The notes under the pieces were generated by a model. The model searched no databases. It was not told where the DNA came from and saw nothing but the letters and a program-made list of their open reading frames with translations. The position numbers and the translations under genes are program-made. From assembly GCA_003251455.1 (NCBI GenBank), contig QKFI01000093.1, positions 1-39,087 on the forward strand: DNA of 39,087 nucleotides, given 5' to 3'. This stretch comes from Tolumonas sp. (GTDB lineage Bacteria; Pseudomonadota; Gammaproteobacteria; Enterobacterales; Aeromonadaceae). This document shows, one piece after another, positions 1 to 39,087 of this stretch. Positions within the stretch are counted from its first letter, which is position 1. The number at the start of each line of letters is the position of its first letter.

Positions 1-1149
1 GCGCCGGTTGATCCGGAAATGGCGAACTTTATTCATCAGGAACTGGTCAATAAAAAAGTCGACTTACGCTTAAAAACAGGATTGCTCGCAGTTTCTGAAA
101 TTCCAGTCCAACCAGCTGAACCCGAGGCGATGGAGGATTATAAAGCGCATCCTGATCAGCTGAATCATCTGGAACTGACACTAAGTAACGGGATGAACAT
201 GGTCACCGGTTTGCTGATTCTGGCGATTGGTGTAAAACCAGAGACCTTGCTGGCATCGGCAGCAGGACTGGAGCTGGGCGCATTAGGTGGTATCAAAGTT
301 GATGCGATGATGCGAACCAGTGACCCGGATATTTATGCGGTTGGTGATGCCGTTGAAACCGAAGATTTGGTCACTGGTAAAGCGGGGTTGATCCCATTGG
401 CTGGACCGGCAAACCGTCAGGGCCGTATTGCTGCCGATAATATGCTGGGTCGTCATGAAGTGTATCAACGGACACAGGGTACGGCTATTTGTAAGGTTTT
501 TGATTGGGCAATCGCGAGCACAGGTCACAGCGAGAAGAGCCTGAAACGTCAGAATATTGCTTACGAGAAGATTTATGTGCATCCAGGTAGTCACGCTGGT
601 TATTACCCTGGTGCGTTCCCTGTCAGTCTGAAGCTGATTTTTGATCCAGTGACGGGTGCGATTTTTGGTGCACAAGCCGTCGGTAAAGATGGTGTAGACA
701 AGCGTATTGATGTGCTTGCAGTTGCTATTCGTGCGGGTCTGAAAGTCCAGGATCTGGAACATCTGGAACTGACCTACGCGCCACCATTTGGTTCTGCACG
801 TGATGTTGTGAACCAGGCAGGCATGGTTGCGACGAATGTGCTGAAAGGGGACGAGCAGGTTTGTCATACGACCGATATTATCAATCGCACAGCGGATCAA
901 TTCTTGTTGGATGTACGGAATCCTGCTGAATTAACCAATATCGGTGCGATAGAAGGTGCAGTAAACATTCCGGTGGATCAATTACGTCAACGCCTGAATG
1001 AATTACCAAAAGACAAAGAAATTCTGATCACTTGTCAGGTGGGGCTGCGTGGTCACGTTGCTTACCGGATGCTGGTGAATCATGGTTTCAAAGCGCGCAA
1101 TTTAACAGGGGGTTTTAAAACCTTTCAAATGACAAGCGCGAAATTCTGA
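1..1149 (+). CDS. CoA-disulfide reductase-like FAD/NAD(P) oxidoreductase with C-terminal rhodanese domain (5' end cut by window edge)
   Basis: Frame is open from base 1 (APVDPEMANF...); GDAVE motif of pyridine-nucleotide disulfide reductases; dimerisation domain; C-terminal rhodanese loop CQVGLRGH. Confidence 0.85.
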   Translation, partial: APVDPEMANFIHQELVNKKVDLRLKTGLLAVSEIPVQPAEPEAMEDYKAHPDQLNHLELTLSNGMNMVTGLLILAIGVKPETLLASAAGLELGALGGIKVDAMMRTSDPDIYAVGDAVETEDLVTGKAGLIPLAGPANRQGRIAADNMLGRHEVYQRTQGTAICKVFDWAIASTGHSEKSLKRQNIAYEKIYVHPGSHAGYYPGAFPVSLKLIFDPVTGAIFGAQAVGKDGVDKRIDVLAVAIRAGLKVQDLEHLELTYAPPFGSARDVVNQAGMVATNVLKGDEQVCHTTDIINRTADQFLLDVRNPAELTNIGAIEGAVNIPVDQLRQRLNELPKDKEILITCQVGLRGHVAYRMLVNHGFKARNLTGGFKTFQMTSAKF

Positions 1150-1152
1150 GAA

Positions 1153-1184
1153 TAAAAAGGCGGCTATTATTAGCCGCCTTTTTT
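1153..1184. terminator. Bidirectional rho-independent terminator between convergent genes
   Basis: AAAAGGCGGCTA-TTAT-TAGCCGCCTTTTTT. Confidence 0.85.
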
Positions 1185-1217
1185 CATGTTCAATACTTCT
1201 TCATTTCTTCAATATTT

Positions 1218-2198
1218 TCATGCCTCTTCAGGCCGTTTGGCGTATCGAGCTGCAATCACGGCACATACCATCAACTGTAGTTGGTGAAATAGCATCACCG
1301 GTAACAAGATTGGACCAATTTGTGCGCTGCTGAATAATACTTTTGCGAGCGGCACACCGCTGACCAGACTTTTCTTTGAACCGCAGAAAACGATCGTGAT
1401 TTCATCTTGAATTGGAAATTTAAATAGTTTGCTGAGCAGGCGGGTTCCTGACAGTGAAAAGGCCAACACAATGGCACATGCGACGATCAAACCCAGTAGA
1501 TCTGTTAGCGGTACGGCTTGCCAAATATGTTCAATAACAGCTGCACTGAATGCAGTGTAGACAACCAACAGGATTGATCCACGATCAACGATACTCAGAA
1601 CTTTCTTATGTTTCGTTACAAAACGACCAATCAAAGGTTGTAAAAGGTGACCGCTCAAAAAGGGTAACAACAACTGCATGATAATTTTTGTCATGCCATG
1701 CAAATCTGCATGTCCCTGATTTTTAGAAAGGACGAGACCAACCAATAACGGTGTGACAAAAATACCGAGCAGGCTGGATGCTGATGCGCTGCAAACTGCA
1801 GCAGGAACATTTCCCCGCGCCATGGAAGTGAACGCAATCGCAGATTGTACGGTTGCAGGCAAGCAGCACAGATAAAGAATGCCTTGATAAATGATCGGTC
1901 CTACGAGGGGTAACAGAACCGGCTTTAGTAATAACCCGATAATGGGGAAAAACAGGAAAGTGACACTCAGGACAAGAATATGTAGTCGCCAGTGAGTAAT
2001 CCCTGAAATGACGGAGCTACGAGATAATTTCGCACCATGCAGAAAAAATAAAAGACCAATGGCGATGTCTGCAATCAGATTAAAGACAACCGCACTTTGT
2101 CCCTCACAAGGAAAAAAGCTGGCAAGAAGCACCGTTGTGACCAGATATAACGTGAATCGGTCAGGAAAAAGACGGGACAAACCGCGTAACATACTCAT
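1218..2198 (-). CDS. Bile acid:sodium symporter family (SBF-like/YfeH-type) membrane protein
   Basis: 326 aa polytopic protein with SBF-like composition and motifs. Confidence 0.75.
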   Translation of the reverse strand: MSMLRGLSRLFPDRFTLYLVTTVLLASFFPCEGQSAVVFNLIADIAIGLLFFLHGAKLSRSSVISGITHWRLHILVLSVTFLFFPIIGLLLKPVLLPLVGPIIYQGILYLCCLPATVQSAIAFTSMARGNVPAAVCSASASSLLGIFVTPLLVGLVLSKNQGHADLHGMTKIIMQLLLPFLSGHLLQPLIGRFVTKHKKVLSIVDRGSILLVVYTAFSAAVIEHIWQAVPLTDLLGLIVACAIVLAFSLSGTRLLSKLFKFPIQDEITIVFCGSKKSLVSGVPLAKVLFSSAQIGPILLPVMLFHQLQLMVCAVIAARYAKRPEEA

Positions 2199-2271
2199 AT
2201 TCTCACTGTAAAAATGACTGATTTAATTTAAGCTGTTATCACGTGATCCGCTAACGATATAATCTCATTTA

Positions 2272-3060
2272 ATGTCGATTAAAAGACAGATTAACCGTCA
2301 GGCCCGTTTTGTCCCAGAAATGTCTGATTTACCCAGACCTCTTTTTGCTCGGAATGAAACGCTGCATTCTGATTCGCAAACCGCATGGCATCAGCATAAC
2401 TGGATCCAGATCTCTTATGCCTTGAAAGGTGTTATCACGGTTTATACCCATCAGGGATGTTATATCGCGCCACCCATGTGGGCTGTTTGGGTGCCAGCTG
2501 GCCTGTCGCATCAAGTCATCACGACAGACAAAGTAGAAATGCGGGGTCTGTATGTTTCTGCTTCATTGACCCCAAGCAATGACGATCATTGCCGCGTTAT
2601 TGAGGTCTCGTCACTATTAAGAGAATTGATCGCTAAATTTTCAGATTTCCCCGTCTTGTATGATGAAGCGGGACGAGAAGGGCGGTTAGCCAATGTCTTG
2701 ATTGATGAACTCTTTTCAGCCCCAGAAGCCGCATTATCTCTACCGATGCCAACAGATAATCGGTTACAACGTCTCTGTGATTGGTTGCAGTCTGAACCGG
2801 ATAATTCCCGTTCACTCCATGAGTGGGGAAAAGAACTCGGGGCTTCTGAAAAAACCTTAAGTCGTTTGTTTCAGAAAGAAACAGGATTGACCTTTCGTTT
2901 ATGGCGGCAACGATTGAGATTAATTTCTGCAATGAGAATGTTGGAAAACGGAGAAAAAGTAACGGCTGTAGCTGTTACTTGTGGTTATCTATCTACTTCA
3001 GCCTTTATTCAGGCATTTCGTCAGCAATTTGGGGTGACGCCCGGCGAATTGTTCAAATAA
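2272..3060 (+). CDS. AraC-family transcriptional regulator with N-terminal cupin
   Basis: C-terminal double HTH (SLHEWGKELGASEKTLSRLFQKETG...GYLSTSAFIQAFRQQFGVTPGE); divergent from the SBF gene. Confidence 0.9.
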   Translation: MSIKRQINRQARFVPEMSDLPRPLFARNETLHSDSQTAWHQHNWIQISYALKGVITVYTHQGCYIAPPMWAVWVPAGLSHQVITTDKVEMRGLYVSASLTPSNDDHCRVIEVSSLLRELIAKFSDFPVLYDEAGREGRLANVLIDELFSAPEAALSLPMPTDNRLQRLCDWLQSEPDNSRSLHEWGKELGASEKTLSRLFQKETGLTFRLWRQRLRLISAMRMLENGEKVTAVAVTCGYLSTSAFIQAFRQQFGVTPGELFK

Positions 3061-3064
3061 AAAA

Positions 3065-3087
3065 AAGCATCCGGAGACCGGATGCTT
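3065..3087. terminator. Terminator hairpin between araC-type gene and gabT
   Basis: AAGCATCCGG-AGA-CCGGATGCTT flanked by an A-run on the 5' side. Confidence 0.7.
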
Positions 3088-3115
3088 GACGTATCATGAC
3101 AGGGAGGAACTTTTA

Positions 3116-4393
3116 TTAAACTAATTCAGCGATGACGGATTTCAGCAGATCCATACCTTCATCAATGATTTCCATTTCTGTTGTCAATGGTGGCAGGAAG
3201 CGGATCACGTTACCACGAACACCACAAGACAGCAGAATCAGACCTTTTTCAGCTGCTTTTGTGCAGATTGCTTTGGTTAAGTCAGCGTTTGGTTTTTTCA
3301 TATCGCCATCTTTCACCAGCTCAACAGCAATCATTGCACCCAGATTACGGATATCACCAACAATCGCAGGATGTGTTGATTTGATATCCTGCAGGTGTTT
3401 CACCATCCGCTCACCAATTGCCAGCGCACGATCACACAGTTGTTCTTCTTCGATGACATCGAAAACAGCCAGACCAGAAGTTGTACCTAATGGTGAACCT
3501 GCATAAGTACCACCCAGACCACCTGGTTGTGGTGCATCCATGATTTCTGCTTTACCAACAACCGCAGAAATTGGGAAACCGCCACCCAGACCTTTCGCCA
3601 TGGTAACTAAGTCAGCTTCGATACCTGCATATTCGTGAGCAAACATTTTACCGGTACGAGCAAAACCAGTTTGGATTTCATCAACAATCAGCAGAATGCC
3701 TTTGTCATTACACAGTTCACGCAGCTTCTGTAAGAAAGAAACTGGAGCACGGTAGAAACCACCTTCACCCTGGACGCATTCAATGATGATTGCTGCAACG
3801 CGATTTGGATCGATATCGCATTTGAACAGCTGGTTCAGCGCTTCGAAGCTATCTTCTTCACTGATACCCAGTAAAGGATTTGGGTAAGCTGCATGATAAA
3901 TTTCCGCAGGGAAAGGACCAAAACCTGCTTTGTAAGGCTGAACTTTGCCAGTCAGACCAACAGTCAACAACGTACGGCCATGGAAACCACCATTGAAGGC
4001 AATCACACCTGTGCGACCAGTGTAAGAGCGTGCAATTTTCACTGCGTTTTCAACCGCTTCAGCGCCTGTTGTCACAAACATTGCTTTCTTCGGTGTGTTA
4101 CCAGGTACGGCTTTCACGAGTTTTTCAGCCAGTTTAACTGCTGACTCGTAAGGGGTAACAGTCATACAGGTATGGCTGAAGTTGTCTAGCTGAGCTTTCA
4201 CTGCTTCAACGACTTTAGGATGGCTGTGGCCAGTATTTACAACTGCAATACCAGCACCAAAATCGATGTAACGTTTGCCTTCAACATCCCATAATTCAGC
4301 ATTTTTAGCTTTCGCTACATAAATGCCGTAAGTATTGCCTTCGCCACGTGCGAAAGCGGCTTGTTTGCGTTGTTGCAGTTCTGCATTATTCAT
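3116..4393 (-). CDS. gabT: 4-aminobutyrate aminotransferase
   Basis: 425 aa class III aminotransferase, very GabT-like (MNNAELQQRKQAAFARGEG...; IVDEIQTGFARTGKMFAHE; TMAKGLGGGFPISAVVG). Confidence 0.92.
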   Translation of the reverse strand: MNNAELQQRKQAAFARGEGNTYGIYVAKAKNAELWDVEGKRYIDFGAGIAVVNTGHSHPKVVEAVKAQLDNFSHTCMTVTPYESAVKLAEKLVKAVPGNTPKKAMFVTTGAEAVENAVKIARSYTGRTGVIAFNGGFHGRTLLTVGLTGKVQPYKAGFGPFPAEIYHAAYPNPLLGISEEDSFEALNQLFKCDIDPNRVAAIIIECVQGEGGFYRAPVSFLQKLRELCNDKGILLIVDEIQTGFARTGKMFAHEYAGIEADLVTMAKGLGGGFPISAVVGKAEIMDAPQPGGLGGTYAGSPLGTTSGLAVFDVIEEEQLCDRALAIGERMVKHLQDIKSTHPAIVGDIRNLGAMIAVELVKDGDMKKPNADLTKAICTKAAEKGLILLSCGVRGNVIRFLPPLTTEMEIIDEGMDLLKSVIAELV

Positions 4394-4435
4394 TGAATGA
4401 CTCCTTCCTATTCGCAGTCAAAGTTCCGTTGAGAC

Positions 4436-5899
4436 TTATTTCAGACCGCCCATACAGAGGTATTTGATTTCTGTAAATTCTTCGATGCCGTATTTAGATC
4501 CTTCACGACCTAAACCCGATTCTTTCACGCCGCCAAACGGAGCGACTTCAGTGGAAATGGCACCTTCATTAATGCCGACCATGCCATATTCCAACGCTTC
4601 AGATACACGCCAAATGCGGCTGATATTCTGGCTGTAAAAATAGGCAGCCAGACCAAATGGAGTATCGTTTGCCATTTCAATGGCTTCTTGTTCTGTAGAA
4701 AACCGGAACAGTGGCGCAACAGGGCCAAAAATTTCCGTTTCAAAAATCTTCATGTCAGTGGTGACATCTTTCAGTACCGTTGGCGCGTAGAAATTATCAC
4801 CAGCTGGATAGACTGAACCACCGATTAAAACTTTAGCGCCTTTACTGACTGCTTCTGACACCAGATGTTGAACTTTATGTACTGCAGCAGGGTTGATTAA
4901 CGGGCCAATTGTTGCACCAGGTTCAGTACCAATAGCAACTTTCAGACCTTTCACTGCTGTGACCAGTTTCGCCGCGAATTCATCATAGATGCTATCTTGA
5001 ACAAGGATACGGTTCGCGCAAATGCAGGTTTGGCCAGCGTTACGGTATTTAGACACCATCAAACCGGTGATTGCGGCATCAATATCTGCATCATCAAACA
5101 CGATGAACGGTGCATTACCACCTAATTCCAGACCCAGTTTTTTAACGGTTGATGCGCATTGGCTCATCAATTGCTTACCGACGGGAGTAGAACCGGTGAA
5201 AGTCAGCTTGCGAACACGGCTGTCAGCACAGAAAACCTTACCGATATCAGCTGCTTTTTTGCTGCAAATGATTTGGAAGACATCTTCTGGAATGCCAGCT
5301 TTGTGAGCGAGTGTGACCAAAGCCAGTGCAGAGAGTGGCGTTTCATCAGATGGCTTAACCACGATGGTGCAACCAGCACCAAGAGCGGGCGCCACTTTGC
5401 GCGTAATCATGGCATTCGGGAAGTTCCATGGCGTAACCGCTGCAACAACACCGATACCTTGTTTGATAGTCAGAATTCGTTTATCACCGCTGGCTGCAGG
5501 AATGACATCGCCATAAACACGTTTAGTTTCTTCGGCGAACCATTCAATATAAGAAGCACCATAGGCAATTTCGCCTTTTGCTTCAGCTAGAGGTTTGCCT
5601 TGTTCTAAGGTCATCAGCAATGCCAGTGCATCCTGATGTTCCATAATAAGGTCAAACCAGCGACGCAATAACACTGCGCGTTGTTTAGCAGGTAATGCCT
5701 GCCATGCAGGGAGTGCAGCGCTCGCGCGGTCGATCATGGATAAGGCTTCGCCCGCTGTTTGGTTGGGTAACGTCGCAATCACTGCACCGGTTGCCGGGTT
5801 GGTTACGGTGAAAGTTGTGCCAACTATCGGGGTCATCCATTGGGATGCTTGCCATTGGCAAAAAGGCGCTAGCAATGGATCAATAGATGGATATCTCAT
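4436..5899 (-). CDS. gabD: Succinate-semialdehyde dehydrogenase (NADP+)
   Basis: ALDH motifs (TPWNFPNAMITRKVAPALGAGCT; LELGGNAPFIVFDDAD; GQTCICANR). Start set at MRYPSIDPL preceded by GGAGAAAC rather than at the longer ORF start. Confidence 0.9.
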   Translation of the reverse strand: MRYPSIDPLLAPFCQWQASQWMTPIVGTTFTVTNPATGAVIATLPNQTAGEALSMIDRASAALPAWQALPAKQRAVLLRRWFDLIMEHQDALALLMTLEQGKPLAEAKGEIAYGASYIEWFAEETKRVYGDVIPAASGDKRILTIKQGIGVVAAVTPWNFPNAMITRKVAPALGAGCTIVVKPSDETPLSALALVTLAHKAGIPEDVFQIICSKKAADIGKVFCADSRVRKLTFTGSTPVGKQLMSQCASTVKKLGLELGGNAPFIVFDDADIDAAITGLMVSKYRNAGQTCICANRILVQDSIYDEFAAKLVTAVKGLKVAIGTEPGATIGPLINPAAVHKVQHLVSEAVSKGAKVLIGGSVYPAGDNFYAPTVLKDVTTDMKIFETEIFGPVAPLFRFSTEQEAIEMANDTPFGLAAYFYSQNISRIWRVSEALEYGMVGINEGAISTEVAPFGGVKESGLGREGSKYGIEEFTEIKYLCMGGLK

Positions 5900-5912
5900 G
5901 ATGTTTCTCCGG

Positions 5913-5944
5913 TACATAAACGCCCACAACAACGGGCTTATGTA
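5913..5944. promoter_or_regulatory. Inverted repeat in gabD/LysR divergent region (candidate operator)
   Basis: TACATAA-AC-GCCC-ACAACAAC-GGGC-TTATGTA nested dyad. Confidence 0.5.
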
Positions 5945-6015
5945 TCCATAGTAGCGATAAATTTCGTTGTATAAATGATTAACAATCAACTCTTACTTTG
6001 AGGAAAGCTAAACAA

Positions 6016-6945
6016 ATGGCGCAGGTTTCGTTGATTGAGTTGGGGCAGGTTGGTGATTACGAAATCCGGCTGTTAAAAGTATTTAAAACAGTCGTGGAAT
6101 GTGGCGGATTTTCCGCTGCTGAGACGGTGTTGAATATCAGCCGTTCAACCATCAGTGTTCATATGGCTAACCTAGAGCATCGTTTAAAGATAAAGTTATG
6201 CAGTCGGGGTCGGTCCGGGTTTGCGTTAACAGAAGAGGGCGCGATTATTTATGAATCTGCGCGCCGTTTATTCTCACAGCTGGAAGACTTCCGCTCGACA
6301 GTTAACGCATTGCATGTGCAGTTGTCCGGGGAATTAAAGCTCGTTGCCAGTGATACGATTAGTCTGGATGAGCGCTGTCGTTTCCCTCAGGCATTAAGTG
6401 AATTCTGCCGTCAGGCGCCGGATGTGTTTATCCAGTTTGAGACGGCGCCGATGAATGACATCGAACGGATGATCCTGAACGGTGAAGTTGATGTCGGATT
6501 TATTCCGTATCACCGTAAAATTGATGGGTTAATCTATCAGCCGTTATATGAAGAGACTTGTTATCTCTATTGCAGTGATGCGCACCCTTTATTCTTTGAA
6601 GAAAATGACGACATCATTCGTCATGCGTTGATCAATTGTCGGTCAGTACAAGCTGGGATCCAGAGTAACCCAGAGGTTGCATTACAAATGGCAGGATTAG
6701 CGAAATCAGCTTCTGCCTATTATTACGAAACCCGTGCAGCGATGATCCTGTCAGGCTCATATGTTGGCTTCTTACCTGAACATTACGCACAACGCTGGAT
6801 CGAAGAGGGAAAATTGAGAAAGTTGTTACCAGAGGATCGTTGTTACCACTTAGGGATTGCTGCGATCACGCATCAGTTTGGTCGACTCAATAAACCGCGC
6901 GACTATTTCATGCGGATTTTACAAAACTATATCAACCGTTATTAA
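6016..6945 (+). CDS. LysR-family transcriptional regulator
   Basis: N-terminal LysR HTH (VFKTVVECGGFSAAETVLNISRSTISVHMANLEHRLK); divergent from gabD; start at 6016 after GAGGAAAG. Confidence 0.9.
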   Translation: MAQVSLIELGQVGDYEIRLLKVFKTVVECGGFSAAETVLNISRSTISVHMANLEHRLKIKLCSRGRSGFALTEEGAIIYESARRLFSQLEDFRSTVNALHVQLSGELKLVASDTISLDERCRFPQALSEFCRQAPDVFIQFETAPMNDIERMILNGEVDVGFIPYHRKIDGLIYQPLYEETCYLYCSDAHPLFFEENDDIIRHALINCRSVQAGIQSNPEVALQMAGLAKSASAYYYETRAAMILSGSYVGFLPEHYAQRWIEEGKLRKLLPEDRCYHLGIAAITHQFGRLNKPRDYFMRILQNYINRY

Positions 6946-6988
6946 TCGAATTGGCGCTTCAGGCGCCTTTTCTTTTGGTATAAAAAAA

Positions 6989-7006
6989 CCACCCCAAGTG
7001 GGGTGG
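6989..7006 (-). terminator. Terminator of the ABC transporter operon
   Basis: CCACCCC-AAGT-GGGGTGG preceded on + strand by A7 (U-tract on - strand). Confidence 0.8.
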
Positions 7007-7041
7007 CCAAACTGATATTTCACTTTAACTGTTCGCATCAA

Positions 7042-7866
7042 TTAGTGCGCAGTTGTACGCATTTTTTCTGAGCGACCACGTAACCATTCCAGCGTTAACA
7101 ACATCAGGACTGACACAAGGATCAAAATCGTTGCTGCTGCAGCAATGGTCGGACTGATGTTTTCGCGGATACCACTAAACATAACGCGTGGCAGTGTTGC
7201 CTGTTCCGGACCGGCCAGATACAAAGTTACAACAACTTCGTCAAAGCTGGTGGCAAAAGCAAACAGGGCGCCTGAAATCATGCCGGGTGCAATGAGCGGT
7301 AACGTAATTTTAAAGAACGTTAGCATCGGATCTGCACCTAAACTGGCAGCCGCACGGCTTAAATTTTGGTTATAGCCCTGTAAGGTTGCCGTTACCGTGA
7401 TAATAACAAACGGGATCCCCAGAATTGCATGCACAAGAATCAGCGAGAAATAGCTATTCGCCAAACCTAAAGGAGCAAAGAACAGATAAGACGATACCCC
7501 GACGATGACGACTGGAACCACCATTGGTGAAATCAGAATACTGGTCAACAGTGCTTTGCCTTTAAACTCTGCACGGGTTAAACCAATTGATGCCAGGGTT
7601 CCGAACACCATCGCAACGAAAGTCGCTGATGGTGACACAATCAAGCTGTTTTTCAGTGCACGCATCCACTCTGGTGATGAAAAAAATGTTTCATACCAGC
7701 GGAGTGAGAAGCCCTGCAGCGGATATACCAGAAATGCACCACTATTGAATGATAGCGGAATAATGACCAGTACTGGCAGCATCAGGAAGATCAGTACCAA
7801 TCCGCACAAGCTGCGATGTGACCAGTACCAGAGTTTTTCAAAGTTAGAAGCATAAGGTCTTAACAT
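7042..7866 (-). CDS. ABC transporter permease, PotC/YdcV/PotI type
   Basis: EAA-type permease motif (AAASLGADPMLTFFKITLPLIAPGMISGALFAFATSFDEVVVTLYL). Confidence 0.88.
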   Translation of the reverse strand: MLRPYASNFEKLWYWSHRSLCGLVLIFLMLPVLVIIPLSFNSGAFLVYPLQGFSLRWYETFFSSPEWMRALKNSLIVSPSATFVAMVFGTLASIGLTRAEFKGKALLTSILISPMVVPVVIVGVSSYLFFAPLGLANSYFSLILVHAILGIPFVIITVTATLQGYNQNLSRAAASLGADPMLTFFKITLPLIAPGMISGALFAFATSFDEVVVTLYLAGPEQATLPRVMFSGIRENISPTIAAAATILILVSVLMLLTLEWLRGRSEKMRTTAH

Positions 7867-7884
7867 AATAATCGTCCCTGATAA

Positions 7885-9144
7885 TTAACCCAGACGTAAG
7901 CGGTTTGCGCCAACTAACCAGCTATATACGATATAGAGGATCAAGGTTGCGAACAGTAACAGCCCACCGAGTGCGGTCGCCATACCCCAGTTGATCGTAG
8001 TGTTGGTGTAGAACGCAACAAAGTAACTAACCATCTGATCGTTCGGGCTACCCAGCAATGCTGGTGTGATGTAGTAACCGATAGACAGGATGAAGACCAG
8101 TAGACAACCCGCGCCAATCCCTGCATAAGTTTGTGGGAAGTAAACTAACCAGAAGCTAATCATCGGTGGGCAACCCAGAGAGATAGCAGCACGTTGGTAG
8201 CTTGGTGGAATGCTTTTCATCACGCTATACAGTGGCAGGATCATGAACGGCAGCATGATGTGAACCATCGACACATATACACCAAAACGGTTGAATACGA
8301 GTTGTAATGGTGAATCAATCACGCCGATCGTTTCCAGGAAACTATTCACCAGCCCATTGTTCTGCAGTAACACGATCCACGCAGCAACACGGACTAACAC
8401 TGAAGTCCAGAATGGCAGTAAGACGCAAATCATCAACAGATTGCTGGTACGAGCTGGTAAAGTTGCCAGCAGATATGCCAGCGGATAAGCCAGAACCAGA
8501 CAAGCCAGCGTAATCACAAAACTCATCCAGAGTGTGCGAGCGAATACGCTTTGATAGATAGCCTGATTCTCAGAAACTTTGACAATATCGCCAGCAGCAT
8601 CTTTTTTCAGGTCAAGAGAAGAAAGAATATAGTTCAATGTATAAGGTGATTTGTTGTTATAAATCGCCTGTAAGAAAGCTGGTTCGCCCCAACGCTCATC
8701 CAGTTCAATCATGGCTTCTTTATAAGAAGTCGGAACTGGGTCAAATGGTAATGAATCAGCAGTGTCATTCAGCAAGCTACGATAGCCAGAAATTTCAGTA
8801 TTCAGACGTTTACCGAGATTACCCAGAATATCGTTATCACTTGCGACCTGAATATCAGATGCTAATGCTTTATATACGTCTTCAGGCGGTAAATCTTTTC
8901 CATTCCATTCCTGCATTGCAGCAATCGTCGTTGGTAGCATGGTTGCGACTTCTGGGTTATCCACGCTTTTTTTCAGCATGATAACCAGCGGCACCAGGAA
9001 TACAACGAACAAGAAAATGATCAACGGTAAGATCAAACCAAACGATTTCAGTCGGTTAATCCGTTCTGCCCGATGAAGTTTTGCCTTGAGCGTTTGGGTA
9101 TCCGCTGGCTGAGGGATAGGGTCTGTAATGGTTGTAGACATCAT
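7885..9144 (-). CDS. ABC transporter permease, PotB/PotH type with large N-terminal periplasmic insert
   Basis: Permease motif RAAISLGCPPMISFWLVYFPQTYAGIGAG; start set at MMSTTITDP after AGGA. Confidence 0.87.
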   Translation of the reverse strand: MMSTTITDPIPQPADTQTLKAKLHRAERINRLKSFGLILPLIIFLFVVFLVPLVIMLKKSVDNPEVATMLPTTIAAMQEWNGKDLPPEDVYKALASDIQVASDNDILGNLGKRLNTEISGYRSLLNDTADSLPFDPVPTSYKEAMIELDERWGEPAFLQAIYNNKSPYTLNYILSSLDLKKDAAGDIVKVSENQAIYQSVFARTLWMSFVITLACLVLAYPLAYLLATLPARTSNLLMICVLLPFWTSVLVRVAAWIVLLQNNGLVNSFLETIGVIDSPLQLVFNRFGVYVSMVHIMLPFMILPLYSVMKSIPPSYQRAAISLGCPPMISFWLVYFPQTYAGIGAGCLLVFILSIGYYITPALLGSPNDQMVSYFVAFYTNTTINWGMATALGGLLLFATLILYIVYSWLVGANRLRLG

Positions 9145-9206
9145 AATTAGTTCCTGACAGACGGCATTCAAGCCAGATCATTCCGTTGAGATGGGGAACC
9201 TTGGTT

Positions 9207-9229
9207 AGGCTCCGGAGTTCCCGGAGCCT
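9207..9229 (-). other. Intercistronic stem-loop between binding-protein gene and permease gene
   Basis: AGGCTCCGG-AGTTC-CCGGAGCCT, 9-bp perfect arms, no U-tract. Confidence 0.7.
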
Positions 9230-9243
9230 GATTCAGCATCAAA

Positions 9244-10278
9244 TTATTTTGCAGCCCAAGCGTTGAAGCGACGCTCCAATTCTTCGCCATGGTCTAGCCA
9301 GAACGTTGGATCAACAGCAACAGCAACACTCAGGTTCTCAGCTGAAGATGGCAAGGTTGCAGCTAAGGCTGGATCGATCATGCCGGCAGCACCTTTGGTT
9401 GTTGGGCCATAAGGGATCTGTTTTGCATAGTCGATCTGACTTTGTGGTTTCACCGTAGAGGCAATAAACTTCATTGCCAGATCTTTATTTGGTGTACCTT
9501 TTGGTACAACCCAGTATTCAACTTCGTACAGACCACCATTCCACGCGATGTTCAGATTTTTGTTACCTTCTTTCTGAGCATTTGCGATACGGCCGTTAAA
9601 TGCTGAGGTCATTACAACGTCACCAGACATCAGGTATTGTGGCGCTTGTGCACCAGCTTCCCACCACTGAATGTTTGGTTTCAGCTCGTCCAGTTTTTTG
9701 AATGCACGGTCGACACCAGCAGGTGTTGCTAATTCAGCGTAAACATCTTTCGCTGCGACGCCATCAGCCAGCAGCGCTGCTTCCAATGCGTATTTCGCTG
9801 TTTTACGTAAACCACGTTTGCCCGGGAATTTTTTCACGTCCCAGAAATCAGCCCATGAAGTTGGTGCTGTTTTCAGTTTGTTTGAGTCATAAGCAATGAC
9901 TGTTGAGTAAACGAACATCCCTACGCCACATTTTGTTGCTGCGCCAGGAATAAAATCTGATTTTTTACCAATGATTTTGTAGTCAAGCTTTTCAAAGAAG
10001 CCTTCGTCACAACCACGAGCCACTTCTGATGATTCAACTTCAACAACATCCCATGAAACACTGTGGGTTTCGACCATGGCTTTCAGTTTTGCCATTTCGC
10101 CGTTATATTCACCAGCAACGATTTTGGTGCCAGTTGCTTTCGTAAATGGCTCATAATAAGCCTTTACCTGAGCTTCTTTATTCGCGCCACCAAAAGAGAT
10201 GACTGAAAGTTCTTCCGCGTGAACTGCGCCACTTACGAAAGCGATTAATGCTGCTGCTAAAGAGAGTTTTGCTTTCAT
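9244..10278 (-). CDS. ABC transporter periplasmic binding protein, PotD/YdcS family
   Basis: Signal peptide MKAKLSLAAALIAFVSGAVHAEE; PotD-like ELSVISFGGANKEAQ...; RBS AAGGATG. Confidence 0.88.
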   Translation of the reverse strand: MKAKLSLAAALIAFVSGAVHAEELSVISFGGANKEAQVKAYYEPFTKATGTKIVAGEYNGEMAKLKAMVETHSVSWDVVEVESSEVARGCDEGFFEKLDYKIIGKKSDFIPGAATKCGVGMFVYSTVIAYDSNKLKTAPTSWADFWDVKKFPGKRGLRKTAKYALEAALLADGVAAKDVYAELATPAGVDRAFKKLDELKPNIQWWEAGAQAPQYLMSGDVVMTSAFNGRIANAQKEGNKNLNIAWNGGLYEVEYWVVPKGTPNKDLAMKFIASTVKPQSQIDYAKQIPYGPTTKGAAGMIDPALAATLPSSAENLSVAVAVDPTFWLDHGEELERRFNAWAAK

Positions 10279-10305
10279 TACTATCATCCTTGTTATTACT
10301 AATTA

Positions 10306-11400
10306 TTAGTCAAGCAAGTCCAGAGCTCTGGCGTGCTGACTTTGCCATCCCACAGAAAGCACATCACCCATTTTGATTGACGTATCAAACTGACTGACAG
10401 GCATTTTTACAATGAAATCTGAACTACCACACATGTTCATGCAAACGCGAATATGGTCACCTAAATAGATGAAATCACGAACCTGACCTTGCGCAACGTT
10501 GTCACATTGCTGCGCTGCTGCGCCCAGCAAAATACGTTCAGGACGAATCGACAATGTTGTCTGTTCACCAGGTGCCGAAACGTTAATTGCTTGTGCACTC
10601 AATTGCTGACCATCTGGCATCCGGACTTTGCAGTGTTGTCCATCGATTGATTCGACATGGCCGAATAGACGGTTGTTTTCACCAATGAATTGCGCAACAA
10701 ATGCATTTGATGGCTCTTCATAAAGCACTTTCGGGCTATCGATTTGCTGAATTTCACCTTTATGGAAGACAGCAACACGATCTGACATGGTCAATGCTTC
10801 TGATTGGTCATGGGTTACATAAACAATCGTCAGACCAAATTTTTCATGCAGTTGTTTAATCTCCATCTGCATGTGTTCGCGAAGCTGTTTATCCAACGCG
10901 CCTAGTGGTTCGTCCATTAGCACCAGTTTTGGTTCAAATACCAATGCACGAGCTAACGCAACACGTTGTTGCTGACCGCCAGAAAGTTGTGCTGGATAGC
11001 GGTGACCAAAACTTTCCATTTTGATCATGCTAAGAGCTTCCTGAACTTTTTCTTTGACGTCAGCTTTAGATAAGCGACGAACAAATAAAGGGAAGGCAAC
11101 GTTTTCAGCGACGGTCATGTGAGGGAAGAGCGCATAGTTCTGGAAAACCATGCCGATATCACGTTTGTGTGGTGGCTGGTTGTTTAATAACTTACCGCCT
11201 AATGTGATTTCACCACTGGTTGCAGTTTCAAAACCAGCCAGCATCATCAGACTGGTAGTTTTTCCTGAACCACTAGGTCCCAGCAGTGTCAAAAATTCGC
11301 CCCGACGAATATTCACATTCAGATTTTTAACAATGAGCGTTTCGCCATCATAGCTTTTTTGCACGTTGCGAAACTGAACAAATGGCGTTGGTTGTTTCAT
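10306..11400 (-). CDS. ABC transporter ATP-binding protein, PotA type
   Basis: Walker A GPSGSGKTT, signature LSGGQQQRVALARAL, Walker B LVLMDEPLGALD, TOBE-like C-terminus. Confidence 0.93.
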   Translation of the reverse strand: MKQPTPFVQFRNVQKSYDGETLIVKNLNVNIRRGEFLTLLGPSGSGKTTSLMMLAGFETATSGEITLGGKLLNNQPPHKRDIGMVFQNYALFPHMTVAENVAFPLFVRRLSKADVKEKVQEALSMIKMESFGHRYPAQLSGGQQQRVALARALVFEPKLVLMDEPLGALDKQLREHMQMEIKQLHEKFGLTIVYVTHDQSEALTMSDRVAVFHKGEIQQIDSPKVLYEEPSNAFVAQFIGENNRLFGHVESIDGQHCKVRMPDGQQLSAQAINVSAPGEQTTLSIRPERILLGAAAQQCDNVAQGQVRDFIYLGDHIRVCMNMCGSSDFIVKMPVSQFDTSIKMGDVLSVGWQSQHARALDLLD

Positions 11401-11937
11401 AGGATTCTCTTTCTCGTCGTCTGGTTAACGATGCTTCAGCAAAATGCGTGCTGAAAATCACAAAGAGCGCCAACTTTTCGGGCGAGACACTTTCGTGTCT
11501 ATCAGTTCCGTTGATTTAGCCAGCAGTCTGGAATCACTATATGTGCGGGAAATAGGTGTAAAAAGCGCAATGTTTTAATGTTTACATTGATAAAAATTAA
11601 ACATTTATTTGGGGTATTACGGATTGTTTCTTAAGCGAAACTATGAGAAAAAGGAAGGTTTTTATAAAAGGTCTTGTAGGGATTCAATGAGCAATTTAAT
11701 GCAAAGACACACTTATTATACTGAAATTTGCTCTCATAGGTAGCCCCAGAATGGGTTTGATGTCACAAAATGGTGCTGATGGTTGTCTGGCTTTAAATAG
11801 GACGCCAATCTGGTGCAATAATAAAATCAGCGCATATCGATCTGAAATATTTCATTGATCGTATTATTCCGAGAAACCTAGCTCTCAGTACCTTTTCCTC
11901 CATCACCATTTCGGCTGGTTTTACACTAAGGATTGCT

Positions 11938-12891
11938 ATGTCTGCATTTCACTCAGATAAGATACAAGTGGGGATCAGTGCATGTTTACTTGGGGAGAAA
12001 GTAAGATTTGATGGCGGGCACAAACGCAGCGAGTTTGTTGAGAATGATCTTCGTCGTTACTTCACTTATCTTCCCGTTTGCCCTGAAGTTGCTATTGGAT
12101 TAGGTGTGCCACGAAAAGCGATCCGCCTAGTTCGGCGTGATGATAACATTCGTGTTGAAGCATCTGATGGCAGCATTGATGTAACGGAAAAACTGACGGC
12201 ATTCTCGAAAGCGAAAACAGCCCAGTTTGATTTTCTTTCTGGCTACATTTTTTGTGCTAAATCGCCGAGTTGCGGGATGGAAAGAGTTCGTGTCTATACG
12301 AATGAAGGCGCTGCGAAAGAAGGTGTCGGTCTTTATGCCCGTATTCTCATGGAGCAAAATCCATTACTCCCAGTTGAAGAAGATGGTCGTTTATGTGATC
12401 CGATCCTTCGGGAGAACTTTGTGACCAGAGTTTATGCCTACCATGACTGGCAACAACTACAGGCAACGGGGCTAACCCGGGGAAAGATTATTTCCTTTCA
12501 CTCTCGATATAAATACTTATTGTTTGCGCATCATCCTTCATCGTATTCATTACTTGGTAAGTTGCTGGGTGATTCAGTCTCAATGCCCCTTGACCAGTTG
12601 GCTGAACGGTATATATCCGGGCTCATGCAAGGCTTAAAGAATAAAGCAACCAGAAAAGGGCATACGAATGTACTGCAACACCTGCAGGGTTACTTTAAGA
12701 AAACGCTCTCATTGGAACAAAAAGCTGAGCTTCATCATTTAATTGATAAATATCGTCGAGGGTTGGTTCCTTTGATGTCACCGATGACGTTGATTCAACA
12801 TTATTTACGAGAATATCCGAATCCTTATCTGTCTTCACAAGTCTATCTGAATCCACATCCTGAAGATCTAGCACTTCGGTATAGTCTTTAA
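11938..12891 (+). CDS. DUF523 (TudS-like) + DUF1722 (YbgA) fusion protein
   Basis: DUF523 cysteine motifs ISACLLGEKVRFDGG, PVCPEV, KSPSCGM; DUF1722 C-terminus; directly upstream of photolyase as in ybgA-phr. Confidence 0.88.
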   Translation: MSAFHSDKIQVGISACLLGEKVRFDGGHKRSEFVENDLRRYFTYLPVCPEVAIGLGVPRKAIRLVRRDDNIRVEASDGSIDVTEKLTAFSKAKTAQFDFLSGYIFCAKSPSCGMERVRVYTNEGAAKEGVGLYARILMEQNPLLPVEEDGRLCDPILRENFVTRVYAYHDWQQLQATGLTRGKIISFHSRYKYLLFAHHPSSYSLLGKLLGDSVSMPLDQLAERYISGLMQGLKNKATRKGHTNVLQHLQGYFKKTLSLEQKAELHHLIDKYRRGLVPLMSPMTLIQHYLREYPNPYLSSQVYLNPHPEDLALRYSL

Positions 12892-12904
12892 AATGGAAAG
12901 CGAT

Positions 12905-14305
12905 ATGACCGCATTAGTTTGGTTCAGAGATGATCTCCGTACCTTTGATCACCCTGCACTTTATGCCGCAAGTATGAACGGGCAATCTGTTCAGGCGATT
13001 TATTTCGTAACGCCTGAACAATGGAAAGCCCATGACATGGCACCAATCAAAGCGGATTTGCTGGAGCAACATTTAAACTCAGTCGGTGCAAAGTTAGCTG
13101 CATTGGGCATTCCTTTCGACGTACTAACGGTAGCGGATTATGCAGCTATTCCTGAGGCACTGAGCGCATATTGCAATGCACATGAGATAACAGATCTTTA
13201 TACCAACCGAGATATCGGTATTTATGAATTAAGAAGGGATCAAGCCGTTCAATCGGTCTGTGATCAGCAAAAGATACATTGTCATTGGTTTGATGCCCGC
13301 TGTTTATTTGCACCTGGTACTGTATTGAATGGCTGTCGGGAAATGTTCAAGGTATTCACGCCATTTAGCAAAGTCTGGCTAAAAAGACTGATGGCAGAGG
13401 GCTTTCAAGTCTGGCCGCAACCAGAATGTCAGGGGGAGTCTATCGAATGGCAATCGATTGAGGTCGATTATCCCAAACGTTCCAGTGCCGACTGGTTAGG
13501 CAATGAAGATGCAGTCTTACATCAGTTACGCCAGTTTTGTGATGACAAATTATCTGAATATGGTGTTAACCGCGATTATCCTGCTCGTAACGGTACGAGT
13601 TTGTTGTCACCTTTTCTTGCATTAGGCGTGGTTACGATCCGTCAATGTTTGGCTGTGATTCAGGATGTGATGGGTTACATTCCGTCTGACGAAAGTGAGC
13701 CTGGTTTTATCTGGCTGAATGAGCTGATCTGGCGGGAGTTTTATCAGCATCTGCTGGTGGCATATCCACGAGTTTGCATGAATAAAGGTTTTAAACCAGA
13801 AACGGATAAGATCTGTTGGCCAAATAACCCCACAAATTTCCAAACATGGTGCGAGGGGAGGACTGGATATCCGATAGTTGATGCTGCAATGCGCTGTTTA
13901 AAGCAAACAGGGTGGATGCATAACCGACTCCGGATGATTGTCGCTTCATTTCTAACGAAAGATTTGCATATTGATTGGCGTTGGGGTGAACGCTATTTCA
14001 TGCAAAATCTGATTGATGGTGAATTAGCTGCAAACAATGGCGGATGGCAATGGGCTGCCAGCACAGGGGCTGATGCCGTGCCTTATTTTCGTATTTTTAA
14101 TCCAACCACACAGGGTGAGAAATTTGATGAAACGGGTGAGTTTATCAAGCGCTGGCTTCCAGAACTGAATAATGTGCCTGCAAAATATATTCATACGCCC
14201 CATGAATGGTTAAAAGTTTTTGATCCTGGAAGTGATTATCCGCTGCCCATTGTGAACCATGCGGAGGCTCGGGCATTTACGTTAAGCTTATATAAAGACG
14301 CTTAG
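12905..14305 (+). CDS. phrB: Deoxyribodipyrimidine photolyase
   Basis: MTALVWFRDDLRTFDHPAL; FAD-binding motifs WREFYQHLL, GRTGYPIVDAAMRCL, TGWMHNRLRMIVASFLTKDL, NNGGWQWAASTGADA. Confidence 0.95.
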   Translation: MTALVWFRDDLRTFDHPALYAASMNGQSVQAIYFVTPEQWKAHDMAPIKADLLEQHLNSVGAKLAALGIPFDVLTVADYAAIPEALSAYCNAHEITDLYTNRDIGIYELRRDQAVQSVCDQQKIHCHWFDARCLFAPGTVLNGCREMFKVFTPFSKVWLKRLMAEGFQVWPQPECQGESIEWQSIEVDYPKRSSADWLGNEDAVLHQLRQFCDDKLSEYGVNRDYPARNGTSLLSPFLALGVVTIRQCLAVIQDVMGYIPSDESEPGFIWLNELIWREFYQHLLVAYPRVCMNKGFKPETDKICWPNNPTNFQTWCEGRTGYPIVDAAMRCLKQTGWMHNRLRMIVASFLTKDLHIDWRWGERYFMQNLIDGELAANNGGWQWAASTGADAVPYFRIFNPTTQGEKFDETGEFIKRWLPELNNVPAKYIHTPHEWLKVFDPGSDYPLPIVNHAEARAFTLSLYKDA

Positions 14306-14330
14306 CCTTTGAGATGGAAATCATTTGAAT

Positions 14331-14354
14331 AAAAAAGCGCCTTGTGGCGCTTTT
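14331..14354. terminator. Terminator between phrB and LysE-family gene
   Basis: A6-GCGCC-TTGT-GGCGC-TTTTCTT. Confidence 0.75.
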
Positions 14355-14355
14355 C

Positions 14356-14982
14356 TTATGTCTGGCTTGATGTGATTAGATGAATGACGTCAGCTAGTAT
14401 CAATATGCTGAAGAGTGCAAAAACGCCCGCAGACACATAATCGACCCAGCGTTTATGTCTCATGTAATAATTTCTTATTTTCTCTAAAGAAAATAATTGC
14501 CCAACCAAAAAGAACCATACAAGCGATTCCACAAAAATAAGGATCATGATCTGAGAGAGTAATCCTTGTGATTGTCCAATGCCGGGGATCGAAGAAAAGA
14601 CACTGCTGAAATAGATCACAGCCTTCGGATTCGCCAGATTAGTCATCACTCCCTTCAGGAGTACGTGTTTAATCGGTTTACCATCCAGCGCTATTTCACC
14701 TAATGGCTGTTTTGCAGAATGAAAAATATCAATGGCTAGCTTAAACAGATAAAAAGCGCCCAAGACCATGATGATCCATTTGGTTACAGGGAAATGCTCG
14801 AACAATAAATTCATCCCTAACAATGTCATCGTTGCCCAAATCAAGATCCCGATAGCAACACCACTCGCAGATTGAAATATATGGCTGGTGCGTCCTGACA
14901 ACGCAGTTCTGGAAACGAAGAAGAAATCTGGCCCCGGTGCCGCCAATGCACAAAGATGAATCACAAATAAGCTGAATAACAT
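14356..14982 (-). CDS. LysE/RhtB-family amino-acid exporter
   Basis: 208 aa, N-terminal ...LCALAAPGPDFFFVSRTAL and NPKAVIYFSSVFS motifs. Confidence 0.88.
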   Translation of the reverse strand: MLFSLFVIHLCALAAPGPDFFFVSRTALSGRTSHIFQSASGVAIGILIWATMTLLGMNLLFEHFPVTKWIIMVLGAFYLFKLAIDIFHSAKQPLGEIALDGKPIKHVLLKGVMTNLANPKAVIYFSSVFSSIPGIGQSQGLLSQIMILIFVESLVWFFLVGQLFSLEKIRNYYMRHKRWVDYVSAGVFALFSILILADVIHLITSSQT

Positions 14983-15046
14983 AATAAAACCCTAAAAAAG
15001 AAAAACTGCACCGGTGTGATGCAAATTATAAGAAATAAGAAAAGAA

Positions 15047-15088
15047 GGATACAGATTCAGATATTGTGATTTTTAATGGGTACAGATT
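15047..15088. promoter_or_regulatory. Direct repeat GGATACAGATT / GGGTACAGATT spaced 31 bp; candidate MocR operator
   Basis: Copies at 15047-15057 and 15078-15088 in the divergent LysE/MocR promoter. Confidence 0.55.
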
Positions 15089-15121
15089 TATACTGGTGGA
15101 AACTCCAGCAGAGCGATAGTG

Positions 15122-16549
15122 ATGACTGAGCAAGCTTTATATTTGCAATTAGCAGATAAATTGGCGCAAGCAATTCGAGAAGGCATTTTACCATCGGGTA
15201 GTCGACTGTTATCGATCCGAGATTGCGCGAAGCAAAAGAAACTCAGTATCAATACGGTGAATGCTGCTTATCGGTTACTCGAAGATAAAGGGCTGATCGA
15301 AGCAAGACCAAAGTCAGGCTATTTTGTGAAAAACCGGTTGGCAGTACCTATACAACCCCTCAAACCAACTAAAGCCACTGAACGGGAACCGGATACCCTC
15401 AATACATTTATTGAAGAAGTACTCTCTCATCAAAATCGGCCGGACTATATTGATTTTGGTCTTGCTTGTCCGAGAGGGAAGGCTTTTTATCCTTCAGAAC
15501 GACTATCTCGTTTAACTGCAGGTATTCTGCGTCGACATGGTGATCTGGTGGCACAATATGCACTACCGCCCGGTTCTTTATCGCTACGCCAGCAGATTGC
15601 ATTACGATTAACGCAATTAGGTATGTCAGTGTCTGCGGATGAGCTGATTTTGACGCATGGAGTCCTGGATGCATTGAATTTAGCGATTCGTACCGTAGCA
15701 AAGGCAGGTGATACCGTCATTGTTGAGACGCCAACCTATTTCAATTTGTATTCGTTGCTGGAAACACATGGCATTTTTTGGAAAGAGATCACAACGAATC
15801 CTGTATCAGGTATGGATTTAGACGAACTGGAACACGTGATCCAAACAGAAAAGATCGCCGCAATCATAACGATACCGACGGTTCACAACCCGCTTGGTTT
15901 TACGATGAGTCGTGCAGAGAAAGCTCGGCTCGCCAAAATTGCCAATCAATATCAGATCCCAGTCATTGAAGATGCACAGCACTCCGATTTGCAATTTGTG
16001 AATCCCCCTGAGCCATTATTAAAAGCATATGATCAAGACGGTTGGATCATGACCTGTGCCAGTTATACCAAAACACTGGCACCAGATTTTCGGATTGGCT
16101 GGATTGCTCCGGGACGGTTTCAGGAACAAATTCGTAAACTTAAGTTTTTAACCAGTGTTGCGGAGTCAACTTTATTATCTGAAGCCATTGCTCAATTTCT
16201 TGAGAATGGTGGCTATGAACGGCATTTACGACACGTGAGACGGTTATACGCCATACAGATTGACCAGATCCGTGCGTTGATTGCGCAGTATTTTCCTGCA
16301 GGTACCAGAGCTAGCCAACCCACAGGTGGATTTATTCTCTGGCTGGAGTTACCTGAAACGATCGATAGTTTAGAACTTGCAAGACGTGCCATGGCCGAAC
16401 ATATCGTTTGTATTCCGGGTCAGTTATATTCTCTGAACCGACGCTATCAGCATTGCTTGCGATTGACTTGTTGTTTTGAAATGACAGAGAAATATCAGAA
16501 AGGAATAGCTCGATTAGGTGCGATCGCTCATGAAATGAATCTGAAATAA
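15122..16549 (+). CDS. MocR-type regulator (GntR winged helix + PLP aminotransferase-like domain)
   Basis: N-terminal GntR HTH (LADKLAQAIREGILPSGSRLLSIRDCAKQKKLSINTVNAAYRLLEDKGLIEARPKSGYFV) followed by fold-type I domain (SYTKTLAPDFRIGWI). Confidence 0.93.
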   Translation: MTEQALYLQLADKLAQAIREGILPSGSRLLSIRDCAKQKKLSINTVNAAYRLLEDKGLIEARPKSGYFVKNRLAVPIQPLKPTKATEREPDTLNTFIEEVLSHQNRPDYIDFGLACPRGKAFYPSERLSRLTAGILRRHGDLVAQYALPPGSLSLRQQIALRLTQLGMSVSADELILTHGVLDALNLAIRTVAKAGDTVIVETPTYFNLYSLLETHGIFWKEITTNPVSGMDLDELEHVIQTEKIAAIITIPTVHNPLGFTMSRAEKARLAKIANQYQIPVIEDAQHSDLQFVNPPEPLLKAYDQDGWIMTCASYTKTLAPDFRIGWIAPGRFQEQIRKLKFLTSVAESTLLSEAIAQFLENGGYERHLRHVRRLYAIQIDQIRALIAQYFPAGTRASQPTGGFILWLELPETIDSLELARRAMAEHIVCIPGQLYSLNRRYQHCLRLTCCFEMTEKYQKGIARLGAIAHEMNLK

Positions 16550-16614
16550 AACTGAAAGTAGACTTATAAGATTTTAAAACAGGGGGTGATGATATTTGCG
16601 ATATAAACCAGAAA

Positions 16615-16690
16615 TGGCTCCCTCGACTGGACTCGAACCAGTGACATACGGATTAACAGTCCGCCGTTCTACCGACTGAACTACGAGGGA
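16615..16690 (-). tRNA. tRNA-Asn(GTT)
   Basis: 76 bp, encoded CCA, acceptor TCCCTCG/CGAGGGA, anticodon loop CTGTTAA. Confidence 0.97.
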
Positions 16691-16694
16691 AAAG

Positions 16695-16770
16695 TGGCTC
16701 CTCCTGCTGGACTTGAACCAGCGACATACGGATTAACAGTCCGCCGTTCTACCGACTGAACTAAGGAGGA
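16695..16770 (-). tRNA. tRNA-Asn(GTT)
   Basis: 76 bp, encoded CCA, acceptor TCCTCCT/AGGAGGA, anticodon loop CTGTTAA. Confidence 0.97.
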
Positions 16771-16788
16771 ATTAATTTGTCTAGATGA

Positions 16789-16864
16789 TGGCTCCTCCTG
16801 CTGGACTTGAACCAGCGACATACGGATTAACAGTCCGCCGTTCTACCGACTGAACTAAGGAGGA
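16789..16864 (-). tRNA. tRNA-Asn(GTT), identical to the 16695-16770 copy
   Basis: Same 76-bp sequence as preceding copy. Confidence 0.97.
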
Positions 16865-17000
16865 ATCGTTCTCATCTCGACGGGGCGCATGTTACTGATT
16901 GGTCTGGTGACTGTCAACTGATGAAACACCAAAATCAGACCATTTCATATCGTTTGCTGAATTGATAACCAGTTTGTATCAGTTTCAATCAGGGATGAGG

Positions 17001-17290
17001 TTATCAACAGGGAAGTCGATGCCAGTGATATCAAGGCCTGTAGCACGTTACCCACAGAATCTGTGGATAACCATGTGAATTATTTCCTCATATCTTGCTG
17101 AAAGCCGCATGCTGTAAGGATTTGAAAAAAGTATGATGAATATATTGCAAAAAAATATTATATAAAAATCAATAAGATATAAAAAATTGCTGCGAGAAGT
17201 GGTATTTGATATATCAGAAATACAAATTGAAAATAGGTCTACGGAAAATGTGCATTATTTTGGCGCATTCTCTAATGGAGCCGTGGATAA
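17001..17290. promoter_or_regulatory. DnaA-box cluster with AT-rich tract inside tRNA-Asn array
   Basis: TTATCAACA 17001-17009 (+), TTACCCACA 17048-17056 (+), TGTGGATAA 17062-17070 (perfect box, - strand), CGTGGATAA 17282-17290 (- strand); AT-rich 17120-17250. Confidence 0.6.
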
Positions 17291-17322
17291 CTTGAATCTT
17301 TGAGGGTGAAGCAGAAGAGATA

Positions 17323-17398
17323 TGGCTCCCCCGACTGGACTCGAACCAGTGACATACGGATTAACAGTCCGCCGTTCTACCGACTGAACTACGGGGGA
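17323..17398 (-). tRNA. tRNA-Asn(GTT)
   Basis: 76 bp, encoded CCA, acceptor TCCCCCG/CGGGGGA, anticodon loop CTGTTAA. Confidence 0.97.
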
Positions 17399-17528
17399 AT
17401 GGGCTGAAAATACTAATGATATTAGTGGTGCGGGTCAAGGCAAAAATAAGAGCTAGATCTCAATTGAGGTAAAAATGAACAAAAAGATTGATCTATAAAC
17501 AAATGAATCCTTGGTTAGATAAAAACTA

Positions 17529-17544
17529 CTGTAAAGGTGTTCAG
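17529..17544. promoter_or_regulatory. Putative LexA (SOS) box upstream of uvrB
   Basis: TA-CTG-TAAAGGTGTT-CAG-TA matches CTG-N10-CAG; 54 bp upstream of the uvrB ATG. Confidence 0.65.
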
Positions 17545-17597
17545 TATCCGAGGGAAGCATTATTATATATGTCTGTTCGGAAGGTTTAGGTCGTACG

Positions 17598-19604
17598 ATG
17601 AGTAAGCAGTTTAAACTGGCAAGTCAGTTTCAGCCGGGTGGGGATCAACCTAGAGCAATTGCACAATTATTGGACGGCATCGAGTCTGGTTTGGCGCATC
17701 AAACATTACTCGGCGTGACTGGTTCGGGGAAAACTTTCACGATGGCGAATGTGATCGCGAAATTAAACCGTCCAACCATGATCCTCGCACCCAATAAAAC
17801 GCTGGCTGCACAACTTTACGGAGAAATGAGGGAATTCTTCCCTGAAAATGCGGTCGAGTACTTTGTTTCTTATTACGATTACTATCAGCCGGAAGCCTAT
17901 GTGCCGACGACAGATACATTTATTGAAAAAGACGCATCTATTAATGATCATATTGAACAAATGCGTTTGTCTGCGACCAAAGCACTACTTGAACGACGAG
18001 ATGTGGTGATCGTCGCTTCTGTTTCTGCAATCTATGGTTTAGGTGATCCGCAATCTTATCTGAGCATGATGTTGCATTTACGTCAGGGCGATATCATCAA
18101 TCAGCGTGACATTTTGCGTCGCCTCGCTGAATTACAATACACCCGAAATGATGCTGCGTTCCAACGTGCAACGTTTCGGGTTCGAGGGGAGGTACTTGAT
18201 ATCTTTCCTGCTGAATCGGACAAACTTGCTCTTCGGGTTGAATTATTCGATGAAGAAGTGGAACGATTAAGTCTGTTTGATCCATTGACGGGGGCGGTCG
18301 AAAAGGTCATTCCCCGGTTTACGATCTTTCCTAAAAGTCACTATGTAACACCCCGCGATACCATTTTACAGGCCATTGAACAGATTAAAGAAGAGCTTGC
18401 CGTTCGTCGTCAGCAGTTTCTGGATGCAAATAAGCTTCTGGAAGAACAACGGATCACGCAACGAACGTTGTTCGATATCGAAATGATGCAGGAACTAGGC
18501 TATTGCTCTGGCATCGAAAACTATTCCCGTTATTTATCCGGTCGTGCTGCGGGCGAACCGCCGCCAACCCTATTCGACTATTTACCTGGCGATGGTCTGC
18601 TGATTATTGATGAATCGCACGTGACCGTACCGCAAATTGGCGGCATGTATAAAGGCGACCGCTCTCGCAAAGAAACGCTGGTTGAATATGGTTTCCGCTT
18701 ACCATCCGCTTTAGACAACCGTCCATTAAAGTTTGATGAGTTTGAATCACTGATGCCACAAACCGTATTTGTTTCAGCAACGCCAGCTGCTTATGAACTT
18801 GAAAAATCGGGTGGCGAGATTGTTGAACAGGTTGTTCGTCCAACAGGCTTGCTTGATCCGGTGGTTGAAGTGAGACCGGTCACCACGCAGGTGGATGATC
18901 TGCTCTCAGAAATTCGCTTACGCGTTAAATCAGATGAACGTGTGCTGGTGACGACGTTAACAAAACGGATGGCTGAGGATTTAACCGAATATCTGCATGA
19001 GCATGACGTGCGTGTACGTTATCTGCATTCGGACATTGATACTGTTGAGCGTATGGAGATCATTCGTGATCTGCGTCTTGGTGAGTTTGATGTTTTAGTC
19101 GGAATCAACTTATTAAGGGAAGGGTTGGACATGCCAGAGGTGTCTCTGGTTGCCATTTTAGATGCAGATAAAGAAGGGTTCTTGCGTTCAACTCGCTCTT
19201 TGATTCAAACCATCGGCCGTGCTGCACGTAACCTGAATGGGAAAGCAATTTTATATGGGGATAAAATTACCGATTCGATGAAGGTTGCGATTGATGAAAC
19301 AAATCGTCGACGGGCAAAACAGCAGGCGTTCAACGAAGAGAATGGCATCACGCCACAAGGCTTGAAGAAAAAGGTTGTGGATGTCATGCAATTGGGAGGT
19401 GTTTCCGGCAGCAATAAATCAGGCAAACTGAGACAAGTTGCTGAACCCGCAGGTAGTTATAAACGACTGCATCCTGATGAAATTGCGAAAGAAATCAAAC
19501 GTCTTGAAAACCAGATGTTTGAACATGCACGTAATCTTGAATTTGAACAAGCCGCAGCTTTACGCGACCAAATTCAGGCGTTACAGCAACAATTGATTTT
19601 TTGA
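17598..19604 (+). CDS. uvrB: Excinuclease ABC subunit B
   Basis: 668 aa; [53 protein letters not shown]-terminal UVR motif. Confidence 0.98.
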
Positions 19605-19618
19605 TTCTCCGATATGTA

Positions 19619-19648
19619 AAAAAACCGCCTATTGGCGGTTTTTTTATT
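19619..19648. terminator. Bidirectional terminator between uvrB and folE
   Basis: AAAACCGCC-TATT-GGCGGTTTTTTT. Confidence 0.85.
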
Positions 19649-20294
19649 GTTTACTTAAGAACTCATGGCGTGTGGCAGCATTCTTTTTAAAGTTACCGCC
19701 CAGTGCTGTTGTCGTGGTTTGACTGCTTGCATCCATGACGCCACGTGATTTTACACAATAATGTGTTGCGGTGATCGAGACTGCCACGTTCTCTGTGTCG
19801 AGCAGCGCCTGAAGGGCAACAAGGATCTGTTGTGTCAAACGTTCCTGCACCTGAGGGCGTTTCGCAAAGAAATTCACGATACGATTGATTTTTGAAAGAC
19901 CGATGATTTTATCTCTCGGAATGTACGCAACCGTTGCATAACCATCAATCGTCACGAAGTGATGTTCACAGGTACTGGTCACACCAATATCCTGTACCTT
20001 AATCATTTCGTCAGTTCCCATTTTGTTTTCAATCAACGTGATTTTTGGGAACGTTGCGTAATCAAGTCCAGAAAATATTTCGTTCACATACATTTTCGCA
20101 ATGCGGTGCGGCGTTTCAGCCAGACTGTCATCGTTCAGGTCTAAACCGAGTAATGACATGATTGCCGTCATGTGTTGTTCAATTTGCTCTTTCTTTTCCT
20201 GCGCAGTAAATGGTGTTTGCTGCATCGGTGTTTCTAATCCCCGGCTTTCCAGGGCAGAGCGGACTAGTACGGCTTCTTTACTTAGTTGGGTCAT
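19644..20294 (-). CDS. folE: GTP cyclohydrolase I
   Basis: 216 aa; [54 protein letters not shown]. Confidence 0.96.
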
Positions 20295-20503
20295 GCTGAA
20301 TATTACTCCTGCGCCATAAATGACATGATGTGACGCATATTTGCAGCCCTATTATACACATCAGATGCAACTTTGGACGAGTGGCATCTTCACGAATGCG
20401 TAATATGCGCAAGTATGTAAAAAGGTTTGCTTTGTTTTCAATGAAGGATTATGAAAAGTCAAATTTTTGGCGTATAATCAAAGTCTAAATTATAGACATC
20501 TAA

Positions 20504-20565
20504 TGCAATTTAGAAATGCAAAACTAATCAGAGTCATTTGCAAATTGCAAACAAATGCAATTTGC
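20504..20565 (+). promoter_or_regulatory. Candidate operator: perfect 10-bp inverted repeat plus an extra half-site
   Basis: GCAAATTGCA (20540-20549)-N6-TGCAATTTGC (20556-20565); half-site TGCAATTT at 20504-20511. Confidence 0.6.
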
Positions 20566-20601
20566 GAGAGAAAACATGAAAAGATGTGCTATAATTGCAT
20601 C

Positions 20602-20801
20602 ATTAAATTGATCAAGAATTCATCATGAAAAAATATTTTTGTATATATATCAAGCAAAAAGCTTGGAAATAATATTTTTTCAATAACGTGAAGAAATTGG
20701 CATATTTTTTTCATGTATAAAGATGTAAACCAGTTTTATCCCGTGCTCTCTTCAGCAAAAGCTGAAGTTCGGTCAACTACATTGTAGTTGACCTTTTTTT
20801 T
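20602..20801 (+). ncRNA. Putative orphan small RNA between folE and sbcB
   Basis: Extended -10 TGCTATAAT (20587-20595); hairpins CAAGC-AAAAA-GCTTG (20651-20665) and CTTCAGC-AAAA-GCTGAAG (20750-20767); terminator GGTCAACTAC-ATT-GTAGTTGACC-T8 (20771-20801); no + strand ORF of note. Confidence 0.65.
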
Positions 20802-20803
20802 AT

Positions 20804-22219
20804 CTATCTTCCTTGAAGATACAGCGCAAGCGAACGAATGATATTCCAGTCACGTGAGTCTTGCGGTTTGTCTTCCAGCAATCTTTCCAGTTGAAGTAAA
20901 TACGATTCAGCTTTCTGATTAAGTATATCCATACAATGGTGCTGCCACCGTTCTTGTTCTCTGGATGATAAGGTTTGAGGATAGTTTCTAGCTCGATAAC
21001 GGAAGAGCAGGGTTGGTAAACGTGGATCCTGGAACTGATAATTGATACCAGATAATTGTTCTGGTGTTGCTTGATGAATTAAATCAATGGCAGCGCGATC
21101 GGCTTCAGAGAAAAATCCTTGATACAGCATTTGTTCTGGTTCCTGATTCGCAGGCGGAATATATTCATCGCTAAAAATCCCAACCAGTTTTTCTCGTATT
21201 TCAGGGGTTTGTCTTAGAATCTGCAAATTATTCATGACAAGGTCACGGTTAATTCCTAATTCTTGCGCACGCTGATCACTTAAACTAGCCGCGGGTGCCA
21301 GAACCGGACATTTATTGATGTGAACCAGTTTCACCGGAACTCTTGTTTCTCCGCCCAAATCAGCATTGCTGGTATACAGTCGATCTCGCAGTGCATCGAC
21401 ATCAAGTTCAAGTAGTGGTGTCAAATCCTGATGCAGATCGACCACAATGACCGAATTATTGTTTGTTGGATGCCATGCCATGGGGGCGATCCAGGAAACA
21501 CAACCTTGCCAGGCCGAAAACATCCCTGAAACATGAACTAGTGGTTTGATATTAATAATATCGATCAGCTGTTTGAGTTTATTTTTATTCCGATGTTCAA
21601 ATAAGTATTCCATTAAACGGGGCTGTGCCTGCTTCAGGCATTTTGCAATTCCGATGGTTGCGTAGACATCAGCCATCGCATCATGGGCATTTTCATGCGA
21701 TATGCCGTTGGCAACTGATAGCTTTTCAAGACGGAAAGAGGGTTTGCCTTCCTCATCAAATACCCAATGAATGCCTTCAGGGCGCAGCGCATAAAAGGCT
21801 CTGACGACATCGAGCAAATCCCAGCGAGAGTTACCGTTTTGCCAGCTATACGCGTATGGATCTATAAAATTGCGGTAGAACCCGTAGCGGGTAAATTCAT
21901 CATCAAAACGAATATTGTTATAGCCAAGAATGCAAGTGCCGGGTGTCGAAAACAATTGATGAATGGTTTCGAAAAAATCGGCTTCGCAATACCCATTCTG
22001 ATTTGCGATTTGGGGTGTGATTCCAGTAATCAGGCAAGCTTCGGGTTCAGGTAGATAATCCGTCGCCATACGGCAGTACACAACGGTAGGATCACTACAG
22101 ATGTTGAAATCACTGTCAGTTCTTATGCCAGCAAATTGTGCTGGGCGATCTTTGGCTGGATTCGCACCAAAAGTCTCATAATCGTGGAATAAAAAAGAAT
22201 GCTGGACTGAAGTTCCCAA
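20804..22219 (-). CDS. sbcB: Exodeoxyribonuclease I
   Basis: 471 aa; FLFHDYETFGANPAKDRPAQFAGIRTD exonuclease motif, AHDAMADVYATIGIAKCL. Confidence 0.96.
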   Translation of the reverse strand: MGTSVQHSFLFHDYETFGANPAKDRPAQFAGIRTDSDFNICSDPTVVYCRMATDYLPEPEACLITGITPQIANQNGYCEADFFETIHQLFSTPGTCILGYNNIRFDDEFTRYGFYRNFIDPYAYSWQNGNSRWDLLDVVRAFYALRPEGIHWVFDEEGKPSFRLEKLSVANGISHENAHDAMADVYATIGIAKCLKQAQPRLMEYLFEHRNKNKLKQLIDIINIKPLVHVSGMFSAWQGCVSWIAPMAWHPTNNNSVIVVDLHQDLTPLLELDVDALRDRLYTSNADLGGETRVPVKLVHINKCPVLAPAASLSDQRAQELGINRDLVMNNLQILRQTPEIREKLVGIFSDEYIPPANQEPEQMLYQGFFSEADRAAIDLIHQATPEQLSGINYQFQDPRLPTLLFRYRARNYPQTLSSREQERWQHHCMDILNQKAESYLLQLERLLEDKPQDSRDWNIIRSLALYLQGR

Positions 22220-22280
22220 AATGACACCATAACCCGGTTATTTATCGTGTATCTGGCTATTTTGGCTGAAAAACGGGAAT

Positions 22281-22314
22281 AAAAAAACCCAGTCAACATC
22301 GCTGCTGACTGGGA
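22281..22314 (-). terminator. Terminator downstream of the Anbu gene
   Basis: On - strand CCCAGTCA-GCAGCGATGT-TGACTGGG-TTTTTTT. Confidence 0.75.
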
Positions 22315-22410
22315 CAAGACTCAATGTTTAATTGCAGTGGCATTAAGTTAGAGTGCCTCTTTCGCAATTAGTTCCGTGAAGTTGCATTTTTTTTGTGATT
22401 TCTCTCACCA

Positions 22411-23130
22411 TTATGGTGAAAACGGAGGTAAATCTTTAAATAATTTTTGTAATCCCTCACCCCAGGCTTTCCTTAATGCCAGAAAATGAGGATGTGACTC
22501 TGTGATACGGTATTGTTTTTCAACCGAAAAACTATTGGTTTGATAAATCATGATATCCAGCGGTAAGCCAACCGAAAGGTTGCTTCGCAAAGTTGAATCA
22601 ATCGAAATCAAAGCACATTGCATGGCTGTTTCAAGCGGCGTATTAAATTGAACAATCCGATCAATGATCGGTTTTCCATATTTGCTTTCACCAATCTGGA
22701 AATATGGCGTGTCAGGGGTCGCCTCAATAAAATTTCCTTCCGGATAGATATGAAACAACCGGTGTGTTTCTCCACGGATCTGACCACCCAGTAGGATATT
22801 ACACCCAAAGTTGACATGACTCTGCTGCTGGCCGCCATCGCGAGCAATAATGCCTCGAACTACATTGCCCACTAGTTCAGCAGCTTCATAAAGTGATGTC
22901 ACTGTCGAAAGACTTTCTTCTTCCGGATTTTGTAACTGTTGTTTGAGCAGGGTAATGACACTTTGTGTGGTCGCAAGATTGCCCGCACTTTGTAAAACAA
23001 TCACCCGATCTTCGAAATTGAATACATGTAGTTTTTTAAAAACAGCAATGTGATCAACACCTGCGTTCGTCCGCGAGTCCGACGCAAACACAACGCCATC
23101 TGCCAGACACATGGCAACGCAATAAGTCAT
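22411..23130 (-). CDS. Anbu (proteasome/HslV-related) Ntn peptidase
   Basis: 239 aa, starts MTYCVAMCLADGVVFASDSRTNAGVDHIAVFKKLHVF: proteasome-beta fold with Thr2 directly after Met; last gene of ATP-grasp/alpha-E/TGase operon. Confidence 0.92.
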   Translation of the reverse strand: MTYCVAMCLADGVVFASDSRTNAGVDHIAVFKKLHVFNFEDRVIVLQSAGNLATTQSVITLLKQQLQNPEEESLSTVTSLYEAAELVGNVVRGIIARDGGQQQSHVNFGCNILLGGQIRGETHRLFHIYPEGNFIEATPDTPYFQIGESKYGKPIIDRIVQFNTPLETAMQCALISIDSTLRSNLSVGLPLDIMIYQTNSFSVEKQYRITESHPHFLALRKAWGEGLQKLFKDLPPFSP

Positions 23131-23165
23131 AATCTGATTCCTCGGTCAACAAAGTGCGCTTTCTA

Positions 23166-23969
23166 TCATTGTTGGTGCAGTTCGTCGAGTAATTTTACAG
23201 CAGCCTTTGCTTCCATGCCTTCTGTACCACCACCAAATCGAACGCCACGGATCGGACATGCGTCAAGATAGTCCATTCCATTGGCTAATTTTAGATGCTG
23301 GTGTGGGGAGCACGTATTATTTGTCACATCAAAAGTGTGCCAGTGATCAGTTAACCAGACTTCTGCCCAGGCATGCATGGCTACATGTGTGCTGTCAGGT
23401 GTGTAAAGGTAACCGCTGACATATCGTGCAGGGAGTCCTGCATGACGGCAGCAGGTAATAAACACATGTGTATGATCCTGACAGACACCGCTTTTCAATC
23501 GATACGCTTCATCTGCACTGTATGAGACATCCGTTGAGCCGGGCCGGTAGGGCATTTCGGCTAAAACTGACTGCATGAGTGATTTTAGATCATCTAAAGA
23601 TGAAGCACTTGAACGCAGGTTATTCTCTGACAACTTTTTTAAAGACGCTGTAGGTTGCGTTAATTTTGTAGTTCGTAGATAACTGAGCGGAGAAATATTG
23701 TCGGCGATATCATCGTCTGCATCTTCCTTGATCTCTACTTCGCCGGATGCTCGGATGAGCATTGAGTCATAAGGTGTATCCAGACTCAATACGTGAAGAA
23801 TATTGCCATAACCATCTGTTGTCATGGTTGCTTGTTTCGGTAATTCCAGTTCCCATTTCAGAATGCGCTGACGGGAGGTATTTGGGGGCGTTAAACGCAA
23901 ATATTGCGTGCTGTGGCGAACGGTTTCTGCGTAATGGTATTCAGTCTGATGTTTTATTGTTAGTTTCAT
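23166..23969 (-). CDS. Transglutaminase-like peptidase-fold protein
   Basis: N-terminal bacterial TGase domain (QYLRLTPPNTSRQRILKWELELP), catalytic GVCQDHTHVFITCCRHAGLPARYVSGYL and HAWAEVWL. Confidence 0.93.
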   Translation of the reverse strand: MKLTIKHQTEYHYAETVRHSTQYLRLTPPNTSRQRILKWELELPKQATMTTDGYGNILHVLSLDTPYDSMLIRASGEVEIKEDADDDIADNISPLSYLRTTKLTQPTASLKKLSENNLRSSASSLDDLKSLMQSVLAEMPYRPGSTDVSYSADEAYRLKSGVCQDHTHVFITCCRHAGLPARYVSGYLYTPDSTHVAMHAWAEVWLTDHWHTFDVTNNTCSPHQHLKLANGMDYLDACPIRGVRFGGGTEGMEAKAAVKLLDELHQQ

Positions 23970-24892
23970 AATGTCTCCAGATATGCATCATGGATACTTT
24001 GTCCAATGTCATTAATGTCATTTAGAAAACGTGTCAGATAAGCGTTTACACCCTCTTCAAATACCTCTGAAATACTGCCGTAACGCAAGTTGGCATTTAG
24101 AATTGTTGTCAATCGACGAGGATGATTACCTGCATTTCCTTCAATACGAGAAAGTATGCTCTCGACTTCTTCAAGACTGGCTCTCAATGAACGCGGTACT
24201 TCATCTCGAAGAATGAGTAATTCAGCGACGCTTTCTCGTGACAGGGTTTTGTACAGCATTTGATGTGCTTCATAAGCACCGACAGAACGAAGTAGGGCAT
24301 TCCAGCGATAGAATTCACGGATGCTGTCTTCGTCATCTTTGATGACCTGATATTTCACATTCAAAATACGAGCGGTGTTATCTGCACGTTCAATGAAGGT
24401 TCCAAGGCGAATGAACCATAACACGTCATTGCGCATCATCGTCCCGATCGTGGAACCCCGGAAAAGATGAGATCGCTCTTTGATCCAATCAAAAAAACTC
24501 TGTGCATGGCTACTGCTGATGCCTGCACGTCGGAGATCCTTTATTTCGATCCAGGCACTGTTAATACTCTCCCATACTTCAGCCGGTATTTTCCCGCGCA
24601 CAGAATGCGCGTTGTCACGAGCAGATCGCAGGCAGCTAAAAACGCTGCTCATGTTCTCTTCGTCGAAACAAAAATATTGGAGCAGGTTTGCCATGCTGAC
24701 CTGATGATATTTGGCGAGAAAAGGCTCATGAGTGCCGGTGATTGTTAATGGAGCGATCAGTTCACTATGATCTGCATCAATGGAAGGCATCAGTGACATT
24801 GTATGCGTCACATCAAGCATACGTGCAGTATTCTCAGCTCGTTCGAGGTTCCGCGCCATCCAGAATAATTCGCTGGCTGTTCTACTTAACAT
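23966..24892 (-). CDS. Alpha-E domain protein (COG2307)
   Basis: MLSRTASELFWMARNLERAENTARMLDVT; ATGA overlap with the TGase gene. Confidence 0.92.
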   Translation of the reverse strand: MLSRTASELFWMARNLERAENTARMLDVTHTMSLMPSIDADHSELIAPLTITGTHEPFLAKYHQVSMANLLQYFCFDEENMSSVFSCLRSARDNAHSVRGKIPAEVWESINSAWIEIKDLRRAGISSSHAQSFFDWIKERSHLFRGSTIGTMMRNDVLWFIRLGTFIERADNTARILNVKYQVIKDDEDSIREFYRWNALLRSVGAYEAHQMLYKTLSRESVAELLILRDEVPRSLRASLEEVESILSRIEGNAGNHPRRLTTILNANLRYGSISEVFEEGVNAYLTRFLNDINDIGQSIHDAYLETL

Positions 24893-26322
24893 AACGCATC
24901 CTCCATTACCCAAGTATCCTTGGTGCCGCCACCCTGAGATGAATTGACCACCAAGGAGCCTTCAGTCAGCGCTACACGGGTTAACCCGCCGGGTACTAAG
25001 CGGATTTCTTTTCCACTCAGTACAAATGGGCGTAAATCGATATGTCTTGGGGCAACCCCAGCCTCAACAAATGTAGGACAAGTAGAAAGAGAAAGTGTTG
25101 GCTGCGCGATGTAATTATCCGGACGAGTTTTTAATAAATCTCTGAACTGGGCTATTTCCGCTTTGGTCGCACAAGGACCAATTAACATGCCATATCCACC
25201 TGCACCATGTACTTCTTTGACAACTAAATCGTCTAAGTGTTCAAGAACATATTGTAGTTCTTCATGGTTACGACACTGCCAGGTAGGCACGTTATTGAGA
25301 ATTGGTTCTTCCTGAAGATAAAAACGAATCATGGACGGTACATACGGATAAATCGATTTATCGTCAGCAACACCAGTTCCAATGGCATTTGCCAGTACAA
25401 CACCGCCAGAACGATAGACAGATAATAAACCGGGCACGCCAATCAGCGAATCGGGATTAAAAGCGAGTGGGTCAAGATACGCATCATCAATACGACGGTA
25501 TATCACATCAACTTGTTGCAGACCTGTCGTGGTACGCATATAGACATGCCCGTCTTTGACAACCAGGTCTGCACTTTCAACTAACTCAACGCCCATTTGT
25601 TGTGCCAGAAAACTATGTTCGAAGTATGCGCTGTTGAAACGGCCAGGTGTCATGACAACGACACATGGGTTTTCAACCGGCGTGCTTTCCCGCAGGGTTT
25701 GTAACAAAAGAGCAGGATAGCGTTCGACAGGGGCGATCCGTTGTGCTCGGAATACATCCGGAAACAGTCGCATCATCATTTTCCGGTTTTCCAGCATGTA
25801 GGAAACACCGGAAGGGGTCCTGAGATTATCTTCTAATACATAATAAGCGCCGTCATGATTTCTAATCATATCGACACCTGTAATATGAGCATAAATTTGT
25901 TGGTGTAAGTCGATTCCTTGCATGCAAGGTTGATATTGAGTGTTTGCCAGTACTTGCTCTGCTGGGATGATGCCTGCTTTCAGAATATGTTGTTCATGAT
26001 AAACATCGTGTAAAAAAGCATTGAGTGCGGTAACTCGCTGACGGATCCCTTTATCGAGGTGTGCCCATTCTTGGGCTGGAATAATCCGAGGTATGTTATC
26101 AAACGGGATAAGACGTTCAGCGCCATCGTCATCACCGTATACGTTGAAAGTGATACCAACGCGGTGGAAAAGTAAATTTGCCTCTTCTTGTTTTTGCTGA
26201 ATTGATTTTTCGTCAGTCTTGTTTAGCCAGTTCCAATATGTTTTGTAGTGATCGCGGCAACAACCGTCTTCAAAACACATTTCATCATACATCCCGCGAG
26301 CAGGTGTCTGAATCTTGATCAT
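24886..26322 (-). CDS. Circularly permuted ATP-grasp protein (COG2308)
   Basis: MYDEMCFEDGCCRDHY..., EDNLRTPSGVSYMLENR, VIYRRIDDAYLDPLAF, VVKEVHGAGGYGMLIGP, APRHIDLRPFVLSG. Start set at MIKIQTPARG (RBS AGGA); the longer ORF start lies upstream of the predicted promoter. Confidence 0.93.
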   Translation of the reverse strand: MIKIQTPARGMYDEMCFEDGCCRDHYKTYWNWLNKTDEKSIQQKQEEANLLFHRVGITFNVYGDDDGAERLIPFDNIPRIIPAQEWAHLDKGIRQRVTALNAFLHDVYHEQHILKAGIIPAEQVLANTQYQPCMQGIDLHQQIYAHITGVDMIRNHDGAYYVLEDNLRTPSGVSYMLENRKMMMRLFPDVFRAQRIAPVERYPALLLQTLRESTPVENPCVVVMTPGRFNSAYFEHSFLAQQMGVELVESADLVVKDGHVYMRTTTGLQQVDVIYRRIDDAYLDPLAFNPDSLIGVPGLLSVYRSGGVVLANAIGTGVADDKSIYPYVPSMIRFYLQEEPILNNVPTWQCRNHEELQYVLEHLDDLVVKEVHGAGGYGMLIGPCATKAEIAQFRDLLKTRPDNYIAQPTLSLSTCPTFVEAGVAPRHIDLRPFVLSGKEIRLVPGGLTRVALTEGSLVVNSSQGGGTKDTWVMEDALC

Positions 26323-26360
26323 AGGTACATCCTTTGATACATCCGTATTGAGATGAAAAG

Positions 26361-26376
26361 TGCAAGGCATGTGCCA
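26361..26376 (-). promoter_or_regulatory. Sigma-54 (RpoN) promoter of the ATP-grasp/Anbu operon
   Basis: - strand TGGCAC-ATGCC-TTGCA; -24 GG and -12 GC correctly spaced; predicted TSS about 26350, giving a 27-nt leader with RBS AAAGGA. Confidence 0.85.
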
Positions 26377-26468
26377 TATGAGTAAATACTTAATAAAACC
26401 CACTTTGATCGTTTTTTAATTTAAAATCAGACTATTACATGAAACCTAAGAAAAACTTAAACCAGAAA

Positions 26469-26485
26469 TGCACTATTTTGGTGTT
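26469..26485. promoter_or_regulatory. NtrC-like enhancer site
   Basis: TGCACTATTTTGGTGTT; GCACT-N5-GGTGT matches 8/10 of GCACC-N5-GGTGC; centred about -127 from the predicted sigma-54 TSS. Confidence 0.65.
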
Positions 26486-26614
26486 CATGCTTTATCGCGA
26501 TTGGATCATTGAGGTGAATAGATGTATTGCTTATGCAGCTTTGAAATAAAAAACATTGAAATTAGACTAAAAAGTAATTAGATTAGTTTGTACTAATTTA
26601 GTTTGGACTCAATT

Positions 26615-27013
26615 ATGTATCATTTTACTCCTTATTCAGCATTACTGGGTGGAATATTAATTGGTGTGGCAGCCATTGTTCTTTTGCTTGGCTCAGGTCG
26701 TATTGCTGGTTATAGCGGAATCATCGCAAATGCATTCATGAAACCACATCAAGGATGGCGTTGGACATTTTTACTGTGTACGGTTTTGGGCGCCACCGCT
26801 GCGATGTTCGTCTTTAAATTACCTGTGCCGCATTTTCAGTATTCGCCACATCTGTTGATTGCAGGATTGTTAGTCGGGTTTGGCTCACGCCTTGGAAATG
26901 GGTGTACGAGTGGTCATGGTATTTGTGGTATTGGTCGTCTATCACCACGTTCAATCGTAGCGACGCTCATCTTCATGACGACCGGTATTATTACCGTTTA
27001 CCTGTTTTATTAA
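26615..27013 (+). CDS. YeeE/YedE family membrane protein, N-terminal half type
   Basis: GSRLGNGCTSGHGICGIGRLSPRS signature. Confidence 0.9.
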   Translation: MYHFTPYSALLGGILIGVAAIVLLLGSGRIAGYSGIIANAFMKPHQGWRWTFLLCTVLGATAAMFVFKLPVPHFQYSPHLLIAGLLVGFGSRLGNGCTSGHGICGIGRLSPRSIVATLIFMTTGIITVYLFY

Positions 27014-27029
27014 TTCATCAGGAGATGCT

Positions 27030-27467
27030 ATGTACGCCTTAATCGCTGGTTTATTATTCGGGGTCGGATTAGCTGTATCTGGCATGGTACTGCCTGAGAA
27101 AGTTATTGGATTTTTAGATATCACCGGGCATTGGGATCCATCGCTGATGTTTGTCATGGGTGGTGCGTTAGCCGTATTCATTCCTGGCTATTTCTTTCTC
27201 ATCAAAAAACGTACGGTTGCTCTGAATGGTGCTGCGCTGAACCTGAAAAAAGGCAATCAGTTTGATGCGAAGTTAATTATTGGTTCTGCGATTTTTGGTA
27301 TTGGCTGGGGATTAGCTGGTATATGTCCTGGTCCGTCGATTAGCGTGATGCTATTAGGCGGCTTACCGATACTCGGTTTCATTATTGCAATGCTGGTCGG
27401 GATGGCGATTGCTGAATTTGTCGGGCATTTGACTTCAGAAAAGAAAGAAACGCTTGTATCTGAATAA
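27030..27467 (+). CDS. YeeE/YedE family membrane protein, C-terminal half type
   Basis: GVGLAVSGMVLPEKVIGFLDITGHWDPSL and GWGLAGICPGPSI signatures; 16 bp after the partner gene. Confidence 0.9.
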   Translation: MYALIAGLLFGVGLAVSGMVLPEKVIGFLDITGHWDPSLMFVMGGALAVFIPGYFFLIKKRTVALNGAALNLKKGNQFDAKLIIGSAIFGIGWGLAGICPGPSISVMLLGGLPILGFIIAMLVGMAIAEFVGHLTSEKKETLVSE

Positions 27468-27478
27468 ATGATGAAAAC

Positions 27479-27505
27479 TTCCGCCAGTCGATGTTACTGG
27501 CGGAA
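27479..27505. terminator. Bidirectional terminator between YedE-like gene and yfbU
   Basis: TTCCGCCAGT-CGATGTT-ACTGGCGGAA. Confidence 0.7.
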
Positions 27506-27511
27506 AACAAA

Positions 27512-28012
27512 TCAGGCAGAAATAACGTTACGAATTTCCTGAATGGATAATTTGTATTGTCTTGGGCAATCACGCCAAACACTTAACATTCTTAAATACT
27601 TATCTTGCATTGCAATTTCAGAATTCAGTTCTGAACCAACTTTGTTTAATTCAGGGTAGCGTTTTTCAGAATCCAGCAAGAATGAAACATAATCAGCGAG
27701 TTCGTGCTCATAAGCTCGTGCATAGCCGATAAACTCAATACGACTTGGTGCAATTTCAGCGCGGTCAGTTTCTGACAGATTTTCATAAGATACTTTTAAT
27801 GCGTGGTGCATTTCCAGAATATCATTCACTTCCTGACAGACATCTGCGGTTATATGACCGAACTCTTTTTCAAGTTCGAGCATTTCCAGGCAGTAACCGC
27901 GTTCTACGATCGTTTTACACCGTTGATAATAAGCGGCATTTTCCGGATTCAGTTTGCTCATGATTTCGTACTGGTTGCTCAGAATCATGCGCTGCACGTG
28001 GTTCATATTCAT
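27512..28012 (-). CDS. yfbU: YfbU family protein
   Basis: 166 aa; RMILSNQYEIMSKLNPENAAYYQRCKTIVERGY is YfbU-like. Confidence 0.88.
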   Translation of the reverse strand: MNMNHVQRMILSNQYEIMSKLNPENAAYYQRCKTIVERGYCLEMLELEKEFGHITADVCQEVNDILEMHHALKVSYENLSETDRAEIAPSRIEFIGYARAYEHELADYVSFLLDSEKRYPELNKVGSELNSEIAMQDKYLRMLSVWRDCPRQYKLSIQEIRNVISA

Positions 28013-28222
28013 AATGATTTTCCTGTAAGGAATTAAGATGTAGAAAGTTTACAAGTATTCAATGTCTTATACTCAGTGTTTACATCAAAAACTTGTTCGA
28101 TATTCTTGATGAATAGTCAAGTTATCAATTTAAATATATTTTTGTGTGATCTGCACATCACTCTCTGTTGTTTCTTGCTGTTCTGAATTAGGATCGGCGC
28201 AAACTGGAATGAGGTCATATTT

Positions 28223-28777
28223 ATGATGTCTCGCAGCGTTAAGTTCATCTTTATTCTCACTTTCCTTGCATTGAGTGCTTTTTACCTCTATGTGTTATAT
28301 CTGACGAAGCACCCAAATGTTTCTTTGGCATACAGGATGTACTACATCGAGCAAAAAACACGTATTTGGGATCGCAATCAAACGCTCGCTTATATTCCCG
28401 GTACAGAAATGGTGTTGACGAAATACCGAGACCGTTGCCCTTATTTATCAAGAGCAGGATGGGATATTCCTAAAGAAGATGGTTCTGGTACAGTTTTTTC
28501 CGGAACTGGTGGTCTTTATTTCACGTTACATGCTGATCCTGGTGCACTCAATTTTGAAGGTTCATTTACATCCCCAAATACAGGAACGATTTTGACCGTT
28601 TCCATTGGTGATGCATGGTCCCAAATAATTCATCTGGAAAATGAAAACCAAAATCATTTTTCAGTCACGATTCCGGCATCTCTTTTAGTGGCAGATCCGG
28701 AACAACCAAACTTTATTTCTTTGAAAAGTAACAACAACATAAAATTCCAGTCATTCAAATTATCCCATGCGGGATGA
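28223..28777 (+). CDS. Hypothetical membrane-anchored extracytoplasmic protein heading a glycosyltransferase cassette
   Basis: Single N-terminal TM (FIFILTFLALSAFYLYVLYL), remainder looks beta-rich; abuts GtrB-like gene. Confidence 0.7.
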   Translation: MMSRSVKFIFILTFLALSAFYLYVLYLTKHPNVSLAYRMYYIEQKTRIWDRNQTLAYIPGTEMVLTKYRDRCPYLSRAGWDIPKEDGSGTVFSGTGGLYFTLHADPGALNFEGSFTSPNTGTILTVSIGDAWSQIIHLENENQNHFSVTIPASLLVADPEQPNFISLKSNNNIKFQSFKLSHAG

Positions 28778-28784
28778 GGTCATT

Positions 28785-29771
28785 ATGAACGAGAAAGACT
28801 TTACGATTTCTTTGGTTGTACCTGTATATAACGAAGAAGAAAGCATCGACACTTTTATTGCGACAATCGACAAAGAATTGGAGCCATTAAAAGATCAGTT
28901 AGAAATCGTGTTTGTTAATGACGGAAGTCGAGACAGAACCCGAGATGTAGTGGAGCAGGTGATTGAAAAAGACCCACGTGTTTCGCTCATCAATTTAGCG
29001 CGCAATTTTGGGAAAGAAGCAGCAATGACAGCAGGCTTAGCGCATGCGCGTGGTGATGCAATTGTCCCGATGGATGTTGATTTGCAAGACCCGCCAGCAT
29101 TAGTGCTGGAGTTTGTTAAAAAATGGCGCGAAGAAGGATATGACACAGTTTATGGTGTTCGGACCGATCGTAATGCCGATACCCCGCTGAAACGTCTGAC
29201 TGCTGGTGGTTTTTATCGTTTCTTTAATGCAGTTTCAACAACAACAAAAATTCCTGAAAACGCTGGTGACTTCCGATTAATGGATCGCCGTGTTGTTGAT
29301 GCGATTAACCAATTACCAGAACGTAACCGGTTTATGAAAGGTCTGTTTGCATGGGCTGGTTTCCGCGCTGTTGGTGTGACTTATGCGCGACCTGAACGTG
29401 CAGCAGGAACGACGAAATTCAACTACTGGAAACTGTGGAACTTTGCACTGGATGGTTTATTCAGCTTCTCAAGCTGGCCGCTTCGTGTCTGGAGTTACGT
29501 CGGTGGTTGTGTTGCAGCGATCAGCTTCCTGTATATGATTTTTATTATTCTGAAAGTGCTGACTACAGGTGTAGATATCCCAGGTTATGCATCTATGATG
29601 TGTGTGATTTTATTCCTTGGTGGTATGCAACTGCTCTCTATCGGGATCATGGGTGAATATATTGGACGTATGTTCCTTGAAGTAAAACAACGGCCTGTAT
29701 TCCTGATTGAAGGGGTCTATGGTCAATATGCGCGTCAGGACAAAGCTGCATCGGAAGAGAAAAAAGCATGA
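28785..29771 (+). CDS. GtrB-like polyprenyl-phosphate glycosyltransferase (GT2)
   Basis: SLVVPVYNEEESIDTF, FVNDGSRDRT, MDVDLQDPP, GDFRLMDRRVVD, two C-terminal TM segments. Confidence 0.93.
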   Translation: MNEKDFTISLVVPVYNEEESIDTFIATIDKELEPLKDQLEIVFVNDGSRDRTRDVVEQVIEKDPRVSLINLARNFGKEAAMTAGLAHARGDAIVPMDVDLQDPPALVLEFVKKWREEGYDTVYGVRTDRNADTPLKRLTAGGFYRFFNAVSTTTKIPENAGDFRLMDRRVVDAINQLPERNRFMKGLFAWAGFRAVGVTYARPERAAGTTKFNYWKLWNFALDGLFSFSSWPLRVWSYVGGCVAAISFLYMIFIILKVLTTGVDIPGYASMMCVILFLGGMQLLSIGIMGEYIGRMFLEVKQRPVFLIEGVYGQYARQDKAASEEKKA

Positions 29772-30139
29772 TCTCACAAGCTGAATTCTGGCGTTTATTT
29801 CGGTTTGGTTTAGTCGGTGGGGGGGCAACCCTCATCGATCTGGGTACTTCAACATTATGTTTGTTGTGGTGGCCAACCCTGCCAGAACATATCGTGACCT
29901 CGATTGGTTTCTTTGTTGCTTTCTGGTTCTCTTTTTTCGGGCATCGGTATGTGACTTTCCAGAGACATGGAAAGGTGAGTAAATTCCTGATGGTTGCACT
30001 CAGTTCGCTAGGTGTCCGTTATGTGATTCTTGCTGTTTTACTCTGGATTGGGTTGTCAGGATTATTGCCGATCATTATTGCAACACTGACAGTAACGATA
30101 CTAACTTATGTCCTCTCGCGGGTTTGGGTTTTTGTATAA
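29768..30139 (+). CDS. GtrA-family flippase-like membrane protein
   Basis: FWRLFRFGLVGGGATLIDLGTS... and YVLSRVWVF; four predicted TM segments; ATGA overlap with gtrB-like gene. Confidence 0.9.
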   Translation: MISQAEFWRLFRFGLVGGGATLIDLGTSTLCLLWWPTLPEHIVTSIGFFVAFWFSFFGHRYVTFQRHGKVSKFLMVALSSLGVRYVILAVLLWIGLSGLLPIIIATLTVTILTYVLSRVWVFV

Positions 30140-30169
30140 AACTCAAACCGGACATTGGGAGAAAGACTC

Positions 30170-31354
30170 GTGCAATTGAATAACAAAGTTAACGTAATCT
30201 ATGCACCACTCGAAATTAGTCGTTATGACTGGGGCATTATTGCGCTTGCATTTTTGGCCAGTCGAATCATTTTATATGCGATTGGTTATTTCGGTGCAAT
30301 GCATTACAACGTAGAGACAGACCAGATTGGACAGATCAATTTATTGAGTTCAGTTGAAGAAGATGTCTGGAATGTTTTCTGTCAGTTCGATTGTGCTTGG
30401 TTTAAAAGTATCGCAGATGTAGGTTATGACACTTATCCGCATGGCTTAACTACCGGGCATGCAGCGAACTGGGCTTTTTTCCCTTTATTCCCAATTCTTG
30501 GTCATTATCTGGGTGCATTGTTTGGGCTGAAATCACTTTATGGCTTTTATATTCTGGCGAACATATCTTCTTTTGCGATGTTGCCACTGTTCTTTTTGTG
30601 CTTAAGACAATTGGGACAGGATATTGAAGTTTCTCGTTTTGGTGTGTGGTTGTTAGCGTTTTCACCCTATTCGGTGTATTTCATATCGCCATATACAGAA
30701 TCAACCTTCTTTGCGCTTACCATGATGCTGTTCCTTTTTGCTTACCGCCATCAATGGTTCTGGGTTGCAGTTGCTGGGATGTTGATGACTGCAACACGAA
30801 ACCTTGGCGTCATGATCGTTTTTTCTGCGTTGATTATCGCAATTCAATCTTATGGACTTCGAGAACTCTTACGTTTTCAGGAGAAAACATTCCGCGTTGT
30901 ATTAGCCATATGGTTTATTCCGTTCGTGATGTTTGCCTTTATGTTCTACATGTATCTCCACGTAGGTGATGCATTTGCTTTCAAGAATATTCAAGTAGCA
31001 TGGGGGCGACTCTTTGATAATCCATTTGATTATTGGGTTGAGGGTTTTGAAACAGGCGGCCGAAAAATCTATCTCTCGATTATGATTGCGATTGGGTGGT
31101 TGATAAATATCTATTTATTTAAGCAACGACGTTATGCTGAAGCGGTTTTCATGCTGATCTGTTGTTTTGTGCCTATCCTTACCAGTACCAATGCATTTCC
31201 TCGGTATATGTTCGGTCTTTACCCGACTTCCTTGGCGCTTGTCTTAATGGTGCGAAATCGGCCATATCTGCGTCCATTGTTTTTGACGGTCAGTGCGTTA
31301 CTTTCCAGTTATTTTGTGATTGCGTGGGTGAATGCAAAATTCTTTACCGTATAA
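30170..31354 (+). CDS. Multi-TM GT-C-type glycosyltransferase, PIG-V/mannosyltransferase-like
   Basis: FDCAWFKSIADVGYDTY...AANWAFFPLFPILGHYLG motif; GTG start 30170 after GGGAGA (TTG at 30155 is an alternative). Confidence 0.8.
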   Translation: MQLNNKVNVIYAPLEISRYDWGIIALAFLASRIILYAIGYFGAMHYNVETDQIGQINLLSSVEEDVWNVFCQFDCAWFKSIADVGYDTYPHGLTTGHAANWAFFPLFPILGHYLGALFGLKSLYGFYILANISSFAMLPLFFLCLRQLGQDIEVSRFGVWLLAFSPYSVYFISPYTESTFFALTMMLFLFAYRHQWFWVAVAGMLMTATRNLGVMIVFSALIIAIQSYGLRELLRFQEKTFRVVLAIWFIPFVMFAFMFYMYLHVGDAFAFKNIQVAWGRLFDNPFDYWVEGFETGGRKIYLSIMIAIGWLINIYLFKQRRYAEAVFMLICCFVPILTSTNAFPRYMFGLYPTSLALVLMVRNRPYLRPLFLTVSALLSSYFVIAWVNAKFFTV

Positions 31355-31386
31355 AAAACAAGCCGGCTAGCCGGCTTGTTTTTTAT
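31351..31386. terminator. Perfectly palindromic bidirectional terminator
   Basis: 36-bp perfect palindrome ATAAAAAACAAGCCGGCT/AGCCGGCTTGTTTTTTAT. Confidence 0.9.
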
Positions 31387-31850
31387 TGAGCATCCAGATA
31401 ACTCATCACAACCTGATGATGGTCGCTTGTCTTAAATTTATTAAATACTTTTTCGACGATGCCATCTTCGTTAATCAGAAAACTGATGCGATGAATTCCA
31501 TCATATTCTTTACCCATAAATTTCTTGGGTCCCCAAACGCCAAATGCTTCAGCAACCTGATGATCTTCATCACCTAAAAGTGTGAAATTCAGGTTATCTC
31601 GGGCTTCAAATTTTTTCAGCCGCGCTGGTGCATCCGGGCTGATACCCAATACGACGACATTACGCTGTTCAAGCTCTGATTGGCTATCACGTAAACCACA
31701 AGCCTGAGTAGTACAACCAGGAGTCATTGCTTTTGGGTAAAAATAAACCAGTACTTTTTTACCCTTGAGTGCACTTAGCTTAACTTGATCTCCATTCTGA
31801 TCTGGTAATTCAAACTCTGGTGCTACAGAACCTTCACTTAAATAATTCAT
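31383..31850 (-). CDS. bcp: Thioredoxin-dependent peroxiredoxin (BCP/PrxQ)
   Basis: VLVYFYPKAMTPGCTTQACGLRD peroxidatic motif. Confidence 0.95.
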   Translation of the reverse strand: MNYLSEGSVAPEFELPDQNGDQVKLSALKGKKVLVYFYPKAMTPGCTTQACGLRDSQSELEQRNVVVLGISPDAPARLKKFEARDNLNFTLLGDEDHQVAEAFGVWGPKKFMGKEYDGIHRISFLINEDGIVEKVFNKFKTSDHHQVVMSYLDAQ

Positions 31851-32003
31851 TCGTGGATATCTCTCTTTTCTTATTTAGTTTTCCGAATCATACGCTCAGA
31901 AAGCGGTGGCGGATCAATGTATAAATGACTCGATGGGATTCAACTTGTTTTTGGTTTATGACCACCGTACCATTAGCTGCCTTCTTTTTGGAGTCCGAGT
32001 TTT

Positions 32004-32882
32004 ATGTTAACCGGTAGTCTTGTTGCTCTGATTACGCCAATGGATCATAAGGGTGCCATTGACTGGTCCTCACTGAAACGCCTTATCGAATATCATATCC
32101 AATCTCATACTGATGCTGTTGTTGTTGCAGGAACAACAGGAGAGTCTGTTACGTTAACGGAAAAAGAGTTTTTTGCTTTATTGGAGCAAACGCTTACCTA
32201 TGTAGATGGTCGAATCCCTGTAATAGCTGGATGTGGTTCGAACAATACGGCTCATGCAAAGCAATTAGCTAAGCAGTTGACTGAATATAAAGTTGCAGCA
32301 GGTTTATCTGTCACACCGTATTACAATAAGCCTACCCAGGAAGGCTTATATCGCCATTTTGCTGAGATTGGTGATTACAGTGGTTTACCACAGATTCTTT
32401 ATAATGTGCCGGGTCGAACTGGATGTGATTTAAAACCAGACACTGTTGGTCGATTGGCGAATCAGTTTGGGATTCTCGGTATAAAAGAGGCGACGGGTGA
32501 TTTGTCACGCGTTGAGCCATTACAAAGATTGTGTTCAGATAAATTTGCTCTGTATAGTGGCGACGATGCCACTGCATGTGAATTTATGATGGCGGGCGGA
32601 CACGGCGTCATTTCGGTGACAGCAAATATTGCAGCTGCTGAAATGAGTCAATTATGCCGTTATGCATTAAATGGTGAATATGATGCAGCAAAACAACTGG
32701 ATCAGCGTTTACACTATTTACATCGTGATTTGTTTGTAGAGTCCAATCCGATACCTGTGAAATGGGCTGCGGAAAGGAAAGGGTTGATTAAGAGTGCTGA
32801 GTTACGATTGCCACTGACGACATTATCGGCGTCAGCACAAAAGACAGTTGAGTCAGCCTTAATTAAAGCGGAGTTAATTTAG
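32004..32882 (+). CDS. dapA: 4-hydroxy-tetrahydrodipicolinate synthase
   Basis: MLTGSLVALITPM, VAGTTGESVTLTEKE, YYNKPTQEGLYRHF, LYNVPGRTGCDL, GIKEATGDL. Confidence 0.97.
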   Translation: MLTGSLVALITPMDHKGAIDWSSLKRLIEYHIQSHTDAVVVAGTTGESVTLTEKEFFALLEQTLTYVDGRIPVIAGCGSNNTAHAKQLAKQLTEYKVAAGLSVTPYYNKPTQEGLYRHFAEIGDYSGLPQILYNVPGRTGCDLKPDTVGRLANQFGILGIKEATGDLSRVEPLQRLCSDKFALYSGDDATACEFMMAGGHGVISVTANIAAAEMSQLCRYALNGEYDAAKQLDQRLHYLHRDLFVESNPIPVKWAAERKGLIKSAELRLPLTTLSASAQKTVESALIKAELI

Positions 32883-32883
32883 C

Positions 32884-34383
32884 GTGCCAAATTCAAAACA
32901 AAAATTATCAATTTTTTCTTATAGCCTTTTATGTGTTTTCGTTTTATCGGCGTGTTCTTCCGAAGCGGATCGAAGAGAGGCAAACCGGGATTTTGATTAC
33001 ACCGCTGCAAAGTTACAAACACGGCTCACAACTCCGGCACTTTTAGCTCAGCCGACCTATTCTAACGAATATCAATTACCTGTTGAGACCCGAAAGGGAC
33101 CGGTTGGTAAAGATGTTGATGTTCGTCCACCAGAACAGATCATGGCTTTTGCGTCTAACAGCAGACCGTCATCCTCTATGAATGACACAAGTTTGTGGTT
33201 TTCGGCGAGAAGTCTGTCACAACCAATTGGTGATGATATCTGGAGTGCGTTAAATACCTATATCAATGTGAACCAGTTTCCTGTTGTAAGTAAAAATGAA
33301 CAAAGTAAAACGGTAATCGTCGGTCCGGTTTCTGTTGATTTCGAAGCTGAACATCCGGAGGATATTCCTCCTGCGCCTGCTCAGTATTACCAGTTCTCAG
33401 TAAAAGACGAATCGCAGTTGCATCAGGCTGGTGTTAGTGTGCAATGGGTCAAACCGGCTGAAGGAAATGCCGTTCCAAGTACCTTTGAACAGAAACATTA
33501 TGCGACACGTTTGCTGAATAAATTCAGCGCATATGCTGATACTGTTCAGCGAAATGCTACGCCAGTAAACATGAATAATCCGATCGAGTTGATGTTGGGA
33601 CAAGATAATTCCGGCAGCAAGGCTATCGTCGCAAATAATCCATATGCGCAAACCTGGCAGTGGTTGATCACGGTCTTGCCTCAAGCGGGTTTACCAATTG
33701 AACAAAGCTCACAATCTCAAGGCCTGATTGTGTTCCATTACACGGGCGATAACTCTGTCGGCTTCACTGATTTACTGACTTTCTGGAAACCAGTCCAAGA
33801 AACGAATGGATTATCTTTATCAGAAGGCCGTTACCGTCTCCAATTAGCTGATCGTGGCACAGAAACATCTGTCACCTTGCTGGATGATAGCAACAAACCA
33901 GTCCTTGTTACGGCCGTAGAACGCTTATATAGTAAACTACAGGGCTATACAGGCGTTAATGTGCATGTTGCCGAACAAGCAGCTAACGCAGCAACAGCAA
34001 CACCAGTAGCAGTAGCGGAAATCAAACCAATTCATGTCATGAAATCGGGTGATGATTGGGTTGCTGATACAGCCGCAAGTACGGTCATGAAGCATTTACC
34101 TGAAGCAGTTACTAAAGCTGGTTTTGTGGTAGGTACAAGTTCATCTGATAGCCTGAATGCAATCTATAAAATGCCTGAAGAAAATATTTGGGATGCACTG
34201 GCTATTTGGAAACCAATTGCACCGCGCTATGAAGGATTAGCCGAAGGTCAATATATCTTCACGCTTGTTCCGCATCTGAACGGAACAGCGATTCGTATGA
34301 CCGATGCGAGCGGAGCGCCTGTTCCTGCCCAACTTTCTGAACGGATTTTAGGTCAAGTTGCTGCCGGAATTGATGGCAAATAA
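32884..34383 (+). CDS. bamC: Outer-membrane assembly lipoprotein BamC (NlpB), expanded form
   Basis: Lipobox LSAC, REANRDFDY segment, position directly after dapA; 499 aa. Confidence 0.85.
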   Translation: MPNSKQKLSIFSYSLLCVFVLSACSSEADRREANRDFDYTAAKLQTRLTTPALLAQPTYSNEYQLPVETRKGPVGKDVDVRPPEQIMAFASNSRPSSSMNDTSLWFSARSLSQPIGDDIWSALNTYINVNQFPVVSKNEQSKTVIVGPVSVDFEAEHPEDIPPAPAQYYQFSVKDESQLHQAGVSVQWVKPAEGNAVPSTFEQKHYATRLLNKFSAYADTVQRNATPVNMNNPIELMLGQDNSGSKAIVANNPYAQTWQWLITVLPQAGLPIEQSSQSQGLIVFHYTGDNSVGFTDLLTFWKPVQETNGLSLSEGRYRLQLADRGTETSVTLLDDSNKPVLVTAVERLYSKLQGYTGVNVHVAEQAANAATATPVAVAEIKPIHVMKSGDDWVADTAASTVMKHLPEAVTKAGFVVGTSSSDSLNAIYKMPEENIWDALAIWKPIAPRYEGLAEGQYIFTLVPHLNGTAIRMTDASGAPVPAQLSERILGQVAAGIDGK

Positions 34384-34394
34384 TCAATACAAAA

Positions 34395-34420
34395 AGGGAG
34401 CACTAAGCTCCCTTTTTTTT
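34395..34420 (+). terminator. dapA-bamC terminator
   Basis: GGGAGC-ACTAA-GCTCCC-T8. Confidence 0.85.
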
Positions 34421-34606
34421 ATCTTCTTTATCTTCTTTATCTTCTTTATCTTCTTTATCTTCTTCTTCGTCGTCGTCTTTAACTTTTCTGATTTTGTCTT
34501 TGTACTTTGGCAATTGTTTTTCAAGACGTTGCATGTCTTTAATTGCATTCAGAAAAAGGCCTAGTAAAAAAAGGAGCGGGAGGCCAATGATTAACCATAA
34601 ACTCAT
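34403..34606 (-). CDS. YpfN-like (UPF0370) small membrane protein with acidic/basic repeat tail
   Basis: 67 aa; one TM then FLNAIKDMQRLEKQ similar to YpfN LLNVIKDLKR; downstream of dapE as in E. coli; ATGA overlap with upstream gene. Confidence 0.7.
   Translation of the reverse strand: MSLWLIIGLPLLFLLGLFLNAIKDMQRLEKQLPKYKDKIRKVKDDDEEEDKEDKEDKEDKEDKKKGA
34421..34465. repeat. 9-bp tandem repeat (ATCTTCTTT)n encoding (DKE)n
   Basis: Four perfect copies 34421-34456 plus a fifth with one mismatch 34457-34465. Confidence 0.95.
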
Positions 34607-35289
34607 AATTCTGGCGCCTCACTGATATTGAGAATAAATTGATTCCATATTAAGGGTAGCTGATCTAACACTGTTTCAGCGCCATCTATTGGTTTTGACT
34701 GTAAGAGTTCAAACAGCATCGAAGGTGTTAGCATTGATGCAATTTCTCTGGCTTCAGGGAAATAACTTAAATGCCAGGCTTCTGGGGCTGTACCACCTAA
34801 ATCTTCCTGATATGGCCGATAAAACCCAAACTGGTGCATATGTTCAGACAGCCATCGTGTCAGCGGGGCAAACATCCCATTTTCATGATCATACTCTTCA
34901 GGCGTTAGTTGAAGATGGTAATCTTCAGGCATCAGCGAAGGTGAGAAAACATCAAGATCCGTTCCCCAATGATGTCGACTGGCGCCGGGTAAGGCACTCC
35001 ATCGCAAAATTGTGACAATTTTTTCCTTATCGGAATAAGTATCCCAATCGACAATAGGGCATGCTTGTTTGTCAAGGACAACAGACTGGCCGGAAAATTT
35101 TCGATTCCAGATAACACATTGGCGATCGAATGATCGGAAACTGGACGCGATCTGGATTTCTATTCCATCTTCAAATGCGGCTTCACGCATCGACAGAAAG
35201 GCGTTCCGGGTTTTTTCAGTGAGAAAATGCCCTGTAAGTACAGGGCATAAATGATCGTATCTGAGACCAACTATCTGCTCATTAATCAT
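34603..35289 (-). CDS. M15-family D-Ala-D-Ala carboxypeptidase-like (VanY-type) protein
   Basis: [39 protein letters not shown] zinc-peptidase motifs. Confidence 0.88.
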
Positions 35290-36424
35290 GATCAACGAGG
35301 AGTTTTTTCATCAGCGAATAATAGATATCACTCAGTATATCAAGATCTTGCACATTCACGCATTCATTTACTTTGTGAATTGTCGCATTCACTGGGCCTA
35401 ATTCGACCACCTGCGCACCTGTCGGAGCAATAAATCGGCCATCTGATGTCCCGCCTGAGGTTGATAACTCAGTCTCTGTGCCGGTAATTTCTTTGATGGC
35501 AGCCTGTGTTGCTTCAATGAGCTGACCTGAACCAGTAAGGAACGGTTGACCACTTAGTGTCCATTTCAGTTCATAACGTAATTGATGTTTCTGCAGGATT
35601 GCTTCGACTTGCTCTTTGATCTGGCTATCGGTGAGTTCAGTGCTATATCGGAAGTTAAACTGAACATGCAATTCACCCGGAATTACATTGGATGCGCCAG
35701 TACCTGCCTGAATATTCGCGATTTGGAAACTCGTCGCGGGGAAGAACTCATTCCCATGATCCCAATGCTTTGTGGATAGCTCAGCTAATGCTGGCGCTGC
35801 AGTGTGTACAGGATTTTCTGCTAGATGAGGATAGGCGACATGACCCTGTATGCCGAAAACAGTTAAATCGCCGGTTAAGGAACCTCTGCGACCATTTTTG
35901 ACGACATCCCCAACATGTTTGGTTGATGATGGTTCACCAACCAAACACCATGTAATTTTTTCATTACGTGCTTCAAGCGTTTCGACGACTTTTGGCGTGC
36001 CATTAATAAACGGGCCTTCTTCATCACTAGTAATAAGAAACGCGATTGAACCATTGTGATCAGGATAATCTTTCACCAGACGGTTTACGGCAACCATCAT
36101 TGCCGCAATAGAGCCCTTCATATCGGCAGTTCCGCGGCCATATAACATGCCATCGCGAATAGTCGGTTCAAACGGCGGACTCATCCATTTTTCCATTGGT
36201 CCCGGAGGAACAACATCGGTATGTCCGGCAAAACAAAATACTGGTGATTGTGTTCCTTTACGAGCCCACAGATTTGTCGTGTCATGAAATACCATTGGCT
36301 CGATTGAAAAGCCTAGGGGGGATAAAAAGTCCGCCATCATCTGCTGGCACCCTGCGTCTTCCGGTGTAACGGATGGGCGGGAAATCAGATCCTCAGTCAG
36401 ACTCAAGACAAGAGAGTGGGTCAT
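35282..36424 (-). CDS. dapE: Succinyl-diaminopimelate desuccinylase
   Basis: [54 protein letters not shown]. Confidence 0.96.
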
Positions 36425-36433
36425 GGAAAATCC

Positions 36434-36781
36434 TTATTTTAAAAGCTGTTCTTTGTACGTTGATTCGTTAAAGCCAACCAGAGTGAGATCATTGATCTCA
36501 ATGACAGGTCGTTTAATCAGAAGTGGATACTGAGACATCAGATCAATTGCCTGAGCGGCATTTTCGAGCATTTTTTCTTCTGTAGAAAGTTCGCGGTAAG
36601 TTTTACTGTGTTTGTTCAGTAATTTGGTCCAATCAACGTTATTGGTCCAACCTTCAATTTGTGATGAACTCGGCGGCGTCTGTTTAAAGTCGACGAAGTG
36701 ATAATCAATATTTTGCAATTCAAGCCATTTGATAGCTTTTTTGACACTATCACAGTTTTTAATGCCGTAGATGGTGAGCAC
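36434..36781 (-). CDS. ArsC/Spx-family protein (YffB-like)
   Basis: 115 aa; YGIKNCDSVKKAIKWLE; upstream of dapE as in E. coli yffB-dapE. Confidence 0.9.
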   Translation of the reverse strand: MLTIYGIKNCDSVKKAIKWLELQNIDYHFVDFKQTPPSSSQIEGWTNNVDWTKLLNKHSKTYRELSTEEKMLENAAQAIDLMSQYPLLIKRPVIEINDLTLVGFNESTYKEQLLK

Positions 36782-36783
36782 CG

Positions 36784-37038
36784 TTATTTCTCCAGTGTAT
36801 AAACAGAAGAAAAAGCGTGTGCGAGCGCTTTATAAATGTTGAAAACAGCTGTCGTTTTAGGTGTTGGTAGTCCGTTATCATCAAGGAAATATTCCCCTTT
36901 GAAAACGAGTACGCCAGCTTTTTCTTCGACGTCATCGAGCGACATCCCATCCTGAAACTCTTCATGCTCTAGCATTGTTTTACGAGCAAGTTCGAGCAAG
37001 TCTGATTTTGTAATAATCGTTTTATTCTGGATTTCCAT
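36784..37038 (-). CDS. YciN-like (DUF2498) protein
   Basis: GVLVFKGEYFLDDNGLPTPKTTAVFNIYKALAHAFS closely matches the YciN family; start set by AGGTGG RBS. Confidence 0.85.
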   Translation of the reverse strand: MEIQNKTIITKSDLLELARKTMLEHEEFQDGMSLDDVEEKAGVLVFKGEYFLDDNGLPTPKTTAVFNIYKALAHAFSSVYTLEK

Positions 37039-37114
37039 TAAAAATTCCACCTAATGACATGAAAACAAAACCGCACATAAAGCGCGGTTTTGGTTTATGA
37101 ATGAAAAAACTGAA

Positions 37115-38144
37115 TTATTTTACAACAACAGTTTTGCTGCCTTTCACTTCAACAGATACACGACGATCTGGTGCCAGACAAACAATCAGTTTTTGTTTGT
37201 TTTTGATTTCGTTGCAGCTTGCAGGGCTTACAGGGTCTGCTTTGCCACGGCCAACGGCTGTGATATGAGTTGCTGATAAGCCTTTGCCAACCAAGAAATC
37301 AGATACAGATTTAGCTCGGTTCTGAGATAATTTCATGTTGGCGCCATCTGAACCAATTCGGTCAGTATAGCCATAAACAACGATGTTCTTATCATTCATT
37401 TCCAGAGTTTGGATCTGATTGTAAAGTTGAGACAACGCAGTCACACCTGCTGGTTTCAGAGTTGACTTGCCGAAGTCAAATAATACATCTGAAGTCAGGG
37501 TGAATGTTTTTGTTTCTTCAACTGGTTGTGGTGCTGGTGCTGCTGCTACCATAGGCGCTGGCGCTGGAGCTTCTGTTGCCATTGGCGCTGGTTCGCTTGA
37601 GCGAGTAGGGTAGTAAACAACATCTAAACCAACATTGTTGCTATCAGTTTCACCTGTAGTGCTGCTACCAACACCATCAATGTGGCGATAGCGTAATTGC
37701 AGATCTACTGGATCAGCTACACGATAAACTAAACCAGCACCGAAAATAGGTGCCCAGCCTTTATCACTTGTATTTGCTGAATCGTTGTCAACATCCCAAC
37801 GGAAAGCACCAACTTCACCTAACAGTGACAGGTTGTCAGTGAGAGGGTAACGAGGTAATGCAGAAATATTGAGACCTTTGGTTTTGTATTTCTCATCATT
37901 TACATGAGCAGAGCCTAACCAGTTGAAGCCAACTTCTGCACCAAAAAATTCGTTGAAAGTGTAGCCACCAAATGCGTGAACTTCACCTGTGCTGCTTTTC
38001 GTTGCTGCACCTTAAGTCAGAATAGTTATTCCAACCATAACCGGCACCTAAAAATGCACCTTCAGCATCAGATGCCAGTGCATTGAATGAAATAGCTGCT
38101 GATACACAGCTTGCAATTACGGAAATTACCACTGCTTTTTTCAT
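37115..38144 (-). pseudogene. ompA: OmpA-family porin with apparent frameshift
   Basis: Signal peptide and N-terminus MKKAVVISVIASCVSAAISFNALASDAEGAFLGAGYGWNNYSDL in one frame; barrel GAATKSSTGEVHAFGGYTFNEFFGAEVGFNWLG... and OmpA C-terminal domain in another; junction about 38011-38014. Confidence 0.8.
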
Positions 38145-38329
38145 TTGTGTCTCCTGATTATACCCGGAAGTTCCGGCAAAATTAGACTCGGCCATTATCC
38201 ATCTGTTACAGGAATATGCAATAAATCATTATAGATCATGAAAATGCAGTATGAAGCACAAAACTGAAATTAAAGAGAAGGCGCAAATGAACACTAAGTG
38301 TTTACCCACAGGGCATTCATGATTAATAT

Positions 38330-38348
38330 ATGCAACTTTAAATTGCAT
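38330..38348. promoter_or_regulatory. Dyad ATGCAA-N7-TTGCAT upstream of XRE regulator
   Basis: ATGCAACTTTAAATTGCAT. Confidence 0.35.
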
Positions 38349-38465
38349 AATAAAAATACAGACTATACTAAATAATAAAAACGGAGTCGGATAAAGCTGT
38401 TTAACACCAAACTAAGAGTCATCCTGGTTAACAGCGATTAATTGCAATTTTGCGTGAGGAAACAT

Positions 38466-38735
38466 ATGAGTCTAGCTCCTGTGTCAGTTGGTCAGAAAAT
38501 ACGGAACATCCGTGAAGCAATGGGACTGAGCCGTCCTAAATTTGCAGAATTATTGGGTGTCCCGCCTACAACGCTGAAAAACTATGAGTTAGGTTATCGT
38601 GAGGTAGGCGGTGCATTTTTAGTGTCTCTTGCTCATCAGGAACAATTACATAAATTTACACTGTGGTTGTTATCTGACAAGATTTCGCCGGAGATTGGTC
38701 AGATCAGTCCTGCTGAGTTTTTGGCACAGAAATAA
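38466..38735 (+). CDS. Small XRE-family HTH regulator
   Basis: VGQKIRNIREAMGLSRPKFAELLGVPPTTLKNYELGYREV; start at ATG 38466 after GAGGAAA. Confidence 0.85.
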   Translation: MSLAPVSVGQKIRNIREAMGLSRPKFAELLGVPPTTLKNYELGYREVGGAFLVSLAHQEQLHKFTLWLLSDKISPEIGQISPAEFLAQK

Positions 38736-38763
38736 ACATTATTTCTGTTTTAAAGTGTGTTAT

Positions 38764-38797
38764 TAACAAAAGAGTCGGCTTGCCGACTCTTTTGTTA
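38764..38797. terminator. Strong bidirectional terminator
   Basis: TAACAAAAGAGTCGGC-TT-GCCGACTCTTTTGTTA, 16-bp arms. Confidence 0.88.
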
Positions 38798-39087
38798 TTG
38801 ATGATTACCACTTCCGTTTAGGCCGGAAGCGTATATCCAGTATTATGCTCAAGCCTGACATGACGCGTAATTTTTCGTGGTTTGCAGCATCTGCGCGGCT
38901 TTAGGTTCAGAAATTGGTGAACGGAAACTATGTTCATCACTTATGTAATTTTATCAGATATAAATGATCGGATTCTGAACATCTTCAATAAAATATCTTC
39001 TACTTCTTCTATGATTGCTTTTTTGTCTGGCAATGATAGTTCTGCAATAGTGACTCCGTTAAACAACATTGTGTATATAGTCTAACT

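Follow-up and report, generated by a model that had tools for sequence, protein, structure and literature searches.

A DnaA-box cluster in a tRNA-Asn array

Which kind of DnaA-binding locus lies among the tRNA-Asn genes of contig QKFI01000093.1 from Tolumonas sp.? A preliminary description of the window (the whole stretch of 39,087 nucleotides analysed here) had pointed to four DnaA boxes beside an AT-rich tract and had proposed a datA-type locus or a remnant replicon origin. A box scan of the window confirmed the four boxes within 290 bp, namely TTATCAACA at 17001..17009 (+), TTACCCACA at 17048..17056 (+), TTATCCACA at 17062..17070 (-) and TTATCCACG at 17282..17290 (-); the third has no mismatch and each of the others has one. 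With one mismatch allowed, the window as a whole contained an unremarkable number of boxes (10 observed versus 11.45 expected). As this is the chance level, the count is uninformative and it is the clustering and the arrangement of the boxes that are informative. Four boxes within 290 bp occurred in 0/400 dinucleotide shuffles, and the same result was obtained for two boxes placed head to head with a 5-bp gap and at most one mismatch per box. Such a dyad, also part of the preliminary description, is real and occupies 17048-17070.

The dyad opens an array of three boxes. Box I, TTACCCACA, stands in the same register as box I of E. coli DARS1; the perfect box II, TTATCCACA, faces it head to head at a distance of 5 bp, and box III, TAATTCACA (17074..17082, minus strand), which had been overlooked, is found 3 bp beyond the dyad in the same direction as box II. 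Box III carries two mismatches and is weak in E. coli too. At this stringency the three-box core was absent from all 400 dinucleotide shuffles. DARS (DnaA-reactivating sequences) are defined by three core boxes with a common spacing, box I being opposite to boxes II and III (PMC5742627), and this is the arrangement found here, with gaps of 5 and 3 bp. The uvrB gene (17598..19604, plus strand), which is the syntenic marker of DARS1 and had likewise escaped notice, follows downstream in the same orientation as the core.

The core is flanked by accessory boxes. TTATCAACA is located at -46/-47 and TTATCCACG at +233/234 in 9/9 genus loci compared, and in Aeromonas a similar box, TTATCCACT, is present near the place of the latter. 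A weak DnaA box, TAATGCACA (17249..17257, minus strand), lies within a 19-bp sequence, TGTGCATTATTTTGGCGCA (17249-17267), that is identical in 9/9 genus loci and thus exceeds the length of the box; an NtrC-like reading of this 19-mer, based on comparison by eye, was dropped. In keeping with the preliminary description, the cluster lies among four minus-strand tRNA-Asn genes. Three of them (16615-16690, 16695-16770 and 16789-16864, together 16615..16864), with a promoter-like TTGACA-17-TAACAT at 16917-16889, are neighbours and not parts of the element. The fourth (17323..17398), with a promoter-like TTGACC-17-TAGTAT at 17438-17410, reads towards the core.

Conservation of the boxes, which the preliminary description had proposed as a check, was found within the genus: the exact dyad is present in 8/10 other genus genomes, including each of the seven with a completeness of at least 95%, and the two genomes without it are 63% and 87% complete. 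The named Tolumonas records display the same layout with UvrB proteins 90-94% identical, and the flanks of the T. osonensis locus (L116) match those of genus genome G005. At the level of the order, the core pattern was detected in 98/295 near-complete genomes and a reversed control pattern in none. Most cores in the fetched regions of the order stand 0.37-2.2 kb ahead of uvrB and point the same way; they come from Aeromonadaceae and many further families, that of E. coli among them. tRNA-Asn genes are located to the left of the core in many of these uvrB-linked regions, so that they mark an old DARS1 neighbourhood and are no sign of datA. In the loci examined, the arrangement in which a tRNA-Asn gene points at the IHF motif described below is mainly a feature of Tolumonas and Aeromonas. 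The dyad alone is common, as it was scored in 132/369 genomes in a class-wide search. Two further dyads with 5-bp spacing, both without box III, recur in the genus (three and four loci), one lying ahead of an epimerase-like gene, the other flanked by an aminotransferase-like and an azoreductase-like gene. In one genus genome, an anaerobic ribonucleotide reductase-like frame is closely followed by a DnaA double-box pattern. A DnaA ChIP peak is found upstream of nrdD in E. coli.

An IHF-type motif at a fixed distance from the core

Inspection of the sequence showed that the AT-rich tract noted in the cluster is real. The preliminary description was correct in suggesting an IHF site; the tract holds a motif that it had missed. 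This predicted IHF site, AATCAATAAGATA (17167..17179, plus strand), matches WATCAANNNNTTR at 12/13 positions, lies at +119 as counted from the first base of box I and is preceded by an A-rich tract (17145-17159). In the genus alignment, the AT-rich tract contains AATCAANNNNTTA; the other eight loci match WATCAANNNNTTR perfectly, and the window carries one mismatch. The tRNA-Asn gene at 17323 reads towards the motif, and no terminator-like sequence was found in the region. The gene for the IHF alpha subunit is present in the genome from which the window is taken, and the motif leads us to predict IHF binding at 17167-17179.

The motif (at most one mismatch) was found at +115 to +124 in 34/47 uvrB-linked loci, compared with a mean of 0.65 and a maximum of 4 in other windows, these locus counts and those below being raw, with related genomes included. 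Where present in uvrB-linked loci, it lies 119-122 bp from box I. The sequence logo of these loci displays a nearly invariant CA and TTA with an AT-rich stretch upstream, in line with the CA and TT core elements of IHF sites (PMC10380432); many loci have AAACAA or TTTCAA instead of WATCAA. As a control, dyads without uvrB linkage were analysed in the expectation of few motifs, yet 50/78 of them, many of the 78 being from Marinobacter, carried the motif (other windows: mean 1.5, maximum 16). This rules out that the motif is special to uvrB-linked loci. The motif-bearing unlinked dyads come from Marinobacter, Alcanivorax and Methylobacter and also from beta-proteobacteria, among other groups. 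The spacer between the core and the motif (17083..17166 in the window) also contains conserved columns when uvrB-linked and other DARS-like loci are compared, at +44, +54, +57-58, +70, +74 and +81 from box I in both sets. The sharing of these columns and of the motif by both sets argues for one module, which would be found at uvrB and at other loci in gamma- and beta-proteobacteria. In the unlinked loci L005-L114, drawn chiefly from these three genera and from beta-proteobacteria, the same 23-bp dyad has the motif at about +121, and matches to the Fis consensus are enriched at about +133 to +147.

E. coli DARS1 reads TTTTAACTGGTTA at the same place, with two mismatches and the C of CA lost. 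This degenerate sequence agrees with the finding that IHF is dispensable at E. coli DARS1 (PMC4245941; PMC8407004). By contrast, the motif present at +119 suggests that Tolumonas DARS1 may not be IHF-independent.

Function of the element and alternative readings

Taken together, these data lead us to identify the element as the DARS1 of Tolumonas sp. with a predicted IHF site at a fixed spacing behind the core, a reading to which we give a probability of about 85%; the case for its identity as DARS1 is strong. DARS1-like sequences have been reported in many proteobacteria, according to a passage of PMC10380432 that cites earlier work, and the element thus belongs to a known kind. The literature searched, a set to which the original DARS papers did not belong, contained no mention of an IHF site at a fixed spacing in DARS1, and this motif is probably new here.

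At E. coli DARS, ADP-DnaA bound to the boxes loses its ADP and the resulting apo-DnaA is recharged with ATP (PMC4245941). By orthology, ADP-DnaA would assemble on boxes I-III of the Tolumonas element, where neighbouring DnaA molecules would loosen the ADP; the apo-DnaA released would then take up ATP, making active initiator available for oriC. DnaA binding, nucleotide exchange and recharging of ADP-DnaA at Tolumonas DARS1 are therefore expected from the E. coli system, and the site may contribute to cell-cycle timing. IHF bound at +119 may bend the DNA and promote the assembly of ADP-DnaA, as at E. coli DARS2. Since read-through from the tRNA-Gly genes glyVXY evicts IHF at datA (PMC10950094), read-through from the tRNA-Asn gene at 17323 could, by analogy, do the same here.

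Among the other readings, a transcriptional operator fares best and is nevertheless unlikely. DnaA represses E. coli uvrB at a promoter overlapping DARS1 (PMC6015884), and promoter-like sequences of tRNA genes are close to the Tolumonas core, so that control of uvrB or of the tRNA-Asn genes could be the selected function. However, loci with uvrB at a distance of 1.7-2.2 kb, loci with no tRNA-Asn gene nearby and loci without any linkage to uvrB all keep the same spacing of core and IHF motif. Moreover, uvrB has a LexA-box-like site of its own, TACTGTAAAGGTGTTCAGTA (17527..17546), just upstream of the gene and about 450 bp from the core, with a tRNA gene in between.

The proposal of a datA-type locus was correct in that the cluster is a conserved chromosomal array of DnaA boxes of the E. 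coli regulatory-locus type; the DARS core, uvrB and a distance of 0.350-0.365 of the chromosome from dnaA identify it as DARS1 and not datA. A datA analogue, in which the boxes surround an IHF site close to tRNA genes, would promote hydrolysis of DnaA-ATP or titrate DnaA. The IHF-type motif does have DnaA boxes and tRNA genes as neighbours here, one tRNA gene reading towards the motif as glyVXY does at datA (PMC10950094), but the part that is conserved is the DARS core, without any datA arrangement, and E. coli datA is devoid of such a core and is located near queG rather than uvrB and close to oriC. We regard this reading as very improbable.

Slightly less credible still is the view that the site does nothing but titrate DnaA passively. 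DnaA is bound at DARS loci, which may contribute to its titration (PMC12371093), but conservation extends to the exact spacing of the boxes and to the fixed distance of the IHF motif, neither of which titration requires. Finally, an origin or a remnant replicon, for which the DnaA boxes adjoining an AT-rich tract might have spoken, can practically be set aside, as dnaA is more than 1 Mb away (1.2-1.4 Mb in complete genus genomes), the element is near neither dnaA nor mnmG, the window shows no inflection of GC skew, and the IHF-type motif together with its A-rich flank accounts for the AT-rich tract.

The usual place of DARS2 is the gap between rppH and mutH. This gap is about 0.6-0.7 kb long and contains core-like arrays in E. 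coli, Aeromonas and many members of the order. In 6/6 Tolumonas genomes this gap measures 147-184 bp, and a strand-aware scan detected neither a DARS core nor a DnaA box within it. The same loss was observed in several genomes of another family (f7; five loci), the gap being about 0.1-0.36 kb in the genomes of the genus and of f7 without DARS2, versus about 0.65 kb. No second DARS was found in the genus, the two other conserved dyads having no box III.

These observations lead us to a broader and tentative proposal, whose chances we place somewhat below even. DARS may anciently have been a module of about 135 bp, made of the core, the conserved spacer and an IHF site at +119 to +122, across gamma- and beta-proteobacteria; the IHF-independent DARS1 of E. 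coli would then be a decayed exception, and Tolumonas DARS1, with DARS2 gone from rppH-mutH, would be the main site of IHF-timed DnaA recharging. In E. coli, DARS1 is held to be IHF-independent and DARS2 to be timed by IHF and Fis. If most DARS carry an IHF site, this division of labour would represent a local state of E. coli, and IHF-timed recharging of DnaA an older and widespread design. Tolumonas, whose DARS1 is of the IHF type and whose rppH-mutH gap holds no DARS2, would offer a simple test system, and the fixed spacing between core and IHF motif should make DARS loci findable in genomes without annotated DARS.

Comparison with DARS1, DARS2 and datA of E. coli

E. coli DARS1, located in the bioD-uvrB intergenic region, shares with the Tolumonas element the spacing and orientation of the core boxes and a location ahead of uvrB in the same direction, and its boxes (L121:1608+, 1622- and 1634-) are in the same register. 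Its box III position reads TAATACACA, compared with TAATTCACA in Tolumonas. The E. coli double box formed by boxes II and III, cTAATACACAtggTTATCCACAg, is bound by DnaA in ChIP-seq (PMC11317965), and the corresponding Tolumonas pair, TAATTCACAtggTTATCCACAg, is identical to it at 20/21 bases. The accessory boxes at -47 and +234 and the four surrounding tRNA-Asn genes distinguish the Tolumonas locus. Its distance from dnaA, taken from two complete single-contig genomes of the genus since the genome of the window is a draft, is 0.350 and 0.365 of the chromosome, an intermediate position similar to that of E. coli DARS1 (0.329 from oriC). In Aeromonas and another member of the family, the element is 0.44-0.45 of the chromosome from dnaA (0.454 and thus nearer the terminus in Aeromonas), and the fractional distance of E. 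coli and Tolumonas is thus not kept across the family.

With E. coli DARS2, the Tolumonas element shares the order of a core followed by an IHF site, as predicted from the consensus. The DARS2 site, AGTCAATGCATTA, is at +109 from box I, whereas that of Tolumonas is at +119, about one helical turn further. It should be noted that the DARS2 core used for this comparison, L122:2136, is an assignment of the present analysis, made from the ChIP-seq double box (PMC11317965) and the core-IHF-Fis order; the core-like site nearest mutH, L122:2452, fits both less well and was rejected. The two loci differ in location, DARS2 being at rppH-mutH and the Tolumonas element at uvrB. As for Fis sites after the IHF site, the element in the window has no consensus match, and uvrB-linked loci show no enrichment.

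DnaA boxes, an IHF site and neighbouring tRNA genes are what E. coli datA (glyVXY-queG) has in common with the Tolumonas element. By contrast, datA, in which our scan found no DARS core, is about 0.10 of the chromosome from oriC and inactivates DnaA. As judged from the sequence, the position and core of the Tolumonas element are those of DARS1, and its predicted IHF site makes it resemble DARS2. DARS1 activates DnaA and is in this respect the opposite of datA.

Follow-up and report, generated by a model that had tools for sequence, protein, structure and literature searches.

The plus-strand terminator between folE and sbcB in Tolumonas sp. raises the question of what transcript it ends. In the window, that is, the whole stretch of 39,087 nucleotides that was analysed, folE (19644-20294; Pfam GTP_cyclohydroI) and sbcB (20804-22219; exonuclease I) flank the locus, and gene and domain calls confirmed that both are on the minus strand. 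The terminator, GGTCAACTAC-ATT-GTAGTTGACC-T8, is present at 20771-20801, as are the other elements from which the preliminary description had built an sRNA unit with its own operator: the perfect inverted repeat GCAAATTGCA (20540-20549)-N6-TGCAATTTGC (20556-20565), a third half-site TGCAATTT (20504-20511) lying 52 bp before the downstream dyad arm, and the extended -10 sequence TGC-TATAAT (20587-20595). The independent sRNA gene and the upstream operator stood up in our analysis, whereas the proposed promoter, the transcript length and a 15-aa peptide did not. Conservation, architecture, the context of luxO and kinase genes, co-occurrence and target complementarity are together best explained by an sRNA of the LuxO/sigma-54 class. 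Judged from sequence, the locus is very probably the gene for a trans-acting sRNA of about 77 nt, activated by LuxO~P and sigma-54, which would serve the LuxO pathway of Aeromonadales as its RNA output.

A DNA search of 61 related genomes found matches in 34, all of the same family, and showed that strong conservation covers about 20707-20801 rather than the 200 nt first proposed. Alignment of 26 distinct Aeromonadaceae sequences revealed an invariant seed, a hairpin, a terminator and a promoter block AGTTGGCA(C/T)...TTTCAT. The 19 seed bases were invariant in all 26, the flanking DNA diverged, and the ORF of the suggested peptide MKKYFCIYIKQKAWK was not conserved in the aligned relatives. Among 85,462 species genomes, an exact 19-mer of the core occurred at 56 loci, and the record titles of nearly all of them name Aeromonadales genera or families (Aeromonas, Tolumonas, Oceanimonas, Oceanisphaera, Zobellella, Succinivibrionaceae and other Aeromonadales MAGs); at two loosely titled MAG loci (uncultured proteobacterium, Gammaproteobacteria), the promoter and seed resembled those of the named relatives. 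With a covariance model applied to 296 genomes of the order, the sRNA was found across Aeromonadaceae and, in diverged form, in six genomes of a second family, which named records indicate to be Succinivibrionaceae. Almost every genome with the sRNA had a single copy; no copy was found in two fragmented assemblies (G001 and G007) or in viral contigs, and there was no match in E. coli. The model matches in G256, G114 and G057 were marginal. A match in a Vibrio genome (G224, L119) was rejected as spurious for lack of the seed, and a second BLAST match in the source genome (L002) was set aside since it shows no sRNA features.

The predicted sRNA extends from 20725 to 20801 on the plus strand, its end being given by the terminator. 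Its open 5' seed is UUUAUCCCGUGCUCUCUUC. The invariant stretch TTTATCCCGTGCTCTCTTC (20735-20753) comprises the single-stranded 5' part and the start of hairpin 1; within it, AUCCCGUG had an unpaired probability of 0.90 in the predicted fold. The seed core ATCCCGTG is retained in Succinivibrionaceae, and so is AUCCCGUG. Hairpin 1, CTTCAGC-AAAA-GCTGAAG (20750-20767), is replaced in Succinivibrionaceae by different complementary stems (GTGC/GCAC, CTTTCT/AGAAAG and CTTTCA/TGAAAG). The terminator stem carries a U-A to C-G double change that keeps the pairing in 6 of the 26 sequences, and in Succinivibrionaceae the stem sequences are wholly different and still form stems. The U8 tail would be compatible with Hfq-dependent action.

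The conserved promoter lies directly before this RNA. In the window it reads TTGGCATA-N4-TTTCAT (20697-20714, plus strand), with the -24 GG at 20699-20700 and the -12 C at 20712; in family members TTGGCAC(G)-N4-TTTCAT stands at a fixed distance from the sRNA. Compared with the sigma-54 consensus YTGGCACG-N4-TTGCW (PMC3352281), the family block departs at one -12 base, since Aeromonadaceae have TTTC or TTCC in place of the canonical TTGC. Several Succinivibrionaceae loci carry the canonical -12, and the distant homologues L115, L117 and L118 have textbook sigma-54 promoters (TTGGCACGCTGTTTGCT, TTGGCACACTCATTGCA and TTGGCACACATATTGCT); the promoter class is therefore settled as sigma-54 by comparison. 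By sequence, a sigma-54 -24/-12 element stands at the sRNA start, as in the LuxO/sigma-54 class of sRNAs, with the -12 off by one base in Aeromonadaceae. From the -12 position, the start of the sRNA is placed near 20725. The -24 element of the window, TTGGCATA, shows two further departures from consensus, and this copy of the promoter may be weak.

Upstream of the promoter, the two dyad arms fall within two putative LuxO boxes, for which the consensus is TTGCA-N3-TGCAA (PMC3352281, PMC11443567). Box 1, TTGCA-AAT-TGCAA (20538-20550), holds the left arm, matches the consensus exactly and is conserved in all Tolumonas loci. Box 2, ATGCA-ATT-TGCGA (20555-20567), holds the right arm, has 2 mismatches and is conserved elsewhere in Tolumonas as (G/A)CGCAATTTGCAA. 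The third half-site belongs to a degenerate third box (20503-20515), of which some other Tolumonas have a better version about 38 bp upstream of box 1. In 38 upstream regions, which are related, so that the boxes are not independent events, we counted 56 boxes when up to one mismatch was allowed, where shuffled sequences gave 2.0 on average and 8 at most; exact boxes numbered 29, compared with 0.14 on average in the shuffles. The boxes vary between genera in sequence, number and spacing, and are often paired at about 20 or 39-40 bp; in several loci, mostly of the Oceanimonas group, they fall below the stringent threshold. Predicted LuxO boxes, the second mark of the LuxO/sigma-54 class, are thus found at the locus. 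The dyad had been taken for an operator overlapping a -35; the conserved design is instead a far-upstream enhancer of LuxO boxes, about 155 bp before the -24.

The original proposal was a transcript of about 200 nt made from the sigma-70 -10 at 20590, in which the dyad would be the adjacent operator and the conserved 77 nt the 3' end. Right after the LuxO boxes, the -10 is conserved at the same place throughout Tolumonas as TGTGyTATAmT, and the 202-nt stretch is highly structured, folding better than 200 of 200 dinucleotide shuffles (z = -5.9). However, this -10 has no recognisable -35 and was not among the consensus promoter matches, the stretch 20600-20695 shows no conservation even between Tolumonas loci, in contrast to the sigma-54 element, which two families share, and outside the genus the box positions relative to the sRNA vary. 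We therefore consider the longer transcript an unlikely account of the locus and prefer the RNA of about 77 nt made from the sigma-54 promoter at 20697-20714. In Tolumonas the extended -10 may be a second, minor sigma-70 promoter, perhaps blocked by LuxO binding, whose transcript would end in the sRNA.

The LuxO protein itself is present in the source genome (NF041946, 660 bits, E = 1.3e-198), and its HTH keeps 9 of the 11 residues critical in V. cholerae. In the Oceanimonas group, the sRNA gene faces the 3' end of luxO-luxU; LuxO there also scores 660 bits against NF041946, and LuxU is recognised by its Hpt domain and a weak match to NF041948. In Aeromonas and in a further genus (g5), the sRNA gene faces the end of a pair encoding a FIST (NosP-like) protein and a hybrid kinase. 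The Tolumonas position between folE and sbcB has a counterpart in two g5 genomes, in which folE is also beside the sRNA gene, so the locus is common to Tolumonas and g5. In the source genome a FIST gene comes after luxO, and in Tolumonas G008 the FIST gene is itself followed by the gene for a hybrid kinase that has a REC domain and its own Hpt domain; these Tolumonas luxO regions are L073:3935-6492 and L072:6923-11474. The NosP model score was far below its cut-off. In V. cholerae, phosphate is exchanged between LuxU and the kinase VpsS, which NosP controls (PMC6769237). The Aeromonadales arrangement is similar in that a FIST/NosP-like gene and a hybrid kinase gene lie beside the sRNA or in the luxO operon. 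LuxO probably receives at least part of its input from such pairs. It differs in that the G008 kinase has its own Hpt domain, which may form a phosphorelay bypassing LuxU, so that LuxU may be unneeded; NO sensing in Aeromonadales is our own extrapolation.

Within Aeromonadales, the sRNA and LuxO co-occur. All 6 Succinivibrionaceae genomes with the sRNA have a strong LuxO (E<=1e-119), and two other genomes of the order, G012 and G038, have neither a true LuxO nor the sRNA. Outside the order LuxO does not predict the sRNA, as Vibrio and several families have LuxO-like proteins and no such sRNA. Five genomes of other families (G037, G041, G045, G048 and G053) had strong LuxO homologues, and neither an RF00378 Qrr nor the sRNA was found in them; these genomes may carry further LuxO-controlled sRNAs.

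Slightly less probable again than the sigma-70 transcript is the same sRNA under another sigma-54 activator with a LuxO-like recognition helix, of the SypG or NtrC type. Several LuxO-like activators do occur in some genomes. The binding site of NtrC differs from the LuxO box, which counts against an activator of the NtrC type. In Vibrio fischeri, qrr1 is activated by SypG, which apparently uses the same upstream sites (PMC10162802), but the adjacency of luxOU, the exact LuxO boxes and the joint absence of the sRNA and LuxO in G012 and G038 argue against such an activator and for LuxO. As the transcript is here a prediction from sequence, the locus might also be a conserved DNA element with no RNA product, such as a recombination or nucleoid site; but the promoter, seed, hairpin and T-tailed terminator always come in the same order and the stems change in sequence yet stay paired, which makes this hardly credible.

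An sRNA controlled by LuxO and sigma-54 invites comparison with Qrr (RF00378, Vibrionaceae). The two share a sigma-54 promoter, at least one LuxO box about 100-200 bp upstream and a single gene with its own terminator; the sRNA gene adjoins luxO in some genomes, as qrr1 does, and luxO is a probable feedback target. In the control genome G057, the layout of LuxO boxes and sigma-54 promoter at all four Qrr genes was the same as at the sRNA loci. The sRNA differs from Qrr in its length (77 nt compared with 93-111 nt in G057), in being single-copy in nearly every genome, in having two hairpins and in its different, invariant seed. The Qrr model gave no match in the window at E<=10 and none in 37 genomes of the family including the source genome, and 4 in G057. 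The Qrr core CUAGCCAACUGACGUUGUUAGUG, present in all 4 G057 Qrrs, is absent from the sRNA. By model and core sequence, then, the sRNA is not Qrr, although its predicted control logic is Qrr-like. The Rfam search of the locus gave nothing above the gathering score, and up to E 10 only chance-level matches, none of them Qrr. GlmY/GlmZ, CrcZ and NrsZ are also sRNAs under sigma-54 and an enhancer-binding activator; they have other activators and boxes, and the Aeromonadales sRNA has no Rfam match.

Predicted targets of the seed were ranked against 314 gene starts from 400 kb of one Tolumonas genome. In two Tolumonas genomes, the seed is predicted to form an uninterrupted duplex of 20 base pairs, two of which are G-U, over the ribosome-binding region in front of an MCP gene, at -34.8 kcal/mol compared with a best value of -22.5 among the 314 gene starts. 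The pairing is largely kept in the MCP orthologues (L256-L261), with -34.8, -30.4, -26.2, -25.7 and a weaker -19.0 kcal/mol; the gene was not found in several Tolumonas, including the incomplete source genome. Tolumonas luxO 5'UTRs keep GAGCAC, and in the source genome the luxO leader GAGCACG-ATAAA lies opposite UUUAU(CC)CGUGCUC of the sRNA, a site that resembles the one of Qrr feedback on luxO. luxO is probably a feedback target, weaker than MCP. Against the same 314 gene starts, however, the luxO pairing ranked 2 in the source genome and 17 and 69 in two other species, a signal only moderately above background. Beyond the MCP gene, a search for near-perfect target patterns yielded no site in a ribosome-binding region common to the genomes. 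Nor did litR, of the HapR/LuxR/LitR master regulators that Qrr represses by pairing, stand out as a conserved target, as Aeromonas litR 5'UTRs showed no clear match to the seed and no consistent pairing with it. No LuxR/HapR/LitR homologue was found at E<=1e-15 in Tolumonas (G001-G010) or the Oceanimonas group, despite their LuxO; the LuxR query matched the Vibrio control at 85% identity and is thus a valid probe.

From these features we infer the following mechanism. LuxO~P would bind the TTGCA-N3-TGCAA boxes (20538-20567) and, through DNA looping, activate the sigma-54 RNA polymerase at the -24/-12 element (20697-20714). Transcription would run from near 20725 to 20801, where the U8 terminator ends. 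With its seed UUUAUCCCGUGCUCUCUUC exposed, the sRNA would then pair, presumably with Hfq, with the ribosome-binding regions of target mRNAs, in Tolumonas the mRNA of the MCP chemotaxis receptor and probably, as feedback, that of luxO. More tentatively, though still with some preference, we propose that in Aeromonadales a separate sRNA family, non-homologous to Qrr or diverged beyond recognition, replaces Qrr as the LuxO output, with another seed and regulon (the chemotaxis receptor, luxO) and an NO-type sensor kinase beside it, the wiring having been kept and the RNA exchanged.

LuxO, LuxU and LitR have been listed in Aeromonas genomes, where gene content is the only guide to how LuxO acts, and these reports make no mention of Qrr (PMC5247445, PMC7512022, PMC2556355). 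The open-access literature searched does not mention such an sRNA in Aeromonas, and Rfam 15 has no family for it; relative to these sources, it is apparently undescribed so far. The sRNA is a concrete candidate for the missing LuxO link in Aeromonas, which includes fish and human pathogens, and in Succinivibrionaceae. If this is true, a quorum-sensing circuit can retain its activator and the logic of its promoter and yet rely on an unrelated RNA. Elsewhere in the window, four tRNA-Asn(GTT) genes form an array on the minus strand at 16615-17398, upstream of uvrB.
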